Shown here: in pieces, positions 1 to 64,000 of the stretch | Position numbering within the stretch: position 1 is the stretch's first letter | How the letters are laid out: the number at the start of each line of letters is the position of its first letter | NCBI RefSeq assembly: GCF_023238445.1 | Contig: NZ_CP096658.1 | Location: 124,001-188,000, forward strand | Reading direction: 5' to 3' | Origin: Halorussus gelatinilyticus | GTDB taxonomy: Archaea; Halobacteriota; Halobacteria; Halobacteriales; Haladaptataceae | Length of the DNA: 64,000 bases | Translations under genes and position numbers: made by a program | The notes under the pieces: model-generated | The model's input: only the letters and a program-made list of their open reading frames with translations | Databases searched by the model: none | What the model was told of the DNA's origin: nothing

Positions 1-48
1 CTAGCGTATGACAGCATTTTTGACGACCGATTACTCGGGGGTACGGGG

Positions 49-246
49 ATGACTTCGGAGTACGACCTCGACTGTGCGACCTGCGGCGCGTCGCTGACCC
101 GCCGCGAGGTGTCGGGCGAGGTGTTGGAAGTCGATGACTCGGACTCTCCGGAACTCGGCGCGGCCGAATCGCTGGAGGTCGCGGAGTGTCCGAACTGCGG
201 GGGGCGCTACTTTCCGGAACCGACGTTAGAACGACTCGAAAACTGA
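49..246 (+). CDS. small zinc-ribbon protein
   Basis: This 65-residue acidic protein has two CxxC knuckles: CATC near residue 10 and CPNC near residue 47. Each is followed by Gly, the pattern of a single zinc ribbon that binds one Zn ion. There is no membrane segment or other domain. Haloarchaeal genomes hold many such stand-alone ribbons, which probably bind nucleic acid or protein partners, but the role of this one is unknown. It starts at an ATG just after a G-rich stretch and ends 13 bp before the convergent DUF63 gene. Confidence 0.75.
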   Translation: MTSEYDLDCATCGASLTRREVSGEVLEVDDSDSPELGAAESLEVAECPNCGGRYFPEPTLERLEN

Positions 247-259
247 AACGCTGTTTTTC

Positions 260-1387
260 TCAGATGCCGAACGTCGCGCGGAGCATGTCGCGCGTGCCGG
301 GACCGAGACCGACCGCGACGATGGCCACGAGCAACAGGATGGCGTAGCGCGGACTCTCCTCGAAGATGCCCTCGTCGAACACCCAGACGACGAAGACCGC
401 GGCCACGATTTTGACCAGCAGGAAGGGCCACGCGGTGCCGATTAGCTCCACGACCGGTTCGGGGAACTGCTCGCCCACGCCGATGAGGAATCGGTTGACG
501 GGGTGTTTGGGAACGAGGTCGGCGGGCAGTCCCAGCTCTCGCGCCCAGTCGATGCCGACGACGTTGGCGACGCCGTCAACCGCGTGCGCCCAGATGACGA
601 CGATGCCCATCTTGCCCGTCCCCTCGTTGACCTCGGGCGCGTAGCGGGTGAGACCCTCCCACGTCAGCCACGTCACGAGGGTCGCGCCGACGAGGACGAC
701 GACCGTAATCTGGGGGAAGAAGTCCACGTAGTCGGTCGTGACCGCGAGGAAACCGAGGTAACCGACCGACGCGGAGAGCAGCGCCGTGCCGATACCCGCG
801 AGGGTGTACCGGTAGCCCTCGGTCGCGCCGGAGTTGCGGAGCCAGACGCTCGCCAGCAGGGCCGCCAGCGTGACGGCGAACATCGTGAAGTAGATGACGG
901 GGCTGATGATGAGGGTGTTCCACGGGAACGAGATGGCGGCCTGAGCCGGGTCGAGGGCATCGAAGGCGTCCTCTATCACGCGGAGCGCGCCCCCGAACAG
1001 CATGTAGGGGAACAGCGCGTAGAACAGGCCGCGGTCCCGTCCGACCTCGAGTCGCCGGAGCATGAAGACGATGCCCAGCAGCGCAAGCAGCATCGTCAGC
1101 GCGTAGCCGACCTCCGAGACCAGCGTGTAGCCGGGGTACGCGACCGGTTCCGGCGCGGCCGCGCAGGCGCTCGACTCGTAGAGGAAGCTTACCGAACCGT
1201 CGGCGTAGGCCGCACACTGGGCGCTCTTGGCGTCGGCGACGACCGGCCCCCAGAAGTAGTGCCAGACGAATCCGTAGTAGACGCGCTCCGGAAAGACGAG
1301 GACGCCGCCGACGAGCGCGACCAACAGCGCGGCGACCGTCCCACCCCAGAGTTGCTCGGAGTCCATTCCTTCGGTCACGGTACTCAT
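260..1387 (-). CDS. DUF63 family integral membrane protein
   Basis: About 375 residues with roughly eight hydrophobic segments spread along the whole length; an external loop carries two Cys (near residues 57 and 73). The sequence matches the archaeal DUF63 family, which has no established function. I chose the ATG at 1387; a TTG nine bases upstream would add only three residues. The gene faces the zinc ribbon gene and is followed upstream, on the same strand, by an Lrp/AsnC regulator. No transport or enzymatic motif was recognised. Confidence 0.85.
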   Translation of the reverse strand: MSTVTEGMDSEQLWGGTVAALLVALVGGVLVFPERVYYGFVWHYFWGPVVADAKSAQCAAYADGSVSFLYESSACAAAPEPVAYPGYTLVSEVGYALTMLLALLGIVFMLRRLEVGRDRGLFYALFPYMLFGGALRVIEDAFDALDPAQAAISFPWNTLIISPVIYFTMFAVTLAALLASVWLRNSGATEGYRYTLAGIGTALLSASVGYLGFLAVTTDYVDFFPQITVVVLVGATLVTWLTWEGLTRYAPEVNEGTGKMGIVVIWAHAVDGVANVVGIDWARELGLPADLVPKHPVNRFLIGVGEQFPEPVVELIGTAWPFLLVKIVAAVFVVWVFDEGIFEESPRYAILLLVAIVAVGLGPGTRDMLRATFGI

Positions 1388-1534
1388 GTTTGTCAAGGCG
1401 AAAGCCGACGGTTTTACGGTTCCGGTCTCGGTCGTCTCGGTCGCTCGTCACGGAGTCGAATCTGGCCGGGACGTCGGCGGGTCCGGTCGAAGGCGGCACG
1501 GGTCGCGGCGAACGCTATCGAACGAGCCTCGGTC

Positions 1535-1999
1535 TCAGACCTCGCTACCGTCGATGGGCAACTCCTCGGTCTCGTAGGGCGTGCCGAGGATGACCATCGT
1601 CTGAGAGCGCGCGAAGCCGTCCATCTGGGCGATGTTCTCGAACATCAGCTCTCGGAGTCGGTCGGCGTCCTCGGCGTAGACCCGCATCAGCACGTCCCAC
1701 GAACCGGTCGTGAGGTGGACTTCCTGTACGCCGTCGATGCCTTCGAGGCGACCGAGCGTGTCCTGTTCCTGACCCTGTTCGACCTGCAGGCCGACGACTG
1801 CCGAGATACCGTAGTCGAGCGCCTTCGGGTCTACCTTCGCGTGGTACCCCTCGATGACGCCCGCTTCCTCCATCCGGTTGACCCGGTCGTGGACCGTCGC
1901 GCTGGACATGTCGATGCGGCGCGCGATCTCGCTGAACGGCGTTCGCGCGTCCTCCTGTAATGCTTCTAAGATTTCTCGGTCGGTATCATCGAGTTCCAT
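1535..1999 (-). CDS. Lrp/AsnC family transcriptional regulator
   Basis: This 154-residue protein has the normal size for the family. Residues 1-60 form the winged helix-turn-helix that binds DNA (LDDTDREILEALQEDAR, then SEIARRIDMSSATVHDRVNR). Residues 65-150 form the RAM/AsnC ligand-binding and oligomerisation domain, which usually senses amino acids. The ATG at 1999 follows a TATA-like element (GATATTTAG on the minus strand, about 2025-2033), consistent with a short or absent leader. The upstream gap faces the IMPase 3' end, so it forms its own transcription unit. The regulon cannot be read from the sequence. Confidence 0.93.
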   Translation of the reverse strand: MELDDTDREILEALQEDARTPFSEIARRIDMSSATVHDRVNRMEEAGVIEGYHAKVDPKALDYGISAVVGLQVEQGQEQDTLGRLEGIDGVQEVHLTTGSWDVLMRVYAEDADRLRELMFENIAQMDGFARSQTMVILGTPYETEELPIDGSEV

Positions 2000-2092
2000 A
2001 TCCTACATCAGATTCTTTCAGACTAAATATCCTTAGAATTCACCTCGCCAGAAACGGGGGGTTGCGTTCTCGGTGAAACGACACAATATGGT

Positions 2093-2887
2093 TCAGGCGA
2101 CGTCTCGGACGGCGGCCACCAGTTCGTCGTGGGCCTCGCCGTTCGAGGCGACGAGGCTCTCGGAGTCGTGTCGCCACCGGTCGCCGTGGAGGTCGGTGAC
2201 AGTTCCCCCGGCCTGCCGGACCATGTGGACGCCAGCCACGGTGTCCCACGGGTTCGGGTCCACGTTCGTCACCGCGCCTTCGAGCGACCCAGCCGCGACC
2301 ATCCCGAGCGTGACCTGCGCCGACCCGAACCGCCGGATGTCGGCGAACCGCTCGAGCAACCCCTCGCAGACCCCGGCGTACTCGTCGCGCCGGTCGAACC
2401 CCCACCAGATGGTCGGCGCGACGGCGAACGTCTCGGGGTCGGTCTTCTCGCTGACCGAGACTGGTTCGCCGTTGCGCCGAACGCCGTCTCGTCCGGCGAC
2501 GTAGGTGTCCCCGAGCGCGGGACAGTCGTTGACCGCCGCGACGGGTTCGCCGTCCCGGACCGCCGCGACGCTGGTCGTCCAGACCGGAATCGATCGGACG
2601 TAGTTGTTCGTGCCGTCGATGGGGTCTATCACCCACGCGTCGCCCTCGTCGGGCACCGCCTTCAGTTCGTCCTCCTCTTCGCCGACTATCGCGTCGTCGG
2701 GATACTCCTCGCGGACGACTTCGATGACGCGGCGCTGGGTCTGGCGGTCGGCCTCGGTCACGACGTCGGTCTTCTCCGATTTGGTCTCGACTTCGATGCC
2801 GCCTCGAAAACTCTCGGCGGCGACTTCGCTTCCCGCGCTCGCGGCGCGCTTCGCCACCGCGAGGCGCTCGTCGGCGTCGTCGGTCAT
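2093..2887 (-). CDS. inositol monophosphatase family phosphatase
   Basis: 264 residues, the usual size for IMPase-fold sugar phosphatases. The metal-binding signatures are present: GEEE near residue 69, DPIDGTNNY near residue 88, and NPWDTVAG near residue 205. These bind two or three Mg ions and hydrolyse phosphate monoesters such as inositol-1-phosphate or fructose-1,6-bisphosphate; the exact substrate cannot be told. The open frame extends 33 codons upstream, but that stretch is basic and unlike the family, so the ATG at 2887 is preferred. A dispersed repeat lies just upstream. Confidence 0.9.
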   Translation of the reverse strand: MTDDADERLAVAKRAASAGSEVAAESFRGGIEVETKSEKTDVVTEADRQTQRRVIEVVREEYPDDAIVGEEEDELKAVPDEGDAWVIDPIDGTNNYVRSIPVWTTSVAAVRDGEPVAAVNDCPALGDTYVAGRDGVRRNGEPVSVSEKTDPETFAVAPTIWWGFDRRDEYAGVCEGLLERFADIRRFGSAQVTLGMVAAGSLEGAVTNVDPNPWDTVAGVHMVRQAGGTVTDLHGDRWRHDSESLVASNGEAHDELVAAVRDVA

Positions 2888-2989
2888 GTTTCCGTGGTCG
2901 GTCGTCGCGGGAAAAGCCCTGTCGGTTCGGCGGCTTCGGGTCCGGAACACGAGACGGAAGTCCGTTTCGGAGAGCGAACGGGTCACTCA

Positions 2990-3135
2990 GGCGCGCGCTG
3001 GCGCGTCGCCGACCGGCGGCGCGCCATCAGCGCGCGAGGGACGAGCAACGCAGGCCGTGGCCGAGTAGCGCAATCGGGTGGAGAGGACGTGGCCCGCGGT
3101 CGCGGTGCGGTGCAGTGCGGTCGCGGTCTGAAAGG
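2990..3135 (+). repeat. dispersed intergenic repeat, copy A
   Basis: This non-coding stretch runs from a CGCGCGAGGGACGAG segment through GCAACGCAGG and GAGTAGCGCAATCGG to GGAGAGGACGTGG and a GTGCGGTGCAGTGCGG tail. The same ordered blocks recur at 29190-29320 (same strand) and 58984-59137 (opposite strand). It fills most of the 450-nt gap between the IMPase start and tRNA-Leu. Its function is unknown; it carries no open frame with family resemblance. Confidence 0.75.
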
Positions 3136-3282
3136 AGTCGGCGATAGTCCGCCGTGCTGCAGTGCGGTCCCGTCGTGTCGGAAGTAGTCACGTTCTCTCG
3201 ACTCTCGTGTCGTTCCGCGATGCGGACCATCTAGTCCGCCGAACCGACGCGCTAGTCCCCGAATCCGACACCGTAGGAGGTT

Positions 3283-3292
3283 TATATACCCG
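3283..3292 (+). promoter_or_regulatory. TATA box of tRNA-Leu
   Basis: GTTTATATAC lies about 55 nt before the mature tRNA 5' end. A start site 25 nt further on would give a 5' leader of about 30 nt for RNase P to remove. A second, weaker TTTTA stretch lies at about 3295. Confidence 0.55.
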
Positions 3293-3340
3293 CCGTTTTA
3301 GGGACACACGTCAGGCGCGAACCCCAGACGGAGACCGCGT

Positions 3341-3425
3341 GCGAGGGTAGCCAAGCCTGGCCAACGGCGGCGGACTCAAGATCCGCTCCCGTAGGGGTCC
3401 AAGGGTTCGAATCCCTTCCCTCGCA
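3341..3425 (+). tRNA. tRNA-Leu (CAA)
   Basis: An 85-nt class II tRNA. The acceptor stem GCGAGGG pairs with CCCTCGC at 3418-3424, with A as discriminator; CCA is not encoded. The anticodon stem GCGGA/TCCGC encloses the loop CTCAAGA, giving anticodon CAA, which reads UUG leucine codons. A long variable arm and the T arm (AAGGG-TTCGAAT-CCCTT) are visible. No intron is present. Confidence 0.97.
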
Positions 3426-3433
3426 CTCGATGG

Positions 3434-3531
3434 CGTGGTTCTGCCACGTAGCGTGGCTTTGCCACGTCCGAAAGTGCAAGCAAGACCGCTTCGGAGCGTC
3501 TTGCCCTCGCAAACTACGGCCCACGCGGGCC
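3434..3531 (+). other. hairpin array just downstream of tRNA-Leu
   Basis: Four hairpins follow each other. The first two are tandem 18-nt units at 3433-3450 and 3451-3468 (GCGTGG...CCACGT, differing at three positions). The third, at 3481-3503, pairs CAAGAC with GTCTTG around a TCGG/TTCG-type loop. The fourth, at 3518-3531, pairs GGCCC with GGGCC. There is no open frame here that looks like a protein. They may be a tRNA 3' trailer or terminator, or part of an unannotated RNA. Confidence 0.45.
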
Positions 3532-3674
3532 CTCGCAACATTCCTCGGGTGCTAACCTCGTAGCGACTGCTCTCGGTTCGGAGAAGAACTGTATCTTGCC
3601 CTCGAAATAGCTTACACGTTTCCCACGATTCGGAACTGGTTCGAGAACTCGACGAAGACGTTCTAGAAAGCCCC

Positions 3675-3772
3675 CGCCCGCTCGCGGTCGCTCCGCAAGA
3701 TATCCTCGACTCACCTTCGGTTCGTCTCGGATAGTAGCTTGCGGAGACGACTAAATTGGACGCGAGCGGGCG
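3675..3772. repeat. long imperfect inverted repeat in gene-free region
   Basis: CGCCCGCTCGCG (3675-3686) pairs with CGCGAGCGGGCG (3761-3772). CTCCGCAAG (3691-3699) pairs with CTTGCGGAG (3738-3746). TATCC (3701-3705) pairs with GGATA (3729-3733). The three arms nest in order, so the whole 98 nt could fold into one long stem. It lies in the 529-nt gap (3426-3954) between tRNA-Leu and the next gene, where I see no coding region. Confidence 0.55.
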
Positions 3773-3954
3773 GCCCCTTTCAGTCCACTGGAGGACAAAC
3801 CGCGTCCTCCGAGCCTGCACTCGCTTCACTCGCGCAGACACCCAAACGAGTTTTTGCGTCACCGAGCGTTCGCCGGTCGTTTACGTCACCGAGCGCATCC
3901 TCGCAGTTCGTCGCGCGTCAAGAGCTAACTACGTGTAAACCGTGAGGGGAAGCG

Positions 3955-4215
3955 ATGAAGTGGCACCGACGGCGGGACCTCGAAGGCGGCAAGGAAATCG
4001 GCGTCTGGTTGCTCGCGGACGACGACGGGAGCGTCGAGCGCGAACTCTACGTCGAGTCCCACGAGTACCGCGGCGGCGACTTCGACGTGTACACGATGGC
4101 CGACGACGAGTGGACCCACGAAGGTGAGTTCGAGACCAGCGAGGAGGCCTTCGCTCGCGCGCTCGACCTCCTCGAATCGAGTTCACACGCGGTCGAGGAC
4201 GACGGACACGCCTGA
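3955..4215 (+). CDS. small conserved-looking haloarchaeal protein, unknown function
   Basis: 86 residues, acidic, with a mixed beta/alpha pattern (KEIGVWLLADDDGSVERELY, then a C-terminal helix EEAFARALDLLES) and no Cys cluster, signal or membrane segment. The codon positions show the strong third-position GC of the neighbouring genes, which supports a real gene. The ATG at 3955 follows GAGGGG eight bases upstream, a possible ribosome-binding site. It converges on the PHP gene with 7 bp between the stops. I do not recognise the family. Confidence 0.65.
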   Translation: MKWHRRRDLEGGKEIGVWLLADDDGSVERELYVESHEYRGGDFDVYTMADDEWTHEGEFETSEEAFARALDLLESSSHAVEDDGHA

Positions 4216-4222
4216 ACGGGAC

Positions 4223-5002
4223 CTACTCGAACAGCACTACCGGGTCGGCCTCGCGCTCGGCGAAGTACTCGTCCAGTTCGCGCTTTCGCGCGGGAATCTC
4301 GTCGGGGTCGTGGGAGTCCGACCCGGCGACGAACTCGACGCCGCGCTCGCGGAGCGCCGCCCAGAGGTCCGGCGCGGGGTGGAACTGCCCGTAGTCCCGG
4401 CGGACGCGTCCGGCGTTGAGTTCGGGGACCGTCCGCGAGCTGGCGAGGGCGTCGGCGAGCATCGCGTGGTGGTCCGGCGTGGTGTACCCCCGGAGTTCGG
4501 GCGTGCGCTCGGGCAGATCCACGTGAGCCACGATGGCGAACAGTTCCGATTCCACGAGGTCCGAGAGACGCTCGTAGTAGTCGTCCACGAAGGCCTGCCG
4601 CTCGCGCTCCGAGAGGTCCGCGAAGGGGGAACTCCGCTGGACGTTGGTCCCCTCGACGCGGTGGACGCTCCCGACGGCGTAGTCGAAGTCGGCCTCGTCG
4701 AGGAACGCGGCGATTTCGGACTCGTCTCGCGGGTCGTAGTCCATCTCCACCGCGTCGAAGACCCGGAGGTCGTACCGGTCGCGCAGCGACTCGATGCCCT
4801 CCCGGCGGAACGGATACGTTCGGTCGAGGTTGATGCCGTACTCGCGCTTGCTGGTCCGAAGGTGGTCGCGCTCGGAGACGTTGCAGTGGTCGGCGAACCC
4901 GACTGCGCGGAGGCCGGCGTCTTCGGCGGCGGCGAGCATCCGGGGCATCGGGGTGCCGTCCGAGTAGTTCGAGTGGACGTGGTAGTCGTGGACGACGGAC
5001 AC
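4223..5002 (-). CDS. PHP domain metal-dependent phosphoesterase (histidinol-phosphatase-like)
   Basis: 259 residues. The PHP metal-site motifs appear in order: [12 protein letters not shown] (residues 5-16), FADHCN (about 36-41), VEMDY (about 85), GSVHR (about 111), AHVD (about 157) and GSDSHDP near the C-terminus. Enzymes of this layout hydrolyse phosphate esters such as histidinol phosphate using a trinuclear metal centre. No his genes are nearby, so the substrate is open. The start appears to be GTG at 5002, since the HxH motif comes only seven residues later. Confidence 0.88.
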
Positions 5003-5147
5003 GTTCGCCTTTCGACCCGAACCGGCGTATCTGTTGTGGTGCGCCTCAGAAGGTGTTACAGCGTTCCGTCCTCCCCCGCTCTCGCGGCGAACTCCAGTAC
5101 GTCTCGTGAACCCCGCACCTTACGCCGCTTCGGACCGACGTTCGACT

Positions 5148-5633
5148 ATGGACGACCACACCCGCGACGAGTCGGTCGGCCCGCCCCGAGTCGGGACGCC
5201 GACCGGGTGGCTCCCCGCGGAGGGCCACTGGGAACACGACACGCTCCGTCGGGCGACGGTCCACGGAGTTCGGCTGTTCAACGCCGGCGAGTTCCACGAA
5301 TCGCACGACTGCTTCGAGGACGAGTGGTACAACTACGGGAGCGGGACCACCGAGAGCAAGTTCCTCCACGGGATGGTGCAGGTCGCGGCGGGCGCGTACA
5401 AGCACTTCGACTTCGAGGACGACGGCGGGATGCGCTCGCTGTTCGAGACGGCGCTCCAGTACCTCCACGGCGTGCCCCGCGACTACTACGGCGTGGACCT
5501 GCTGGACGTGCGCGAGACGATGACCCGTGCGCTGGAGGACCCGACCGTCTTGGAGGGGTGGCAGATAGAGTTGGACGGCGCGTTCCCGGCCGCAGATAAC
5601 TCGGACTTCGCCTACGCCGAATCGCTGGAGTGA
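5148..5633 (+). CDS. DUF309 domain protein
   Basis: 161 residues. The core matches DUF309: a helical region with [18 protein letters not shown] (residues 44-61), [15 protein letters not shown] and a conserved distal helix. The family folds as a small helical bundle with conserved His/Glu residues, and its function is unknown. I chose the ATG at 5148, since the upstream frame lacks family character. It is divergent from the PHP gene (145 bp between starts). Confidence 0.88.
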
Positions 5634-5723
5634 CGGTTTCCCGAACGGCAGCGCTACGCTCACGTCCGCCGATTCCCGTAGTTTATCTCGTTATTCGTAT
5701 GCGTAATCAACTAGAATCGACAA

Positions 5724-5731
5724 CTTATATA
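5724..5731 (+). promoter_or_regulatory. TATA box for the tandem winged-helix gene
   Basis: CTTATATA sits 66 nt before the ATG at 5797. That predicts a transcript with a leader of roughly 40 nt. The leader holds a Shine-Dalgarno-like GGGAGG at about 5781-5788, so this gene is probably not leaderless, unlike many neighbours. Confidence 0.55.
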
Positions 5732-5796
5732 GACGCGGCGTCGTTGGTCGTGACAGAGCGGTCCCTCGACTGCTCGCGGATTGGGAGGCTATCGAC

Positions 5797-6483
5797 ATGA
5801 CAACGACCGACTCTCGCCACGACGCGGCGGACGCCCGACCGTACAGCACCGAGCGTGACGCCTCGCTCGACGCGACCTTCGACGTACTCGGGAACCGGGA
5901 CTGTCGGGTCCTACTTCGGCATCTCGCCGACTGCGACGAGACGGTCGTCGTGGACGACCTCGTGGACCTGCTGGCGGACGACGCCACGCTGGCCGACGAG
6001 GTACGCCTGCGCGCTCGCCTCCACCACAGCTACCTCCCGAAACTGGCCGACGCGGGCCTCGTGGAGTACGACGCCGACCGCGAACTCGTCGCTCGACGCG
6101 ACGACGGCCGCTTCGAGGCGTTGCGCCCGACCGTCGAGCAGTTCGAGTCGGCCGACCGGCCCGTCTCGCTCGATGCGCTGTTCGACCTCCTCTCGGACGC
6201 GCGGCGGCGCGAGGCGCTGGTCACGCTGTTCGCCCACGAGGACATCTCGCTGCCGGACCTCGCCGACGAGGTGGCCGTCGCCGAGGAAGGCGAACCCCTC
6301 ACGCGAATCGATGCCGACGACGTGTTACAGGTCTACCTCTCGCTGTACCACACCCACGTCCCGAAACTCGCCCGCGCCGGACTCGTGGACTACGACCAAG
6401 ACGACGACTACGTGGCGCTGACCGACGTCGGCAGGGACCTCGAATCGCCGATTCGGTCGCTGTGTAGTCCGACCGACGACTGA
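5797..6483 (+). CDS. protein with two tandem DUF7344-like winged-helix domains
   Basis: 228 residues containing two similar winged-helix units at about 27-110 and 122-215. Each begins with a SLDA-type helix (SLDATFDVLGNRDCRVLLRH and SLDALFDLLSDARRREALVT). Each ends with YLPKLADAGLVEYD or HVPKLARAGLVDYD, the recognition helix and wing. This resembles DUF7344-type haloarchaeal HTH proteins, normally single-domain, so this is an internal duplication. It is presumably a DNA-binding regulator with unknown target. A GGAGG site precedes the ATG. Confidence 0.8.
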   Translation: MTTTDSRHDAADARPYSTERDASLDATFDVLGNRDCRVLLRHLADCDETVVVDDLVDLLADDATLADEVRLRARLHHSYLPKLADAGLVEYDADRELVARRDDGRFEALRPTVEQFESADRPVSLDALFDLLSDARRREALVTLFAHEDISLPDLADEVAVAEEGEPLTRIDADDVLQVYLSLYHTHVPKLARAGLVDYDQDDDYVALTDVGRDLESPIRSLCSPTDD

Positions 6484-6562
6484 GGAGCTTCTTCACGCCG
6501 AGATTCTCCGCGACGACCGGGAGTCGAAACGCTCAAAACCACGCGGTGCCGCTTTTTTGCCG

Positions 6563-7360
6563 ATGCGAATCGAGCAGTTGGGCGAGGGAACCCCCGAGAT
6601 CGCCGTCGTCGCCGGGATTCACGGCGACGAACCGTGCGGCGTCCGGGCGATAGAGCGTCTCCTCGCGTCGTCGCCGGCGGTCGAGCGCCCCGTCAAGTTC
6701 ATCGTCGCCAACGAGGAGGCGCTGGAGCGCGGCGTTCGATACGTCGAAGAAGACCTGAACCGCGCCTTTCCGGGCGACCCGAACGCCGACACTCACGAGC
6801 GTCGCCTCGCCGCCGCGCTCGCCCAAGAGGTGCGCGACTGCACGACGCTCTCGCTGCACTCCACCCAGTCGTACGCCGAACCGTTCGCGCTGGTCGATAC
6901 GGTGGACGCCGTCGCGCGCTCGGTCTGTCCCTACCTGCCGGTCTCCGTGCTGGTCGAGACCGAGGCCGAGAGTGACGGCCGCCTCATCGAGTACCCCCAC
7001 GTTATCGAAGTCGAGTGCGGTCTCCAAGGCTCCGACGAGGCCGCGGACAACGCCGAGGACCTCATCTACGGCTTCCTCCAGGCGACCGGCGCGCTCCCCG
7101 GCGACGAACCGGTCGCGGGCTACGGCCGCGACGAGGTGGAGGTGTACCGCCTCGGCAATCCGGTTCCCAAGGACGGCGGCGACGAGTTCCGCGTGTTCGC
7201 CGAGAACTTCGAGCGCGTCGCGGAAGGCGAGGTCTTCGCCGCCTCGAACCGCCGGGAACTGGTCGCCGACGAATCGTTCTATCCGGTCCTGATGTCGGCC
7301 TACGGCTACGAGAACGTCTTCGGCTACCGCGGCGAGCGCGTCGGCGTCCTCGACGCCTGA
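6563..7360 (+). CDS. succinylglutamate desuccinylase/aspartoacylase family (M14) metal hydrolase
   Basis: 265 residues. The zinc-binding signature of the family is present: GIHGDEPCG (residues 19-27, H and E as ligands), then DLNRAFPG (about 64-71) and SLHST (about 95), which would supply the third ligand. VIEVECG near residue 152 would hold the catalytic Glu. Family members remove acyl groups from amino acids or related molecules; this substrate is unknown. ATG at 6563 is used; the in-frame TTG two codons upstream is less likely. A T-run just before the ATG may be part of the promoter. Confidence 0.87.
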   Translation: MRIEQLGEGTPEIAVVAGIHGDEPCGVRAIERLLASSPAVERPVKFIVANEEALERGVRYVEEDLNRAFPGDPNADTHERRLAAALAQEVRDCTTLSLHSTQSYAEPFALVDTVDAVARSVCPYLPVSVLVETEAESDGRLIEYPHVIEVECGLQGSDEAADNAEDLIYGFLQATGALPGDEPVAGYGRDEVEVYRLGNPVPKDGGDEFRVFAENFERVAEGEVFAASNRRELVADESFYPVLMSAYGYENVFGYRGERVGVLDA

Positions 7361-7495
7361 CTATCCGGCTCCTCGGCTTCTGACTTCTGGCTCGCCAGAT
7401 ACCGCTATAGTACCACTCGAAGAGAACGCAGAATCGACGCGTAACCGAACACCCACGACTACCCAACTAGCGAAACCGCGGGAAGGAAAGGTCGG

Positions 7496-8257
7496 CTACT
7501 CCTCCGGTTCGGTCTCGTCGTCGCCGCCGCCGAGCAGTTCGAGTTCCGAGAGGTACTCCTCGGTCTCGTCGTTGGTCAGTTCCATGAACTGCTCGGACTC
7601 GGCGTCGATGGTCGCGATGCCGACGCCCTCGGGGCTGAGTTCGTCGTCGTTGACCGACCCGAGCGCGCGGAGCGCGAGTTCGATGCCGCCGTCGAGGTCC
7701 ATCGCCTCGCTGTAGTTGTCTTCGAGGTACTCCTGAATCTCGCCGCGGTCGGCACCGACAGCGAGGGCCTTCCACTCGTAGGGCGTGCCCGACGGGTCGG
7801 TCTCGTAGAGGCGCGGCTCGCCGTCTTCGATGCCGCCGATGATGAGCGCGACGCCGAACGGACGCGCGCCACCGACCTGCGTGTACTGCTGGATGTGGTC
7901 GGTGACTTCCTTGGTCAGCGTCTCGACGCCGATGGGCTCGCCGTAGCGCAGGCGGTTGACCTGCGTCTGCTGGCGCGCGAAGTCGATGAGCTGGCGGGCG
8001 TCGGCGACGTGGCCCGCGGAAGCGATGCCGATGTGGTCGTCGGCCTTGTGAATCTTCTCGACGCTGGTCCGCTCCATGAGTTCGGAGCGGATACGCTTGT
8101 CCACCGCGAGTACGACGCCGCCTTCGGTGCGGATGCCGATACTCGCAGTGCCGCGCTTGACGGCCTCGCGGGCATATTCGACCTGATAGAGCCGTCCGTC
8201 CGGGGAGAAGATGGTAATCCCACGGTCGTAGGCCTGCTGTTGGGCTTGTCCCTGCAT
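7496..8257 (-). CDS. psmA: archaeal 20S proteasome alpha subunit
   Basis: 253 residues, the normal size. It starts with the alpha-type N-terminus MQGQAQQQAYDRGITIFSPDGRLYQVEYA, which forms the H0 helix and gate of the ring. The classic alpha core follows (GIRTEGGVVLAVDKR) and a long acidic C-terminal tail ends the protein. Alpha subunits form the outer heptameric rings and have no protease activity. An upstream extension in frame is antisense-like, so the ATG at 8257 is correct. It lies 4 bp after rnp2 on the same strand, so the two are co-transcribed; no beta subunit is in the window. Confidence 0.97.
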   Translation of the reverse strand: MQGQAQQQAYDRGITIFSPDGRLYQVEYAREAVKRGTASIGIRTEGGVVLAVDKRIRSELMERTSVEKIHKADDHIGIASAGHVADARQLIDFARQQTQVNRLRYGEPIGVETLTKEVTDHIQQYTQVGGARPFGVALIIGGIEDGEPRLYETDPSGTPYEWKALAVGADRGEIQEYLEDNYSEAMDLDGGIELALRALGSVNDDELSPEGVGIATIDAESEQFMELTNDETEEYLSELELLGGGDDETEPEE

Positions 8258-8261
8258 AGTA

Positions 8262-8741
8262 TCACTCGAAATCGAGTTCCGTCGCGCCCGCGAACGCACC
8301 GTCGGTCCGCACGTCGAGGAGTCCGTCTCGCTCGACGGCCGACCGGTCTGCGTCCTCGAACACGACTTTTCTCTCGTCACAAAATTGGCCGTCTGCTCCT
8401 AAATACTTTTCTTCACAGGCACGGACCGTACCGCTTATACCGCGGACGCGAAGGCCTACGGGGTCGTTTCGGATTTCGTCCACGCAGGCGAGCGCCGCGC
8501 GCGCTCGCTCGGCGTGACCGTGACGCGCGCGAACGATGGCTTCCCCGGTGCCCTCCCCGAACTCGAACTGGAGGACTTTCAGGTCGGCGTCGGCGCTCCC
8601 GGCGTCGCCCAGCAGGTTCTGTGCGGCGAACCAGACGCTCCGCTGGAAGTCCCGGCGGTCGATGTCGGCGTCGGGCCACGCTTCGAGTTCGACGGCGAGG
8701 TATCGCCAGCGCGGTCGGAGGTGCTTGGGGAGGTGTTTCAT
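8262..8741 (-). CDS. rnp2: ribonuclease P protein component 2 (Pop5/Rpp14 family)
   Basis: 159 residues. MKHLPKHLRPRWRYLAVELE is the typical Pop5 start, and the RRM-like fold contains the conserved hydrophobic strands. Pop5 binds Rpp30 (rnp3) and the RNase P RNA catalytic domain to mature tRNA 5' ends. Its partner rnp3 is in this window but 6 kb away, beyond a transporter cassette. Upstream of the ATG lies a divergent intergenic region shared with the transporter gene, so rnp2-psmA must now use a promoter there. Confidence 0.93.
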   Translation of the reverse strand: MKHLPKHLRPRWRYLAVELEAWPDADIDRRDFQRSVWFAAQNLLGDAGSADADLKVLQFEFGEGTGEAIVRARHGHAERARAALACVDEIRNDPVGLRVRGISGTVRACEEKYLGADGQFCDERKVVFEDADRSAVERDGLLDVRTDGAFAGATELDFE

Positions 8742-8835
8742 CGGTCAGTTGGCGGCGATTGGTGCCGTGTCGGCTTGAAAGGTGGGTTCCTCGGTCCGCC
8801 GGCGTCGGTCCCACGTTTATCACTCGAACTCACTC

Positions 8836-8861
8836 TTCAATATTGAAAGGTAATTATTTAC
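8836..8861 (+). promoter_or_regulatory. palindromic operator and TATA region of the BMP transporter
   Basis: TTCAATATTGAA at 8836-8847 is a perfect 12-bp palindrome. It abuts the AT-rich GTAATTATTTA (8850-8860), a good TATA candidate about 35-45 nt before the ATG at 8896. A palindrome directly against the BRE/TATA is a typical archaeal repressor or activator position. The same region serves rnp2 on the other strand. Confidence 0.5.
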
Positions 8862-8895
8862 TGTCGTCTGCGTAACTGGTGGTGGGGGTGCGAGA

Positions 8896-10011
8896 ATGTT
8901 TGACACTACTGCTGATTCCGAACCCGGGAACGGACGAGAACCGACCGCGAAGGCCGTCGACCGCCGCACGATTCTCAAGTCCGGCGCGACGCTCGTCGCC
9001 GGCACCGCGCTCGCCGGCCGCGTCGGCGCACAGGACGCCACGAACATCGCCATCGTCTCCAGTCCCGCTGGCTTCGGCGACAAGGCGTTCAACGACCTCG
9101 CGCTGGAGGGACTCCAGAACGCGGCGAAGAACTACAACATCAACATCCAACAGGTCGAGGAGACCGACCAGTCCCAGTACCGGACGGTCCAGTCGCGGCT
9201 CGCCGAGAGTTCCAATCCGGATTACGACCTCATAGTGCTGGTCGGGTACAACCACACGCAGGCGCTCGAATCGAACGCCTCCCAGTACTCCGACCAGCGG
9301 TGGATGCTCATCAACGACTACGTGGACCAGCCGAACGTGGCGGGCTACTCGTGGGCCAACCACCAGATGTCGTTCCAGGCGGGCGTCCTCGCGGGCACGA
9401 TGACGACCCGACAGCTCGACCACGCCGGTAACTCGCTGAACCCCGACAACGCCGTCGTCGGCTTCGTCGGCGGGGTGGACGGCGCGCTCATCAACGCCTT
9501 CGAGCGCGCCTACAAGGCCGGAGCGAAGTGGGTCAACGAGGACGTGAGCGTCAAGGTCGGGTACATCGGCAACTACACCGACACCCAGACAGCGAACAAC
9601 ATCGCGGGGTCCCAGTACGACGCCGGGGCGGACATCGTCTACCACGCGGCCGCGGCGGCCGGACAGGGCGTCTTCCAAGCCGCGCGCGAGGCCAACAGCT
9701 ACGCCATCGGCGTGGACGCCGACCAGTCACTGACGGTGCCCGACTACGAGGACGTAATCATGGGGTCGGCGGTCAAGTACATCAACAAAGGGACCAACCG
9801 CGTCGCCGAGGCCATCGTGAAGGGCAACTGGGACCAGGTCAACGGCCAGAACATCCTGGGTCTCCAACAGGACGCGGTCGCGATGGTCCTGGGCAACGTC
9901 ATCGGGCCGAAGCTCCCCGACGTGGTGAGCCAGAACCTCGAAGAGTCCAAGCAGGCCATCGTCAACGGCGACGTGACGGTCCCGTGCAGCGCCACCGGCT
10001 GTCAGAACTGA
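8896..10011 (+). CDS. BMP-family (nucleoside-type) ABC transporter substrate-binding protein
   Basis: 371 residues. The N-terminus has a twin-arginine signal (RRTILKSG at 23-30, then a hydrophobic stretch to about 44). No Cys lipobox is visible, so the protein may be released or held by its uncleaved signal. The mature part matches BMP/Med basic membrane proteins: IAIVSSPAGFGDKAFND near the start, GFVGGVDGALINAFERAYKAG in the middle, GVDADQSL later. Family members bind purine nucleosides or related ligands outside the cell. It is the first gene of a four-gene import cassette. Confidence 0.93.
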   Translation: MFDTTADSEPGNGREPTAKAVDRRTILKSGATLVAGTALAGRVGAQDATNIAIVSSPAGFGDKAFNDLALEGLQNAAKNYNINIQQVEETDQSQYRTVQSRLAESSNPDYDLIVLVGYNHTQALESNASQYSDQRWMLINDYVDQPNVAGYSWANHQMSFQAGVLAGTMTTRQLDHAGNSLNPDNAVVGFVGGVDGALINAFERAYKAGAKWVNEDVSVKVGYIGNYTDTQTANNIAGSQYDAGADIVYHAAAAAGQGVFQAAREANSYAIGVDADQSLTVPDYEDVIMGSAVKYINKGTNRVAEAIVKGNWDQVNGQNILGLQQDAVAMVLGNVIGPKLPDVVSQNLEESKQAIVNGDVTVPCSATGCQN

Positions 10012-10058
10012 CCGACCATCTCGTCGTTATTTATGTTACGTAATCTCACACCACAATC

Positions 10059-11765
10059 ATGAGCGGGACACGAGCACCCGCCGTCCGACTCGACGGCGTC
10101 ACCAAGCGGTTCGGCGACGTGGTGGCCAACGACGCCGTGGACTTCTCGCTCGACGCGGGGTCGGTCCACGCGCTCATCGGCGAGAACGGCGCGGGCAAGA
10201 CCACGCTGATGAGCGTCCTCTACGGCCTCTACGATCCCGACGCGGGCGGCATCTACGTGGACGGCGAACCGCGGGAGTTCGACTCGCCCCGCGACGCCAT
10301 CGACGCCGGGGTCGGGATGATCCACCAGCACTTCCAGCTCGTGGACACGATGACCGTCGTCCAAAACGTCGTGTTGGGCCACGAACCGACCGAGAACGGA
10401 CTCGTGGACGAGGCGAGCGCCCACGAGGACATCGAGGACATCTGCGCGACCTACGGCTTCGACGTGGACCGGTATCTCGACACGCCTGTCGAGCAGTTAG
10501 GCGTCGGCGCCCAACAACGCGTCGAGATCGTCAAGAGCCTCTACCGCGGGGCTGACGTGCTGGTCCTCGACGAACCGACCGCGGTGCTGACGCCCCAAGA
10601 GGTCGAGGGACTGTTCGAGGTGATGGAGGAACTCACCGACCGCGGCCGGTCGCTCATCTTCATCACGCACAAACTGGACGAGGCCCTCGAAGCCGCCGAC
10701 GACATCACCGTCCTGCGCGACGGAAAGGCGGTCGGCACCGTCGCGGCCGCCGAAACCTCGCGGGAGGAACTCGCGCGGATGATGGTCGGGCGGGACGTGC
10801 TGTTCGACTACCCCGAGCGCGAGACCGTCCTCGGCGACGTGACCCTCTCCGTCGAGGACTTGCGAGTCCGAGACGACCGCGACCTCGAACAGGTCGGCGG
10901 CGTGGGCCTGACCGTCCGCGAGGGCGAAATCCTCGGCGTCGCGGGCGTCGAGGGGAACGGACAGACCGAACTCGTGGAGGCGCTGACCGGCCTGCGCGAG
11001 GTCGAATCGGGCACCGTCGCCTTCGAGGGCGAGGACATCACGGACACCAGTCGCCGCCGGCGCATCGAGTCGGGTATCACCTACGTCCCGGAGGACCGGC
11101 AAGACGAGGGACTGGTGCAGGACTACGACCTCGTTCGCAACGCCCTGCTGGGCAACCAGACCGTCGAACCGTACGTCCGGAACGGGTTCATCGACTGGCG
11201 GACCGTCCGGGACCACGCCGAGAGCATCGTCCGGGAGTACGACGTGCAACCGCCGAACGCCGACGCGGAGGCGGCGTCGCTGTCGGGAGGCAACCAGCAG
11301 AAGTTCGTCGTCGGCAGGGAACTCGAACACGAACCGAGCCTGTTGGTCGCCTCGCATCCGACCCGCGGCGTGGACGTGGGGAGCATCGAGTTCGTCCACG
11401 AGCGCCTGCTGGAGATGCGCGACGCCGGCACCGCGGTCCTGTTCGTCTCCTCGAAACTCGAGGAGATTCAGAAGCTCTCGGACCGCGTGGCGGTCATGTA
11501 CGAGGGCGAGTTCGTGGACGTGGTGGACCCCGACGACGTGACCGAGCAGGAACTCGGCCTGCTGATGGCCGGTCGGACCGTCGAAGACCCCGGCGAGAGC
11601 GCCGGACCCGCGACCGCCGACTCGGGCACCGCCGAGTCCACCGAGTCCGCTACCGCCGAATCCGCCGATTCCGCTACCGCCGAATCCGCCGATTCCGCCA
11701 CTGCTGAGTCTGCCGAGTCCGCTACCGACGAATCTGCCACCGAAGGGGTGTCGAACCGTGAGTAG
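10059..11765 (+). CDS. BMP-type ABC transporter ATP-binding protein, two fused ATPase domains
   Basis: 568 residues. The first ATPase domain has Walker A GENGAGKTT (about 43), signature LGVGAQQR and Walker B LVLDEPT. The second has a degenerate Walker A (GVEGNGQTE), signature LSGGNQQK and SHPTRGVD. This asymmetric double NBD is typical of sugar/nucleoside importers. The C-terminus ends in an acidic low-complexity tail made of four 8-residue repeats (SATAESAD-like). A TATA-like TTATTTATG 25-30 nt upstream suggests its own promoter in addition to read-through. It overlaps the next gene by 8 bp. Confidence 0.95.
   Translation: MSGTRAPAVRLDGVTKRFGDVVANDAVDFSLDAGSVHALIGENGAGKTTLMSVLYGLYDPDAGGIYVDGEPREFDSPRDAIDAGVGMIHQHFQLVDTMTVVQNVVLGHEPTENGLVDEASAHEDIEDICATYGFDVDRYLDTPVEQLGVGAQQRVEIVKSLYRGADVLVLDEPTAVLTPQEVEGLFEVMEELTDRGRSLIFITHKLDEALEAADDITVLRDGKAVGTVAAAETSREELARMMVGRDVLFDYPERETVLGDVTLSVEDLRVRDDRDLEQVGGVGLTVREGEILGVAGVEGNGQTELVEALTGLREVESGTVAFEGEDITDTSRRRRIESGITYVPEDRQDEGLVQDYDLVRNALLGNQTVEPYVRNGFIDWRTVRDHAESIVREYDVQPPNADAEAASLSGGNQQKFVVGRELEHEPSLLVASHPTRGVDVGSIEFVHERLLEMRDAGTAVLFVSSKLEEIQKLSDRVAVMYEGEFVDVVDPDDVTEQELGLLMAGRTVEDPGESAGPATADSGTAESTESATAESADSATAESADSATAESAESATDESATEGVSNRE
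11646..11741 (+). repeat. 24-bp tandem repeat encoding the acidic ATPase tail
   Basis: Four consecutive 24-bp units start at 11646, 11670, 11694 and 11718. The first two are identical and the last two diverge. They keep the frame and encode the Ser/Ala/Glu/Asp-rich tail after the second ATPase domain. Copy number probably varies between strains. Confidence 0.8.
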
Positions 11766-12888
11766 CGACACCGGCGGCGCGCGCGCCGCGCTCGACCGGG
11801 CGGCCGACCGGATGCTCCGCGCGTCGGTGGTCGAGCGGTTCGCCATCGCGGTGGCCGCGACCCTGCTGGCGCTCCTGCTCGGGTCGGTCGTCGTCGCGGC
11901 CTCGGGGTACGACGCGGTCGAGTTCGTCTCGTCGCTGTTGTACGGCGCGTTCGGAAGCACCTCGAACGTCGCGTTCACCCTGCGCCAGTCCACGATGCTC
12001 GTCCTCGCGGGCGTGGCGGTCGCCGTCGCGTTCCGGGCTGGCGTGTTCAACATCGGCGTGCAGGGCCAGTTCGTCGTCGGCGGGTTCGCCACCGCGGTCA
12101 CGATTCTGTTCCTCGCGCCGATGCTGCCGGAGGGGACGGTCGGAGGCGTCCTCCTGATGGTGCTGGGTACGCTCGCGGCGATTCTGGCCGGCGGCGCGTA
12201 CGCGGCGCTCCCCGGCCTGATGAAGGCCTACGCCGACGCCAACGAGGTCATCACGACCATCATGCTCAACTTCATCGCGTCGGGTGTCGTCTTCTTCATC
12301 GTGGACCGCTACCTCCGGCCGGCGGGCGCGTCAGCGCCCAACACCGAGAACTTCCCCGAGTACGTCGCGTTCCCGTCGCTCGTCTTCGACAGCGCGTCGT
12401 TCTCGGTCGTCGGTCTCGGCGTGGCGCTGGCGACGGTCCTCGTCGTCTACGTCGTGATGGCCCGGACCAGATTCGGTTACGACCTCGTGACCAGCGGCCA
12501 TCAGGAACCCGCGGCGGCCTACTCCGGCGTGGACCCGAAGCGCAACGTGGTCGCCACGATGACGTTCTCGGGGATGGTCGCCGGACTCGCGGGCGCGATG
12601 TTCACCATCATGATTCTGGGCTACTACAGCGACCCCTCGACGTTCCCGCGGTTCGGCTTCGACGCCATCGCGGTCAGCCTGCTCGCGGCGAACAACCCGC
12701 TGGGCGTGGTTCCCGCGGGAATCCTGTTCGGGGGTCTCGACGCCGGCGGCCAGTACATCGGCTTCACGCTCGACGTGCCGCCGGAACTCGTGGACGGCGT
12801 GGTCGGTCTCGTCGTCCTGTTCGTCGCCACGCCGGAACTGTTCCGGATGGCCGCACGACGGACCGGGCTGGGAGGTGACGGCCGATGA
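11758..12888 (+). CDS. BMP-type ABC transporter permease 1
   Basis: 376 residues with about nine to ten membrane segments. The hallmark of the branched-chain/ribose/nucleoside permease family is present: AFRAGVFNIGVQGQFVVGGF near residue 85, followed by the DANEVITTIMLNFIA stretch. It starts at GTG (11758), inside the last codons of the ATPase gene, so the two are translationally coupled. Its stop overlaps the ATG of a 21-codon open frame (ATGA). With the second permease it should form the heterodimeric membrane channel. Confidence 0.94.
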   Translation: MSSDTGGARAALDRAADRMLRASVVERFAIAVAATLLALLLGSVVVAASGYDAVEFVSSLLYGAFGSTSNVAFTLRQSTMLVLAGVAVAVAFRAGVFNIGVQGQFVVGGFATAVTILFLAPMLPEGTVGGVLLMVLGTLAAILAGGAYAALPGLMKAYADANEVITTIMLNFIASGVVFFIVDRYLRPAGASAPNTENFPEYVAFPSLVFDSASFSVVGLGVALATVLVVYVVMARTRFGYDLVTSGHQEPAAAYSGVDPKRNVVATMTFSGMVAGLAGAMFTIMILGYYSDPSTFPRFGFDAIAVSLLAANNPLGVVPAGILFGGLDAGGQYIGFTLDVPPELVDGVVGLVVLFVATPELFRMAARRTGLGGDGR

Positions 12889-12950
12889 GTTCTCTCGCGC
12901 CGACCGCGAGCGACGACCGCACGCCCGTCACGGGAGGTGACGAGACGTGA
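12885..12950 (+). CDS. 21-residue coupled micro-ORF between the two permease genes
   Basis: The frame ATG...TGA encodes a hydrophilic 21-residue peptide (MSSLAPTASDDRTPVTGGDET). Its ATG overlaps the permease 1 stop (ATGA), and its TGA overlaps the GTG of permease 2 (GTGA). GGAGGTGA sits 6 bp before this ATG, and the same GGAGGTGA recurs 6 bp before the permease 2 GTG. It may be a translational-coupling relay rather than a functional peptide. Confidence 0.5.
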   Translation: MSSLAPTASDDRTPVTGGDET

Positions 12951-14002
12951 GCGTCGTGGATTACGCCGCGCGGAACCGTCTCAGAATCGGCGGGACGGCC
13001 GTCGCGCTCGTCGCGCTGGCGGCCCTCGCCACGGTGTTCGACCTACCGGTCGCCGACCTGTTGACCGTCGGGACCGCGGAGCGCGCGCTCCGGGCCGCGA
13101 CGCCCATCGCGCTGGCTGCTATCGGCGGTCTCTACGCCGAGAAGAGCGGCGTCTTCAACATCGGGCTGGAAGGGTTCATGATATTCGGCGCGCTCTCGGC
13201 CGCGGCCGGAACGTGGCTCGCGGCCGGGAGCGGGTCGGTCGGGCAGACCGACCTCTGGATAGGAATCGTGGTCGCAATCGCGGTCTCCACGCTCCTGACG
13301 CTGCTCTTCGCCGTGCTGACCATCCGGTACGAGGCCGACCAGATCGTCGCGGGACTCGCGGTCTGGTTCATCGGACTCGGGTTCGGTCCGTTCACCGCGA
13401 CCGTCCTCTGGGGCGGCGTCTCCAGTCCGACGCTCCCGAACATCGACAACGTGACCGTTCCCCTGCTGGCGGAGATTCCGGTCCTCGGCCGCGTCCTGTT
13501 CGACGCCTCGCCGCTGGTGCTGTTCACCGTCCTGCTCGCGGTCGCGGCGTGGGTCGTCCTCTACCGCACCAAGTACGGCTACTGGGTGCAGGCCGCGGGC
13601 GAGAACCCCGAGGCGCTCGACACCGCGGGCGTGAACGTGAACCGCGTGCGCTACGCCGCTGTCGTCTTCTCGGGCGCGCTGGCGGGTCTGGGCGGCGCGG
13701 TCCTCGCCATCGGCATCGGAAGCGGCTTCACCGGGACCGGCGTGACGATGGTGGACGGCCGGGGCTGGATAGCCATCGTGGCGTACCTCTTCGGCAACTA
13801 CAACCCGCTGGGCGCGTTCGGCGCGTCGCTGCTGTTCGGCGCGACCGACATGTTGCAAGTCCAGTTCCAGACCGTCGGCATCTCGCTGCCGGGGAGCATC
13901 GTCGGCCTGTTCCCCTACGTCGCGGTGCTGGTCGTGCTGAATCTCGTCGGGTACACGCGGGTTCCGGCGGCGGTCGGGGAGTCGTACGACACCGAGGAGT
14001 AA
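12947..14002 (+). CDS. BMP-type ABC transporter permease 2
   Basis: 351 residues, eight to nine hydrophobic segments. It has the paralogous permease signature GLYAEKSGVFNIGLEGFMIFGA near residue 60 and ENPEALDTAGVNVNRVRY in the cytoplasmic loop that contacts the ATPase. Start is GTG at 12947, with a strong GGAGGTGA site upstream. It is the last gene of the cassette and ends about 135 bp before a 31-bp palindrome that probably terminates the transcript. Confidence 0.94.
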   Translation: MSVVDYAARNRLRIGGTAVALVALAALATVFDLPVADLLTVGTAERALRAATPIALAAIGGLYAEKSGVFNIGLEGFMIFGALSAAAGTWLAAGSGSVGQTDLWIGIVVAIAVSTLLTLLFAVLTIRYEADQIVAGLAVWFIGLGFGPFTATVLWGGVSSPTLPNIDNVTVPLLAEIPVLGRVLFDASPLVLFTVLLAVAAWVVLYRTKYGYWVQAAGENPEALDTAGVNVNRVRYAAVVFSGALAGLGGAVLAIGIGSGFTGTGVTMVDGRGWIAIVAYLFGNYNPLGAFGASLLFGATDMLQVQFQTVGISLPGSIVGLFPYVAVLVVLNLVGYTRVPAAVGESYDTEE

Positions 14003-14136
14003 GTCGGCCACTCTTTCTCGGTCGCTCCGTCGCCGTTCGCTATCAATTGCAGAGAAACCGCCACCGTTTCTGAGACGCACGAATATCTGCTACGTCATCG
14101 ACTCTCTCGCTAAAAGATACGAGGCTCGTGGTGCGT

Positions 14137-14167
14137 TCGGCGCGCGACCGGACCGGTCGCGCGCCGA
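14137..14167. terminator. 31-bp palindrome between convergent genes
   Basis: TCGGCGCGCGACCGG (14137-14151) and its exact complement at 14153-14167 flank a single A. The 15-bp GC-rich stem ends 10 bp before the stop of the methyltransferase gene on the minus strand and lies after the transporter genes on the plus strand. A two-way transcription stop is the simplest reading; no long T-run follows. Confidence 0.5.
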
Positions 14168-14177
14168 CCTGCGTGGA

Positions 14178-14792
14178 TTACTCCACGTCTCCGCGCTCGG
14201 CCACCAGCACGCCGACCTGCTCGTGAACCTTCTCCACCGCGGTCAGCGCGAACCCGGCGTCGGTCAGTGCGTCCGCCAGATGGCCGACCGTCGATGGGTC
14301 GTCCACTTCCGGACTGTAGAACGGCTCGTCGGGGTTCGGCTCGCCGAAGAACATCACGTCGCCGAGGACGAACTTCCGCGGTCCCAACTCGGCGATGGCC
14401 TCGATGGCTTCGACCTTCTCGTCGTCGCTGAGGTGGTGCATGGCGAAGTTCGACACGACCACGTCGGCCGCCTCGACGTTCGGCTCGCGGAAGCGGCCCT
14501 CGCCGAACTCGACGTTCTCGATGCCCTGCTCGGCGGCTTTCTCGCGGGCCCGCTCCATCATCCCCTCGCTGATGTCGCGGCCGACGACTTCGCCCGCGTC
14601 CTCGGCGAGCGCCAGCGCGATGGCTCCGGTGCCGGTGCCGAGGTCCGCCACGGTGTCCTCGGGGCCGGGATTAGCGTGGTCCACGACGAGCGAGACGCAG
14701 GCGCGGTACTCCTCGGTGTCGTTCTGGCTGTCGTCGTACTCGCCCGCTACGTCGTCGAAGCGCGAGGCGTGTTCCTCAAGCGTCTTCTTCAT
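14178..14792 (-). CDS. class I SAM-dependent methyltransferase next to rnp3
   Basis: 204 residues. Motif I of the Rossmann-type SAM site, VADLGTGTGAIALALAE (about residues 46-62), is intact. GRDISEGMMERAREKA (motif Post I) and DVVVSNFAMHHLSD (motif II) follow. The substrate is unknown. Its location in the RNase P gene block suggests tRNA or translation, but that is inference. The ATG at 14792 lies 17 bp inside the end of rnp3, so the two genes are translationally coupled. Confidence 0.9.
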   Translation of the reverse strand: MKKTLEEHASRFDDVAGEYDDSQNDTEEYRACVSLVVDHANPGPEDTVADLGTGTGAIALALAEDAGEVVGRDISEGMMERAREKAAEQGIENVEFGEGRFREPNVEAADVVVSNFAMHHLSDDEKVEAIEAIAELGPRKFVLGDVMFFGEPNPDEPFYSPEVDDPSTVGHLADALTDAGFALTAVEKVHEQVGVLVAERGDVE

Positions 14793-15486
14793 ACCTGCCG
14801 CGTTTGACCCCCGGTGCAATGAACTCGTCGGAGAGTCGCTCGCGGTTGCGCTCGGCGAGCGCGGCCCACTCCCCGAGACCCTGCCGAATCTGCTCCTCGG
14901 AGAAGCCGATGGCCTCGCCGACCGCGACCAACTCCCGCGGCGCGCGCAGTTGGAGGTGACTGGTCGGGTTCGCGCTGACGACGTACGGCGCGTCGTACTG
15001 CGTGACAATCTCTCGCAACTTTCGGAGGTCCTGTAGCGCCTGCACGCGCGGCCCACCGTCGTCGCGCAGGACCCGCGAGAGATCGAATTCCACGCGAGTC
15101 CCGTGGTCGGCCGCGGCCTTCGCCAGCACGTGGTTGAAGTCCCCCCGGCCACGCATGGGGTGGGCCAGCACGTCCACGCGGTCGGACTCGACCGCGAAGC
15201 GATTCAGGGCGTTCGTCCCGCCGTGGAGCGCCAGTATCGTGTGCTTCGGTCGGTAGTTCCCGACGTGGCCCGCCGCCACGTCCGGGTTCTCGGCCCGAAT
15301 CTCGATGGCGTCCACCACGTCCACGTCGTACTCCGCGGCGACGCGCTCGGGGTCGTAGTCGGGCGTCGAGTCGCTGTGATTGCGCACGACCACGCCGTCG
15401 AAGCCGTACCGCGCGGCGGTGGCCGCGAAGCGCGCCGCGGTGCTGTCGCCGTCGGGGTGAGCGTGAACGCCCTCGTAGCGTGGCAT
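14776..15486 (-). CDS. rnp3: ribonuclease P protein component 3 (Rpp30)
   Basis: 236 residues with the PHP-like TIM-barrel of Rpp30: YEGVHAHPDGDST at the start, then GFDGVVVRNHSD, DVLAHPMRGRGDFNHVLAKAA and VVSANPTSHLQLRAPREL. Rpp30 pairs with Pop5 on the RNase P RNA. The normal metal ligands of PHP enzymes are partly lost, as in this family. The ATG at 15486 opens the minus-strand block rnp3-methyltransferase. The continuation rnp2-psmA is displaced by the ABC cassette. Confidence 0.94.
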   Translation of the reverse strand: MPRYEGVHAHPDGDSTAARFAATAARYGFDGVVVRNHSDSTPDYDPERVAAEYDVDVVDAIEIRAENPDVAAGHVGNYRPKHTILALHGGTNALNRFAVESDRVDVLAHPMRGRGDFNHVLAKAAADHGTRVEFDLSRVLRDDGGPRVQALQDLRKLREIVTQYDAPYVVSANPTSHLQLRAPRELVAVGEAIGFSEEQIRQGLGEWAALAERNRERLSDEFIAPGVKRGRYEEDA

Positions 15487-15654
15487 AGCGGTGTCTCGTC
15501 GTGGACGTTCTCCCGGCCCGGATTTGGGTCTGTCCCTTCGCGGTCGGGATTCGTCGGCCGTCCGTCGTCGCTCGCGCGGACTCCCGAGAACGAACCGCGG
15601 CCCGCGGACTCTCGACGGCTCAGTAATAGAAACGGAAACCCGGAATCGACGCCT

Positions 15655-15987
15655 TCAGAACTGATACCGCCGGTCGTCCTTCTGCTGTTGCTGGGGGAAC
15701 GACTGGCCGCCGCCGGTCATCTCGTCGTAGGTCATCCCCGAGAGGTACTCGTCGTAGGTCACGTCGTAGCCGCTCCGGAGGTGGAAGTCCAGATTCCCGG
15801 TGTCCACCGTGCGCTGGAAGAGCATGTGGACCGCCCGGCGGACGAGGTCGTCGGTGTCCTCGGGGTCGAGCGCGGCCTCCAGCAGGGCCAGTTCGTTGCG
15901 CGTCTCGCCGTCCAGTTCGACCGAAAGCTCCTCGCCGAGGGCCGAGTACTCGCCTTCCACGTCGTCCTGTAGGTCGTCCAGACTCAT
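15655..15987 (-). CDS. conserved-looking helical protein upstream of rnp3, unknown function
   Basis: 110 residues, mostly acidic helix (MSLDDLQDDVEGEYSALGEE) with a C-terminal GGGQSFPQQQQKDD tail. It has no Cys, signal or membrane segment. The frame is open much further upstream (to 16425), but that part is basic and antisense-like, so ATG 15985-15987 is chosen. It lies on the same strand as rnp3, about 170 bp upstream, and could be co-transcribed. I do not recognise the family. Confidence 0.7.
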   Translation of the reverse strand: MSLDDLQDDVEGEYSALGEELSVELDGETRNELALLEAALDPEDTDDLVRRAVHMLFQRTVDTGNLDFHLRSGYDVTYDEYLSGMTYDEMTGGGQSFPQQQQKDDRRYQF

Positions 15988-16073
15988 GCCCGGAGGATTG
16001 GCGGCCCGGCGGAAACGCCTTTCGACTGGTCGCGTCCGGGCGTCGGCCGGGAACAGTTTCCCGGCAGTCCGCC

Positions 16074-16343
16074 TCACCGGAGGTCCGCACCGCACTCCCG
16101 ACACTGCGCTCTGTCGGCCCAGTTCCTCGTGCTGCACTCGGGACACTCGGCACCGCCGGACTCCGACTCGGGCGACAGCGAGAACGAGGCCAGCGCCCCG
16201 GCGACCAACAGCGCGCCGCCGACCGCGAACAGACCGGTGACTCCGTAGAGCGTCATCGCCAGTCCGGCGAAGACGAGCGTCGCCCCGACCACCATCATCG
16301 AGCGTGCGACCGTCACGTTTCGCCGGTGACGGTGCGGTCGCAT
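16074..16343 (-). CDS. small membrane protein with C-terminal zinc ribbon
   Basis: 89 residues. After a basic start (MRPHRHRRN) come two closely spaced hydrophobic helices (about 14-32 and 35-53). A cytoplasmic zinc ribbon follows with CPEC (about 66) and CREC (about 81). Two TM segments plus a zinc ribbon is a common haloarchaeal layout of unknown role. It is divergent from the YgaP-like gene (about 117 bp between starts). Confidence 0.7.
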   Translation of the reverse strand: MRPHRHRRNVTVARSMMVVGATLVFAGLAMTLYGVTGLFAVGGALLVAGALASFSLSPESESGGAECPECSTRNWADRAQCRECGADLR

Positions 16344-16460
16344 AAATCGGCCTCGCTTCGACCTGTACTCGCCGACCCGTACTCGCCCGGTTCGCCCGAC
16401 CGGTGCGACCGACACTTACCTTCAAGTGTTACGACGTCGTCCCGTGGTTCGGGATCACAC

Positions 16461-16727
16461 ATGCAGAAGAACGTCGGAGGACTCGACGAGGGGATTCGAA
16501 TCACGCTCGGACCGCTGCTGGTGGTACTCTCGATAGCGTCGCTGCAGGGAACCGTCCGACTCCGCCCGGCGGTGACCGCCGGCGCGTTCGCCGTCGGCGC
16601 GGTGCTGACCGTCACCGGTCTGACCCAGACGTGTCCGGCGAACAGCGCGATGGGCCGGAACACCTACCGACCGACCGAGAAACTCGGCGAGGAGGCCCGA
16701 GCGGTCCGACAGCGCGCGCTCCAGTAG
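16461..16727 (+). CDS. DUF2892 / YgaP-like membrane protein
   Basis: 88 residues. MQKNVGGLDEGIRITLGPLL is the typical start of the DUF2892 domain, which forms two membrane helices (about 14-30 and 36-54). The TCPANSAMGRNTY segment after helix 2 carries one conserved Cys. In bacteria this domain is fused to rhodanese; here it stands alone. The start at ATG 16461 fits the family. It lies 56 bp upstream of mutY on the same strand. Confidence 0.82.
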   Translation: MQKNVGGLDEGIRITLGPLLVVLSIASLQGTVRLRPAVTAGAFAVGAVLTVTGLTQTCPANSAMGRNTYRPTEKLGEEARAVRQRALQ

Positions 16728-16783
16728 CCCGGAGACGAATCGAACCGCCGTCCCTTTATCCGCGTCGTCCCTACCCCGCGCCA

Positions 16784-17716
16784 ATGAGCGACGCCGCATC
16801 GGACGACGCCGACTACTCGCTCCCCGACGACCTCCCGGCGGTCCGCGACGCCCTGATTTCGTGGTACGAGGCCGACCACCGCCAGTTCCCGTGGCGCGAG
16901 ACCGACGACCCCTACGAGATTCTGGTCTCGGAGGTCATGAGCCAGCAGACCCAACTCGGCCGGGTCGTGGAAGCGTGGGAGGCGTTTCTCGACCGGTGGC
17001 CGACGCCCCAATTGCTCGCGGACGCCGACCGCGCCGACGTGGTGGGGTTCTGGACCGACCACAGCCTCGGCTACAACAACCGCGCGAAGTACCTCCACGA
17101 GGCCGCCGAGCAGGTAGTCGAAGAATACGACGGCGAGTTCCCGGAGTCGCCCGAGGAACTCCAGAATCTGATGGGTGTGGGCCCGTACACCGCGAACGCG
17201 GTCGCCTCGTTCGCGTTCAACAACGGCGACGCCGTGGTAGACACCAACGTCAAGCGCGTCCTCCACCGCGCCTTCGACGTGCCCGACGACGACGCGCTCT
17301 TCGAGGAAGCCGCCAGCGAAGCGATGCCCGAGGGCCAGTCCCGCGTCTGGAACAACGCCATCATGGAGTTGGGCGGCGTCGCCTGCGAGCAGTCGCCGAA
17401 GTGCGACTCTGCGGGGTGTCCGTGGCGCGAGTGGTGTCACGCCTACGAGACCGGCGACTTCACCGCGCCGGACGTGCCGACCCAGCCGAGTTTCGAGGGG
17501 TCGCGCAGGCAGTTCCGGGGGAAGGTCGTCTCGATTCTGAAGGAGTACGACGAACTCCCCCTGTCGAAACTCGGTCCCCGCGTCCGGGTCGATTACGCGC
17601 CGGGCGGGGAGTACGGCCGGGAGTGGCTGGAGGGACTCCTCTCGGACCTCGCGGACGACGGACTGGTCGACGTCGAAGAACGGGACGGAGACACCAGGGC
17701 CCGACTCCGTCAGTAG
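16784..17716 (+). CDS. mutY: A/G-specific adenine DNA glycosylase
   Basis: 310 residues. MutY removes adenine opposite 8-oxoguanine. The N-terminal HhH-GPD domain has EVMSQQTQ (catalytic Glu), the helix-hairpin-helix LMGVGPYTANAV and VDTNVKRVL with the catalytic Asp. Four Cys after residue 200 should hold a 4Fe-4S cluster, with spacing C-x5-C-x4-C-x5-C rather than the common C-x6-C-x2-C-x5-C. The C-terminal part is a short winged-helix-like extension rather than the NUDIX-like domain of bacterial MutY. ATG at 16784. Confidence 0.92.
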   Translation: MSDAASDDADYSLPDDLPAVRDALISWYEADHRQFPWRETDDPYEILVSEVMSQQTQLGRVVEAWEAFLDRWPTPQLLADADRADVVGFWTDHSLGYNNRAKYLHEAAEQVVEEYDGEFPESPEELQNLMGVGPYTANAVASFAFNNGDAVVDTNVKRVLHRAFDVPDDDALFEEAASEAMPEGQSRVWNNAIMELGGVACEQSPKCDSAGCPWREWCHAYETGDFTAPDVPTQPSFEGSRRQFRGKVVSILKEYDELPLSKLGPRVRVDYAPGGEYGREWLEGLLSDLADDGLVDVEERDGDTRARLRQ

Positions 17717-17886
17717 GTTAATTCGGGGTGAACCCACTAGGACATTTGTTACTTCATCCAGTGAGGTTCTGGAGCGGGTAGGCAGTGGCGCATCATGGAC
17801 CGTCATACGAAATCCTCTGCAACGACCGGCAATGATGCGGGTATACAGGTGAGGTTTTAAGACAGTCAGATGAGTGCCACGAAACC

Positions 17887-18672
17887 ATGGCCAATTACTA
17901 CCTCGCTGTCTGTACGAACGGGCATCTCATTGACTCAGAGAAAGCAGAGGACGTGAGTGTCCAGCAAATCAAAATAGACGAACCGGTCACCTCGCAACAG
18001 GTAATCAATCCAGATTATGCGGCACCCTACGCGTACTGCCCGAACTGTGGGGGTGAAGTCCGGACAACATGCCCGGATTGTCATCATCATATCCAAACCG
18101 AGTACAATGGCCCGCCCTATCCCGGTAAGGACAGTATCCCGAGCTATTGCCATGGATGCGGCGAATCACATCCGTGGACCTCGACTGTCGAGGCGCAGAA
18201 ACAACGCGATGGAGACTTCATCGATATTGATGACTCAAAGATCGATGGGCAGTTCTACCCCGCGCTCGTGTACGAAATTAACCTTTGTTATAAGACCAAA
18301 GCAGATCATGCAGTCTTAGTTCTCAACCGGAAGTTAATCGAGAGTCTAACTATCGACATCCTGCGGGCAACGAACGGCATGGAGGCGGTTGACCTCTGGT
18401 TCGATACGGAAAACAGCATCACACTTCCGCTCTCGACATTAATTGAGAATCTGAAATCACAGCGGGAGGAAATCAAGAAATATGGGCCAACGCTCGATGA
18501 AGCGTTTTTCCGGGCAGTCGAGAAGTTGAAGTACCGTGGTGATGCGTCCGCGCATTCGGTTGAGGAGCATCCCTTGCGAGGGGACTTGAAGGAGCAGTCA
18601 GAATTGGCCACGACCGTTGCAAAAATCCTGTTCCGGCTCCGAACAGAAGCCAAAACCGCTCATCGGAAATAA
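17887..18672 (+). CDS. DUF2321 zinc-ribbon protein with C-terminal HEPN-like domain
   Basis: 261 residues, with lower GC and less biased codons than its neighbours. Residues 1-110 match DUF2321: YLAVCTNGHLID, then CPNC, CPDC and CHGC, making two zinc knuckle pairs. Residues 120-255 are an alpha-helical domain resembling DUF4145/HEPN, with RGDASAH matching the Rx4-6H motif of HEPN RNases. A TATA-like TTTTAAGAC precedes the ATG by about 30 nt. The AT-richer flanks and orphan position suggest transfer. A defence or toxin role is inferred, not shown. Confidence 0.7.
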   Translation: MANYYLAVCTNGHLIDSEKAEDVSVQQIKIDEPVTSQQVINPDYAAPYAYCPNCGGEVRTTCPDCHHHIQTEYNGPPYPGKDSIPSYCHGCGESHPWTSTVEAQKQRDGDFIDIDDSKIDGQFYPALVYEINLCYKTKADHAVLVLNRKLIESLTIDILRATNGMEAVDLWFDTENSITLPLSTLIENLKSQREEIKKYGPTLDEAFFRAVEKLKYRGDASAHSVEEHPLRGDLKEQSELATTVAKILFRLRTEAKTAHRK

Positions 18673-18812
18673 TACAACCAAACCTAAATGTCGAAAAACT
18701 CGTCGCCCGCCTCCGTCGCTGAGTCCGGTTCGACCGCTCGTTTCGACCTGTAACTGAAGCGCCTGCTTCACCCTACCGAAAGCGTTTATCCCGACCCGTG
18801 GAACGACCGTCC

Positions 18813-20243
18813 ATGACCCTCCGCCGCCGCGAAACGCTCGCGCTGTCCGGCGCGTTCCTCGCCGGACTCGCGGGGTGTACCGGAAGCGACGACCCGCAGA
18901 CGACCGGAACTGCGACCGACACGACCCGCGACACGTCTACGTCCGCCGAGCCGGCGACCGAGACGACCACCGAATCGCCCGGTTTCGACGACCTCGACGC
19001 GCCGTCGTTCCCGCAGATCGACCCCGCGACCGACCCCGAGATTGCCGAGGATCTGCTCGCCGACCAGATTCGGGGCAACGTCGCGTTCGCGCTCGACCTG
19101 CTCGAAGTCCTGCGCGACCAGCGGGACGCGCCGAACTGCTGTTACTCGCCCTACAGCGTCTCGGTCGCGCTGGCGATGACGTACGCCGGGGCGCGCGGCG
19201 AGACGGCCGCGCAACTGGCCGACGCGCTCCACTTCGTCCTCGACCGCGAGGACCTCCATCCGGCGTTCGCGTCGCTGGCGGCCGAGTTCGAGCGCCGCAA
19301 CGCCGACGGGACGGAAGCGAACGTCCGGACGGTCTCCGGCGACGACGGCGAGGACCCCGGCCCGGCCTTCGAACTCACGACGGCGAACGCCGTCTGGGGA
19401 CAGGAGGGCTACCCCTTCCGCGAGGAGTTTCTGGACCTGCTCGACGCCTACTACGGCGCTGGCCTGCGACTCGCGGACTTCCGGGGGTCGCCCGAGACGG
19501 CCCGGAAGCGAATCAACTCGTGGGTCGCCGACAACACGGGCAACCGAATCGAGGACCTGCTCGTGCGCGGGTCCATCGACCAAACTACTCGCCTCGTGCT
19601 GACGAACGCGGTCTACTTCTCGGCGCGCTGGAAGGTGCCGTTCTCCGAGGAGGAGACCGAACCGCGCGAGTTCACCGCGCTCGACGGGACGACGACCGAA
19701 GTGCCGACGATGCACCAGTCGATAGAGGTCCAGTACGCCGAAATCGAGGGGCACCAGTTGGTCGAACTCCCCTACGCCAACGAGGCCACGAGCATGGTCG
19801 TCGTCCTCCCCGCCGCGGGCGAGTTCGAGGACTTCGAGGCGTCGCTGACGGTGGACCGACTCGCCACCATGCTCGACCGGACGACCGAGGCGCTGGTGGA
19901 CCTCGCGCTCCCGAAGTTCAAGGTCGATTCGTCGGTCGGCCTCGTGGAGGCGCTGAAGTCCCTCGGCGTGGAGCGAGCGTTCGGCCCCTCTGCCGACCTG
20001 AGCGGGATGAGCGCGGAGGAGGACAGCGGTCTCTCCGTCAGCGACGTCCGCCACCGGAGCGTCGTCTCGGTGGACGAGCGCGGGACCGAGGCCGCGGCCG
20101 CGACGGCGGCGATAATCGCGGAGGACGCCCCGCCGAGGCAGGTCGAGATGCGCGTGAATCGTCCGTTCCTGTTCTACGTCCGGGACCGCCCGACGGAGAC
20201 GCCGCTGTTCGTCGGGCGCGTGACCGACCTCTCCGGGGCGTGA
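18813..20243 (+). CDS. secreted Tat lipoprotein serpin (protease inhibitor)
   Basis: 476 residues. A twin-arginine signal (RRRETLAL) leads to a lipobox LAGC with Cys22, so the protein should be lipid-anchored outside the cell. A Thr/Ser-rich linker to about 60 precedes the serpin fold. Seen landmarks are NCCYSPYSVSVALAMTYAGA, the shutter region, NAVYFSARWK, and PFLFYVRD near the end. The hinge ERGTEAAAAT fits inhibitory serpins, and counting from it puts Asp at P1 (IAED-APP). ATG 18813 is used instead of the GTG 15 bp upstream. A TATA-like GCGTTTATCC lies about 30 nt before it. Confidence 0.93.
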   Translation: MTLRRRETLALSGAFLAGLAGCTGSDDPQTTGTATDTTRDTSTSAEPATETTTESPGFDDLDAPSFPQIDPATDPEIAEDLLADQIRGNVAFALDLLEVLRDQRDAPNCCYSPYSVSVALAMTYAGARGETAAQLADALHFVLDREDLHPAFASLAAEFERRNADGTEANVRTVSGDDGEDPGPAFELTTANAVWGQEGYPFREEFLDLLDAYYGAGLRLADFRGSPETARKRINSWVADNTGNRIEDLLVRGSIDQTTRLVLTNAVYFSARWKVPFSEEETEPREFTALDGTTTEVPTMHQSIEVQYAEIEGHQLVELPYANEATSMVVVLPAAGEFEDFEASLTVDRLATMLDRTTEALVDLALPKFKVDSSVGLVEALKSLGVERAFGPSADLSGMSAEEDSGLSVSDVRHRSVVSVDERGTEAAAATAAIIAEDAPPRQVEMRVNRPFLFYVRDRPTETPLFVGRVTDLSGA

Positions 20244-20357
20244 CCCACTTCTTCGGGACGTGATGTTCGGTCCCACAGAAAATAGCGGACAGCACCGCCC
20301 GCCCCTGACCCGGCGCATCGGCGTTCCTCCGAGCAAGCAAATCCCTAGTTCTCTTCA

Positions 20358-20400
20358 CGAAGCGAACCCGATGCGCCCGCCGTCTGCGAAGTTCGCTTCG
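20358..20400. terminator. inverted repeat between serpin and glutamate dehydrogenase
   Basis: CGAAGCGAAC (20358-20367) and GTTCGCTTCG (20391-20400) are exact complements with a 23-nt loop. They lie between the convergent stops of the serpin and gdh genes, so a shared terminator is plausible. No T-run is present on either side. Confidence 0.35.
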
Positions 20401-20423
20401 TTCACGTTCTCCGACCGCGTTCG

Positions 20424-21713
20424 CTACGGCCAGAGCCCTCTGCTCGATTTCGCCTCGCCGACGCGTTCGAGCGCGACGACGTAGGCGGCGTCGCGCCAGC
20501 TCAGGTCACGGGCCTCGACTTCGGCCCGCACGTCGTCCCACGCCGAGAGCATGTGGGATTCGAGTTCGTCGTTGACGCGTTCGAGCGACCACTGACGCCG
20601 GTTGATGTCCTGCAACCACTCGAAGTACGAGACGGTGACTCCGCCCGCGTTCGCCAGAATGTCCGGAATCACGGCGACACCGCGCTCGTTCAGAATCTCG
20701 TCGGCGGACGAGGTGGTCGGGCCGTTCGCGCCCTCGACCACGACGTCGGCCTGCACGTCGCTGGCGTTGTCCGCGGTGATGACGTTCCCGATGGCGGCCG
20801 GAATCAGCACGTCCACGTCGAGTTCGAGGACTTCCTCGTTGGTGAGCGTGTTCGGCGCGTCGTACTGCATCACGGCCTCGGGTTGCTCCTCGTGGGAGGG
20901 CACCGCGTGGGTATCGAGTCCCGTCGTGTCGTAGGCCGCGCCGTTCACGTCGCTGACCGCGACGACGTTCGCACCCCAGTCGTCGAGCAGGCGGGCCGCG
21001 TTCGCGCCGACCGAACCGAAGCCTTGGACCGCCACGGTGGCCTCGTCTACGGTCTTGTCGTAGTACCGGAGCGCCTCGCGGGCGATGATGGCGACCGAGC
21101 GACCGGGCGCCTCTTGGCGGCCCTCGCTTCCGCCGATGACCGGCGGCTTGCCCGTGACGACGCCCGGCGTCGTCTCGCCCTCCTGCATCGAGTAGGCGTC
21201 CATGAACCACGCCATCGTCTGGGCGTCGGTGCCCATGTCGGGCGCGGGGATGTCCTGTTTCGGCCCGATGGTGTCCCGAATCTCCTCGGCGAACCGCCGG
21301 GTCAGGCGCTCTTTCTCCTCGGTGCTGAGGTCTTTCGGGTTCACGACGACGCCGCCCTTCCCGCCGCCGAACGGCAGGTCCATCACGGCGCACTTCCACG
21401 TCATCCACATCGACAGCCCGACGCACTCCTCGGCGGTCACGTCGGGGTGGAAGCGCAGGCCGCCCTTGTACGGGCCGCGCACGTCGTCGTGCTGGGCGCG
21501 ATAGCCCGTGTACACCTCCACGCTCCCGTCGTCGCGTTTCAGCGGCACGCCGACCTCGACCACTCGCGTCGGGTGCTTGAGGCGTTCGATGACGCCCTCG
21601 TCCACGTCGACGTGGGTCGCCGCCGCCGAGAGCTGTCGCAGCGCGGTTTGGAGCGCCGATTCGGTCTCGGAGTACTCGTCCGTCTCGGAGTCGTCGAGTG
21701 TGTTCGTTGCCAT
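20424..21713 (-). CDS. gdhB: Glu/Leu/Phe/Val dehydrogenase (glutamate dehydrogenase)
   Basis: 429 residues, full length. The dimerisation and catalytic part has [27 protein letters not shown] with the catalytic Lys, and PAPDMGTD. The NAD(P) domain has [15 protein letters not shown]. The enzyme interconverts glutamate and 2-oxoglutarate plus ammonia. Several paralogues are usual in haloarchaea, so the letter is uncertain. The 49-residue rubrerythrin-like gene starts upstream, 10 bp away on the same strand, and is probably co-transcribed. Confidence 0.93.
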
Positions 21714-21722
21714 TCGTTGTAC

Positions 21723-21872
21723 CTACTCGCAGGGCATCCGTCGATTGCGCATCGCGCTGCCACAGTCGTCGCACTCGCCGGGGTGGCTACTCGCGCTCAC
21801 CGTCTCGCCGCACTTCAGGCACTCGTACTCGTAATCTGCGTCCGCGTCGTAGTCTGGGTCGCGGGTTTTCAT
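21723..21872 (-). CDS. rubrerythrin-like zinc-ribbon small protein
   Basis: 49 residues. CLKC and CDDC are separated by 12 residues, giving a rubredoxin/rubrerythrin-type metal site (Fe or Zn). The ATG at 21872 is preferred over an upstream one that would add 11 residues. Such mini-ribbons are abundant in haloarchaea, and their function is unknown. It lies directly upstream of the glutamate dehydrogenase gene, so it may regulate or accompany it. Confidence 0.75.
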   Translation of the reverse strand: MKTRDPDYDADADYEYECLKCGETVSASSHPGECDDCGSAMRNRRMPCE

Positions 21873-21953
21873 TCGGTAAATATTGCTAAACGGCTCCCCG
21901 AACATGGACTGTCTCGTTGAATAGTAACCCGTACCCCCCGGACGCGTTGTTTA

Positions 21954-24900
21954 CTATTCAACCCCTGAGGGCCGCGCCCGGTTCTCGAACAGTGACGCGA
22001 ACAGTTTCCGCTCGATTCGCCGAACGTGGTCGTAGAACGCGGTGTGAGAGATGTCCAGCATCTCGGCCACTTCCCGACCGGTCACGTCGCGCTTCGAGTC
22101 GAAGAACCCCGCGTGGTAGGCCATCTGAGCCACCTCCAACTGTCGCTCGGTGAGGTCGTCCACGAGTCGCCCGGTCCGCCCGCGCGTGTCCAGCGCCCGC
22201 GTTCGCTCGCGCTGCGCGACCGGTTCGGCCCCGTCGTACGTGTTCGAGACCACCTCGTCTATCGAGCGCGTCGTCACCGAATCGGGAACGTCCACCGTCA
22301 ACGAGACGCCCTCCGGGGTCGCCTCGAAGCGCCGGAGAACCGCCCCGTGGTCGGCCAGCACCGCGGTCACGAACTTCTCGCGCAGGCGGAGACCGACCAG
22401 ACCGCCCTCGTCGGTCTCCCGAATCGACTCCGCGTCCGCGACGCCGACCGATTCGTCGGCCGCCGCGACCACGCGGTCGGGCGGCGCGCCCTCGACGGTG
22501 GCGAACACGAGCGTCGTCCCGTCGTCGCCCGTTACGTCGCCCTCGACCGCTATCGTCGCCCCGGTCTCGCTCGCGAGGCGGGCGAGGAGCGCGCTCGGGT
22601 CGGCGACGCGGTATTCGAGTTCGAACACCGTGTCGCTCTGGAGCGCCTCCTTGCGCTGGACCGCGTTGATGGCCGACGCCACGGTGTCGCCGAGTTCCCG
22701 GAGGACCGACCGAACCATCTCGTCGAAGGCGTCGGGGCTGTCGGCGTAGACGGTCAGCGTCCCGAACAGCACGTCGTCGTACGCCAGCGGAATCGACAGC
22801 ACCGACTGGAAGTCCCGCGACACCGCCTCCTTCCCCCACCGGCCGGTCCGGAGGTGTTCGGCGACGTTCGAGACGAGCGTCGCCTCCCGGCGCTCGGCGG
22901 TCCGGACGCTCGGTTCGACCGTCTTCGGGTCGCCGTCGAACTCCAGTGGCACGGCGTCGAGGTACCCCTGTTCGGCCCCGGCCCACGTCCGGGGTCGGAG
23001 CGTCCGGTTCAGCGCGGTCGTCCCGCCTATCCACGCGAACCGGAAGCGGTCGTCGGCGGTCAGTCGCTCGCAGACGGCCGTCTCTATCTTCTCGCGGGAC
23101 TCCGCGCCGACGAGCGCTTGGTCTATCTCCCGGATGAACTCGTTGACCCGGTTGAGCTGCGAGAGCCGCTCGTTCTGGCGCTGGAGTCGCCGGTCGCGCT
23201 CCCGGAGTTCGCCGTCGCGCTCCACCCGGTCGAACGCCGCCTCGGTCGTCGCGGCCAGCAGTTCCGCGACCTCCTCGGCCACCTCGTCGAAGGTCCCGTC
23301 GGCGGCGGCCGCGACGAAGACGCCGTGGTCGCCCAGCGGCACAGCGACGTAATCGCCGAGCGTCGAGAACGGCGACCGAGGAACGCGGTCGGGTCGGTCG
23401 CCGCGGCCAGCTCCGTCTCCGTGGTCGGTCCGGTCCGTGATGCCGGTCCAGTCCGTAGTGTCGGGTCGGCTTCCGCGGCCGGTCCGACCACTGAGGTCGC
23501 ACGTTCGCGTCTCGTCCTCCACGAAGGCGCGGGTGACGGGGCTGTCGCGGTCGAGGCGCAACTCCGGGAGCACCCCTACGAGGTCGGTGAACTCGTCGGA
23601 GACCGCCGTCGGGTAGAGGACGTTCTCCTCGCTGTCGAACCGGTAGAGCGCCGCGGCCGCGGGCAGAATCGAGTCGGCGTCCGTCACCACGCGGTCGGCT
23701 ATCTCCGACTTCGTCTCGGCGTACAGCAGGTCCCGGCTGGTCCGGTGGAGTTGCGTGAGCGCCCGCTCGCGTTGCTTGCGCTTGGTGATGTCGCGGCAAC
23801 TGTAGAGGGTCGTCCCACCCTGAATCGAGACCTGCCGGACGTTGACCAGCAGGGTGTGTTCCCGGCCGTCCTCGTCGGTCGCGGTACACTCGATGTTGGT
23901 CAACACGCCCTCGGCGTCGAGTCGGTCGGGGTCGAAGAGATCCTCGCCCAGTAGCTCGTCGATGGTCCCGAGACCGTGTATCTCCTCGGCGCTGTAGCCG
24001 AAGATGAAGTGGACGTTCGGGCAGACGTAGGTGAACTCGCCGTCGTCGTCGGTGACCAGCACGGTGTCGGTCATGTTGTTCAGCGTGACGCGGTGGAGTT
24101 CCTCGGACTCGCGCAGTTCCTCCTCCAGTCGGACGCGCTCGGCGACTTCCCGGCCGGCCACGACGAGACGGCCGACTTCCTCGTCGGCAGCGTCGAGACG
24201 GTCTGCGTCGTCGTCGGCAGCGTCGAGGCGGTCTGCGTCCTCGTCGTCGAGGCGGTCCGCGTCGCGGTCCTCGCCCGCGACCGGCCGGACCGTGAACTCG
24301 AATCTGGCTTCGTTGCCGGTTCCGCCGTCGCTCGCTCGGCCGGTCCCGTCGCCGCTACCGCCCGGCACTCCCGCCTCGAACTCGGCGTACTCCCCGCGGC
24401 GCGCGCGGTGAATCGCACGCTGGAGGTCCCGCGACGAGTCGTCGGTCCACGGGAGACCCCAGAATCGCTTGCCGAGGACCGCCTGCTCGTCCCGGCCGAG
24501 CGCGTCGAGCGCCCCCCGGTTCACGCGGCGGACCGTCCCGTCGGCGTCGAGGACCGCGCTGAACTGCTCCGGCGTGGCGAAAAACGACTCGAACTGGTCG
24601 GCGCGCTCGCGCCGGCGGCGCTCGTCCGCGCCTCGCTCGACGGCTTCCCGGCACCGACGCCGGAGCGTCTCGCCGTCGGCGTCCGCCGGGAGGTAATCGG
24701 CGACGCCCGCCGCGATGGCGTCGCTGGCGAGCGATTCGCTCCCGTCGGCCGGGACCAGCACGAAGGGGAGGGCGACCCCGTGCGACCGGAGCGCGTCCAA
24801 CAGGTCGAGACCGGTCTCGCCGTCGAGCCGTCCAGCACTGACCACGCAATCGACCGCGGTGCGTCGGTCGGTCGCCGTCCCGACCGCTTCCTCGACCGTC

Positions 24901-25031
24901 TCGACGGTCTGCACGGCGAACGCGTCGTCCGCGGCGAACGCCGAGCGAAACTGTTCGCGCCATCCGACCGGTCCCGCGAGGAGGACGCGAAGTCGTCCGT
25001 CGGACGGTCGCGGTGCCCGAGTCGTATCCAT
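21954..25031 (-). CDS. Bat-like sensor-regulator: receiver-like, two PAS, two GAF, Bat and HTH_10 domains
   Basis: 1025 residues. In order: a receiver-like domain (about 14-125), PAS (about 150-230), a tandem-repeat linker (about 258-290), a second PAS with ITKRKQRERAL (about 315-425), GAF (about 430-620, interrupted by an Arg/Asp/Gly-rich insert), a second GAF (about 660-800), a Bat-associated domain (about 805-950), and the HTH at the end (LTERQLEVAQMAYHAGFF...ISHTAFYDHVRRIERKL). No membrane segment, so a cytoplasmic sensor. The receiver-like part has CVVSAGRLDG where a phosphorylatable Asp would be, so it may not be phosphorylated. It is divergent from the FMN reductase gene (91 bp). The ligand is unknown. 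Confidence 0.88.
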   Translation of the reverse strand: MDTTRAPRPSDGRLRVLLAGPVGWREQFRSAFAADDAFAVQTVETVEEAVGTATDRRTAVDCVVSAGRLDGETGLDLLDALRSHGVALPFVLVPADGSESLASDAIAAGVADYLPADADGETLRRRCREAVERGADERRRRERADQFESFFATPEQFSAVLDADGTVRRVNRGALDALGRDEQAVLGKRFWGLPWTDDSSRDLQRAIHRARRGEYAEFEAGVPGGSGDGTGRASDGGTGNEARFEFTVRPVAGEDRDADRLDDEDADRLDAADDDADRLDAADEEVGRLVVAGREVAERVRLEEELRESEELHRVTLNNMTDTVLVTDDDGEFTYVCPNVHFIFGYSAEEIHGLGTIDELLGEDLFDPDRLDAEGVLTNIECTATDEDGREHTLLVNVRQVSIQGGTTLYSCRDITKRKQRERALTQLHRTSRDLLYAETKSEIADRVVTDADSILPAAAALYRFDSEENVLYPTAVSDEFTDLVGVLPELRLDRDSPVTRAFVEDETRTCDLSGRTGRGSRPDTTDWTGITDRTDHGDGAGRGDRPDRVPRSPFSTLGDYVAVPLGDHGVFVAAAADGTFDEVAEEVAELLAATTEAAFDRVERDGELRERDRRLQRQNERLSQLNRVNEFIREIDQALVGAESREKIETAVCERLTADDRFRFAWIGGTTALNRTLRPRTWAGAEQGYLDAVPLEFDGDPKTVEPSVRTAERREATLVSNVAEHLRTGRWGKEAVSRDFQSVLSIPLAYDDVLFGTLTVYADSPDAFDEMVRSVLRELGDTVASAINAVQRKEALQSDTVFELEYRVADPSALLARLASETGATIAVEGDVTGDDGTTLVFATVEGAPPDRVVAAADESVGVADAESIRETDEGGLVGLRLREKFVTAVLADHGAVLRRFEATPEGVSLTVDVPDSVTTRSIDEVVSNTYDGAEPVAQRERTRALDTRGRTGRLVDDLTERQLEVAQMAYHAGFFDSKRDVTGREVAEMLDISHTAFYDHVRRIERKLFASLFENRARPSGVE
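24181..24267 (-). repeat. 30-bp minisatellite inside the Bat-like gene
   Basis: Units start at 24181 and 24211, with a partial third at 24241. They encode DADRLDAADD-type decapeptides in the linker between the first and second PAS domains. The frame is kept, so unit number could change linker length without killing the protein. Confidence 0.75.
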
Positions 25032-25122
25032 CGGCGCGACGTAGCGGCCGCCGACCCAAGAGTCTTCGCTGTCGCCGACGCTCGTCCGTACCTATTTGTC
25101 GCTCGCTTCCGACGGGAGTGGT

Positions 25123-25710
25123 ATGCCGGACACGCCACACGTCGTCGCAATCTGTGGCAGTTTGCGAGACGAGAGCGTCACCCGCGTCGCGCTGGAGACC
25201 GCGATCGAAACGGTCGAAGACGAGGGCGGCGAGGCCGAACTGCTCGACCTGCGCGAGTACGACCTGCCCGCGTACGACCCCGACACCGACGACGCCGACG
25301 CGGGCGACGCCGACCGACTCAAACGCGAGGTCCGGGCGGCCGACGCCATCCTGCTCGGGTCGCCGATGTACCACGGGTCGTACTCGTCGGTGCTGAAGAC
25401 TGCCATCGACTACTGCGGGTTCGACGAGTTCGAACACAAGACCGTGGGTCTGCTCGCGGTCTCGGGCGGGAGCTTTCCCATCACGGCGCTCGAACACCTC
25501 CGGTCGGTCTGTCGCGCGCTCGACGCGTGGGTCCTACCCCATCAGGCCGCGGTCCCGCGCTCTCACTCGGCGGTTCGAGACGGGACGTTCACCGACGAGA
25601 CGGTGGCCGAGCGCGTCCGGGAACTCGGCCGCGAGGTCGTCCACTACGCCAACATCGAACCGGCCCCGCCGACGATGGAGAGCGAGGAGAACGTCGGTGC
25701 GGTTGACTGA
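25123..25710 (+). CDS. NADPH-dependent FMN reductase family flavoprotein
   Basis: 195 residues with a flavodoxin-like fold. ICGSLRDESVTRVAL (residues 8-22) binds the FMN phosphate, GSPMYHGSYSSVLKTAIDY (about 77-95) contacts the isoalloxazine ring, and VSGGSFP completes the site. Such enzymes reduce flavins, quinones or azo compounds with NAD(P)H. ATG 25123 is chosen because the preceding nine codons lack family character. Divergent from the Bat-like regulator, which may control it. Confidence 0.9.
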   Translation: MPDTPHVVAICGSLRDESVTRVALETAIETVEDEGGEAELLDLREYDLPAYDPDTDDADAGDADRLKREVRAADAILLGSPMYHGSYSSVLKTAIDYCGFDEFEHKTVGLLAVSGGSFPITALEHLRSVCRALDAWVLPHQAAVPRSHSAVRDGTFTDETVAERVRELGREVVHYANIEPAPPTMESEENVGAVD

Positions 25711-25775
25711 GGTTTAAACCGACCATCCCTGCCCCTTCCGCAGGTCCCTTCCCCGTGGTCGCCCTTACTGGAACT

Positions 25776-26795
25776 ATGCCGGAGACGAACCGCAAGTACC
25801 TACTGGCGAAGCGTCCCGAGGGCAAACCCGACCGCGACACCTTCGAGTTAGTCGAAGAGGATGTGCCGGACCCGGACCCCGGCGAAGTGCTGGTCCGGAC
25901 GCTCTACCTCTCGGTAGACCCCTACATGCGCGGCCGGATGGACGCCGGAGAGTCGTACGCCGACCCGTGGGAGGTCGGCGACCCGCTCCGGGCCGGCGTC
26001 GTCGGCGAAGTCGTGGAGTCGAACGGCGCGGGCTTCGAGGCGGGCGACGTGGTGGCGGGAGACCTCCACTGGGCCGACTACGCGACCGCTCGGGGGAGCG
26101 ACCTCCAGTCGGTGAATCCCGACCTCGCGCCGATTTCGACCGCGCTCGGCGTCCTCGGGATGCCGGGTCGGACCGCCTACTTCGGCACCCGCGAGGTCGC
26201 CAAGCCGAAAGCCGGCGACACGTTCGTCGTCACGGGCGCGGCCGGGGCGGTCGGGTCGGTCGCCGGCCAAATCGCCAAGCAGTCGGGCGCTCGCGTCGTC
26301 GGCTTCGCGGGGTCGGACGAGAAGGTCGCGTTCCTCGAAGACGAACTCGGCTTCGACGCCGGAATCAACTACAAGGACACCGACGACTACCGCGCGGCGC
26401 TGGACGAGGCCGCCCCGGACGGCGTGGACAGCTACTTCGACAACGTGGGCGGTCCCATCACCGACGCCGTCTTCTCGAAGCTGAACGTGGACGCGCGAGT
26501 CGCGGTCTGCGGCCAGATTTCGCTGTACAACGCCGAGGAGATGCCGACCGGACCGCGAAAGCTCGGCAAGCTCATCGAGACACGAGCGACGGTCGAGGGC
26601 CTGCTCGTGGGGGACTTCGCGCCGCGCTTCGAGCAGGCGACCCGGCAACTCGGCGAGTGGGTCGCCGAGGGAGAGATTCAGTACCGCGAGACGGTGACGG
26701 AGGGCTTGGAGAACGCGCCCGACGCCTTCCTCGGCCTGTTCGAGGGCGAGAACATCGGCAAGCAACTCGTGCAGGTCGGCGAGCGCGAGGAGTAA
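25776..26795 (+). CDS. MDR-family NADP-dependent oxidoreductase (CurA/leukotriene B4 dehydrogenase type)
   Basis: 339 residues. YLSVDPYMRGRM near residue 40 is diagnostic of the CurA/PTGR branch, which reduces alpha,beta-unsaturated ketones and aldehydes. The NADP-binding site is VTGAAGAVGSVAGQIAKQSG (about 148-167), and DNVGG comes later. No zinc ligands, as expected for this branch. ATG at 25776. It ends one base before the stop of the convergent CinA-type gene. Confidence 0.9.
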   Translation: MPETNRKYLLAKRPEGKPDRDTFELVEEDVPDPDPGEVLVRTLYLSVDPYMRGRMDAGESYADPWEVGDPLRAGVVGEVVESNGAGFEAGDVVAGDLHWADYATARGSDLQSVNPDLAPISTALGVLGMPGRTAYFGTREVAKPKAGDTFVVTGAAGAVGSVAGQIAKQSGARVVGFAGSDEKVAFLEDELGFDAGINYKDTDDYRAALDEAAPDGVDSYFDNVGGPITDAVFSKLNVDARVAVCGQISLYNAEEMPTGPRKLGKLIETRATVEGLLVGDFAPRFEQATRQLGEWVAEGEIQYRETVTEGLENAPDAFLGLFEGENIGKQLVQVGEREE

Positions 26796-26796
26796 C

Positions 26797-27531
26797 TTAT
26801 TCTTCGGCGACGACTTCGACGCGCTCGCGCAACCACTCGGCGGCCGCCGCGACCGTCTCGGAGTCCGACCCCGACACCTTCAGTCGGTTCCGTGCGTCGG
26901 TGGCGGGGTAGCTCCCGACGGTCACGTCGAACTCCTCGCGCACGCCGGCAACCGCGTCCAGCAGGGAGGCCTCCGGTTGGGGCGTGTAGAGCGTCGCCGA
27001 GACCACGTCGCCGCCGAACTCGTCGGCGACCTGCTCGAAGAGCGCCTGCATCTCCGTCGGGACGCCGGGGAACGCGTAGACGTTTTCGAGGACGCAACCG
27101 GGACACAGCCCTTCCGGATTCAGGAGCGGTCTGCTCCCCTCGGGTAGTGCCGCCCACGCGTCTACGTCGAGGTCCAACTCGTGGGCCGCGACCGTCTCGG
27201 GGTTCTCGTCGCGGTACGCCGCCACGGTCGCTATCACGTCATCGCGGACGGCGTCGTCCACCGCGAGGTCGCGGTCGAACGCGTCGGCGATAGCGTCGGC
27301 GGTCACGTCGTCGTGGGTCCCGCCGAGGCCGCCCGTCACGACCACCGCGTCGAAGGAGTCGGCCCACTCGCGGACCGTCTCGGCGACGAGTTCCCGGTCG
27401 TCGGGTATCGTCAGGATGCGCGCGACCGTCGCGCCGGCGTCGCTGAGTCGGCCCGCGAGCCACGTCGCGTTGGTGTTCTCGGTGTCGCCCGCGAGCACTT
27501 CGTCGCCGACGGTGAGGATAGCGACCTCCAT
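26797..27531 (-). CDS. CinA N-terminal / molybdopterin-binding domain protein
   Basis: 244 residues. MEVAILTVGDEVLAGDTENTN is the typical start of the CinA/MoaB-like domain, and VTGGLGGTHDDVTADAIAD is its phosphate-binding loop. The C-terminal NMN deamidase domain of bacterial CinA is absent. Archaeal single-domain members may act as nucleotide pyrophosphatases, but this is unproven. ATG 27531 is clear; the further upstream frame is not family-like. Pairs tail-to-tail with the MDR oxidoreductase. Confidence 0.88.
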   Translation of the reverse strand: MEVAILTVGDEVLAGDTENTNATWLAGRLSDAGATVARILTIPDDRELVAETVREWADSFDAVVVTGGLGGTHDDVTADAIADAFDRDLAVDDAVRDDVIATVAAYRDENPETVAAHELDLDVDAWAALPEGSRPLLNPEGLCPGCVLENVYAFPGVPTEMQALFEQVADEFGGDVVSATLYTPQPEASLLDAVAGVREEFDVTVGSYPATDARNRLKVSGSDSETVAAAAEWLRERVEVVAEE

Positions 27532-27639
27532 CGACCGAAGGGAAGTCGGCCGCAGACAAAAGGGGCGTGGTCGTGACACCGCTTTCACCCCGGAAACGAC
27601 CCCTCCGAACGCTAGCCGCGCGCTCGTCACGAAAGAGAC

Positions 27640-27657
27640 AGTAAACGATATTTTACT
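27640..27657 (+). promoter_or_regulatory. inverted repeat over the TATA box of the 41-residue gene
   Basis: AGTAAA (27640-27645) and TTTACT (27652-27657) form a 6-6-6 inverted repeat that overlaps the AT-rich GATATTTTA, the probable TATA box about 40 nt before the ATG at 27692. This is a typical archaeal repressor site geometry. Confidence 0.4.
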
Positions 27658-27691
27658 CCGACGCGTCATTGCTCGGTGAGAAGGTGGTAGC

Positions 27692-27817
27692 ATGCCGGTA
27701 GTTCCGCACTACCCCTCCGACGAACCCGACCACGACAGAGAGGCACCGGACTTCGGAGAGATAGTGGACGAGATTCTGGAGCGCGGCGGCCCGTCGCCGA
27801 GACCGTCGGCGGCGTGA
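27692..27817 (+). CDS. 41-residue protein, unknown function
   Basis: A short open frame with its own promoter-like element and a GGTGG ribosome site 4 bp before the ATG. The peptide is acidic: VVPHYPSDEP at the start, then a helix GEIVDEILERGG. No Cys, no membrane segment. The codon bias matches the neighbours. It lies 75 bp before thymidine kinase on the same strand. I cannot assign a family; it may be a real small protein. Confidence 0.45.
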   Translation: MPVVPHYPSDEPDHDREAPDFGEIVDEILERGGPSPRPSAA

Positions 27818-27892
27818 CGATAGCCCGTGCCGTCACAGGTCGCCGACGCGAATCGGCAACCCTTTTGATGCTCCTGTGAGCGCGGAACGGAC

Positions 27893-28477
27893 ATGCACAA
27901 GATAACGAACAGCGGGTGGGTCGAAGTCGTCACCGGCTGTATGTTCTCGGGCAAGACCGAGGAGCTGCTCCGCAGGCTCCGCCGGGCCGAAATCGCCGGT
28001 CAAGAGGTCGCGGCGTTCAAGCCGTCCCTGGACGACCGGTACGGCGAGGGCACGGTGGGGTCGCACAACGGCCGCCAGTGGGACGCGACGGTCGTGGACC
28101 CCGAAGACGGCGTCTGGGACATCCCCGAGGAACTGAACGGCGAGGAGGTCGTCGCCATCGACGAGGCGAACTTCTTCTCGGAGGACCTCGTGGCGGTCTG
28201 CGAGTTCCTCGCGGACGACGACCGGCGCGTGGTGGTCTCGGGCACCGACCAGACCTTCCGGGGCGAACCCTTCGAACCCCTGCCGCGGCTGGTCGCGCTG
28301 GCGGAGTACGTGGACAAGTATCAGGCCATCTGCGCCCAGTGCGGCGAACCGGCGACTCGGAACCAGCGGCTCATCGACGGCGAACCGGCCCACGTCGAGG
28401 ACCCGACCATCATGGTCGGTGCCGACGAGTCCTACGAAGCGCGATGTCGGAACTGTCATACCCTCCGGACCGACTAG
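27893..28477 (+). CDS. tdk: thymidine kinase (type II)
   Basis: 194 residues, the usual size. Walker A is GCMFSGKTEE (residues 15-24) and Walker B is VVAIDEANFF (about 86; DEAQFF in most homologues). A zinc site of two CxxC pairs (CAQC near 144, CRNC near 188) closes the lasso region. It phosphorylates thymidine for salvage. The Asn-for-Gln change in the DEAQFF box is minor. Start is ATG 27893. The next gene starts 9 bp after its stop. Confidence 0.95.
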   Translation: MHKITNSGWVEVVTGCMFSGKTEELLRRLRRAEIAGQEVAAFKPSLDDRYGEGTVGSHNGRQWDATVVDPEDGVWDIPEELNGEEVVAIDEANFFSEDLVAVCEFLADDDRRVVVSGTDQTFRGEPFEPLPRLVALAEYVDKYQAICAQCGEPATRNQRLIDGEPAHVEDPTIMVGADESYEARCRNCHTLRTD

Positions 28478-28486
28478 AGTCGAGCA

Positions 28487-29137
28487 ATGACCCAGTGGGT
28501 CGAGAACCCGACCGGCGGGCGCGACCGCGGTCCCGCGGCGCTCGCTCGGGCGTGGCTGGAAGTCCTCACCGGTCCCCGGCGATTCTTCGAGCGAGGTATC
28601 GCGCCGGGCGACCAAGCGCCGGGCCTCGTCTTCGCCATGACGGTCGTCCTGCTGGAGGAGGCGACCCGGTTCGCGCTGGTCCCCGGCGCGGCACCCTCCG
28701 TCGGCGGTCGTCCCGCGCTCGCGGCGCTGTTCGGTCTCGCGCTCGCCACGGTGTTCGTCGCCCCCGCGGTCCTCCACCTGACGGCGGCGCTCCAGACGGT
28801 CCTGCTGATGGCACTCGTCCGCGACCGCGCGGGCACCAGCGAGACGGTGCAGGTCATCGCCTACGCGACCGCGCCGTGCGTCCTCGCGGGGATTCCGAGT
28901 CCCACGCTCCGGGGCGCCTGCGCGCTCTACGGCGCGGTCCTGTTCTTCGTGGGCCTCCGGACGGTCCACGAGACCTCGACGCTCCGGGCGCTCGTCGCCG
29001 GCGCGATTCCCGCCGCGATAGTGTTTGGCTACGCCTTCCGAGGGTTCGCGGCCGCGAACGAACTGGTCGTCTGGAACGCCAGCGAGGTCTGTTTCCGGGT
29101 CGTGGAGTTGGGCGCAGAGGTCTGCGTGGCGGTCTGA
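28487..29137 (+). CDS. Yip1-family-like integral membrane protein
   Basis: 216 residues with five hydrophobic helices. The N-terminal VLTGPRRFFERGIAPGDQAPGLVFA resembles haloarchaeal Yip1-domain proteins, where a PxxFF motif precedes the membrane part. Function unknown; Yip1 domains in eukaryotes act in vesicle traffic, which does not carry over. It is only 9 bp after tdk and probably shares its transcript. Confidence 0.75.
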   Translation: MTQWVENPTGGRDRGPAALARAWLEVLTGPRRFFERGIAPGDQAPGLVFAMTVVLLEEATRFALVPGAAPSVGGRPALAALFGLALATVFVAPAVLHLTAALQTVLLMALVRDRAGTSETVQVIAYATAPCVLAGIPSPTLRGACALYGAVLFFVGLRTVHETSTLRALVAGAIPAAIVFGYAFRGFAAANELVVWNASEVCFRVVELGAEVCVAV

Positions 29138-29189
29138 GAGTGGGTTCTCCGGTCGTTTCGACTCACCAAATGTCTCCACCTCGGTGCGT

Positions 29190-29320
29190 GCTGGCGCGAC
29201 CCGTCAGTGGTCGCGCCTTCAGCGCGCGAGGGATGAGTAGCGAAACGAAGTGAGCAACGCAATCGGTTGGGGAGGACGTGGCCGCCGCGGTGCCGTGCGG
29301 TTGCAGTGCGGTTGACTCCC
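29190..29320 (+). repeat. dispersed intergenic repeat, copy B
   Basis: Within the 319-nt gap 29138-29456. The blocks GCGCGCGAGGGATGAG, GTGAGCAACGCAATCGG, TTGGGGAGGACGTGGCC and a GTGCGGTTGCAGTGCGG tail appear in the same order as in copy A (2990-3135). It begins about 50 nt after the stop of the Yip1-like gene. The rest of the gap shows only the promoter of the next gene. Confidence 0.75.
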
Positions 29321-29456
29321 ATGCTCAAGCCTGAGGCTAGCTTCTCGTCGCGTTCCCCCTCCTCGCTACTGACGATACCCACTCCTCGCCCGTCTTTTCG
29401 CCTCGACAAACTCCGACCCGCCCACTTATAAGACCGTGCCCGACGAACTGTACGCC

Positions 29457-29720
29457 ATGCTCAATCTCATCCTCGACGACTTCATGGTCGAGTTGAAGGA
29501 CGGAGCCATCCAAAACGTCGGCCCCTCGAACAAGTCCGGGACCGCGAAACTGTTCGACGTGGAGTCGGCCGAGGCCCGCGAGTTCGGCGACAAGCGCGTG
29601 AAAATCGTCTGCGAGGACGACGAGGGCAACGAAGTACAGGTCGCGCTGTTCCCCGAGCAGGTCCGCGACATCGCTGACGACATCGAGGCGATGGAAGACG
29701 ACAGCCCGGTCTTCGAGTAG
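29457..29720 (+). CDS. small conserved-looking haloarchaeal protein, unknown function
   Basis: 87 residues. MLNLILDDFMVELKDGAIQN followed by alternating strands and an acidic helix at the end (VRDIADDIEAMEDD). No Cys or membrane segment. CTTATAAG at 29425-29432 lies 25-32 nt before this ATG, so the transcript should be leaderless and the ATG at 29457 is favoured over a GTG 21 bp earlier. I do not recognise the family. Confidence 0.72.
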   Translation: MLNLILDDFMVELKDGAIQNVGPSNKSGTAKLFDVESAEAREFGDKRVKIVCEDDEGNEVQVALFPEQVRDIADDIEAMEDDSPVFE

Positions 29721-29909
29721 GCGCTGAATTTCGGGCGTGACTGCAACAGCGACGCGGGTTATCATCGACTTCTCTGAAACCGCCCAGCACCGTCCGGCCT
29801 CGCCACCATACAGCACCGCAATCGCCGCCGCATCGCCCAGCACCGAACGGTATCTGGGTTCAACTGTCCCGGTCAACTTTAAAGTTCTCTCGCGTCCCAA
29901 TCCGATGGG

Positions 29910-30149
29910 ATGGGACACGACGAGCCCGACGATTCGCACGACCACGAGGACCCCCAGAAGGGCGACCACTACCAGCACCGGGACGGGACCGACGAAATCG
30001 TCTTCGCCGTCGAGGAGAGCCACGTCTTGGCGATTCGGGAGTATCGGCGCGTGGAGGACTTCGCGCAGGCGGTCGCGGACGCCGAGTACGTGGGCACCCA
30101 CGAGGGCGTCGCGGACCTCCCGGGCGCGGAGGCGTTCGAGGAGGAGTAA
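29910..30149 (+). CDS. small acidic protein, unknown function
   Basis: 79 residues. A His/Asp-rich N-terminus (DEPDDSHDHEDPQKGDHYQH) precedes a compact alpha/beta part (IVFAVEESHVLAIREY). The His cluster could bind metal, but no known motif fits. A TATA-like ACTTTAAAG lies about 30 nt before the ATG, consistent with a leaderless transcript. It stands between two other plus-strand genes without overlap. The family is not recognised. Confidence 0.65.
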   Translation: MGHDEPDDSHDHEDPQKGDHYQHRDGTDEIVFAVEESHVLAIREYRRVEDFAQAVADAEYVGTHEGVADLPGAEAFEEE

Positions 30150-30217
30150 TTTGTCTCGATTCGGCGGGCCAGTTTCGACAACAGTTTTAGGCCGGGGCTA
30201 TATTTCTCGCGTATAAG

Positions 30218-32356
30218 ATGGGTTCGTGTATCATCTGCGGGACTCCTGCCGACGGTGCCATCTGCGACAGCCACGAGCAGGACGTCCTCTTCGAATTCGC
30301 CGGCGACAACCCGAATCAGTTGACGCCGGGACGGTATTACAGCGGAACAGTAGACGGCTTCGCCGAGTTCGGCGTCTTCGTCAACATCGGAGACCGAGTG
30401 ACCGGCCTGCTCCACAAGAGCGAGCTCGACCAGCGACTCGACTCGCTCGACTGGGACGAGGGCCAGACCGTCTTCGTTCAAGTCACCGGCGTCCGCGACA
30501 ACGGCAACGTGGACCTCGGCTGGTCGATTCGCCAGTCCGAACGCGAGTTCCGAGGGAAGCTCATCGACGACCCCGAGAAGGGCGCTATCCTCCCCGAAGA
30601 GGCCGATACCGACGACGCCGACGAGACCGACGACCAGCAGGCGACCACCGACGGCTCCGGCACGGTCGACCCCGCCGAACGGCAGGCGGCCGAGACCAGC
30701 GAGTCCACCGACGAGTCCGAGCCCGAGCGGGACGCCGAGAGCGAGCAGGAAACCGAGAACGAGCAGGAAGCTGAGAGTGAACAGGACACCGAGCGCGAGG
30801 CCGAGGAGACGACCGACGCCGACGAGTCTGACTCCGAACGCGCCCGCGTCACCATCGACAGCCTGAGCGACCGCGTGGACGAGCAAGTCCGCATCGAGGG
30901 CGAAGTCGTCGGCGCGCGCCAGACCAGCGGCCCGACCGTCTTCGAGGTCCGCGACGAGACCGCGACCGTGGACTGCGCCGCGTTCGTGGAGGCGGGCGTC
31001 CGCGCCTACCCCGAGGTCGAGACCGGCGACCACGTCCGACTCGACGGCGTGGTCGAGCTCCGGAACAACGAGCTACAGGTCGAGACCGACGAACTGGAGA
31101 AGCTGGCGGGCGAGGACCGCGAGGCCGTCGAGAACCGACTCGAAGCCGCGCTGACGAGTGAGGCCCGACCGGACGACGTGGACCTGCTGGCCGACCACGA
31201 GTCGGTCGCCGCGGTCCACGGCCGCATCCGCGACGCCGCCGAGGAGATTCGGCGCGCCGTCATGGAGTCCCGTCCGGTCATCGTCCGGCACAACGCCACC
31301 GCCGACGGCTACGTCGCCGGTGCCGCAATCGAGCGCGCGGTCCTGCCGCTCGTCCGCGACGAACACGCCAAGAGCGACGCCGAGTACCACTTCTTCGACC
31401 GGCGGCCGCTCGAAGGCGGCGACTACGACATGGCCGACGCGACGAAGGACGTGACGACGATGCTCGACAACCGCGAGCGCCACGACGAGAAACTGCCGCT
31501 GTTCGTCCTCGTCGCCGCGGGGAGCACCGACGAGTCCCGTGACGGTCTCGAACTGCTGGACATCTACGACGCGCCGCGAGTCACCGTGGACGCGGGCTAC
31601 CCCGACGAGGGCGTGGCCGACCTCGCCGACGTAGCGGTCAACCCCTACCTCGACGGGACCGACGCGGCGGACCTGACGGTCGGCGTCCTCGGTGCGAACG
31701 TCGCGGCCCACGTCAACGCCGACGTGCGCGAGGACGTCTCGCACCTCCCGGCGGTCAGTTACTGGGACGACGCGCCCGACGACTACACCGACCTCGCCAG
31801 CGACGCGGGCTACGACGCCGACCACACCACGGCGCTCCGCGAGGCCGTCGCGCTCGAAGCGTTCTACCAGTCCTACGAGGACAAGCGCGAGCTCATCACG
31901 GACCTCCTCTTCGAGCACGAGAAGCGCGACCTCGCCGAACACGTCGGCGAGCAGTTCCGCGAGAAGCTGGAGACCGAACTCGACACCGTGGAGCCGAACC
32001 TCTCGGTCCGGGGCGCGAACGGCGTCTCCTTCACCGTGCTGGACACCGAGGCGTTCACCCACCGCTTCGACTTCCCGCCGACGGGTGTCCTGCTGGACGA
32101 GATTCACCGCCGCGAACTCGGCGCGGAGGGCGCGCCCGGCGACGAACACGTCACGCTCGGCTTCGGCGAGGACGAGATTCACGTCAGGAGCGACGGCCGG
32201 GTCAACGTCCGCGAGGTCGCCGCCGACGCCGCCGACGAGGCCCCGAACGCCGGTATCTCGGCGAAGGGCACCCGCGACGGAGCCGTCGAGTTCCTCACGG
32301 GCGAGCGCGACGCCGCGCTCGACGCCGTGGTCGAGGCCATCAGCCAGCGACTGTAG
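30218..32356 (+). CDS. zinc ribbon-S1-OB-RecJ-like (DHH superfamily) protein
   Basis: 712 residues. Domains in order: a zinc knuckle CIICGTPADGAICDSH (4-19), an S1 RNA-binding domain (about 36-105), a long Glu/Asp/Ser linker (about 128-208), an OB fold (about 210-290), and a RecJ-like DHH region to the end (IVRHNATADGYVAGAAIERA). The usual catalytic DHH triplet is not seen where expected; VTVDAGYPDEG occupies that place, so nuclease activity may be lost or altered. Archaeal relatives join RNA and DNA processing. ATG 30218 follows TATA-like sequence. Confidence 0.85.
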   Translation: MGSCIICGTPADGAICDSHEQDVLFEFAGDNPNQLTPGRYYSGTVDGFAEFGVFVNIGDRVTGLLHKSELDQRLDSLDWDEGQTVFVQVTGVRDNGNVDLGWSIRQSEREFRGKLIDDPEKGAILPEEADTDDADETDDQQATTDGSGTVDPAERQAAETSESTDESEPERDAESEQETENEQEAESEQDTEREAEETTDADESDSERARVTIDSLSDRVDEQVRIEGEVVGARQTSGPTVFEVRDETATVDCAAFVEAGVRAYPEVETGDHVRLDGVVELRNNELQVETDELEKLAGEDREAVENRLEAALTSEARPDDVDLLADHESVAAVHGRIRDAAEEIRRAVMESRPVIVRHNATADGYVAGAAIERAVLPLVRDEHAKSDAEYHFFDRRPLEGGDYDMADATKDVTTMLDNRERHDEKLPLFVLVAAGSTDESRDGLELLDIYDAPRVTVDAGYPDEGVADLADVAVNPYLDGTDAADLTVGVLGANVAAHVNADVREDVSHLPAVSYWDDAPDDYTDLASDAGYDADHTTALREAVALEAFYQSYEDKRELITDLLFEHEKRDLAEHVGEQFREKLETELDTVEPNLSVRGANGVSFTVLDTEAFTHRFDFPPTGVLLDEIHRRELGAEGAPGDEHVTLGFGEDEIHVRSDGRVNVREVAADAADEAPNAGISAKGTRDGAVEFLTGERDAALDAVVEAISQRL

Positions 32357-32425
32357 TCGGTCCGCGAAACGCCGATTCTCCTTCTCGAACTCAGACGAGT
32401 CGGACTGCCGAGTTCGCGTCGCTCG

Positions 32426-33757
32426 TTACTCGGAGTTCGCCTCGGACTGCCGGACGGTTTCTGCAGCGTCCGGCGCGCGCGTCCCGACGAGCGCGACGAG
32501 TCCGACGCCGACCAGTAAGACCGCGCCGAGCGCCGCCAGCATCGTCGGGAGCGCGGCGACGGCGAGCGCTCCGGCCGCGAGTTTGAGCGGTGCGACCGCG
32601 ACCGACCGGAGCATCGAGACGGTGCTGAGAACCGACGCCCGGCCGCGCGACCGAATCTCGTCGTTGATGCGGCCGTCGGCGAGCGGCCGCGACGTGGCCG
32701 CGAGCGCCCGCAGGACGAAGAACAGGGGGAGCGCGACCCACGGTTCGACCGCCACCGCGAGCAGGCCGGCCGCCGCGAGGACGGGCGCGACCCGGAACCA
32801 CGTCGAGACGCCGACCAGCGACTCGACGCGACCGGTTTGGCTCGCCGCGACGGCCGAGACGAACGTCAGTCCGGCGTAGACCCCGCCGAGGCGCGCGGGG
32901 TCGATGGAGAGTACCTCGACGCCGACCGGTTGGACGAACAGGAGCGCCGCCGAGACGACCCCGAGGAACAGCGACGTGACGGCCACGAATGACCGGAGTC
33001 GGGGCCGAGCGAGCGCGGTCCGCGTGACCGCGATGGCCGCCGCGACGGAGAGGTGGTCGGAGTCGTCGGGCGTGTCCCCGACGCTCTCGGCCGTCTCCTC
33101 GTGTTTCTCCGAAATATTCTCGTTAGCTTTCGGGGTCGCTGTACGTTCCTCGGCCCGCTCCGACGGCACCGCGGCGACGAGCAGGCCGACGCCCGCTATC
33201 AGCGCCGCGGCGTCCAACGCCCACGGCAGGAGGTGGCTGACCGCGTAGGCGCGACTCCCGACGAGGGCCGCGCCCGCCTGCCCCGCGAGGCCGAGCGCGC
33301 GGGCGCGACCCGAGACGCGCGCGAACTCGGCCTCGGCGGACTCGGCGGCCAGCAGTTCGTAGAGCCACGCGTCCGAGGCACCGGAGGAGAACGTCGCGCC
33401 GACCGCACGGACGACCACCGCCGCGAGGAACGCCGGGAACGAGTGGGCGAGCGCGTAGCCGACCGCGCCGACGGCACCGAGCGCGTTGGCGAGCGCGAGA
33501 CCGTTCCGGCGGCCGACGCGATCGGCCAGATACCCCGTCGGAAACTCGAACCCGAGGACCGCGACGGTGTAGGTCGCTTCGAGCAGGCCGAACTGCGCGA
33601 GCGAGAGACCACGCGACTGGTAGAAGATGACGTAGATGGGGACGGTGAACGCCAGCGACCGCGAGAGGACGTAGCAGTAGAAGACGCCCACCGGACGCGA
33701 CGGCAGGCGGTCTGCGAGCGCCGCGCGGATTTCGCACACGTCGGGGCGTCTCGGCAT
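32426..33757 (-). CDS. MFS transporter
   Basis: 443 residues, about twelve hydrophobic segments, with a charged central loop near 200-230 that divides the two six-helix halves. The motif between helices 2 and 3, GYLADRVGRRNGLALA, is the MFS signature. The substrate is unknown; the sequence resembles drug/sugar exporters. The ATG at 33757 is chosen; a TTG four codons upstream would overlap the palindrome described below. Probably autonomous, divergent from the PAP2-like gene. Confidence 0.9.
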   Translation of the reverse strand: MPRRPDVCEIRAALADRLPSRPVGVFYCYVLSRSLAFTVPIYVIFYQSRGLSLAQFGLLEATYTVAVLGFEFPTGYLADRVGRRNGLALANALGAVGAVGYALAHSFPAFLAAVVVRAVGATFSSGASDAWLYELLAAESAEAEFARVSGRARALGLAGQAGAALVGSRAYAVSHLLPWALDAAALIAGVGLLVAAVPSERAEERTATPKANENISEKHEETAESVGDTPDDSDHLSVAAAIAVTRTALARPRLRSFVAVTSLFLGVVSAALLFVQPVGVEVLSIDPARLGGVYAGLTFVSAVAASQTGRVESLVGVSTWFRVAPVLAAAGLLAVAVEPWVALPLFFVLRALAATSRPLADGRINDEIRSRGRASVLSTVSMLRSVAVAPLKLAAGALAVAALPTMLAALGAVLLVGVGLVALVGTRAPDAAETVRQSEANSE

Positions 33758-33760
33758 GTG

Positions 33761-33778
33761 GTGTGACAATTGTCACAC
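33761..33778. promoter_or_regulatory. 18-bp perfect palindrome upstream of the MFS gene
   Basis: GTGTGACAATTGTCACAC is a perfect palindrome three bases before the ATG of the MFS gene. A dimeric regulator bound here would block initiation. It also lies 129 bp upstream of the divergent PAP2-like gene. The regulator is not identified. Confidence 0.6.
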
Positions 33779-33906
33779 AACGATTTGAGTCTTCTTTGAG
33801 ATGTTATCCCATCACATCCGGCCGCGCAAGGCGTCGGGCCGAGCGGGCCGGTCGGCGATTCGTCCGCCAGCGACGTTTTGCCTCGCCGGGGCGTACTGCG
33901 TCCGAC

Positions 33907-34545
33907 ATGAACGCGTTCGACACGGCGATGGAACTGTACCCCTACGTCTTCCATCCGGGGGTGATGGTCGGCATCGGGGCGGTCGTCCTGATTCACTACG
34001 AGTGGGCGGAGCAGGACGCGGACCGAGCGGCGTTCGCGCGCCGTCTCGGTGCCTTCCTCGCCGCGGGGGCCTCCTCGCTCGTTCCGACTGCGGCCTACGT
34101 CCTCGTCACCGGGCAGGGGCTCTATCAGGTCACGAAGGGCAACGCGTGGCAGGTGGACGCGCTGGTCGCCTCCGGCGTGCTGTTCGCCGCCGGGGTGACG
34201 TGGCTCGTCTGGCACCGCTTCGACTGGGGGTCGCTCGTGCCGGGGTACATGGAGGCCCTCGCCGCCGCGACGGTGCCCTACGCCGCGCTCTCGCCGTTCT
34301 GGAACTTCTCGGGCCACGTCACGATGGCGCTCGTCCCGACGCTCTACCTGACGCTGGTCGAGCGCCGGTTCTGGCCGACGCTCGCCGTGCCGGTCGTGAT
34401 GGTCCCGAACCGGGTGTATCTGGGCGCTCACGACTGGGCGCAGTCGGTCGCCGCGTTCCTCGTCATCGCGGCCGTCGTGGCCGCCGCGTACTGGTACCAG
34501 ACCGGCGGGGAGGTGCGCGCGGAATCGGACTCGGCGGTTTCGTAG
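33907..34545 (+). CDS. PAP2-like membrane protein
   Basis: 212 residues, about six membrane helices. The second and third motifs of the PAP2 phosphatase family are seen: FSGHVTM (SGH) near residue 137 and NRVYLGAHDWAQ near 163 (consensus SRxxxxxHxxxD). The final Asp is replaced by Gln and the first Ser by Asn. The first KxxxxxxRP motif is not evident. So membership is likely but activity is doubtful. ATG 33907; the frame upstream to 33763 has no membrane or family character. Confidence 0.7.
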   Translation: MNAFDTAMELYPYVFHPGVMVGIGAVVLIHYEWAEQDADRAAFARRLGAFLAAGASSLVPTAAYVLVTGQGLYQVTKGNAWQVDALVASGVLFAAGVTWLVWHRFDWGSLVPGYMEALAAATVPYAALSPFWNFSGHVTMALVPTLYLTLVERRFWPTLAVPVVMVPNRVYLGAHDWAQSVAAFLVIAAVVAAAYWYQTGGEVRAESDSAVS

Positions 34546-34558
34546 GGATAATCACAAA

Positions 34559-35173
34559 CTATATGTGGTCTTGAACTGCCCAAATCTTCCGAGATAGGTG
34601 TAATATGCTGGATATAACTCCAACTGCCGGAACTCCTAGTAGGAAAATGAGATGTTTTGGGACAAAATTATCGGTAGTAATGCCTTTGTAAAATAACCCG
34701 ACTCCAGCAGCGATTGAGCCAGTAACAAGCAATTGAACGGCAAACCGCCAGTTCGAGGCGTAGAATTTCAGTTGTTTGTCAGTCATGTTTCGGAGTCTTT
34801 CTGGCCTAATGGGAATTAGATATACTTCAAATATCATGGCTAAAAGAACAGAATATGCTACGGTGACTCCCATGAATGCATAAGACCAACCATCCGTACC
34901 GAAATATGATAACACTATATATAGGAATATCAAAACTATGGCTCTAACTGGGAGGTGGAGAGGTTTTTTCTGAAGTATTGCATACCTATTGGAAGCGAAG
35001 AACCAAAATAAAAGGATGATTGGCATTGGGAATAGGAAACAATTGAATCCTTGCACCCCATCTCCAGCAGGTGGTGTGTAGCGATAAGCGAAATCAGCGA
35101 GCATTGCCATCAGAATAAACCCATACACTCCGATGAGAAGAAAGACAGCAGTATCTTCATATTCCTTCTCCAT
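34559..35173 (-). CDS. AT-rich membrane protein, unknown function
   Basis: 204 residues with five clear hydrophobic helices and few acidic residues. Codons are AT-rich (many ATA, TTT, AAA), in contrast to everything around it. A short cytoplasmic stretch RPERLRNMTDKQLKFYASNW separates the last two helices. No known family recognised. It is transcribed alone from an AT-rich upstream region toward the PAP2-like stop. Composition points to recent acquisition. Confidence 0.7.
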   Translation of the reverse strand: MEKEYEDTAVFLLIGVYGFILMAMLADFAYRYTPPAGDGVQGFNCFLFPMPIILLFWFFASNRYAILQKKPLHLPVRAIVLIFLYIVLSYFGTDGWSYAFMGVTVAYSVLLAMIFEVYLIPIRPERLRNMTDKQLKFYASNWRFAVQLLVTGSIAAGVGLFYKGITTDNFVPKHLIFLLGVPAVGVISSILHLSRKIWAVQDHI

Positions 35174-35280
35174 TTTGAGAAAACAAATCCGATGAAAGAG
35201 TTATAATTTCCGATTCGTCGTTTCCATACCGGACGCGTAGACGACACCCTTTTCCCGACTAACCGACCAAATACCACGTA

Positions 35281-36936
35281 ATGAGTACCGAGACGCCGGA
35301 CGCCACCGAGACCGAGGCGTTCGAGCGGGTTTGCGAAGAACTCGTCGAGCGCATCCTCGACGGCGACGTAGAGCGCGACGAGTTGGAAAGCGAGAAGCTG
35401 TCGGTCTGCTCGGAGCACTCCTCGCCGAAGGTGCCCAAGAACTCCGAACTGCTCGACTACGCGCCCGAGGAGCGCCGCGAAGACCTACAGGAAGTCCTCC
35501 AGAACAAGCCGGTTCGGACCGCTTCGGGCGTCTCGCCGGTCGCCATCATGACGAGTCCCCACCAGTGCCCGCACGGGAAGTGTCTCTACTGTCCCGGCGG
35601 GCCGGGGTCGGAGTTCTCCTCCTCGCAGAGCTACACCGGTCACGAACCGGCGGCGGCCCGCGGCGTCCAGAACGACTACGACCCCTACGGGCAGGTGACG
35701 CTCCGCCTCGAACAGCTGCGCGAAATCGGCCACCCGGTAGACAAGGTCGAACTCATCCTGATGGGCGGGACGATGACCGCGCGCTCCCACGACTATCAGG
35801 AGTGGTTCGTCAAGCGCGCGCTGGAGGCGATGAACGACTACGACACCGGTAAATCGCCCGAGCCCGCCGAGGGCGTCAGCTTCGCGGAGGACCCCCAAAA
35901 CGTCGATTTCCGCTATCTGGAGGACGTCATCGCCGAGAACGAGCGAAACGACGTCCGCGCCATCGGCATCACCTTCGAGACCAAGCCCGACTGGTGTGAC
36001 CCCGAGCAGATAAATCGGATGCTGGACCTCGGCGGCACGAAGGTCGAGGTCGGCGTCCAGACCACCTACGAGCGAATCAACCGCGAGATGCACCGGGGCC
36101 ACGGCGTGCAGGCCTCCATCGACGCTAACCGGCGACTCCGGGACTCGGCGTTCAAGGTCGGCTTCCACATGATGCCCGGCCAGCCGGGAATGTCCAAGGA
36201 GATGTGTCTCGAAGACTTCCGGCGACTGTTCGAGGACGAGAAGTGGAAGCCCGACTACCTGAAAATCTACCCGACGCTCGTCGTCCGGGGCACCGCGACC
36301 TACGACTGGTGGCACCGCGACGAGTACGAACCGCTCCAGAACGAGGAGGCCGCCGAGTTGGTCGCGGAGATCAAGTCGATGATTCCGAAGTACACCCGCC
36401 TCCAGCGCGTCCAGCGCGACATCCCCGCGGACTTCATCGACGCCGGGGTCTGGAAGTCGAACCTCCGGCAGTTGGCCCGGAAGAAGATGGACGACCACGG
36501 CTGGACCTGCGACTGCATCCGGTGTCGCGAGGTCGGGATGAACGACGAGGACCCCGAGAACGTCGAACTCGACGTGATGACCTACGAGGCCGCTGGCGGC
36601 ACGGAACACTTCATCAGCTACGAGGACCCCGACAAGGACCTCCTGATAGGCTTCTGCCGCCTGCGCGAACCCGGAAATCCGGTGCGCCGGGAACTCGAAG
36701 ACGCCGCCCTCGTGCGGGAACTCCACGTCTACGGCCCGATGGTCGAGGTCGGCGACGAGTCCTACGACTGGCAGCACAAGGGCTACGGCACGAAACTGCT
36801 CCGGAAGGCCGAGGAGTTGGCGGCCGACGCGGGCTACGGGAAGGTCAGCGTCATCTCGGGCATCGGTGCCCGCGAGTACTACCGCGAGAAGTTGGGCTAC
36901 CATCAGGACGGGCCGTACGTGAGCAAGCGACTGTAA
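35281..36936 (+). CDS. elp3: Elp3 family tRNA uridine-34 carboxymethylation enzyme
   Basis: 551 residues, full length. The radical-SAM half has HQCPHGKCLYCPGG (Cys ligands of the 4Fe-4S cluster, about residues 94-107) and GGTMTARSHDYQEWF. A second Cys pair CDCIRC near 415 may bind zinc. The C-terminal GNAT half carries HKGYGTKLLRKAEELA and YYREKLGY. Elp3 uses acetyl-CoA and SAM to form cm5U at the wobble position. It works alone in archaea. ATG at 35281. Confidence 0.96.
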   Translation: MSTETPDATETEAFERVCEELVERILDGDVERDELESEKLSVCSEHSSPKVPKNSELLDYAPEERREDLQEVLQNKPVRTASGVSPVAIMTSPHQCPHGKCLYCPGGPGSEFSSSQSYTGHEPAAARGVQNDYDPYGQVTLRLEQLREIGHPVDKVELILMGGTMTARSHDYQEWFVKRALEAMNDYDTGKSPEPAEGVSFAEDPQNVDFRYLEDVIAENERNDVRAIGITFETKPDWCDPEQINRMLDLGGTKVEVGVQTTYERINREMHRGHGVQASIDANRRLRDSAFKVGFHMMPGQPGMSKEMCLEDFRRLFEDEKWKPDYLKIYPTLVVRGTATYDWWHRDEYEPLQNEEAAELVAEIKSMIPKYTRLQRVQRDIPADFIDAGVWKSNLRQLARKKMDDHGWTCDCIRCREVGMNDEDPENVELDVMTYEAAGGTEHFISYEDPDKDLLIGFCRLREPGNPVRRELEDAALVRELHVYGPMVEVGDESYDWQHKGYGTKLLRKAEELAADAGYGKVSVISGIGAREYYREKLGYHQDGPYVSKRL

Positions 36937-37029
36937 TCGCCGGCAGGTGTTCTCACGCCGCTATGACAGATTCGACGTACACCTCTCCTCTGCCAGTGGC
37001 CTCATTACCGCGAGTCCGCTATCCGCCCC

Positions 37030-37899
37030 ATGCACCTCACCCTCTTGGGCTCGGGCGGCGATTCCCAGACCCCGATGCCGACCTGCGACTGTCGCGTCTG
37101 CGAACCCGCCCGCGAGAAGGGCCGACCCCACGCCAGACTCGGCAACTCGACCTTCGTCCACGAGGCCGACGCGCTGGTGGACGCGCCCGAGTCCATCTGG
37201 GCGATGCTGAACCGCGAGGACGTGACCGACGTGGAGTACATCTTCCTCTCGCACCACCACATGGACCACGTCGGCGGCCTGCGAGTGGTCCAAGCCATCG
37301 GTCGCCCGCAGTATCCCCTCGAAGACTGGGACAACGAGGACCCCGCGACGGTCGTGATGAGCGAGACGACGTACGACCGCATCGCCGAGTCGCTCGACAT
37401 CGAAGCCCAGTACGACGACCGCGGCTACGCCGAGTTCGAGTTTCTGGCGGACGGCGAGACGATGGACCTTGGAGGCGGCATCGAAGTCACGGCCGTCGGC
37501 GCACCCTTGGACCCCGGCGGTCCGGAAGACGCTGCGATGGGCTACTGCTTCTCCGAGAGCGACGCCTCGGTGCTCGTCTTCCCCGACGAGACGACGTTTC
37601 TAGACCTCGACAAGGTGCCCGACGACCTCGATTTGTGGGTCAAGGAGTGTGGCTACTTCCGGGAGACGGGCGACGGCGAACCCATCATGACCGACGAACT
37701 CTGGACCGAGGAGACCGACCACCAGACCACCTTCGACCAGACGCTCGAACAGGTCCGGACCGTCTCCCCCGACCGGACCGTCCTGACCGAAATCGAGGAG
37801 ATTTACCGGCGTCGCCCCGGCGAGTACGCCGACCTCGCCGACGAGTACGCCGACCTCGACGTCGAGTTCGGGCACGACGGGATGACGTTGGAGGTCTGA
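37030..37899 (+). CDS. PhnP-like metallo-beta-lactamase fold hydrolase
   Basis: 289 residues. The N-terminal CDCRVC knuckle (residues 19-24) is the structural zinc site of the PhnP-like branch. HHHMDHVGG (about 76) is the HxHxDH metal motif of the MBL fold. FPDETTFLD appears where the distal Asp ligand is expected. The enzyme should cleave a phosphodiester; PhnP acts on cyclic ribose phosphates, but no C-P lyase genes are nearby. ATG 37030 directly follows elp3 by 93 bp on the same strand. Confidence 0.88.
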   Translation: MHLTLLGSGGDSQTPMPTCDCRVCEPAREKGRPHARLGNSTFVHEADALVDAPESIWAMLNREDVTDVEYIFLSHHHMDHVGGLRVVQAIGRPQYPLEDWDNEDPATVVMSETTYDRIAESLDIEAQYDDRGYAEFEFLADGETMDLGGGIEVTAVGAPLDPGGPEDAAMGYCFSESDASVLVFPDETTFLDLDKVPDDLDLWVKECGYFRETGDGEPIMTDELWTEETDHQTTFDQTLEQVRTVSPDRTVLTEIEEIYRRRPGEYADLADEYADLDVEFGHDGMTLEV

Positions 37900-37940
37900 A
37901 GACGGTCGCCGGGGGGCGCTCCGACTCGGTCGGAAGCGAG

Positions 37941-38936
37941 CTACGCGAACCCGTTCAGCCCGTGAATCTTCTTCGTGCCCTCGTTGATGGCGAACCCGCC
38001 GCCGGTGTTCGAGACGAGCGGGTCGCCGTCGAAGTGGCCGCGGCCGGCGTGGTTGAACGCGATTATTCCCGAATCGATGTTGTACGCCGGACCGCTGACG
38101 CTACCGGTCGTCCCGTCGGCCGTCGCCCAGTAGTACCCCATGTTCTTGACCTTCGCTCCCCACCCGGTGTTCCCGTTGTCGCCGCCCGCCTCGCCGCGCG
38201 CGTTGACCTCGGTGCGACCGACCTTGAGGTGGCCGTTGTAGGCGACCATCGCGTTCCCCGGCGCGTCTATCTTGCAGTCGTAGAGCGCCAGTCGGTAGGT
38301 GTTGTACGACGCGACGGCGCAGGCCTCGTTGTCCCACTTGCACGCGCCGTCGAACGTGATACCGATGGCTTGGGTCGCGCCGACGCCCCCGGTCGCCATC
38401 AGCGAGCGCACTTTGACGCTCTCGGGGTCGTCGCGGTTCCCCTTGAGTTCGACGGGGACGCGCTCGTCTCGCTCGCTCTGTTCGGCCCAGTTCGCCAGAT
38501 ACGGCGGCAACATCACGTGTTCGTCGTAGGTGCCCGGCCGGATGTCGATCTGGACCGGCCGCTGGATGAGCCACGGGAACTCCTCGTCGATGGCCGTCTG
38601 TATCGACTCGTAGTCGCCGCTCCCGTCGGCGGCGACCTTGACGTAGGTCTTCTCGGTGTTGATGGCGGGTCGGGTCCCGCCGAAGTTGGTCACCTCGGCG
38701 CTCCGGGACTCGCTCGTCGGATACTGGAGTCGGTGCCAGTTCGACCCGTCGGCGAGGTAGCGAGCGCCCGTGTCGGTGGCGAGGAACTTCGTGCCCTGCT
38801 TCGGTTGGTACTGGCCCCGGTTCGCCTCCTCGTCGCGTATCTCCACGTCCGTATCGAGTCGTTCGAAGTTGCGGTTCATCGGCTCGTGCCAGTTCGAACT
38901 CCCCCGCGACGGCGTGCTGTAGTCGTGGTTGGTCAT
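37941..38936 (-). CDS. right-handed beta-helix protein with pectinesterase-like start
   Basis: 331 residues. MTNHDYSTPSRGSSNWHEPMN begins a short N-terminal module rich in Asp. VAADGSGDYESIQTAIDE (about 101-118) is the start of a pectinesterase/pectate-lyase-type beta helix, followed by many short repeat-like strands with Asn and Gly. No signal peptide or TM is present. Catalytic residues of pectinesterases are not obvious. It could be a structural or viral-tail-like beta helix. Divergent from rqcH (188 bp between starts). Confidence 0.72.
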   Translation of the reverse strand: MTNHDYSTPSRGSSNWHEPMNRNFERLDTDVEIRDEEANRGQYQPKQGTKFLATDTGARYLADGSNWHRLQYPTSESRSAEVTNFGGTRPAINTEKTYVKVAADGSGDYESIQTAIDEEFPWLIQRPVQIDIRPGTYDEHVMLPPYLANWAEQSERDERVPVELKGNRDDPESVKVRSLMATGGVGATQAIGITFDGACKWDNEACAVASYNTYRLALYDCKIDAPGNAMVAYNGHLKVGRTEVNARGEAGGDNGNTGWGAKVKNMGYYWATADGTTGSVSGPAYNIDSGIIAFNHAGRGHFDGDPLVSNTGGGFAINEGTKKIHGLNGFA

Positions 38937-39124
38937 GTCGGAATCTCCCCCGCGGTCGAAGACCCCGACCGCGGACGTACTCGGTCGAGTCCGCGGGGCG
39001 TTTGTAGTCTTGTTGGCTCGGTCGTCTGTGGGCGTTCTGACCTCTCTACGTTCGGTTTCGATTCGGCCCGGAATAACCTCCGGGAAACGTAACCGGGATA
39101 CCGCAGGCCCTGTTTGGGCTACGT

Positions 39125-41236
39125 ATGACCGACGTCAAGCGGGAACTGTCGAGTATCGACCTCGCCGCCGTAGTCGCGGAACTCGGCGCGTACGAGGGCG
39201 CGAAACTCGACAAGGCCTACCTCTACGACGACGACCTCCTGCGACTCAAGATGCGGGACTTCGACCGCGGCCGCGTCGAACTCATCGTGGAGGTCGGCGA
39301 GACCAAGCGCGCCCACGTCTCGGCCCCGGAGAACGTTCCCGACGCGCCGGGCCGACCGCCGAACTTCGCCATGATGCTCCGCAATCGGCTCTCGGGCGCG
39401 GACTTCGCCGGCGTCGAGCAGTACGGCTTCGACCGCATCCTCCAGTTCCACTTCGAGCGCGGCGACGAGGACACCACCATCGTCGCCGAACTGTTCGGAC
39501 AGGGCAACCTCGCCGTGCTGGACGAGAACAACGAGGTCGTGGACAGCCTCGACACCGTGCGACTCAAGTCCCGGACCGTCGCGCCGGGGAGCCAGTACGA
39601 GTTCCCCGACGAGCGCATCAACCCCCTCGAAGTCGAGTACGAGACCTTGGTGGCCCACATGGACGAGTCGGACACCGACCTCGTGCGAACCCTCGCCACG
39701 CAACTCAACTTCGGGGGGCTCTACGCCGAGGAGGTCTGTACGCGCGCCGGCGTCGAGAAGGGGAAAGACATCGCGGACGCCGACGAGAGCGACTACGAGG
39801 CCATCTTCGAGGCCATCCAGCGACTCGCCGAACCGGTCCGGACCGGGAACTTCGACCCCCGCGTCTACCGGGACGACGACGTGCTGGTGGACGTGACGCC
39901 GATGCCCCTCGAAGAGTACGCCGACCGCGACGGCGAGGCGTTCGACACCTTCAACGAGGCGGTCGATTACTACTTCACCAACTTCGTGCCGGAGGGCGAG
40001 ACGGAGGCCGAGCAGTCCGTCGGCGACCAGCGCCCCGACTTCGAGGCCGAAATCGAGAAGCAGAAACGCATCATCGAACAGCAGGAGCAGGCCATCGAGG
40101 GCTTCGAGCAGGAGGCCGAACTGGAACGCGAGAAGGCCGAACGACTCTACGGCCACTACGGACTCGCCGACGACATCCTCACGACGGTCCGGAACGCGCT
40201 GGACGAGGGGACCTCGTGGGACGAAATCGAGGCCCGCTTCGAGGAAGGGGCCGAGCAGGGCATCGAGGCCGCCGAAGCCGTGCAGGGCGTTGACCCCGAG
40301 AACGGCACGGTCACGGTCGAACTCGACGGCGTGGACGTGCCGCTCGACGCCGAGATGGGGGTCGAGAAGAACGCCGACCGACTCTACACCGAGGCCAAGC
40401 GCATCGAGGGGAAGAAGGAGGGCGCGCTCGCCGCCATCGAGGACACCCGCGAGGACTTGGAGGAAGTCGAACGGCGCAAGGAGGAGTGGGAGGCCGAACC
40501 GGACGACGGTGAGGATGGGGACGACGAGGACGACCACGAGGACGTGGACTGGCTCTCCCGCCAGTCGATTCCGGTCCGCCAGCAGGAACAGTGGTACGAG
40601 CGGTTCCGGTGGTTCCGGACCAGCGACGGCTTCCTCGTCATCGGCGGGCGCAACGCCGACCAGAACGAGGAACTGGTCCAGAAGTACTTGGAGGGCAACG
40701 ACCTGTTCTTCCACGCGCAGGCCCACGGCGGTCCCGTCACCGTCCTCAAGACCTCCGACCCGAGCGAACCCTCCCGCGACGTGGACGTGCCCGAACGGAG
40801 CAAGCGCGAGGCCGCCCAGTTCGCGGTCTCGTACTCGTCGGTCTGGAAGGACAGTCGGTTCGCCGGGGACGCCTACATGGTCACGCCCGACCAAGTGAGC
40901 AAGACGCCCGAGAGCGGCGAGTACTTGGAGAAGGGCGGGTTCGCCATCCGCGGCGACCGCGAGTACTTCCGCGACGTCGAGGTCGGCGTCGCGGTCGGCA
41001 TCTCGTGTGAACCCCACACCCGCGTCCTCGGCGGGCCGCCCGAGGCCATCGTCCCGCAGGTCGAGACCCACGTCGCGGTCGAACCCGGACGCTACGCCCA
41101 GAACGACATCGCCAAGCGCATCTATCGGGCGTTCCGCGAGCGATTCGCCGACACCTCCTTCGTCCGGAAAGTGGCGAGTCCCGACCTGATTCAGGAGTTC
41201 CTGCCGCCGGGCGGGAGTCGGATGAAGGAGGAGTAG
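39125..41236 (+). CDS. rqcH: RqcH/NEMF (Rqc2) family ribosome quality control protein
   Basis: 703 residues. NFACT-N at the start (LSSIDLAAVVAELGAYEGAK, then PPNFAMMLRNRLSGADF), a long coiled coil (about 310-480) with an acidic DDGEDGDDEDDHED insert, and the NFACT-R/DUF814 domain RWFRTSDGFLVIGGRNADQN (about 493-512). These proteins bind the large ribosomal subunit carrying a stalled peptidyl-tRNA and recruit tRNA-Ala for tail synthesis. Ends in a GC-rich hairpin terminator. ATG 39125. Confidence 0.94.
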   Translation: MTDVKRELSSIDLAAVVAELGAYEGAKLDKAYLYDDDLLRLKMRDFDRGRVELIVEVGETKRAHVSAPENVPDAPGRPPNFAMMLRNRLSGADFAGVEQYGFDRILQFHFERGDEDTTIVAELFGQGNLAVLDENNEVVDSLDTVRLKSRTVAPGSQYEFPDERINPLEVEYETLVAHMDESDTDLVRTLATQLNFGGLYAEEVCTRAGVEKGKDIADADESDYEAIFEAIQRLAEPVRTGNFDPRVYRDDDVLVDVTPMPLEEYADRDGEAFDTFNEAVDYYFTNFVPEGETEAEQSVGDQRPDFEAEIEKQKRIIEQQEQAIEGFEQEAELEREKAERLYGHYGLADDILTTVRNALDEGTSWDEIEARFEEGAEQGIEAAEAVQGVDPENGTVTVELDGVDVPLDAEMGVEKNADRLYTEAKRIEGKKEGALAAIEDTREDLEEVERRKEEWEAEPDDGEDGDDEDDHEDVDWLSRQSIPVRQQEQWYERFRWFRTSDGFLVIGGRNADQNEELVQKYLEGNDLFFHAQAHGGPVTVLKTSDPSEPSRDVDVPERSKREAAQFAVSYSSVWKDSRFAGDAYMVTPDQVSKTPESGEYLEKGGFAIRGDREYFRDVEVGVAVGISCEPHTRVLGGPPEAIVPQVETHVAVEPGRYAQNDIAKRIYRAFRERFADTSFVRKVASPDLIQEFLPPGGSRMKEE

Positions 41237-41245
41237 CGGCGGCGT

Positions 41246-41285
41246 ATCGAGGTGGCCCGCGCGAGCGCGGGCCACCTCGATTTTC
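41246..41285 (+). terminator. strong hairpin terminator after rqcH
   Basis: ATCGAGGTGGCCCGCG (41246-41261) and its exact complement (41266-41281) form a 16-bp stem with loop CGAG, followed by TTTTCC. It begins 10 bp after the rqcH stop. This is a rare bacterial-like intrinsic terminator shape for archaea. Confidence 0.75.
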
Positions 41286-41407
41286 CCGTCCTCCTCACAC
41301 CGCACCGCGCCACGTCCAGCCACGCAAAGACTAAGCTGTTAGCGAACCTACTTACTGTAAGCGAGCCACTTTCTTCGGGAAGCCGAAGCGCCCGCTCGGA
41401 GTTTACA

Positions 41408-42169
41408 ATGTTCAAAACAGCACTCAGATACGTCGTAGACAGCGACGACGGCACCAAAACGTTACTCGTCGGCGGGCTACTCACCCTGTTCTCGTGGCTC
41501 CTGATTCCGGCGGTGTTCGTCGCGGGCTACCTCCAGCGCGTCCTCGCCCGGACGAACGCCGAGGAACCCGCGCCGTCGTTCGACGACTGGGGCGACCTGT
41601 TCGCCGAGGGCCTCAAGGCCATCGTGGTCACGCTGGCGTACTTCGCGCTCCCGGTCGTCCTGCTGACCGCGGTGGCGGCGAGTCTGGTCGTCTTCTCGGT
41701 CGAGACGACGGTCGTGGAGTCCGACGCGGGCCTCCCGACCGACCCCGCGACGGTCGCCGAACCCGTCACGAACGTCGGTCCCGACCTCCTGAGCGTGGTC
41801 GTGGTCTTCGGCGGTCTCGCACTCGCCGGGCTGACCGCGCTCGTCGCGTGGTACGTCCTGCCCGCCGCGCTCGCCCGCCTCGCGGTCGAGGGTCGGCTCG
41901 GCGCGGCGTTCCAGTTCCGACCGCTCTGGCGCGTCGTCACTACGAACTCCTACGCGACCGGCTGGCTGGTCGCGCTGGTCGTCCTCGTGGTCGGCGGGGC
42001 GCTGGTCGGCGCTCTCGCCTCGATACCCTTCGTCGGGTGGGTGCTGATTCCGTTCGCGACGTTCTACCTCGACGCCGTCGCCTTCGCGCTCTACGGACAG
42101 GGGTACCGCGAGGCGACCCCGACCGACCGCCGAGAGACCGTCGGCGGAAGCGAGCGAGCGACCGCCTGA
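41408..42169 (+). CDS. DUF4013 membrane protein, paralogue 1
   Basis: 253 residues. MFKTALRYVVDSDDGTKTLL followed by four to six helices with the DUF4013 pattern: LIPAVFVAGYLQRVL, then APSFDDWGDLFAEGLKAI, then a long aliphatic half ending FYLDAVAFALYGQGYR. The function of the family is unknown. A CTTACTGTAAG palindrome at 41351-41361 lies upstream. First of four tandem paralogues between rqcH and pelA. Confidence 0.85.
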   Translation: MFKTALRYVVDSDDGTKTLLVGGLLTLFSWLLIPAVFVAGYLQRVLARTNAEEPAPSFDDWGDLFAEGLKAIVVTLAYFALPVVLLTAVAASLVVFSVETTVVESDAGLPTDPATVAEPVTNVGPDLLSVVVVFGGLALAGLTALVAWYVLPAALARLAVEGRLGAAFQFRPLWRVVTTNSYATGWLVALVVLVVGGALVGALASIPFVGWVLIPFATFYLDAVAFALYGQGYREATPTDRRETVGGSERATA

Positions 42170-42305
42170 AGTCCGAGGTCGATGCTCCCGAACCTCCGTC
42201 CGCGTTCGAGTCTCCGTCCGCTCCCGAGTTCTCGTCCGCTCTCTCCGCTTCCTGTTCTCACGGGCGAGTAGCCAGACCTAACTTCCCGCGTTCGAAGTTC
42301 CGTGC

Positions 42306-42992
42306 ATGCTCAGCGAGGCGCTCGTCTACCCGGTTCGCGGCGAGGACCGCGAGGAGACCCTGCTCGTCGGCGCGATTCTCGTCGTCACGCTCGGACTCCT
42401 CGCGCGACTCGGCGTCCTCGCGGTCCTCTCGCTCGTCCCCGCCGTCCTGCTGGCCGGCTACGCCCAGTCGGTGTTTCGGGCCACCGTCGAGTCGTCCGGC
42501 GCGTCCGCGGCGTCCGCGGACGCGCCGCCCCGATTCGGGAACGTCCGCACGCTGGCGGCCGACGGCCTGCGCGCGGTCGTCGTCGCGGTCGGCTACCTCT
42601 CGGTCCCCGCGACGGTCCTCGTCCTGACGGTCGGCGGCGCGAGCGCGGGCGGACGACCCGAGTCGTTCGGGACCACGCTGTTCGTCTTCGGCGCGGGCAC
42701 GGTCGTCCTCTTCCTCTCGCTCGGGTTCGCCTACCTCCTGCCCGCGGCGCTGGCCGGGGTCGCCCGGACCCGGACCCTCGGCGCGGCGCTCGACCGCGGG
42801 CGACTCGTCCGGAGCGCGCGGAGCGGCGGTTACTTCGTCGCCTTGGTCGCGGCGGTCGTCACGAGCGTCGTCTTCGCCGTCGCGCTCGGATCGCTGGCCG
42901 CGTTCGGGCGGCCGGGCGAGGTGGCGGCGCTCGCCGGCGGCTTCTACGCGCTGGTCGTGGTCGCGCGGCTGGTGGGTCGCGGGGTCGCTTGA
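42306..42992 (+). CDS. DUF4013 membrane protein, paralogue 2
   Basis: 228 residues, shorter than paralogue 1 and more diverged. MLSEALVYPVRGEDREETLLV matches the family start, and FGNVRTLAADGLRAVVVAVGYL takes the place of the FDDWGDLF stretch. Four to six helices follow. The C-terminus GGFYALVVVARLVGRGVA is the source of the 45-bp repeat found again after paralogue 3. Function unknown. Confidence 0.82.
   Translation: MLSEALVYPVRGEDREETLLVGAILVVTLGLLARLGVLAVLSLVPAVLLAGYAQSVFRATVESSGASAASADAPPRFGNVRTLAADGLRAVVVAVGYLSVPATVLVLTVGGASAGGRPESFGTTLFVFGAGTVVLFLSLGFAYLLPAALAGVARTRTLGAALDRGRLVRSARSGGYFVALVAAVVTSVVFAVALGSLAAFGRPGEVAALAGGFYALVVVARLVGRGVA
42935..42979 (+). repeat. 45-bp direct repeat, copy 1
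   Basis: This segment is identical base for base to 43893-43937. It encodes the C-terminal helix of paralogue 2. The two copies start 958 bp apart and flank paralogue 3. Confidence 0.95.
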
Positions 42993-43041
42993 CCGCTCTC
43001 CACGGTCGTACGCGAAGACTTATCGGAACGACGACCGTTCG

Positions 43042-43875
43042 TTGAGGACACTCGTGGACTGGCTCCGATACCCGCTGTCGGGCGAGACGCCCGCTCGGAC
43101 GCTGGCCGTCGGCGCGGCGCTGAGTGCGCTCGGTGTACTGATACTTCCCGCGCTCGTCGTCACCGGCTACTACGGCCGGGTCCTCGACCGGAGTTCCCGC
43201 GGCGCGGACGCTCCGTCGTTCGAGTCCGTCGGCGACCTGCTCGCGTCCGGGTTTCGGACGTGGGCGGTCCTCGCCGGGTATCTGCTCGTCGGCGTGGTCG
43301 CGGTCGCCGTTCTCGGGGTCATCACGCTCGTGCTAGGCGGGGCGAACACCGGCCTCGGCGCCGCGTTCGGTGCGCTGGTAATCGGCGCGCTGTTGGTCAC
43401 GGCGGTCGGGCTACTGGCGTTCCCCGCGTGGTACTTCGTGCCCGCCGCGTTGACTCGCGTCGCCCGCGAGCAGTCTATCAGGGCCGGATTCGAACTGCGG
43501 GCCGTCTGGCGGGTCATCTCCGACCGGCGGTACTTCGCGAGGTGGCTCGCCGGCTTCGGCGCGTTCGCGGGTGGGTCGGTGGGGTACGCGGGTCTCAGCG
43601 CGCTGGACGTCGGCGTGCCGCTGGTCGGGCACGTCCTCGGAACCGGACTCAACTTCTACTCCGGGGTCGTGGCCGTCCACTTGTGGGGCCGGGGGTACGC
43701 GGCCGCGAGCGACGAGTCGGCGGTCGCGGACTCTCCGGCCACCGACTCTCCGGCCGCCGACTCCGCGCCCGATTCGACCGCCGACCGCGCAGACGACCGA
43801 GAGCCGGGCCGGTCTGCGGAGTGGGGTGCGGACGCCGCGCGCTGGCGGGAGCGCCGCCGCGAGGGCGGCGAGTAG
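43042..43875 (+). CDS. DUF4013 membrane protein, paralogue 3
   Basis: 277 residues if the TTG at 43042 is used; a GTG at 43054 would give 273, and I cannot decide between them. The start RTLVDWLRYPLSGETPARTL, APSFESVGDLLASGFR and FYSGVVAVHLWGRGYA fit the family. A Ser/Asp/Ala-rich tail from about residue 230 and a final basic RWRERRREGG stretch are unusual. AGACTTATCGG before the start is a TATA candidate. It is followed by a fragment of another paralogue. Confidence 0.78.
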   Translation: MRTLVDWLRYPLSGETPARTLAVGAALSALGVLILPALVVTGYYGRVLDRSSRGADAPSFESVGDLLASGFRTWAVLAGYLLVGVVAVAVLGVITLVLGGANTGLGAAFGALVIGALLVTAVGLLAFPAWYFVPAALTRVAREQSIRAGFELRAVWRVISDRRYFARWLAGFGAFAGGSVGYAGLSALDVGVPLVGHVLGTGLNFYSGVVAVHLWGRGYAAASDESAVADSPATDSPAADSAPDSTADRADDREPGRSAEWGADAARWRERRREGGE

Positions 43876-43890
43876 CGCGACGGAGAGTAG

Positions 43891-43953
43891 CGCGGCGGCT
43901 TCTACGCGCTGGTCGTGGTCGCGCGGCTGGTGGGTCGGGGTATCGCGGGGTGA
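43891..43953 (+). pseudogene. fragment of a DUF4013 paralogue C-terminus
   Basis: Reading GGFYALVVVARLVGRGIAG then stop, in frame with the C-terminal helix of paralogue 2. An in-frame TAG at 43888-43890 precedes it, so nothing before it is coding. The first 45 bp are identical to 42935-42979. It is a remnant left by a tandem duplication or by unequal recombination. Confidence 0.7.
43893..43937 (+). repeat. 45-bp direct repeat, copy 2
   Basis: Identical to 42935-42979. It lies 18 bp after the stop of paralogue 3. The absence of any mismatch over 45 bp suggests a recent event or gene conversion. Confidence 0.95.
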
Positions 43954-44042
43954 GGTTACGCCGACCCGAGAACGTCGAAACGGCCTCTCGTCGTCGGAGA
44001 CGGAGTACGAAAACTTAAGTAACGGATGTGTCAATTCAGGGC

Positions 44043-44807
44043 ATGACAGAACGCTCGACCGGCGACTTGCTGACGCGGGGACTCTCGTTCCCGATGTCCG
44101 ACGACGACTGGCTCGTGACCAACCTCATCGGGGGCGGCCTGTTGCTGTTCTCGTTCCTCCTGCTCCCGATGTTGGCGGTTCAGGGGTTCCTCGTGGAGGT
44201 GATGAGCGAGGCGCTCGGCGAGGACGACGACATCCCCGAGTGGGGCGACTTCGGCTTCGGCGTCATGATGACGGGCCTGAAGTCGCTCGTCCTCGGGTTC
44301 CTCTACCTGCTCGTGCCGACCGCGGCGTTCGTCGCGTTCTTCCTGCTCGGCATCGGTGCCGGTACCGCCTCGGGCAGTCAGGACCTCGCGGGACTGTTCA
44401 CCGCGGGCGGCGGACTCCTCTTCCTCGTACTGTTGCTCGCGTTCGGCTACGTCGCCCCCGCGGCGCAGGTGAACTTTGCGCGCGAGCGGACCATCGGCGC
44501 GGGCTTCGACTTCGACACCATCTTCGAGGTGGCAACCAGTTCCGAGTACGTCGTGGGCTGGGTGCTGGCGTTCATAATCATCGCGGTCCAAGGGCTGGTC
44601 GCCAACCTCATCTCGCTGACTATCGTCGGCATCCTCTTCCTGCCGTGGGTGTACTTCTTCTTCAGCGTGTCCACGTTCTACATCTACGGACGCTCGTTCG
44701 CCAACGCGTTGGACCTCGACTCGGAGTCGCCCGAGGGCCGCGGTCGGACCCCCGAGACCCGGACCGACGACGGCCTGACCGACGACGACACTCGGATGAT
44801 AAGCTGA
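44043..44807 (+). CDS. DUF4013 membrane protein, paralogue 4
   Basis: 254 residues. [22 protein letters not shown] is the closest match of the four to the family start. Then [20 protein letters not shown] and a distal [22 protein letters not shown] 44043 is preceded by AAACTTAAGT about 25 nt upstream, consistent with a leaderless transcript. It is the nearest neighbour of pelA (52 bp between stop and start). Confidence 0.88.
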
Positions 44808-44859
44808 CAGGGCACCCCGAATAGCAGGACACTTACCTCCAACGCACGCACGAAACGGT

Positions 44860-45927
44860 ATGCGAATCACGAGCAGAGAACCCGCCGAGGGCCGCCGAGA
44901 GCGCATCGCGCTCGTCCCCGAGACCCTCGACGACCTCTGGCATCTCACCTACGTCCTCGAACCCGGTGACTTCGTGGCCGCCGACACGACCCGGCGCATC
45001 CAGCGCAACGACGACCAGATGCGTGACACCGGCGGCGAGCGCGAACACATGCACGTCACCTTGGAAGTCGAGGACACCGAGTTCCACAAGTTCTCGAACC
45101 GCCTGCGCATCAGCGGCGTCATCGAGAGCGCCTCCCGCGAGGACCAACTCGGCCAGCACCACACCGTCAACGTCGAGGAGAACAAGGAACTGACGATAGA
45201 GAAGGTCTGGAAGACCGACCAACTCGACCGCCTCGAAGAGGCCGAGGAAGCCACCGAGAACGCCGACGTCGCCATCGTCACCGTCGAGGAGGGGAAGGCC
45301 CACATCCACACGGTCGCCCAGTACGGCACCGAAGAGCGCGCCGAGTTCACGGGCACGACCGGGAAGGGCGAGTTCGCCCGCGGCCGGGACGAACTGTTCG
45401 CGGAACTGACCGGCGCGCTCGAACGACTCGACGTGGACGCCATCATCCTCGCCGGGCCGGGGTTCACCAAGCAGGACGCGCTCGACTACGTCGAGGAGAA
45501 CGCTCGGGACCTGACCGAGAAGATCACCACCGTGGACACCAGCGCGGTCGGCGACCGAGGCGTCCACGAGGTCCTCAAGCGCGGCGCGGTCGAAGAGGTC
45601 CAGAAGGACACCCGTATCGCCCAGGAGGCCGAACTCATCGACGAACTCACCAAGCGCATCGGCGAGGGCGTGAAGGTCGCCTACGGTGCCGAGCAGGTCG
45701 AGAAGGCCGCCGACTTCGGAGCCATCGAACACCTCCTGCTTCTGGACGAGCGCCTGCGCGAGGAGCGGGGTGCCGACGGCGAGTGGGCGTTCGACGTGAA
45801 CGAACTCATCAGGACGACCGAGCAGAAGGGCGGCGACGTGACGGTCTTCTCCAGCGAGTTCGCGCCGGGCGACCAACTCGCGGGCTTCGGGGGCATCGCC
45901 GCACTCTTGCGCTATCGGCTCGAATAG
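44860..45927 (+). CDS. pelA: pelota (mRNA surveillance, ribosome rescue)
   Basis: 355 residues, full length. Three eRF1-like domains: the Sm-like N-terminal part (about 1-125, with [20 protein letters not shown]), the middle domain starting near 130 ([16 protein letters not shown]), and the C-terminal domain (about 250-355, ending [20 protein letters not shown]). There is no GGQ, as expected, so it does not hydrolyse peptidyl-tRNA. It dissociates stalled ribosomes with its GTPase partner, aEF1A in archaea. Confidence 0.96.
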
Positions 45928-45933
45928 GACGCC

Positions 45934-46356
45934 ATGCTGGACGTGGAACGCTGGCTGGACTACGTGTTCTTCGCGGGGCTGGAAATCTCGATGCTGTCGA
46001 TTCCGGCGCTCGTCCTCCTGCTCGCGGCCGAACCGCCGGGTCCCATCGCGCTCGCCGCGCTGACCGCCATCGGGGTCTCGACCTGCGCGGCCGGGACCTT
46101 CCGCGGACCGTGGGTGGACCTCGGCGAGTGGCCTGCGCCGGGCGACCTTCACACGATGCCGGTCCGGTCGGCCTACTACAGCGCGACCGTCGCGGCCGCG
46201 ACCTACGCCGGGGCCGCCGCCCACGTCGCTTCGGGCGTCGGCCTCGCCGGAATCGCCGTCTCGACACTCGTCTCCGTCGTCGGGATGGCCGCGCTCCCCC
46301 GCGCCGTCGGCCGGTTCCGGACGCTGGCCTACCGGTTCGGAACGCCGGAGCCGTGA
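45934..46356 (+). CDS. membrane protein next to pelota, unknown function
   Basis: 140 residues with about four hydrophobic helices and a loop TFRGPWVDLGEWPAPGDL. It starts 6 bp after the pelA stop, so it is almost certainly co-transcribed with it. No family recognised. The basic C-terminus (GRFRTLAYRF) would face the cytoplasm. The context suggests a link to translation quality control, but that is inference. Confidence 0.7.
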   Translation: MLDVERWLDYVFFAGLEISMLSIPALVLLLAAEPPGPIALAALTAIGVSTCAAGTFRGPWVDLGEWPAPGDLHTMPVRSAYYSATVAAATYAGAAAHVASGVGLAGIAVSTLVSVVGMAALPRAVGRFRTLAYRFGTPEP

Positions 46357-46513
46357 GTCGGCGCGCGCCGGGACCCCGACCGCTCGCGCTCGACCGACCT
46401 TCCGACTCTGACGACCAACCCGATCACCGCGTATCGAGCATCTCCAAACGGAACCACGTCCCCCGGATGAACGAACAGGGACCTTCAAGGCCGTCCGGAA
46501 GAATTCACCCGAT

Positions 46514-47527
46514 ATGATAGTCGAGGGGACCGTCCTCCGCGGGCCGGACTTCGAACCCATCGAGGGCCGAGTCGTGGTCGAGGACGGCGAAATCGCCGCG
46601 GTAGAGGAAGCGTCCGTCGATTCTTCCCAAATCGTCCTGCCAGCGTTCGTCAACGCTCACACACACATCGGCGACTCCATCGCCAAGGAGGCCGGCGGCG
46701 GCCTGAGTTTGGACGAACTCGTCGCGCCGCCCGACGGCCTGAAACACCGCCTCCTCCGGGCGGCCTCGCGCGAGGAGAAGGTCGAAGCGATGCGTCGCTC
46801 GATTCGATTCATGCAGACGACCGGCACCGCGTCGTTCCTCGAATTCCGCGAGGGCGGCGTCGAGGGCGTCTACGCGCTCCGGGAGGCCGCGGAGGGTCTC
46901 GGCGTCGAACCGTTCATCTTGGGCCGCGAGACCGTCGAGGCGATGGAGGCCGCCGAGGGGTTCGGCGCGAGCGGGGCGCGCGACGGCGAGTTCTCGCGCG
47001 AGCGCAACGCCACCGCCGAGGCGGGCAAGCTCTTCGGCATCCACGCGGGCGAGCGCGACGCCTCGGACGTGAACCCCGCGCTCGACTTGGACCCCGACTT
47101 CCTCGTCCACATGGTCCACCCCGAACCGCTCCACCTCGACCGACTGGCGGACAGCGCCATCCCGGTCGTGGTCTGCCCGCGCTCGAACCTCGTGACCGAC
47201 GTCGGCGTGCCGCCCATCGCGGAACTCGCCGACCGGACGACGGTCGCGCTCGGCACCGACAACGTGATGCTCAACTCGCCGTCGATGTTCCGCGAGATGG
47301 AGTTCGCCGCGAAACTGGCCGACGTGAGCGCGCGCGAGGTCCTCCGGATGGCGACGCTCAACGGCGCGCGCATCGCGGGGCTGGACTGCGGAGTCATCGA
47401 GGAGGGCCGCGCCGGAAAACTGCTCGTCCTCGACGGCGACTCGGACAACCTCGCCGGCGCGCAGGACGTGGTGCGCGCGGTCGTCCGCCGCGCCGGAGCG
47501 AGCGACGTGGCCGACGTGATTCTGTAG
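46514..47527 (+). CDS. amidohydrolase family protein (chlorohydrolase/cytosine deaminase-like)
   Basis: 337 residues. PAFVNAHTHIGDS (about 44-56) is the first metal motif (HxH). FGIHAGERDA (about 175) carries the conserved His and Glu. HMVHPEPLH (about 197) and GTDNVMLNSP (about 253) supply the remaining ligands. Members deaminate nucleobases or cleave C-Cl or C-N bonds; the substrate is unknown. ATG 46514 follows a 157-nt gap without genes. Confidence 0.87.
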   Translation: MIVEGTVLRGPDFEPIEGRVVVEDGEIAAVEEASVDSSQIVLPAFVNAHTHIGDSIAKEAGGGLSLDELVAPPDGLKHRLLRAASREEKVEAMRRSIRFMQTTGTASFLEFREGGVEGVYALREAAEGLGVEPFILGRETVEAMEAAEGFGASGARDGEFSRERNATAEAGKLFGIHAGERDASDVNPALDLDPDFLVHMVHPEPLHLDRLADSAIPVVVCPRSNLVTDVGVPPIAELADRTTVALGTDNVMLNSPSMFREMEFAAKLADVSAREVLRMATLNGARIAGLDCGVIEEGRAGKLLVLDGDSDNLAGAQDVVRAVVRRAGASDVADVIL

Positions 47528-47763
47528 CTCGACAATAATTTCGTTTCTTCGAGACTGATTTTCGTTTCGTAGCAGTGGCTCCGTATTTCTCAGGCCGGCG
47601 TCCGCACTGCGTCCGCGACTGCGGACGCGGCGCACGCTCGTCGGGAGAGACCGCGGAGCGCGCTCGGTGTGACAGACTCCGGAACGTGCTCGATGCCACC
47701 GACCACGAACGGCGCCCCGGTCGTGGCGAGGATTTAACATCTCTCGGCGACCACCGTCGAGAG

Positions 47764-47919
47764 ATGGCCAGCCCGACCGAAGCGATAAGCGCCCTCGTCG
47801 TGATCGAGTTCGTCGTGATGAGCGCGATACTGCTACTGTTGGTTCCCTTCGAGGCCGCTGCCCCGGTGGTCCCGCTCCTGCTGTTCTTCGTGGTCGTACT
47901 CTACCTCTATCGCTCGTGA
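47764..47919 (+). CDS. 51-residue two-helix membrane protein
   Basis: MASPTEAISALVVIEFVVM begins the first helix (about 8-26). A second hydrophobic stretch (about 32-48) ends in YLYRS. ATG 47764 is preceded by GGATTTAACAT about 30 nt upstream, a TATA candidate. Nothing identifies the function. Before it lies 47528-47763 (236 nt), in which I see only a small GTCCGCGACTGCGGAC hairpin. Confidence 0.55.
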   Translation: MASPTEAISALVVIEFVVMSAILLLLVPFEAAAPVVPLLLFFVVVLYLYRS

Positions 47920-47969
47920 GCGGTTCGGCGCGCGCCGCTACTCGGCGCGCGCCGCCGCCCACGGAGCGT

Positions 47970-48245
47970 TCACGACTGTCGCTCGTACCAGCGCCACCAC
48001 TTCGGGTTCGAGTTCTTCAGGTGGACCTTCAGACTGAAGTACGACGCGGGAACGAGGAGAACGACGGCGGCGGCCACGACGAACGACGTGAACTCGGTGA
48101 GGTATCCGACGCCGACGAGCAGGAAGACGGTTCCGGCGAGGAGCGCGAGCAAGCACTCGTCGGGCCGTCCGTCCGCGTACTTCTGCCACGCCAAGAGCTG
48201 GAGCGCGACTCCGAAGAACGCGTAGACCGGCCCCTCCCACTCCAT
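47970..48245 (-). CDS. 91-residue membrane protein
   Basis: Three hydrophobic helices (about 7-18, 30-48, 50-70) and a Trp-rich cytoplasmic C-terminus (NPKWWRWYERQ). ATG 48245 is used; a GTG eight codons upstream is possible. It converges on the 51-residue gene (50 bp apart). The family is not recognised. Confidence 0.6.
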   Translation of the reverse strand: MEWEGPVYAFFGVALQLLAWQKYADGRPDECLLALLAGTVFLLVGVGYLTEFTSFVVAAAVVLLVPASYFSLKVHLKNSNPKWWRWYERQS

Positions 48246-48400
48246 GCGAATATCGTAGTACTCCAACACGTCCCGGAGGAAGAGCGTTTCGCCGAGAGAG
48301 CGAGTCCACCGACGCTTCCCGAGACCGAACGCGAACTCGCACTCACCGTCTCCTCACTCGCCCCGCCACTTTAACCCGCTCCGCGTAGACGCTTCTCCGC

Positions 48401-49114
48401 ATGAGCGTCAGTTTCGACTTCGGTGACGACGTGGCACTCGTGACAGGCGCGAGCGGCGCGCTCGGGAGCGCGGTCTGCGAGGCGTTCGCCGACGCGGGCG
48501 CGACGGTCGCCGCGGCCGACGTGGTGGCACCCGACGACGAGGACGCCCGCCTCGACGCCGACCGCGAGCGAATCGACTTCTACGAGGGCGACTTCACCGA
48601 CGAGGCGGGCGTGAAGGAGGTCGTCTCCGAAATCGCGGACGACCACGGCGGTCTCGACTACCTCGCCAACGTCGCGGGGACGTGGCGCGGGGGCACGCCC
48701 GTCGCGGAGACCGACGCCGAGACGTTCGACCTCCTCTTCGACGTGAACCTCAAGACGGCGTTCCTCGCCAGCAAGCACGCGCTTCCGCACCTCCGCGAAG
48801 CCGACGGCTCGATAGTGAGCGTCAGCGCGCGCTCGTCGCTCGAAGGCGGCGAGGGCGACGCGCTCTACCGGGCGTCGAAGGCGGGCGTCCGCCTGCTCAC
48901 CGAGAGCATCGCCGAGGAGGAGAAGGGCGAGGTACGCGCCAACGCGGTGATGCCGAGCGTCATCGACACGCCCGCGAACCGCGAGACGATGCCCGACGCC
49001 GACCACGAGAAGTGGGTGCAACCGGCCGACATCGCGGCGACGGTCCTCGTCCTCTGCTCGGACGCGACCCCCGTCACCAGCGGCGCAGCGGTGCCGGTGT
49101 ACGGCGAAGCCTGA
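48401..49114 (+). CDS. short-chain dehydrogenase/reductase (SDR)
   Basis: 237 residues. The dinucleotide site TGASGALGSAV (about 13-23), the NVAG motif (LANVAGTWRGG, about 89) and the catalytic set: Ser in IVSVSARSSLEGG (about 147) and YRASKAG (Tyr and Lys). The ending VTSGAAVPVYGE is typical. It reduces or oxidises an unknown alcohol/ketone with NAD(P). ATG 48401. Confidence 0.92.
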   Translation: MSVSFDFGDDVALVTGASGALGSAVCEAFADAGATVAAADVVAPDDEDARLDADRERIDFYEGDFTDEAGVKEVVSEIADDHGGLDYLANVAGTWRGGTPVAETDAETFDLLFDVNLKTAFLASKHALPHLREADGSIVSVSARSSLEGGEGDALYRASKAGVRLLTESIAEEEKGEVRANAVMPSVIDTPANRETMPDADHEKWVQPADIAATVLVLCSDATPVTSGAAVPVYGEA

Positions 49115-49146
49115 GGATTTATCAGGTCGCCGTCGATGCCCTCGGT

Positions 49147-50016
49147 ATGGACGGACGGCTCTCCGACGTTGCGGGCGGGATGGTCCCCGACGGCACGCGC
49201 GGCCGGGTCCTGCTCGCGGTACTCGTCGTCGCCTCGCTCGCCAGTCTTGGCGTCGTCGGCTACCGCCTCGCGGACCCCGGCGCGCACGCCGACCACGACC
49301 TCGACTTCGGCGAGTCGCCCGACGAAATCGCGTTCGACGCGCTCTCGCAACTCGACCACCGCGACTACGCCGTCGAGTGGCGGATTCCGCTCGCGCCCGA
49401 CGATGCGGGCGAGTCGGGAGACGACGCGGACGCCGAGTCGTCCGCATCGCACGACTACCGGGTCTTCCTGAGCGCCGCGGTCGAGGGGTCACAGAATCGG
49501 ATTCGCACGCAGTCCGGCGGTACCGTGCTGTTCGCCGACGAGACCTGTCGCTGGTCGGTGCGGTCGCGCGCGCCCGAGACCGACGGTCCCGACCGGTGTG
49601 ACCCCGACCGCCGGCTGACCTCGTTCTACGGTCTCCCGGCCGATTGGAGCGCCGTCCGCCGACCGGACGCGAACGTCTCGGTCGTCCGCGAGAACGACAG
49701 TACGCTGGTCCTGCGCGTGAACGACACCGACGCGGCGTACTACCTCCAGACCGGGACCCGGAAGATAACCGACGGCGCGTTCGCCCGCGAGCGGGGACTC
49801 CGCGCGAACCTCACGCTCGTCGTGGACAAGGAGGGAGGCCACCTCCGACGCCTCGTCTTCGGTCAGTCCGCGCTCTCGCAGACCGATGGCGAGAACCGGA
49901 CCCGCGAACACGGCAGAACCGTCTACGCGTTCTCGAAGTGGAACCGAGTCACCGTCGAGCGCCCCGATTGGGCGGGTTACTCGCTCCAGGAGTTCCTCGT
50001 GGACGCGACGCGCTGA
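49147..50016 (+). CDS. membrane-anchored extracellular protein, unknown function
   Basis: 289 residues. A single hydrophobic helix (about 20-40) follows a short cytoplasmic start, so the rest should lie outside the cell. The external part is rich in Asp and has a pair of Cys (CRWSV and RCDPD, about 137 and 153). Potential N-glycosylation sites such as NVS, NDS and NLT are present. ATG 49147. Its last 40 bp overlap the 3' end of the opposite-strand gene. Confidence 0.7.
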   Translation: MDGRLSDVAGGMVPDGTRGRVLLAVLVVASLASLGVVGYRLADPGAHADHDLDFGESPDEIAFDALSQLDHRDYAVEWRIPLAPDDAGESGDDADAESSASHDYRVFLSAAVEGSQNRIRTQSGGTVLFADETCRWSVRSRAPETDGPDRCDPDRRLTSFYGLPADWSAVRRPDANVSVVRENDSTLVLRVNDTDAAYYLQTGTRKITDGAFARERGLRANLTLVVDKEGGHLRRLVFGQSALSQTDGENRTREHGRTVYAFSKWNRVTVERPDWAGYSLQEFLVDATR

Positions 50017-50567
50017 CCGACGCCCGCCGCGACGCGTCCGAGACCGGTCGCCAACAGATAGAGCCACGCGACCTCGGCGAGACTCGCGGCCAGCAGACAG
50101 CCGACGAGAGCGACGAACAGCGCGACGCCCTGCTGGCCCGACTCGACGGCGGTCAGGAGCGCGAACGCCGGGAACAGGCCCGCGACGAACGGCGCGTACA
50201 GCACCGCTAGGAGCGACCAGACTGCTGGGTCGGCGGTCGTCTGTCCCGCGAACAGCGGTCTGGCGAGCGCGAGCGCGACGCCGACCACCGGCACGAGGGC
50301 CGCCAGCGTCCGTCCGGAGGGCGCGAAGACGGCCCGTCCGACTCGCCAGTCGAGCGCGCGCTCTATCGCCTCGCCGAGGAGCCACGACGCCAGCGCCGCG
50401 AAGCAGACCGCGGCGGCCAGCGCGAGCAGGTAGCCCGCGAGCGTCAGCGGAAGCCCCGCGCCGTAGCAGTCCTCGCACCCCGTGCGAGCGTACCAGTCGA
50501 GGCCGCCGGCCGCGGGCAGGCCGACCGTGAGGAAGAACGGGAGACCGCGTCGGAGGTGGTCGTCCAT
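49977..50567 (-). CDS. polytopic membrane protein, unknown function
   Basis: 196 residues with about five helices. An external GCEDCYGAG motif near residue 30 holds two Cys. ATG 50567. The C-terminal 13 codons are encoded on the strand opposite the end of the previous gene. I found no family. The tail RVASTRNSWSE is hydrophilic. Confidence 0.65.
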   Translation of the reverse strand: MDDHLRRGLPFFLTVGLPAAGGLDWYARTGCEDCYGAGLPLTLAGYLLALAAAVCFAALASWLLGEAIERALDWRVGRAVFAPSGRTLAALVPVVGVALALARPLFAGQTTADPAVWSLLAVLYAPFVAGLFPAFALLTAVESGQQGVALFVALVGCLLAASLAEVAWLYLLATGLGRVAAGVGQRVASTRNSWSE

Positions 50568-50767
50568 CGCTCGGTCCGTCTCGGGCGGCGACCAAGAACG
50601 TACCGGAGCGCCGCGAGACCGGCGCTCGGACGCGCTGTGACTCTATTCGACGTTCGTCAAATTCCGACTCGCTCCGGCGGACGTGTCAGCAAGAAATTGG
50701 TAAAAATCGCCCGCCCGCTCCCGAATCGTTCCGTTTATATCTGGGCCTTTGAAAGCTACCCTCACAC

Positions 50768-52102
50768 ATGGCAGAACGAGAGACGTGGACGAGTCGCATC
50801 GGATTCATCTTCGCCGCCGTCGGGAGCGCGGTCGGTCTCGGGAACATCTGGTCGTTCCCGTTCCAGACCGCCGCGAACGGCGGCGCGGCGTTCCTCGTCG
50901 TCTACCTGTTGGCGGTCTTCCTCATCGGTTTCCCGACGATGATGGTCGAGTTCGTCATCGGTCGGCGCGGCGAGAGCAACCCCGTGGCCGCGTTCGAGAA
51001 ACTCGGCTACGGCAACTGGTCGTTCACCGGCGGCCTCGGCGTGTTCTCCTCGCTGGTGACGCTGTCGTTCTACAGCGTCGTCGGCGGGTGGGTCCTCAGC
51101 TACATCGCCGGTAGCGTCACGGGCGGGTACTTCGGCGACGCCGGAGCGTACTTCGGTTCCGTCGCCTCCGGTCCCGTCGCCATCGGCGCACACCTCGTCT
51201 TCATGGCGATTACCATCGGTATCGTCGCGTCGGGCGTCACCGACGGCATCGAGCGCGCGACGAAGGTCATGATTCCCGCGATTCTGGTTCTGCTGGTCGG
51301 ACTCGCCGCGTGGGCGACCACGCTGGAGGGCGCCACCGCGGGCTACGAGTACTACCTCTCGCCGGACTTCGGCGTCATCGCCAGCAACTTCGGCTCCATC
51401 GTCCCGCCCGCGATGGGTCAGGCGTTCTTCACCCTCTCGCTCGGGTTCAGCGTGATGATAGCCTACTCGTCGTACCTCGGGCGCGACGACAGTCTCCCGG
51501 CGGACGGCGGCGCTATCGTCGTCGTGAATACGCTGGTCGCGCTACTGGCCGGGTTCGTCGTCTTCCCCATCCTGTTCGCCACGGGCGGCGCGGAAGGCGC
51601 TGGCGGCGGTGCTGGCACTGCCTTCATCGCGCTGGCTGGCGCGTTCGGCAACCTCCCGGCGGGCGGCGTCATCGGCTTCGTCTTCTTCGCCGTCCTGCTG
51701 TTCGCGGCCCTCTCCAGTTCCATCAGTCTGCTGGAGGTGCCGGTGTCGTACGTCACCGAGAACTACGGCGTCGGCCGACGCACGACCGCCCTGGCGATGG
51801 GCGCGGCCATCGCGGTCATCGGCCTGCCCGCGACGTTCGGCACGACGTGGCTCGACTTCTACAACGACGTGGTGTTCAACCTCCTGCTTCCCATCTCGGT
51901 GTTCCTGCTGGCCATCTTCGTCGGCTGGGTCGCCGACCGCGAGGCCATCGACGAACTCGGTCGCGGCTCGTCCATCGGCTCGTCGTTCACCACGGCGTGG
52001 CTCTGGTGGGTTCGCATCGTCGTCCCGACCGTCGTCCTCATGACGCTCTGGCTCGGTCTCGAAACGCTCTACGAGGGTCTCACCACCGGGGGCTACTTCT
52101 AA
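50768..52102 (+). CDS. NSS-family sodium-dependent symporter 1
   Basis: 444 residues, about 11 to 12 helices. GSAVGLGNIWSFPFQTAANG (residues 17-36) is the helix 1 signature with the unwound substrate site; most homologues have RFP where this has SFP. LSFYSVVGGWVLSYI is helix 3. It should take up an amino acid or compatible solute with Na. TTTATATC about 30 nt before the ATG suggests a leaderless transcript. Forms a near pair with the second NSS gene. Confidence 0.93.
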   Translation: MAERETWTSRIGFIFAAVGSAVGLGNIWSFPFQTAANGGAAFLVVYLLAVFLIGFPTMMVEFVIGRRGESNPVAAFEKLGYGNWSFTGGLGVFSSLVTLSFYSVVGGWVLSYIAGSVTGGYFGDAGAYFGSVASGPVAIGAHLVFMAITIGIVASGVTDGIERATKVMIPAILVLLVGLAAWATTLEGATAGYEYYLSPDFGVIASNFGSIVPPAMGQAFFTLSLGFSVMIAYSSYLGRDDSLPADGGAIVVVNTLVALLAGFVVFPILFATGGAEGAGGGAGTAFIALAGAFGNLPAGGVIGFVFFAVLLFAALSSSISLLEVPVSYVTENYGVGRRTTALAMGAAIAVIGLPATFGTTWLDFYNDVVFNLLLPISVFLLAIFVGWVADREAIDELGRGSSIGSSFTTAWLWWVRIVVPTVVLMTLWLGLETLYEGLTTGGYF

Positions 52103-52116
52103 ACGAGAGTCTGCCG

Positions 52117-52173
52117 CTCCGGACACCCCGGACGCCCGCGAACGACTCCGGACGTCTCCGGACGCTCCGGACT
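52117..52173 (+). repeat. imperfect CTCCGGACG tandem array
   Basis: Units of 9-10 bp at 52117, 52126, 52146, 52155 and 52165, each ending CGGAC. It lies 15 bp after the first NSS stop. A TTTTTC run follows at 52195-52200, a plausible archaeal transcription stop. Confidence 0.55.
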
Positions 52174-52251
52174 TCCGCGAACTTCCGCCGATCGTTTTTC
52201 TTCGAGACCGCACGCTCGTAGCGACGGCACGGCCCACCGCCGGTTACGATT

Positions 52252-52288
52252 CGTAGATTCGAGAGCGAATCTCGCGCTCGAATCTACG
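52252..52288 (+). terminator. long hairpin between the two NSS genes
   Basis: CGTAGATTCGAG (52252-52263) pairs with CTCGAATCTACG (52277-52288). After one mismatch, GCGA (52265-52268) pairs with TCGC (52272-52275). The total stem is about 16 bp, followed by GGATTTTCAC. It may end transcripts of the first gene, or regulate the second. Confidence 0.5.
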
Positions 52289-52426
52289 GATTTTCACCGG
52301 CACCCGACGTATCGGGCGTCCGTCACTCGAAATTATCACGAAAATACGGACAGAAACCGTCTTGAATCCCAACTTACGATTCTAAACTCGAAAGGCTCTT
52401 TGGGGTGGCATGGAGACTGCGTAGCA

Positions 52427-53791
52427 ATGACACGCGAATCGTGGCACACCCGCCTCGGCTTCATCCTCGCCGCGGTCGGGAGCGCCGTCGGACTCGGTAA
52501 CGTCTGGCGCTTCCCGTGGATGACCGCCGAGAACGGCGGGAGCGCCTTTCTGGTCGTGTATCTCGGTATCGTCCTGTTGGTCGGCGTCCCCGGACTCCTC
52601 GCGGAGTTCGTCATCGGGCGACGCTCTCAGCGCAATCCGGCGGGCGCGCTCTACCGACTCTCGTCGGGGTCGAAATCGTGGCGCGCGGTCGGCCTGTTCG
52701 GCGTCGTGACCGCCCTCGTTCTGCTGTCGTTCTACAGCGTCGTCGGCGGGTGGATTCTCCGGTACTTCCTCGCCAGTTTCACGGGGTCGTACTTCGGGTC
52801 GCCGGGCGCGTACTTCGGGAGCATCGACTTCGGGGTTCAGGCGGTCGGGTTCCACGTCGGGTTCCTCGCGCTGACCGCGCTGGTCGTGGTCGGCGGGGTC
52901 CGCGACGGCATCGAGAAGGCGACGAAAGTGATGATGCCCGCCATCGTCGTCCTGCTGGTCGCGCTGGCGGCGTGGGCGGTCACGCGGCCCGGAGCAGGCG
53001 CGGGCCTGTCGTTCTACCTCGACTTCGACGCGGCCTACCTCCGCGCGAACTTCTTCGACGTGCTGGGCGCGGCGGCCGGACAGGCGCTGTTCACCCTCTC
53101 GCTCGGCGTCGGCACGATGATAACCTACGCCTCGTATCTCGGTGACGACAACAACCTCGTCTTCGACGGGAGCGCCATCGCGGTCCTCAACACCGGCGTC
53201 GGTGTCCTCGCGGGCCTGGTCGTCTTCCCGCTGCTGTTCGCCACGTTCGGCGAGTTGACGGGACCGGCGGCCACCGGCGGCGGTCCCGGCGCGCTGTTCG
53301 TGAGTCTCGCCGGCGCGTTCTCGCAGGTCCCACTCGGGCAACCGCTCGCGGTGCTGTTCTTCGGCGTCATCGTCCTCGCGGCGCTCTCCTCGTCCATCAG
53401 CATGCTCGAAATTCCGGTCGCCTATCTCGTGGACGAACACGGCGTCGAGCGCCGGAGCGCGACGCTCGGTCTCGCGGGTCTCGTCCTCGTGACCGGGAGC
53501 GCCAACGCGCTCCGGCCGTCGCTGTTCACCTTCGTCTCCGGGACGCTCGTGAACCTGATGCTGACCGCGGGACTCACCGGCTTCCTCGTCTTCGTCGGGT
53601 GGGTCCTCGGCGCGGACGCCCTCTCGGAGTACTCCTCGGGCGCGGGGTCGCGCGTCCAATCGCTCGGCCCGGCGTGGCTCTGGTCGGTCCGGACGGTTCT
53701 GCCCCTCTTCCTCGTAGCCACGCTCGCGGTGAACCTGCTCGCGCTCGCCGGAATCTCGCCGGCCGCGCTGGTCGGCGCACTGGTGGGGTAG
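52427..53791 (+). CDS. NSS-family sodium-dependent symporter 2
   Basis: 454 residues, about 11 to 12 helices. GSAVGLGNVWRFPWMTAENG has the Arg of the extracellular gate, unlike symporter 1. The rest matches symporter 1 along the full length (for example LSFYSVVGGWILRY). Probable Na-coupled uptake of an amino acid. ATG 52427 follows a TATA-less region; a GGAG lies about 10 nt upstream. The 324-nt gap before it holds the tandem array and hairpin described above. Confidence 0.93.
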   Translation: MTRESWHTRLGFILAAVGSAVGLGNVWRFPWMTAENGGSAFLVVYLGIVLLVGVPGLLAEFVIGRRSQRNPAGALYRLSSGSKSWRAVGLFGVVTALVLLSFYSVVGGWILRYFLASFTGSYFGSPGAYFGSIDFGVQAVGFHVGFLALTALVVVGGVRDGIEKATKVMMPAIVVLLVALAAWAVTRPGAGAGLSFYLDFDAAYLRANFFDVLGAAAGQALFTLSLGVGTMITYASYLGDDNNLVFDGSAIAVLNTGVGVLAGLVVFPLLFATFGELTGPAATGGGPGALFVSLAGAFSQVPLGQPLAVLFFGVIVLAALSSSISMLEIPVAYLVDEHGVERRSATLGLAGLVLVTGSANALRPSLFTFVSGTLVNLMLTAGLTGFLVFVGWVLGADALSEYSSGAGSRVQSLGPAWLWSVRTVLPLFLVATLAVNLLALAGISPAALVGALVG

Positions 53792-53889
53792 GCCGGCGAC
53801 TTCCTTCCGTTCGCTCCGGCGGTTTAGGAACGTTTTTCCGCTCCGTGGTCCTCAAATCGGCCAATGAGTAGCCATCGGAGGGACCCGAC

Positions 53890-55440
53890 ATGACGATGGA
53901 AGACAAGATCGAGGAGCTCCGCGAGTTGCGCGAAGAGGCCCTGCAGGGTGGCGGCGAGGACCGCATCGAGGCCCAGCACGACAAGGGCAAGATGACCGCG
54001 CGCGAGCGCATCGACTACTTCCTCGACGACGGCACCTTCAACGAGTTCGACCAGCTTCGAACGCACCGGAGCCACAACTTCGGTATGGAGGAAAAGCAGG
54101 TCAAAGGCGACGGCGTGGTGACGGGCTACGGCGAGGTCAACGGCCGGAAGACGTTCGTCTTCGCCCACGACTTCACCGTCTTCGGCGGGTCGCTCGGCGA
54201 GGTGTTCGCCGAGAAGGTCTGTAAAGTGATGGACAAGGCCATGGAGGTCGGCGCGCCCGTCATCGGGCTGAACGACTCGGCCGGCGCGCGGATTCAGGAG
54301 GGCGTCACCTCGCTCGCTGGCTACGCCGAAATCTTCCGACGCAACACCGAGGCCTCGGGCGTCATCCCGCAGATTTCGGCCATCATGGGTCCGTGCGCCG
54401 GCGGCGCGGTCTACTCGCCCGCTATCACGGACTTCATCTTCATGGTGGAGGACACCAGCCACATGTTCATCACCGGCCCGGACGTCATCGAGACGGTCAC
54501 GGGCGAGGAGGTCACGTTCGAGGAGTTGGGCGGCGCGAAGACCCACGAATCGACCTCCGGGGTCGCGCACTTCTCCGAGAAGAGCGAGGAGGAGGCGCTG
54601 GACGACATCCGCCGACTGCTGTCGTACGTGCCCCAGAACAACGTCGAGGACCCGCCCCGCGTCGAACCGTGGGACGACCCCGAGCGCCGCGACGAGGAAC
54701 TCACCGACATCGTCCCCGACCAGCCGAAGAAGCCCTACGACATGACGCGGGTCATCGACGGCGTGGTGGACGAAGACTCGTTCTTCGAGGTGCAAGAGGG
54801 CTACGCGAAGAACATCGTCGTCGGCTTCGCGCGACTCGACGGGCGCTCGGTCGGCATCGTCGCCAACCAGCCCCGCGTCAACGCCGGGACGCTCGACATC
54901 AAGTCCTCCGAGAAGGGCGCCCGGTTCGTCCGGTTCTGCGACTCGTTCAACATCCCCATCCTGACGTTCGTGGACGTGCCCGGCTTCATGCCCGGCACGG
55001 ACCAGGAACACGGCGGCATCATCCGCCACGGCGCGAAACTGCTCTACGCCTACTCCGAGGCGACGGTCCCGCTGATGACCGTCATCACCCGGAAGGCCTA
55101 CGGCGGGGCCTACGACGTGATGGCCTCGAAGCACATCGGCGCGGACGTGAACTACGCGTGGCCGACCGCCGAAATCGCGGTGATGGGACCGCAGGGCGCG
55201 GTCAACATCCTTTACGACGACGAACTGGACGAGGCCGAGGACACCGAGGCCCGCCGCGACGAACTCATCGACGAGTACCGCGACCAGTTCGCCAACCCCT
55301 ACACCGCCGCGGACCGCGGGTTCGTGGACGACGTGCTGGAACCGCCCGAGACTCGCCCGCGCCTCATCGACGACCTCGAAATGCTGTCGAGCAAGCGCGA
55401 CGAACTGCCCGACAAGAAGCACGGCAACATCCCGCTCTGA
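53890..55440 (+). CDS. pccB: acyl-CoA (propionyl-CoA) carboxylase beta subunit
   Basis: 516 residues, the normal length. Carboxyltransferase motifs are seen: [18 protein letters not shown] at the start, [28 protein letters not shown] (CoA oxyanion hole), then [29 protein letters not shown] and [20 protein letters not shown]. It transfers CO2 from carboxybiotin to propionyl- or acetyl-CoA. The AccBC partner lies 5 kb downstream, and the small subunit is the next gene. Confidence 0.94.
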
Positions 55441-55442
55441 CC

Positions 55443-55775
55443 ATGGCGACGCCAACCACGGACGACCCCGACGAGGAGTCGGCCGACGCGAGCGACGCGG
55501 ACGCCACGAGCGACCCGCTCGCCGACGCCGACCTCCGGATTCCCGACGACGCTACCGACGAGGAGGCCGCCGCCATCGCCGCCGCAATCGGGGCGCACCT
55601 CCGCTCGCAGGAGGTCGCCGCGGCCGCCGCCGAGAGCGACGACGAGGCGACGTGGCACGGCAAACGCTGGTCGTTCGCGGGCCGCCTGCGCGGGTTGCAG
55701 GGTCGCGCGGGTCGCGTCCCCACGAGCGCGCCCACCGACGCGTGGGCCGCCTCGGGGCGGAGCGACAGGTTCTGA
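55443..55775 (+). CDS. pccX: PccX-like small carboxylase subunit
   Basis: 110 residues. Asp/Ala/Thr-rich start, a helix [18 protein letters not shown], and a basic end [20 protein letters not shown]. This C-terminal motif recalls the epsilon subunit of actinobacterial acyl-CoA carboxylases and matches the haloarchaeal third subunit PccX, reported as required for propionyl-CoA carboxylase activity. The start ATG is 2 bp after the pccB stop, so translational coupling is expected. Confidence 0.82.
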
Positions 55776-55791
55776 GTCACCCCCGGCCGTT

Positions 55792-57261
55792 CTACTCTCT
55801 TTTCCGCACTCGCAGTTCGACCGCGCCGGGGTCCAGCGTCAGCCCCATCGAGAGGTCCAGCTTCTCCGTCACGCGCTCGAACTCGACGCGGCGCGCCAGC
55901 GTCGCCAGTACGAGTTGGAGTTCGGTCATGGCGAAGCGCATCCCGATGCAGTGGCGCGGCCCGCCGCCGAACGGGAAGTAGGCGTACTCCGGGCGGCCGT
56001 CGTTCGAGACGTCTCCCGCCTCGCTGTCCCAGCGCTCCGGCCGGAACTCGTCGGGCGCGTCCCACCAGCGCTCGTCGCGCTGGATGCTGTAGGTGGCGAG
56101 TTGGAGCGTCGCGTCCGCCGGGACGCGGTAGCCGCCGAGGACCGTCGGTTCTCTCGCCTCGCGGTAGAGCGCGTAGACTGGCGGGTAGAGGCGCAGGGCC
56201 TCCTCGACGACCTGCTCGGTGTAGTCCAAGTTCGGCACGTCCGCGAAGGTCGGGTCCCGGTCGCCGAGGACCGAATCGAGTTCGGCGTCGAGTCGCTCGC
56301 GGACGTTCGGGTTGCCGGCGAGGAGCCAGCAAACGTACGTCAGCGCGGTCGCGGTCGTCTCGTGGCCCGCGAACAGGAAGGTGACGAGTTGGTCGCGCAC
56401 CGCGTCGCGGTCCATCCCGGTCCCCTCTGCGTCGGCGGCCGCGACGAGTAAGGAGAGTAGGTCGTCGCGCTCCTCGTCCGTGGACGCTCGCGGTTCGTCA
56501 CCGCTCGCGCCGTCCGTCGCGCTTCGCGCGACGCTACGCTCTGCCATCAGGCTCTCGACGAGCGCGTCCAAATCGGCCATCGCGCGCTCGTAGCGGCGTT
56601 TGGTCGGCGTGGGAACCCACTCGGGGAGGACCGAGAGCAGGCCGAACCGGTCCATTATCGCGGAGATGGAGTCGGTCGCCTCGCGGACGACCGCGCCGCG
56701 TTCGGCGTCGAAGTCGAGGTCGAACAGCGCCCGCGTGAGGATGCGCAGGGTCAGCGAGGCGAAGGCGTCGCCGACCTCGACTACCTCGCCGTCGGCCCAG
56801 TCGTCGCTCAGAGCGGCGGTGTGTTCGACCATCGCGTCGGCGTAGCTCCGGATTTTGTCCGGCGTGAACGCCGACTGGAGTGCGGTCCGCTGGCGTCGCC
56901 ACCGCTCGCCCTCGGCGAAGGCGAGGCCCTCGGGCGCGACGAGGTCGCCGAAGGCCATCTCGAACTCGCCCTTCTCGAAGGCGTCGCTCTCGGAGACCAG
57001 CACGGTATCGACCACCTCGGGGTCGAAGACCGCGAGCATCTCCGTGCCGAACGCGCTGTAGGACACCAAGTCGCCGTGCGAGGCGACCCGGTCGGTGAAG
57101 GCCACGCCGTCGCGCGACGCCGCGACGGTCGAGCCGACGACCGGGAGACCCGAGCAGTGTGGCGGCGTCTCGGCGACGGTCGCGGTCCCGGCGGCGGTCG
57201 CGGTCTCGGCGTCGTCGTCGGTCGCTTCCGCGCTTTCCGCGGCGTAGTCGCGTTCGCTCAT
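55792..57261 (-). CDS. cytochrome P450 (first of a mirrored pair)
   Basis: 489 residues. The oxygen-activation helix FAGHETTATAL, the ExxR motif EALRLYPP and the haem Cys loop FPFGGGPRHCIG are intact. No membrane anchor is visible, so a soluble bacterial-like type. A Thr/Ala-rich acidic N-terminus (to about 30) is low complexity. It is divergent from a Bat-type HTH gene with 82 bp between starts. Substrate unknown; terpenoid or fatty-acid hydroxylation are possibilities, not deduced. Confidence 0.93.
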   Translation of the reverse strand: MSERDYAAESAEATDDDAETATAAGTATVAETPPHCSGLPVVGSTVAASRDGVAFTDRVASHGDLVSYSAFGTEMLAVFDPEVVDTVLVSESDAFEKGEFEMAFGDLVAPEGLAFAEGERWRRQRTALQSAFTPDKIRSYADAMVEHTAALSDDWADGEVVEVGDAFASLTLRILTRALFDLDFDAERGAVVREATDSISAIMDRFGLLSVLPEWVPTPTKRRYERAMADLDALVESLMAERSVARSATDGASGDEPRASTDEERDDLLSLLVAAADAEGTGMDRDAVRDQLVTFLFAGHETTATALTYVCWLLAGNPNVRERLDAELDSVLGDRDPTFADVPNLDYTEQVVEEALRLYPPVYALYREAREPTVLGGYRVPADATLQLATYSIQRDERWWDAPDEFRPERWDSEAGDVSNDGRPEYAYFPFGGGPRHCIGMRFAMTELQLVLATLARRVEFERVTEKLDLSMGLTLDPGAVELRVRKRE

Positions 57262-57343
57262 GTCAGAAACGAGGGCGTCCGGTCACCTCCCGATTGCCGC
57301 GAAGCTATTGGTGTTTTTATGTAGGGCGGTCGTTCGTCCGGCC
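57262..57343. promoter_or_regulatory. divergent promoter between P450 and Bat-type HTH gene
   Basis: 82 nt. TTTTTATG lies about 28 nt before the GTG of the HTH gene, and its complement CATAAAAA faces the P450. The order TTTTTATG...TTCGTCC...GTG is repeated at the second pair (63250-63330), so the element is conserved. Autoregulation by the HTH protein is likely. Confidence 0.6.
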
Positions 57344-58003
57344 GTGAAATCGCTCGACGTGACGATTCGACTGCCGCCGGAGATGCAGTTGTCGGTGCCC
57401 GAGCGCGTCGCGCCCGGCGACGCCTTCGAGCGCGAGGAGTTGCTGTCGTGGCATACTCACGAGGACGAGGGCGTCGAATACTTCCTCTCGCTGGTGGCCG
57501 GCGACATCGAATCGCTTCGGGCGGCGCTGGCCGCCGTCGAGGAGGTTCGGTGGTTCGACCTCGCGCCCGTGGACGACGACGCCTTCTACGCCTACGTGGC
57601 GATGGACCTCCGGCCCGAGGACGAGGCGTGGCGCTCGGCGATGGACGGTCGCCGGGTCGTCGTCGTCCCGCCAATCGTGTTCGGGCCGGACGGTGCCGTC
57701 GCGCTGACGGTGCTGGGCGACCCCGAGGAACTCCGGCAGGTCGTCGCCGACTTCCCGGAACAGGTCGAGGTCGAGGTCGAGCGCGTGAGCGACCACCGCC
57801 GCCTCGCAGGGTCGCTGGCGGGCCGCCTGACGATGCGCCAGTTCGAGGCCATCGGTACCGCCCGCGAACTGGGCTACTACGAGGTGCCCCGAGAGGCCGA
57901 CCTCGCGGCGGTGGCCGACGAACTCGACTGCACGCAGAGTACGGCGTCCGCGCTCCTCCGGAAGGCCGAGCGCGCGCTCGTCGATGCGGCGCTCGTGCGC
58001 TGA
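57344..58003 (+). CDS. Bat-type HTH regulator, copy 1
   Basis: 219 residues, starting at GTG (VKSLDVTIRLPPEMQLSV). N-terminal half (about 1-150): Bat-associated domain. C-terminal HTH_10: LTMRQFEAIGTARELGYYEV, then LAAVADELDCTQSTASALLRKAE. Its paralogue at 62590-63249 has the same length and the same start type, which fixes the GTG. No sensor domains. It probably controls the divergent P450. Confidence 0.9.
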   Translation: MKSLDVTIRLPPEMQLSVPERVAPGDAFEREELLSWHTHEDEGVEYFLSLVAGDIESLRAALAAVEEVRWFDLAPVDDDAFYAYVAMDLRPEDEAWRSAMDGRRVVVVPPIVFGPDGAVALTVLGDPEELRQVVADFPEQVEVEVERVSDHRRLAGSLAGRLTMRQFEAIGTARELGYYEVPREADLAAVADELDCTQSTASALLRKAERALVDAALVR

Positions 58004-58015
58004 GGACCGGCGGCG

Positions 58016-58192
58016 CTACGCCCCGTCCGGCCGGTATCGCCCGGTCAGGAACCCCGGCAGGACGACGCCCACCGCGACGAGGACGAGGTAGGCCGCCCAG
58101 TCGGGAGCGCCCTCGACGGAGGCGACGGCGAAGCCGAGTGGCAGGGCGGCGACGATGCAGACGAGGATAATCTCGTTCTCGCGGGAGACCAT
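58016..58192 (-). CDS. 58-residue two-helix membrane protein
   Basis: ENEIILVCIVAALPLGFAVA (helix 1) then a short loop and AAYLVLVAVGVVLPGFL (helix 2). ATG 58192. Convergent with the Bat-type gene, 12 bp apart. Function unknown; codon bias supports a real gene. Confidence 0.55.
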   Translation of the reverse strand: MVSRENEIILVCIVAALPLGFAVASVEGAPDWAAYLVLVAVGVVLPGFLTGRYRPDGA

Positions 58193-58444
58193 ACGCGCTC
58201 TCCGCGCTCCCGACGGAAAGTAGTTGGCCACGCTCGGTGTTCCCCGGACGCGCTCGGTGACGCAGATTACCGGCGAACGCGAACGAGCGGGGCTTTCGCT
58301 GACTCCTCGCTTCCGGTGTCGAAAACGGTCGTGCTATCGTAAATTCGGTCGTCGAGAGAGACGGTCGTCCGGCGAATCCCTCTCGAAACCGTCGCTCGAC
58401 TGCAAACGCTTATGCTCTGTGAAGTGATACCATCTACCAGATAG

Positions 58445-58939
58445 ATGTACGACCGGATACTCGTGCCGACCGATGGTTCGACCGGGACCGAGCGCGCGGT
58501 CGAACACGCCGCCGAACTGGCGGCCGCACACGACGCGGAACTTCACGCGGTCTACGTCGTCAACTCGGCGACGTTCGCGGGCCTCCACATGGAGACCTCG
58601 TGGGAGGGCGTGGACGAGGTGTTGCGCGAGGAGGGCGAGACCGCGCTGGAGCGCGTCGAGGACATCGCGGCCGAGTACGGCGTGGCGTGTTCGTCGCAAC
58701 TCCTCGACGGGTCGCCGAGCAAGCGCATCGTGGAGTACGCCGAGCGCGAGGACTGCGACCTCGTGGTGATGGGCACCCACGGCCGGGGCGGTATCGACCG
58801 ACTCCTGCTCGGGAGCGTGGCGGAGGGCGTCGTCCGGGCCTGTTCCGTACCGGTGTTGACGGTACAGGTCGGCGACGACGGCGAGAAGTCCACCGAGTCG
58901 GAGGCCGAGGGCGCGAACGTCGAGAAGTCAGTGCCGTAG
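58445..58939 (+). CDS. universal stress protein (UspA family)
   Basis: 164 residues. MYDRILVPTDGSTGTERAVE at the start, and the ATP-binding motif GTHGRGGIDRLLLGSVAE (G-x2-G-x9-G-S) near residue 111 is intact, so it should bind ATP. The C-terminal 20 residues are acidic low complexity. A TATA-like CGCTTATGC lies about 30 nt upstream of the ATG. The preceding gap (58193-58444) shows nothing else. Confidence 0.92.
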   Translation: MYDRILVPTDGSTGTERAVEHAAELAAAHDAELHAVYVVNSATFAGLHMETSWEGVDEVLREEGETALERVEDIAAEYGVACSSQLLDGSPSKRIVEYAEREDCDLVVMGTHGRGGIDRLLLGSVAEGVVRACSVPVLTVQVGDDGEKSTESEAEGANVEKSVP

Positions 58940-58983
58940 AAGACGGCTACGAGTCAGTGACTGGCGATTCCTCCTGTGCCGCG

Positions 58984-59137
58984 ACCGTAGACAGCACCGC
59001 GAATCGCACTGATGCCGACAAGTAGGAGTTACCGCACAGTACCGCGAACCACGCCGCTCCGTACGGCACTGCACCTCCTCCCCAACCGTCTGCGCTACTC
59101 GGCCTCCGCTTCGCTCCGGCCTGCGTTGCTCGGCCCT
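58984..59137 (-). repeat. dispersed intergenic repeat, copy C
   Basis: Read on the minus strand, the blocks ACGAGGGCCGAGCAACGCAGG, GAGTAGCGCAGACGG, TTGGGGAGGAGGTG and GTGCAGTGCCG appear in the same order as copies A and B, followed by CGGTACTGTGCGG. It starts at the birA stop codon and runs away from it. It fills the gap between birA and the Usp gene. Confidence 0.72.
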
Positions 59138-59139
59138 CG

Positions 59140-60090
59140 TCAGACCGGCCGGAGGTGTTCGCAGTCGCCCGCGTGGACCCGGACGCGCTCGTCGTCGTCC
59201 GTTTCGACCACGAGCGCGCCGGGGACCGCCACGTCCACCGCCTCGCCGACGACTTCCCCCGTCGCGGTTTCGACGCGGACGCGCTGGCCGAGCGTCGCCG
59301 ACCGGTCGCGCCACGCCTCGACTGCCGCCTCGGGGTCGGCCCGGAGGTCGTCGAATCGTTCGAGGAGGCGCTGGACGAAGGCGCGGCGGTCAACGTCGCC
59401 GACCTCCTCGCGGACGCTGGTCGCGTCCTCGGGGAGCGAGTCGGCCGGGACGTTGGCGTTCACCCCGACGCCGACCACGACCCACGAGACCCGGCCGGCC
59501 TCGCCCTCCATCTCGGTCAGGATGCCCGCGAGTTTCTTGCCGCCGCGAGCGGTTTCGGCGTTCGCGTCGGTCACCAGCACGTCGTTCGGCCACTTGATTT
59601 CTGCGGGCACGCCGGCCTCGCGGGCCGCGTCGGTCGTCGCCACCGCGGCCGCGAGCGTGAGCGCCGGGGCGTGGGCGGGCGGCAGGTCGGGCCGGAGGAC
59701 CGCACTCAGCCAGACGCCGCCCGCGGGGGCCGACCACTCGCGGTCGAGGCGGCCCCTGCTTCCGGTCTGCTCGTCGGCCAGCACCACCGCGTCGTCGGCT
59801 CCCTCCCCGGCGAGTTCCCGAGCGCGGTCGTTCGTACTCCCGATGGCGTCGTGGTACTCGACGGAGAAGGGCGCGTCCAGTCCGAACTCGACGGCGGGAC
59901 CGCCGTACTCGGGCACGCCGTCGAGGCGGTAGCCGTCGTCGCCGCTCTCGATTTCGAAGCCCGCGTCCCGGAGCGCCTCGACGTGCTTCCAGACCGCGTT
60001 GCGCGAGATAGCGAGGCGGTCGGCGAGTTCGGGACCGCGAATCGGCCCGTCCGCGACGGCGTCGAGGACGGCCCGGCGGGTGTCGTTCAT
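59140..60090 (-). CDS. birA: biotin--protein ligase with N-terminal HTH
   Basis: 316 residues. An N-terminal winged helix (RAVLDAVADGPIRGPELADRLAISRNAVWKHVEAL) is fused to the ligase. The catalytic GSTNDRARELA and GSRGRLDREW (biotinyl-AMP loop), KWPNDVLV and GVGVNANV follow. It attaches biotin to the Lys of the BCCP domain of AccBC, found 0.5 kb away. The HTH suggests it may also repress biotin-related genes. ATG 60090. Confidence 0.94.
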   Translation of the reverse strand: MNDTRRAVLDAVADGPIRGPELADRLAISRNAVWKHVEALRDAGFEIESGDDGYRLDGVPEYGGPAVEFGLDAPFSVEYHDAIGSTNDRARELAGEGADDAVVLADEQTGSRGRLDREWSAPAGGVWLSAVLRPDLPPAHAPALTLAAAVATTDAAREAGVPAEIKWPNDVLVTDANAETARGGKKLAGILTEMEGEAGRVSWVVVGVGVNANVPADSLPEDATSVREEVGDVDRRAFVQRLLERFDDLRADPEAAVEAWRDRSATLGQRVRVETATGEVVGEAVDVAVPGALVVETDDDERVRVHAGDCEHLRPV

Positions 60091-60196
60091 GCGCGGGGAT
60101 AGGCCCGACCCCGACAAGAAAGGTGCGTTTCCGCGGACGACACCGGGTATGGCGCGTCGGGTCGCGGTCGGATTGGATTGAATTGGGTCGCGGTCG

Positions 60197-60571
60197 CTAC
60201 TCCAGTCCGGCGACGCCGAGACACTGCCGGATGAAACTGCTCTGGGCCAGAAACGTTTCGGTGTCCAGCGCCACCGCGACGCCCTGTCGCTCGTCGGCGA
60301 CGAAGTGCATCTCGATGGCGTCGTCGAACAGCCACACCGTGCAGTTCAGCGCACCGTGCCTGCGGATGTCTTCCCGAATCGCCTGCTCGTAGGAGTCGGC
60401 CCAGAGGTCCGCGACGATGTCGTCGATCTCCCCGCCCTCGTAGTCGTCCATGTCCTCGCGGACGAAGACGACCTCGTACTCGTTGCGGTCGTAGTAGATG
60501 ACGCTCCGCAGGCCGTCGCCGACCTGTTCGTGGAGGAAGTCCGCGAGTCGATACGGGTAGACCTGCGACAC
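60197..60571 (-). CDS. haloarchaeal protein of unknown function between birA and accBC
   Basis: About 124 residues starting at GTG 60571; a TTG at 60598 would add nine. Alpha/beta pattern: VYPYRLADFLHEQVGDGLRS, then YEVVFVREDMDDYEGGEIDD and LFDDAIEMHFVADERQGVAV. No Cys cluster or TM. It shares strand with birA and accBC, so it may be part of that unit. The family is not recognised with confidence. Confidence 0.65.
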   Translation of the reverse strand: MSQVYPYRLADFLHEQVGDGLRSVIYYDRNEYEVVFVREDMDDYEGGEIDDIVADLWADSYEQAIREDIRRHGALNCTVWLFDDAIEMHFVADERQGVAVALDTETFLAQSSFIRQCLGVAGLE

Positions 60572-60639
60572 GCATGAGGGTTTGCTCCCGGTGAGCAAGT
60601 GGGTTGTGGCAGGGACGGGGACGGAGAAGAAGTCGGAGA

Positions 60640-62481
<1,842 letters not shown>

Positions 62482-62589
62482 TCTTGGCGGCAAATATTCG
62501 GGTGGGATACCTCATTCTGTCGGTTCCTTCCGGCAAGAGCGGGCGGCTCGTCCACGCTGGCGAGCGGTTGGGTTGACGAGTCTCGGCCC

Positions 62590-63249
62590 TCACTCGCCGA
62601 CGATTCGTCGCATCACACTCGCCTCGGCCTTCCGCAGGAGGTTCGAGGCGGTGCTCTCCGCGCAGTCGAGTTCGTCGGCCACGTCGGCCAGCGACGCCTC
62701 ACGGGGGACTTCGTAGTAGCCGAGCCGCGCCGCCACGGACGCCGCCTCGAACTGCCGGTCGGTCAGGCCGCCCGCGACGGTGCCGTGCCTGCGGTCGTAG
62801 TCGCCGACCTCCTCGACGTCCGCGGCGATACGCTCGGGCAACTCGTCGAGCAGGCTCCGCAGGTCCTCTGGCGCACCGATGAGCGTGAACCGCATGTGGC
62901 CCTCGCCGGTGTACTCGATGGGCGGCACGACGAGCAACTGCCGCCGGGCGAACACCGACCGGAAGTCGGTGTCGGTCTCGCGGGTCTCCTGATGGACGTA
63001 GGCGTAGAACGAGCGCGAGTCGATGGGGACCAGCGTGTACTCGGGAATCGAGTCCACCTCAGCGATGGCCGTCCGGTAGGGGTCGAGGTCGCCCTCGACG
63101 TAGAACAGCAGGTACTCGACGCTCGCCTCGCGGAGGATGTTCCACGCCAGCAACTCCTCGCGGGCCACCGCCGGGGAGTCGGCGATGAAGTTCTGCATCG
63201 GGTGGCGCGTCTCCCGCGGTTGCCGGAGAGTGAGCGTGAGGTACTTCAC
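62590..63249 (-). CDS. Bat-type HTH regulator, copy 2
   Basis: 219 residues from GTG (VKYLTLTLRQPRETRHPMQ). Same domain order as copy 1, with LTDRQFEAASVAARLGYYEV and LADVADELDCAESTASNLLRKAE at the HTH. The two copies agree at many positions (for example SFYAYV, RRQLLVVPPI). A TTTTTTATG lies about 25 nt before the GTG. It is divergent from the second P450. Confidence 0.9.
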   Translation of the reverse strand: MKYLTLTLRQPRETRHPMQNFIADSPAVAREELLAWNILREASVEYLLFYVEGDLDPYRTAIAEVDSIPEYTLVPIDSRSFYAYVHQETRETDTDFRSVFARRQLLVVPPIEYTGEGHMRFTLIGAPEDLRSLLDELPERIAADVEEVGDYDRRHGTVAGGLTDRQFEAASVAARLGYYEVPREASLADVADELDCAESTASNLLRKAEASVMRRIVGE

Positions 63250-63330
63250 GGACGAACTTCCCCCGGCGCATAAAAAAGAGCTAGTGACTTCGACGGAATT
63301 CCTATCGACGGCCCGGCCCAACCATCTGGT
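63250..63330. promoter_or_regulatory. divergent promoter of the second HTH-P450 pair
   Basis: 81 nt. GACGAAC next to the HTH start, CATAAAAAAG in the middle, and GACTTCGACGG toward the P450, in the same order and similar spacing as in 57262-57343 read on the minus strand. This supports common origin of the two pairs. Confidence 0.6.
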
Positions 63331-64000
63331 ATGACCCACTCGGATTCGTCGGAGACGGACGCGTCCGCGGCGGAGTCCATCGCGGACGCGACCGCCCGCG
63401 ACCCCGACGGGAACCCCACCCTCCGCGACCCGCCGAAACTCGACGCGCCGCCGCTGGTCGGCAACACCCTCCAGTTCGCCCGCGACCCGTTCGGGTTCTA
63501 CGACCGCCTCGCCGCGCGCGACGAGGCGGTCCGGTACGAGGTCGCCAGACAGGAGTTCTGCACGGTCTTCGAACCGGCGTACGTCCAGCGGATTCTGGTC
63601 GAGGACGACGAGAAGTTCGTGAAGGCCGAGATGTTCCAAGAGGCCGCGGCGGGATTCGCCGAGCAGGGCCTGCTCCTGACCGAGGGCGAGGTCTGGCGCG
63701 ACCAGCGCGTCCGCATCCAACCCGCGTTCACGCCCGAGAAGATTCGGAGCTACACCGACGCGATGGTCCGGTACGCCGAGCAGTCGGGCGACCGACTCGC
63801 CGACGGCGAGGTGGTGAACGTCGAGGACGCGATGTCGGAGTTGACGCTCAAGATTCTGGCCAAGTCGCTGTTCGACGTGGACGTGGCGGGCCGCCGCGAG
63901 GTGGTCCGGGAGGCCGCCGCCGCGCTGAACGCTCGGGGCGACGCCGGCGGCGCGTCGGCGTTCCTCCCCGACTGGGTGCCGACGCCGAAGAACCGCCGGT
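63331..64000 (+). CDS. cytochrome P450, N-terminal part (runs off the window)
   Basis: At least 223 residues, no stop before 64000. LVGNTLQFARDPFGFYDRLA, VWRDQRVRIQPAFTPEKIRSY and FLPDWVPTPKNRR match the equivalent parts of the P450 at 55792-57261 (EKIRSY versus DKIRSY, LPDWVPTPKNRR versus LPEWVPTPTKRR). The haem-binding region lies outside the window. ATG 63331, 81 bp from the GTG of the divergent HTH gene. Confidence 0.9.
   Translation, partial: MTHSDSSETDASAAESIADATARDPDGNPTLRDPPKLDAPPLVGNTLQFARDPFGFYDRLAARDEAVRYEVARQEFCTVFEPAYVQRILVEDDEKFVKAEMFQEAAAGFAEQGLLLTEGEVWRDQRVRIQPAFTPEKIRSYTDAMVRYAEQSGDRLADGEVVNVEDAMSELTLKILAKSLFDVDVAGRREVVREAAAALNARGDAGGASAFLPDWVPTPKNRR

Follow-up and report, generated by a model that had tools for sequence, protein, structure and literature searches.

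The gene-free stretch that follows tRNA-Leu(CAA) in Halorussus gelatinilyticus is almost certainly composite and consists of two separate parts, a hairpin module at 3423-3537 and a dispersed palindrome at 3666-3788. As the best overall explanation we propose, with a probability of roughly one half, that the first part has long been a structured 3' trailer of the tRNA and that the second is unrelated to it and probably represents a non-autonomous mobile repeat. A hairpin trailer that carries a copy of the 3' end of its own tRNA would be, as far as our literature searches reached, an undescribed tRNA gene architecture, and nothing on either repeat was found in the open-access literature, searched by sequence and by topic. 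The module is kept at tRNA-Leu(CAA) in a large share of the order, and within the H. gelatinilyticus genome other tRNAs echo it with longer copies of their own ends. This architecture bears on the ending of archaeal tRNA transcripts and on tRNA ends as docking sites for mobile DNA.

The window, i.e. the whole stretch of DNA analysed, comprises 64,000 nt of assembly GCF_023238445.1 (NZ_CP096658.1, positions 124,001 to 188,000, forward strand) and lies within a single 3.67-Mb contig. Genomic copy counts were obtained by sequence, profile or pattern searches of genomes. The following features are discussed:

3281-3288, plus strand: TTTATATA, probable TATA box 53 nt upstream of the tRNA, with a putative promoter role
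3341-3425, plus strand: tRNA-Leu(CAA), ending in CCCTCGCA (ARAGORN, whose call runs to 3426)
3423-3477, plus strand: helix H0, GCACT (3423-3427) with AGTGC (3473-3477), starting on the final tRNA bases, with the small hairpins enclosed by it
3433-3467, plus strand: two tandem GCGTGG/CCACGT hairpins, of which species have 0-3
3480-3504, plus strand: hairpin H1, GCAAGAC/GTCTTGC with a CTTCGG loop, running into the copied tRNA end
3504-3511, plus strand: first copy of the tRNA 3' end behind the gene, CCCTCGCA, recognised by sequence and found order-wide
3518-3531, plus strand: hairpin H2, GGCCC-ACGC-GGGCC, leading like H1 straight into a copied tRNA end, mainly in Halorussus, with similar units in some other genera
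3530-3537, plus strand: second copy of the tRNA 3' end behind the gene, CCCTCGCA, with a weak T-rich trailer, ACATTCC, after it
3666-3788, plus strand: element A, dispersed palindrome GAAAG...CTTTCAGTCCAC, 32 copies, with paired changes and mismatch symmetry
3789-3839, plus strand: element B, dispersed hairpin GGAGGACAAACCGCGTCCTCCGAG..., sitting at the edge of element A as an insertion
3842-3920, plus strand: degenerate 27-nt repeat tail of GGTGGTYTGYGTCACCGAGCG type, found behind most copies of element A

A preliminary description of this DNA had read four consecutive hairpins at 3434-3531, with tandem 18-nt units and a TTCG-type loop, a nested inverted repeat at 3675-3772 and no plausible protein. 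All four hairpins are present and map to 3433-3531; the tandem units are the GCGTGG/CCACGT hairpins at 3433-3449 and 3451-3467, the loop is the CTTCGG of the hairpin at 3480-3504, and the inverted repeat is slightly longer than claimed, its full extent being 3666-3781. There is no convincing gene in 3427-3954, and the first plausible ORF (3955-4215) encodes a product with relatives across haloarchaea. Apart from a 43-base match beside another tRNA-Leu, 3427-3640 is single-copy in the genome. Rfam gave no match at gathering thresholds and, with relaxed settings, one miRNA match at chance level (E = 1.1). The two alternatives offered in the preliminary description divide between the two parts of the stretch. 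A structured RNA made together with the tRNA fits 3423-3537, which is tRNA-linked, conserved and covarying and has a T-rich trailer behind it; a decayed mobile element beside the tRNA fits the dispersed, tRNA-unrelated palindrome at 3666-3788.

The hairpin module behind tRNA-Leu(CAA)

tRNA-Leu(CAA) was located in genomes of the order, yielding 40 downstream stretches from 12 families, and H1 together with the copied tRNA end is found in at least 9 of the 12 haloarchaeal families sampled. A search with 3470-3545 returned a single match in 17 of the 18 Halorussus genomes as well as in each of two sister-genus genomes, always with tRNA-Leu(CAA) just upstream; the eighteenth Halorussus genome (G020) carries the module too, located there by tRNA position (L160). 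When the orthologous stretch from tRNA-Leu(CAA) to the following 86-aa gene was compared in Halorussus relatives, H1 and H2 were present in every one inspected. Lack of conservation in close relatives had been named beforehand as an argument against an RNA; the module is conserved in them, whereas 3666-3788 is not conserved at this locus.

The usual layout begins with H0 (GCAY...RTGC) on the last bases of the tRNA, often continues with more hairpins, and ends with H1 and then CCTCGCA. The H1 stem is of the type GGAAGA...TCTTCC or GGCAAGA...TCTTGCC and leads directly into CCTCGCA, a copy of the 3' acceptor strand of the tRNA. Some genomes are without a clear H1, and in H. gelatinilyticus an H1-type unit stands at two of the five tRNA-Leu genes. 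Hairpins of the GCGTGG/CCACGT type occur also beside tRNA-Leu(GAG). In other families, decayed pseudo-tRNA-Leu fragments lie downstream of tRNA-Leu(CAA) at three loci (L131, L121 and L157), and at L131 the tRNA 3' end and H0-H1 are themselves duplicated.

Compensatory stem changes, which the preliminary description had expected of an RNA, were looked for in related genomes and are present in both H0 and H1. The variable position of H0 covaries, C with G and T with A, and an exact helix of at least 5 bp is found in 36 of 52 genomes, as against 4 of 44 other tRNAs of the H. gelatinilyticus genome. All 24 distinct forms of H1 fold flush with the copied tRNA end. Three or four kinds of base pair occur at several of its positions, and one pair varies in presence, with both partners gained or lost jointly. 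The MAFFT alignment of H1, which sets the two stem classes out of register, was excluded from the pair counts. Flush hairpins with 6 bp or more were counted in 34 of 46 genomes compared to 35 of 345 background CCTCGC sites, a count that took in H2 (GGCCC/GGGCC) in ten Halorussus genomes, while H1 proper was tabulated apart. The folding energy of the four-hairpin stretch is modest in comparison with shuffles (z = -2.5, 3 of 200 shuffles). Assignment of H1-H2 as box C/D, H/ACA or bulge-helix-bulge was dropped by eye, since box C and opposed 3-nt bulges are missing and the hairpins are too short for a guide pocket.

The usual trailer of this tRNA is displaced. A T-rich trailer (e.g. CTTCT) lies at most 14 nt after 35 of the 46 tRNAs of the H. 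gelatinilyticus genome; directly after tRNA-Leu(CAA) it occurs in 0 of 46 genomes, and in 30 of 46 it stands behind the last CCCTCGC copy. A generic scan found no oligo-T terminator. Upstream, TTTATATA at 3281-3288 is the sole occurrence of this sequence in the window, where 0.01 would be expected. Since 3423-3537 is tRNA-linked, since H1 is conserved order-wide with covarying stems and since the usual T-rich trailer follows behind, the module is probably transcribed together with tRNA-Leu(CAA). The displaced trailer and the lone TTTATATA would most simply be read as marking a precursor that reads through the hairpins and stops after them.

In the mechanism that we propose, a promoter at 3281 would drive a single precursor through H0, H1 and H2, and a tRNase Z cut after the tRNA would free the hairpin tail, which may then serve mainly as a structured trailer and terminator region. 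From the conserved structure at tRNA-Leu(CAA) we argue that the module does something now; that its main role is that of a structured trailer and terminator region is a tentative assignment, to which we give slightly less than even odds.

Copied tRNA ends and readings of the module

Downstream copies are also found at other tRNAs of H. gelatinilyticus. The own acceptor 7-mer recurs within 200 nt downstream of 10 of the 46 tRNAs, with 0.9 expected from swapped pairs, and 8 of the 46 have copies of 14-23 nt of their own end downstream (0.3 expected). Only the 14-nt row of the longest-common-substring controls was used, because shorter controls are inflated by shared T-arm sequence. In most cases the copy belongs to a larger hairpin as its 3' arm, and the opposite arm is antisense to the T-arm. 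A core like GTCGCACGCCCGGAACGG is common to several of these tRNA-end hairpins, and the core pattern has five exact matches in the genome, all just downstream of tRNAs. Own-end copies of 9-23 nt, forming hairpin 3' arms about 85-145 nt downstream, were observed at the tRNAs Val-cac, Val-tac, Tyr and Asp (L175, L176, L181, L183) and at Ser-gga, Arg-gcg, Leu-tag and Gly-tcc (L189, L198, L204, L168). Behind tRNA-Gly(TCC) (L168), at a distance of about 70-200 nt, a direct repeat (ACTTCTCCGACGAACTACCCGGCG twice) extends beyond the end of the tRNA to include trailer sequence and resembles an attachment-site duplication. tRNA-Leu(GAG), with the acceptor end CCCACGCA, has CCCACGCA again downstream behind a hairpin; since this tRNA carries its own, different end, the copied end follows the tRNA. 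It is plausible from these sequences that the downstream copies are duplications left by the integration of tRNA-targeting elements.

At tRNA-Leu(CAA) the layout would be read as the end of the tRNA, then an antisense-like arm, a hairpin, a sense copy of that end and the original trailer. Its origin would most likely be a duplication of the tRNA 3' end, through integration of an element there or through fold-back copying, and the duplicated end may later have been kept for structure.

H0-H1-H2 might also be no more than a scar left where elements once integrated at the 3' end of the tRNA, with no present function. Direct downstream copies, as an integration scar would leave them, are found, with CCCTCGCA twice at tRNA-Leu(CAA), 79-105 nt after the tRNA end. 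The tRNA-end copies of 14-23 nt behind other tRNAs and the pseudo-tRNA-Leu pieces at the same locus in other genomes likewise suit a scar. Between the tRNA end and the CCCTCGCA copies there is no integrase or element gene, and no integrase was seen nearby. A scar should decay, however; the stems of H1 covary, and most families have kept the unit at this tRNA. We regard a functionless scar as rather unlikely.

A second reading would make the freed hairpin tail a trans-acting small RNA with the repeated, single-stranded CCUCGCA as its active part. The motif is indeed repeated between conserved hairpins, and small RNAs processed from tRNA-like precursors are established in Haloferax by the t-element work cited in PMC4326828. 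But the motif is accounted for by its identity with the tRNA end, it becomes CCCACGCA beside tRNA-Leu(GAG), and the number of hairpins is variable, so that a small RNA of this kind appears quite improbable.

We see little prospect for a general haloarchaeal scheme in which a hairpin with an antisense arm and a sense copy would offer two competing 3' ends and make maturation switchable. At tRNA-Leu(CAA), a refolding switch in maturation would have the downstream copy compete with the tRNA 3' end for the 5' acceptor strand, and predicted folds do pair the 5' strand with the downstream copy in 45 of 46 genomes. Shuffled spacers, however, give the same fold in 534 of 540 cases (98.9%); the refolding prediction was therefore rejected as evidence, and such a switch seems highly improbable.

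Dispersed elements A and B

Element A is a dispersed repeat of Halorussus genomes with up to more than 100 copies. It is about 120 bp long, and its inverted repeat at 3666-3781 folds at -65.3 kcal/mol compared to -40.2 for shuffles (z = -7.4, 0 of 200). Searched with the large inverted repeat, the genome gave 37 matching pieces; by covariance model, there are 32 copies in the H. gelatinilyticus genome and from 0 to at least 126 per Halorussus genome. At the threshold used, element A is absent from one member of the same genus (G018), whereas more than 100 copies occur in relatives. Matches occur patchily over the order, in 61 of 136 genomes. According to a simple ORF-based gene guess, 28 of 30 copies are intergenic and show no orientation preference toward genes (8/7/6/7).

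In the stems, 93.3% of cells pair over 52 distinct copies, which differ by 130 double and few single changes. Mismatches comprise 19 G.T and 24 A.C, i.e. there is no G.U excess. An RNA stem would tolerate G.U; since G.T is no commoner than A.C, the palindrome appears to be kept at the DNA level or by recombination. Element A is thus a warning that strong covariation by itself is no proof of RNA.

The intact element is missing at the orthologous site in G024, G013, G012, G023 and G026, with apparent remnants at that site in G012, G016 and G023, and G021 has a copy at a different position. In G013, two copies with unrelated flanks do not differ over 126 bp, which points to recent spread or could reflect gene conversion. 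No target-site duplication was evident by eye in the copies L057 and L080. As in small mobile repeats (SMR) and MITEs, we find a short non-coding multicopy repeat with terminal inverted repeats that is present or absent at orthologous sites. Element A is likely to be a DNA-level mobile repeat, and on sequence grounds it is most likely a non-autonomous one, unrelated to the tRNA.

The strong fold and the covariation would suit a structured RNA as well, but the equal numbers of G.T and A.C mismatches (19 and 24), the random orientation to genes and a copy number between 0 and more than 100 within one genus leave an RNA instead of a DNA element barely credible. That the whole of 3426-3954 is one structured RNA, as every hairpin lies on one gene-free stretch, is refuted by the roughly 30 occurrences of element A elsewhere in the genome and by relatives that keep H1-H2 with element A missing or degraded at the site.

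Element B gave 15 pattern matches in the genome (3789-3839 and 14 other sites) and 0 for a reversed control pattern; its hairpin, of type GGAAGACAAACCGCGTCTTCCGAG, is sometimes nested inside element A, as in the copies L008, L014 and L016. The tail spacing is 27 or multiples of it in many copies of element A. The 27-nt tail repeats were observed at fixed distances from the palindrome, and one frame reads as 9-residue repeats.

Comparison with known systems

Integrative elements that target tRNA genes leave an attachment-site duplication, in which the 3' end of the tRNA is repeated and the original trailer comes after the repeat. The module at tRNA-Leu(CAA) has the same order of parts, a copy of the tRNA 3' end with the original trailer behind it. 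Unlike attachment-site duplications, its copies are only about 40-150 nt apart, form hairpins, occur order-wide at one tRNA and have no integrase nearby.

The t-elements of Haloferax volcanii are tRNA-like and processed by tRNase Z, the known one lying upstream of 5S rRNA (PMC4326828). Like them, H1 is a haloarchaeal hairpin that sits flush against an acceptor-like 3' strand and next to an RNA gene, where RNase P and tRNase Z would probably act. In contrast to the t-element upstream of 5S rRNA, H1 lies downstream of a complete tRNA and repeats the end of this tRNA. It also lacks a 5' acceptor strand and would need that of the tRNA, a point on which fold predictions do not discriminate.

Palindromes of the REP type are intergenic and multicopy. 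Element A is likewise intergenic, palindromic and present in many copies, but it is longer (about 120 bp) and has constant internal loops. Haloquadratum walsbyi carries SMR and MITEs, the HqIRS families (PMC3119063). Like these, element A is short, multicopy, without transposase, bounded by terminal inverted repeats and nested with other repeats (PMC3119063); unlike them, it is palindromic along nearly its whole length and has a 27-nt repeat tail. By analogy of architecture, the Haloquadratum SMR and MITEs would be the closest described kinds to element A.

Follow-up and report, generated by a model that had tools for sequence, protein, structure and literature searches.

A displaced gene end beside a DUF4013 paralogue in Halorussus, read as a trace of gene acquisition

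The locus and its direct repeat

The window (the whole stretch of DNA that was analysed, 64 kb) comes from a Halorussus genome, here G000, which is a single contig of 3.67 Mb; its relatives are likewise given by number. At the locus described here, the gene order is RqcH, P1, P2, P3, a stranded gene tail, P4 and pelota, and P1 to P4 are all four DUF4013 proteins according to Pfam. The RqcH-pelota interval (39125-45927) is packed with these paralogues, and both flanking genes belong to ribosome rescue. The features are as follows.

39125..41236, + strand: RqcH (NEMF/NFACT; NCBIfam RqcH_arch, E 2.1e-257; Pfam NFACT), left anchor of the variable interval
41408..42169, + strand: P1, DUF4013 protein (Pfam PF13197, E 3.4e-29)
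42306..42992, + strand: P2, DUF4013 protein (Pfam PF13197, E 3.3e-24)
42935..42979, + strand: copy 1 of the 45-bp exact repeat, inside the 3' end of P2
42980..42992, + strand: present P2 3' end, GVA-stop type, read as donor-derived (18 bp from 42980 were compared)
42993..43053, + strand: P2-P3 gap, of lower G+C (0.59)
43054..43875, + strand: P3, DUF4013 protein (Pfam PF13197, E 3.1e-24), read as the inserted gene
43868..43897, + strand: imperfect tandem repeat with a 15-bp unit (defined by eye) that spans the P3 stop codon, where the illegitimate junction is presumed to lie
43893..43937, + strand: copy 2 of the 45-bp exact repeat, the stranded P2 tail, read as native
43938..43955, + strand: remainder of the stranded tail, with TGA at 43951-43953, an IAG-stop end near the ISG-stop type
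44043..44807, + strand: P4, DUF4013 protein (Pfam)
44860..45927, + strand: pelota gene (NCBIfam pelota, E 6.5e-90), right anchor of the variable interval

P2 has near full-length matches, with 51-85% identity, in 14 of the 17 other Halorussus genomes. In G007 the P2 match falls into two pieces (L047:4698-5317; residues 1-64 and 93-228), perhaps reflecting a frameshift or a broken gene. A GTG start is assumed for P3, and a TTG at 43042 is also possible. Literature searches for DUF4013 returned only a cotton study, and those combining Halorussus with horizontal gene transfer and recombination returned nothing on point, as judged from titles and abstracts.

The initial annotation had reported that positions 42935-42979 recur without mismatch at 43893-43937, and this is indeed the case, with 45/45 identical positions at a spacing of 958 bp. 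This is the longest exact direct repeat of the window, in which three such repeats of at least 20 bp occur (45, 31 and 29 bp). The 29-bp repeat is tandem and of low complexity, and the 31-bp repeat (51061-51091 and 52723-52753) lies in two neighbouring transporter-like paralogues, a family assignment made by eye. Because the longest exact repeat in each of 30 order-5 Markov simulations of the window reached only 17-22 bp, a chance origin of the 45-bp repeat was rejected.

The coordinates also agree with the annotation in that the two copies flank P3, that an in-frame TAG lies upstream of copy 2 (43888-43890) and that a stop at 43951 is in frame with copy 2 (TGA 43951-43953). Expression of the stranded stub together with P3 was considered and rejected, as copy 2 lies in the P3 frame but after two TAG codons, and the shared frame was judged incidental. 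The further suggestion that recombination between the copies could delete P3 holds in principle, as joining the flanks in silico removes the 958-bp unit and yields an intact P2 of 229 aa ending in GRGIAG. It is reasonable to regard the repeat as a candidate deletion hot spot, all comparisons reported here being between species and none within the host species. The 958-bp unit holds no recognised gene besides P3 and no recognised recombinase or transposase, and no inverted repeat was found at its ends among the 25 longest of 60 pairs.

Two types of P2 end

The annotation had proposed that P2 be aligned with the fragment and its surroundings. This alignment bears out the match over 45/45 positions, but only 7/18 positions agree directly beyond it, giving the repeat a sharp right edge, and no P2 sequence is recognisable by eye upstream of copy 2, which begins with an abrupt edge at 43893, 17 bp after the P3 stop. 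Resemblance to P2 genes in general outruns the repeat, as the P2-type 3' sequence of copy 2 runs on through its stop to about 43955, and the stranded tail is 89% identical to the P2 tail of G006 over 63 bp. The fragment had been interpreted as a stranded C-terminus, which is what it appears to be; its description as a decayed DUF4013 fragment is not borne out. The Pfam DUF4013 match in P2 spans residues 35-197 and the fragment corresponds to residues 211-228, so that the fragment, an intact 63-bp P2 end, includes no part of the DUF4013 domain. Gene decay was rejected, because the 17 bp between P3 and copy 2 leave no room for a degraded P2 body and the stub retains 45/45 identity. Judged by sequence, the stub is a complete and undecayed P2 end of the commonest type, whereas the working P2 ends otherwise.

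Among 15 relatives, ISG-stop is the most frequent P2 end (GISG in G006, G013 and G003, and AISG in G002 and G016; 5/15), GVA-stop is found in G014 and G009, and the remaining 8/15 carry further variants. When the 18-bp ends were compared with those of 12 of the 15 relatives (G005, G007 and G008 being left out), the last 18 bp of copy 2 (43938..43955) agreed at 16/18 positions with G006, 12/18 with G013 and 10/18 with G009, and the 18 bp following copy 1 (from 42980) at 12/18 with G014 and 11/18 with both G009 and G015. The repeat itself matches the nearest sampled P2 tails at 41/45 (G014) and 40/45 (G006) positions. Because its ISG-stop-like end is the most frequent type in relatives, the stranded copy 2 is probably the native P2 end. 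The P2 body can be read as the resident gene and its last codons, of the GVA-stop type, as a replacement. Taken together, the differing ends and the frequent type carried by copy 2 suggest that P3 was inserted along with a replacement tail for P2. Against this counts the shortness of the diagnostic tail, just 18 bp; moreover, the distribution of end types is at odds with the tree (G014 and G009 have GVA, G006 has ISG), so that G000 could natively have had either. A comparison of P2 with G014, G006 and G009 in 60-bp bins revealed no clear upstream crossover; the bin that precedes the end is closer to G006 (0.95 versus 0.90 for G014), and the last 25 bases are closer to G014 (0.84 versus 0.68).

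The same ends make an assembly artefact scarcely credible, as each resembles P2 ends of other species and mis-assembly would hardly create such sequences; in addition, 45 bp is short and the genome is one contig.

A scan for P2 tails covered 20 loci from 18 Halorussus genomes, some of them without P2. Two strong matches occur at the G000 locus only (scores 90 and 79), and no second strong tail was found in the 19 other loci, where the best second match scores 34; as this overlaps the weakest true tails (31-32, in a range of 31-90), a strongly diverged second tail may be missed. A whole-genome DNA search of the 18 genomes returned, besides P2 ends, weaker matches only (best E 3e-4 among the matches listed), and the 45-bp core was not found flanking inserts at the 19 other loci.

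The repeat had been attributed to a recent duplication, deletion or gene conversion. The event does look recent; set against the 14% divergence of P2 from G014, the 45/45 identity of the copies suggests an event younger than the split from G014, unless conversion has acted. Gene conversion alone is insufficient, because the change from 45/45 to 7/18 is abrupt. It is conceivable that P2 or a P2-P3 unit was tandemly duplicated and the second P2 mostly deleted, leaving its tail, with conversion or recency keeping the 45 bp identical. The direct orientation of the copies within a paralogue array of variable size fits this course of events, and polyploid haloarchaea are known for gene conversion, from which such a short identity could come. 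However, a recent duplicate would be expected to agree up to and including the stop codon, yet the two copies end like two different natural P2 genes; extra steps are needed to lose the P2 body, and a second P3 too if the unit was duplicated; conversion would have to work within a stub of ~63 bp; and the 19 other loci hold no comparable second tail. We consider duplication followed by deletion unlikely, and favour an insertion over a plain duplication.

P3 and P4 among relatives and the proposed insertion

A tree of RqcH and pelota from 14 of the 18 genomes (G001, G004, G010 and G015 were omitted, as their retrieved stretches lacked an intact RqcH or pelota) joins G000 with G014 (100), beside G006 with G009 (95), and unites all four at 100. 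Searches with P3 at E 1e-20 found nothing in G014 and G009 and, in G006, only the P1 of that genome (40%). With no orthologue found in these three nearest genomes, P3 is foreign to the recipient lineage by parsimony. Its single clear Halorussus orthologue lies in G002 (59%), behind an ISG-type P2. No closer match that might indicate a donor was found outside G000 among 28 family genomes, and no relatives were found in viral_contigs and plasmids. In the sister genus, homologues with 41-42% identity likewise lie between RqcH and pelota, in G019, G021 and G022.

For P4, by comparison, a search of 28 family genomes, G000 among them, gave G014 as the only other genome with a clear orthologue (88%); the match that ranks next reaches 37%. 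Between G000 and G014, nucleotide identity is 91.0% for P4, 93.3% for RqcH, 93.5% for pelota, 88.8% for P1 and 85.8% for P2. Because P4 is common to both genomes at a divergence like that of its neighbours and P3 is not, P4 is probably the older of the two, and the simplest order suggested by these sequences is that P4 came first and P3 second, entering between P2 and P4. The opposite arrangement would have a resident P2 with the GVA end, P3 and pelota, behind whose P3 a foreign P2 tail with the IAG end was joined together with P4, using homology on the pelota side. Such an arrival would likewise leave a tail between P3 and P4, and G014 is the nearest relative for the body of P2 as well as for its GVA end, so that GVA could be native. 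The apparent age of P4 speaks against it, as does the need for 45/45 identity between the tails of two lineages when the nearest sampled tails reach only 41/45 and 40/45, and we regard it as distinctly improbable.

A comparable case is offered by the sister pair G002 and G016, whose sequences agree at 704/748 positions (94%) across P2 and into its final codon, and at 139/145 (96%) from a point shortly before pelota onwards, P3 replacing 5 bp in between. As G013 shares the P3-less junction with G016 (by eye), an insertion of P3 in G002 is likelier than a loss in G016. No tail copy lies beside P3 in G002.

We therefore favour, as the probable though by no means certain origin of the G000 arrangement, an event in which P3, together with a replacement P2 end, entered a P2-P4 ancestor at the 3' end of its P2; we infer the donor, the direction and the joining chemistry. 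The ancestor would have carried a P2 with a GIAG- or GISG-stop end directly before P4, and the incoming DNA, from another Halorussus-like cell, a P2 3' end of the GVA-stop type followed by P3. The donor DNA would have paired with the resident P2 via the homologous 3' end, with a crossover at or before 42979, and its other end, ~17 bp beyond the P3 stop, would have formed an illegitimate joint with the tail of the resident P2 at 43893. As a result, P2 would have kept its reading frame and acquired new last codons, P3 would have been gained, and the last 63 bp of the resident gene, 45 of them now exactly duplicated, would have been pushed downstream as a non-coding stub before P4. Such a process, which would be a homology-facilitated illegitimate recombination in which the old gene end is displaced, predicts a duplicated block whose left edge (43893) is the illegitimate joint and whose right edge (42979) is the crossover, copy 2 being followed by the end of the recipient gene and copy 1 by that of the donor.

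At the presumed joint, the microhomology amounts to at most ~5 bp, as read by eye without a donor sequence. Just where P3 meets the stranded tail, the tandem repeat at 43868-43897 doubles the stretch around the P3 stop codon; it contains an exact 10-mer at 43870 and 43885 (spacing 15); the 64-kb window holds 19 exact repeats of at least 10 bp at spacings of 8-20. This 15-bp tandem repeat counts against the insertion of P3 as proposed, which leaves it unaccounted for.

Integrases that use gene 3' ends are known to duplicate a core, to restore the gene end with their insert and to displace the native end. The direct core repeat and the restored target gene end are both present at the G000 locus, and by the same anatomy it could be supposed that the 45 bp in the P2 3' end serves as an attachment core, P3 being a non-autonomous element whose insertion rebuilds the end of the gene. 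However, the sole recognised gene of the unit is a DUF4013 protein rather than a recombinase, no second tail accompanies the inserts of the 19 other loci or P3 in G002, and P3 has no relative in viral_contigs or plasmids; a site-specific cassette is thus highly improbable.

Variation of the interval is not limited to G000. P2 and pelota are separated by less than 150 bp between matches in six genomes (G007, G008, G009, G012, G013 and G016), and elsewhere the space holds P3, P4, a convergent DUF4013 gene (G006 and G017), a chemotaxis transducer (G014) or other DNA. The transducer, a PAS/MCP protein gene on the opposite strand (L034:5063-6697), lies between P2 and P4, the place of P3 in G000. 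The family and number of DUF4013 paralogues between RqcH and pelota differ by genome, the sister genus included. One may speculate that the P2 3' end is a recurrent docking point in Halorussus, at which DUF4013 genes are swapped between P2 and pelota by recombination in the P2 tail, the last codons of P2 changing and the array beside the ribosome-rescue genes diversifying; we hold this broader proposal to be rather unlikely.

Comparison with known systems

The locus provides an unusually clean archaeal fossil of gene gain, in which the edges of a repeat mark both junctions and comparison with relatives identifies the displaced gene end; separately, G002 and G016, a sister pair, show P3 present or absent at the same point. 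It illustrates how a small paralogue array between the ribosome-rescue genes RqcH and pelota may grow, and cautions that such a repeat need not imply gene duplication or decay.

Among integrative elements using gene 3' ends, the direct repeat, the restored gene end and the displaced native end find their likeness; the P3 unit differs in measuring 958 bp, in having no recognised integrase and in that its flanking repeat was not seen to recur. Rhs C-terminal displacement, as cited in PMC5361080, similarly leaves orphaned 3' ends downstream of a gene whose tail has been exchanged, whereas the P2 locus has no toxin or immunity content and a single stub of ~63 bp. The same paper describes Vibrio cholerae type VI clusters in which effector genes and orphan immunity genes are displaced, and for which its authors suggest the mechanism favoured here. 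There, too, a conserved upstream part anchors the incoming module and older gene ends are shifted downstream; the exchange, however, brings a new function (PMC5361080), whereas at P2 it involves ~4-6 codons outside the DUF4013 domain and a separate gene.

The closest parallel is homology-facilitated illegitimate recombination itself, described for E. coli conjugation in PMC3240628, with reports in Acinetobacter, Streptococcus and Pseudomonas cited in PMC5361080. As in that process, one end would be homologous and the other illegitimate, and non-homologous DNA would be added (PMC3240628). At the homologous junction, we found 45/45 identity and then a switch to another natural P2 end type (7/18; the donor itself was not seen). 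The bacterial cases are experimental, whereas ours is deduced from an archaeal genome without a donor or readable microhomology. According to PMC7776575, Haloferax volcanii lacks a Ku homologue and employs microhomology-mediated end joining, and such joining could supply the illegitimate joint in a haloarchaeon. The P3 locus is an ordinary, well-resolved case of a known kind of gene acquisition and not a new system.
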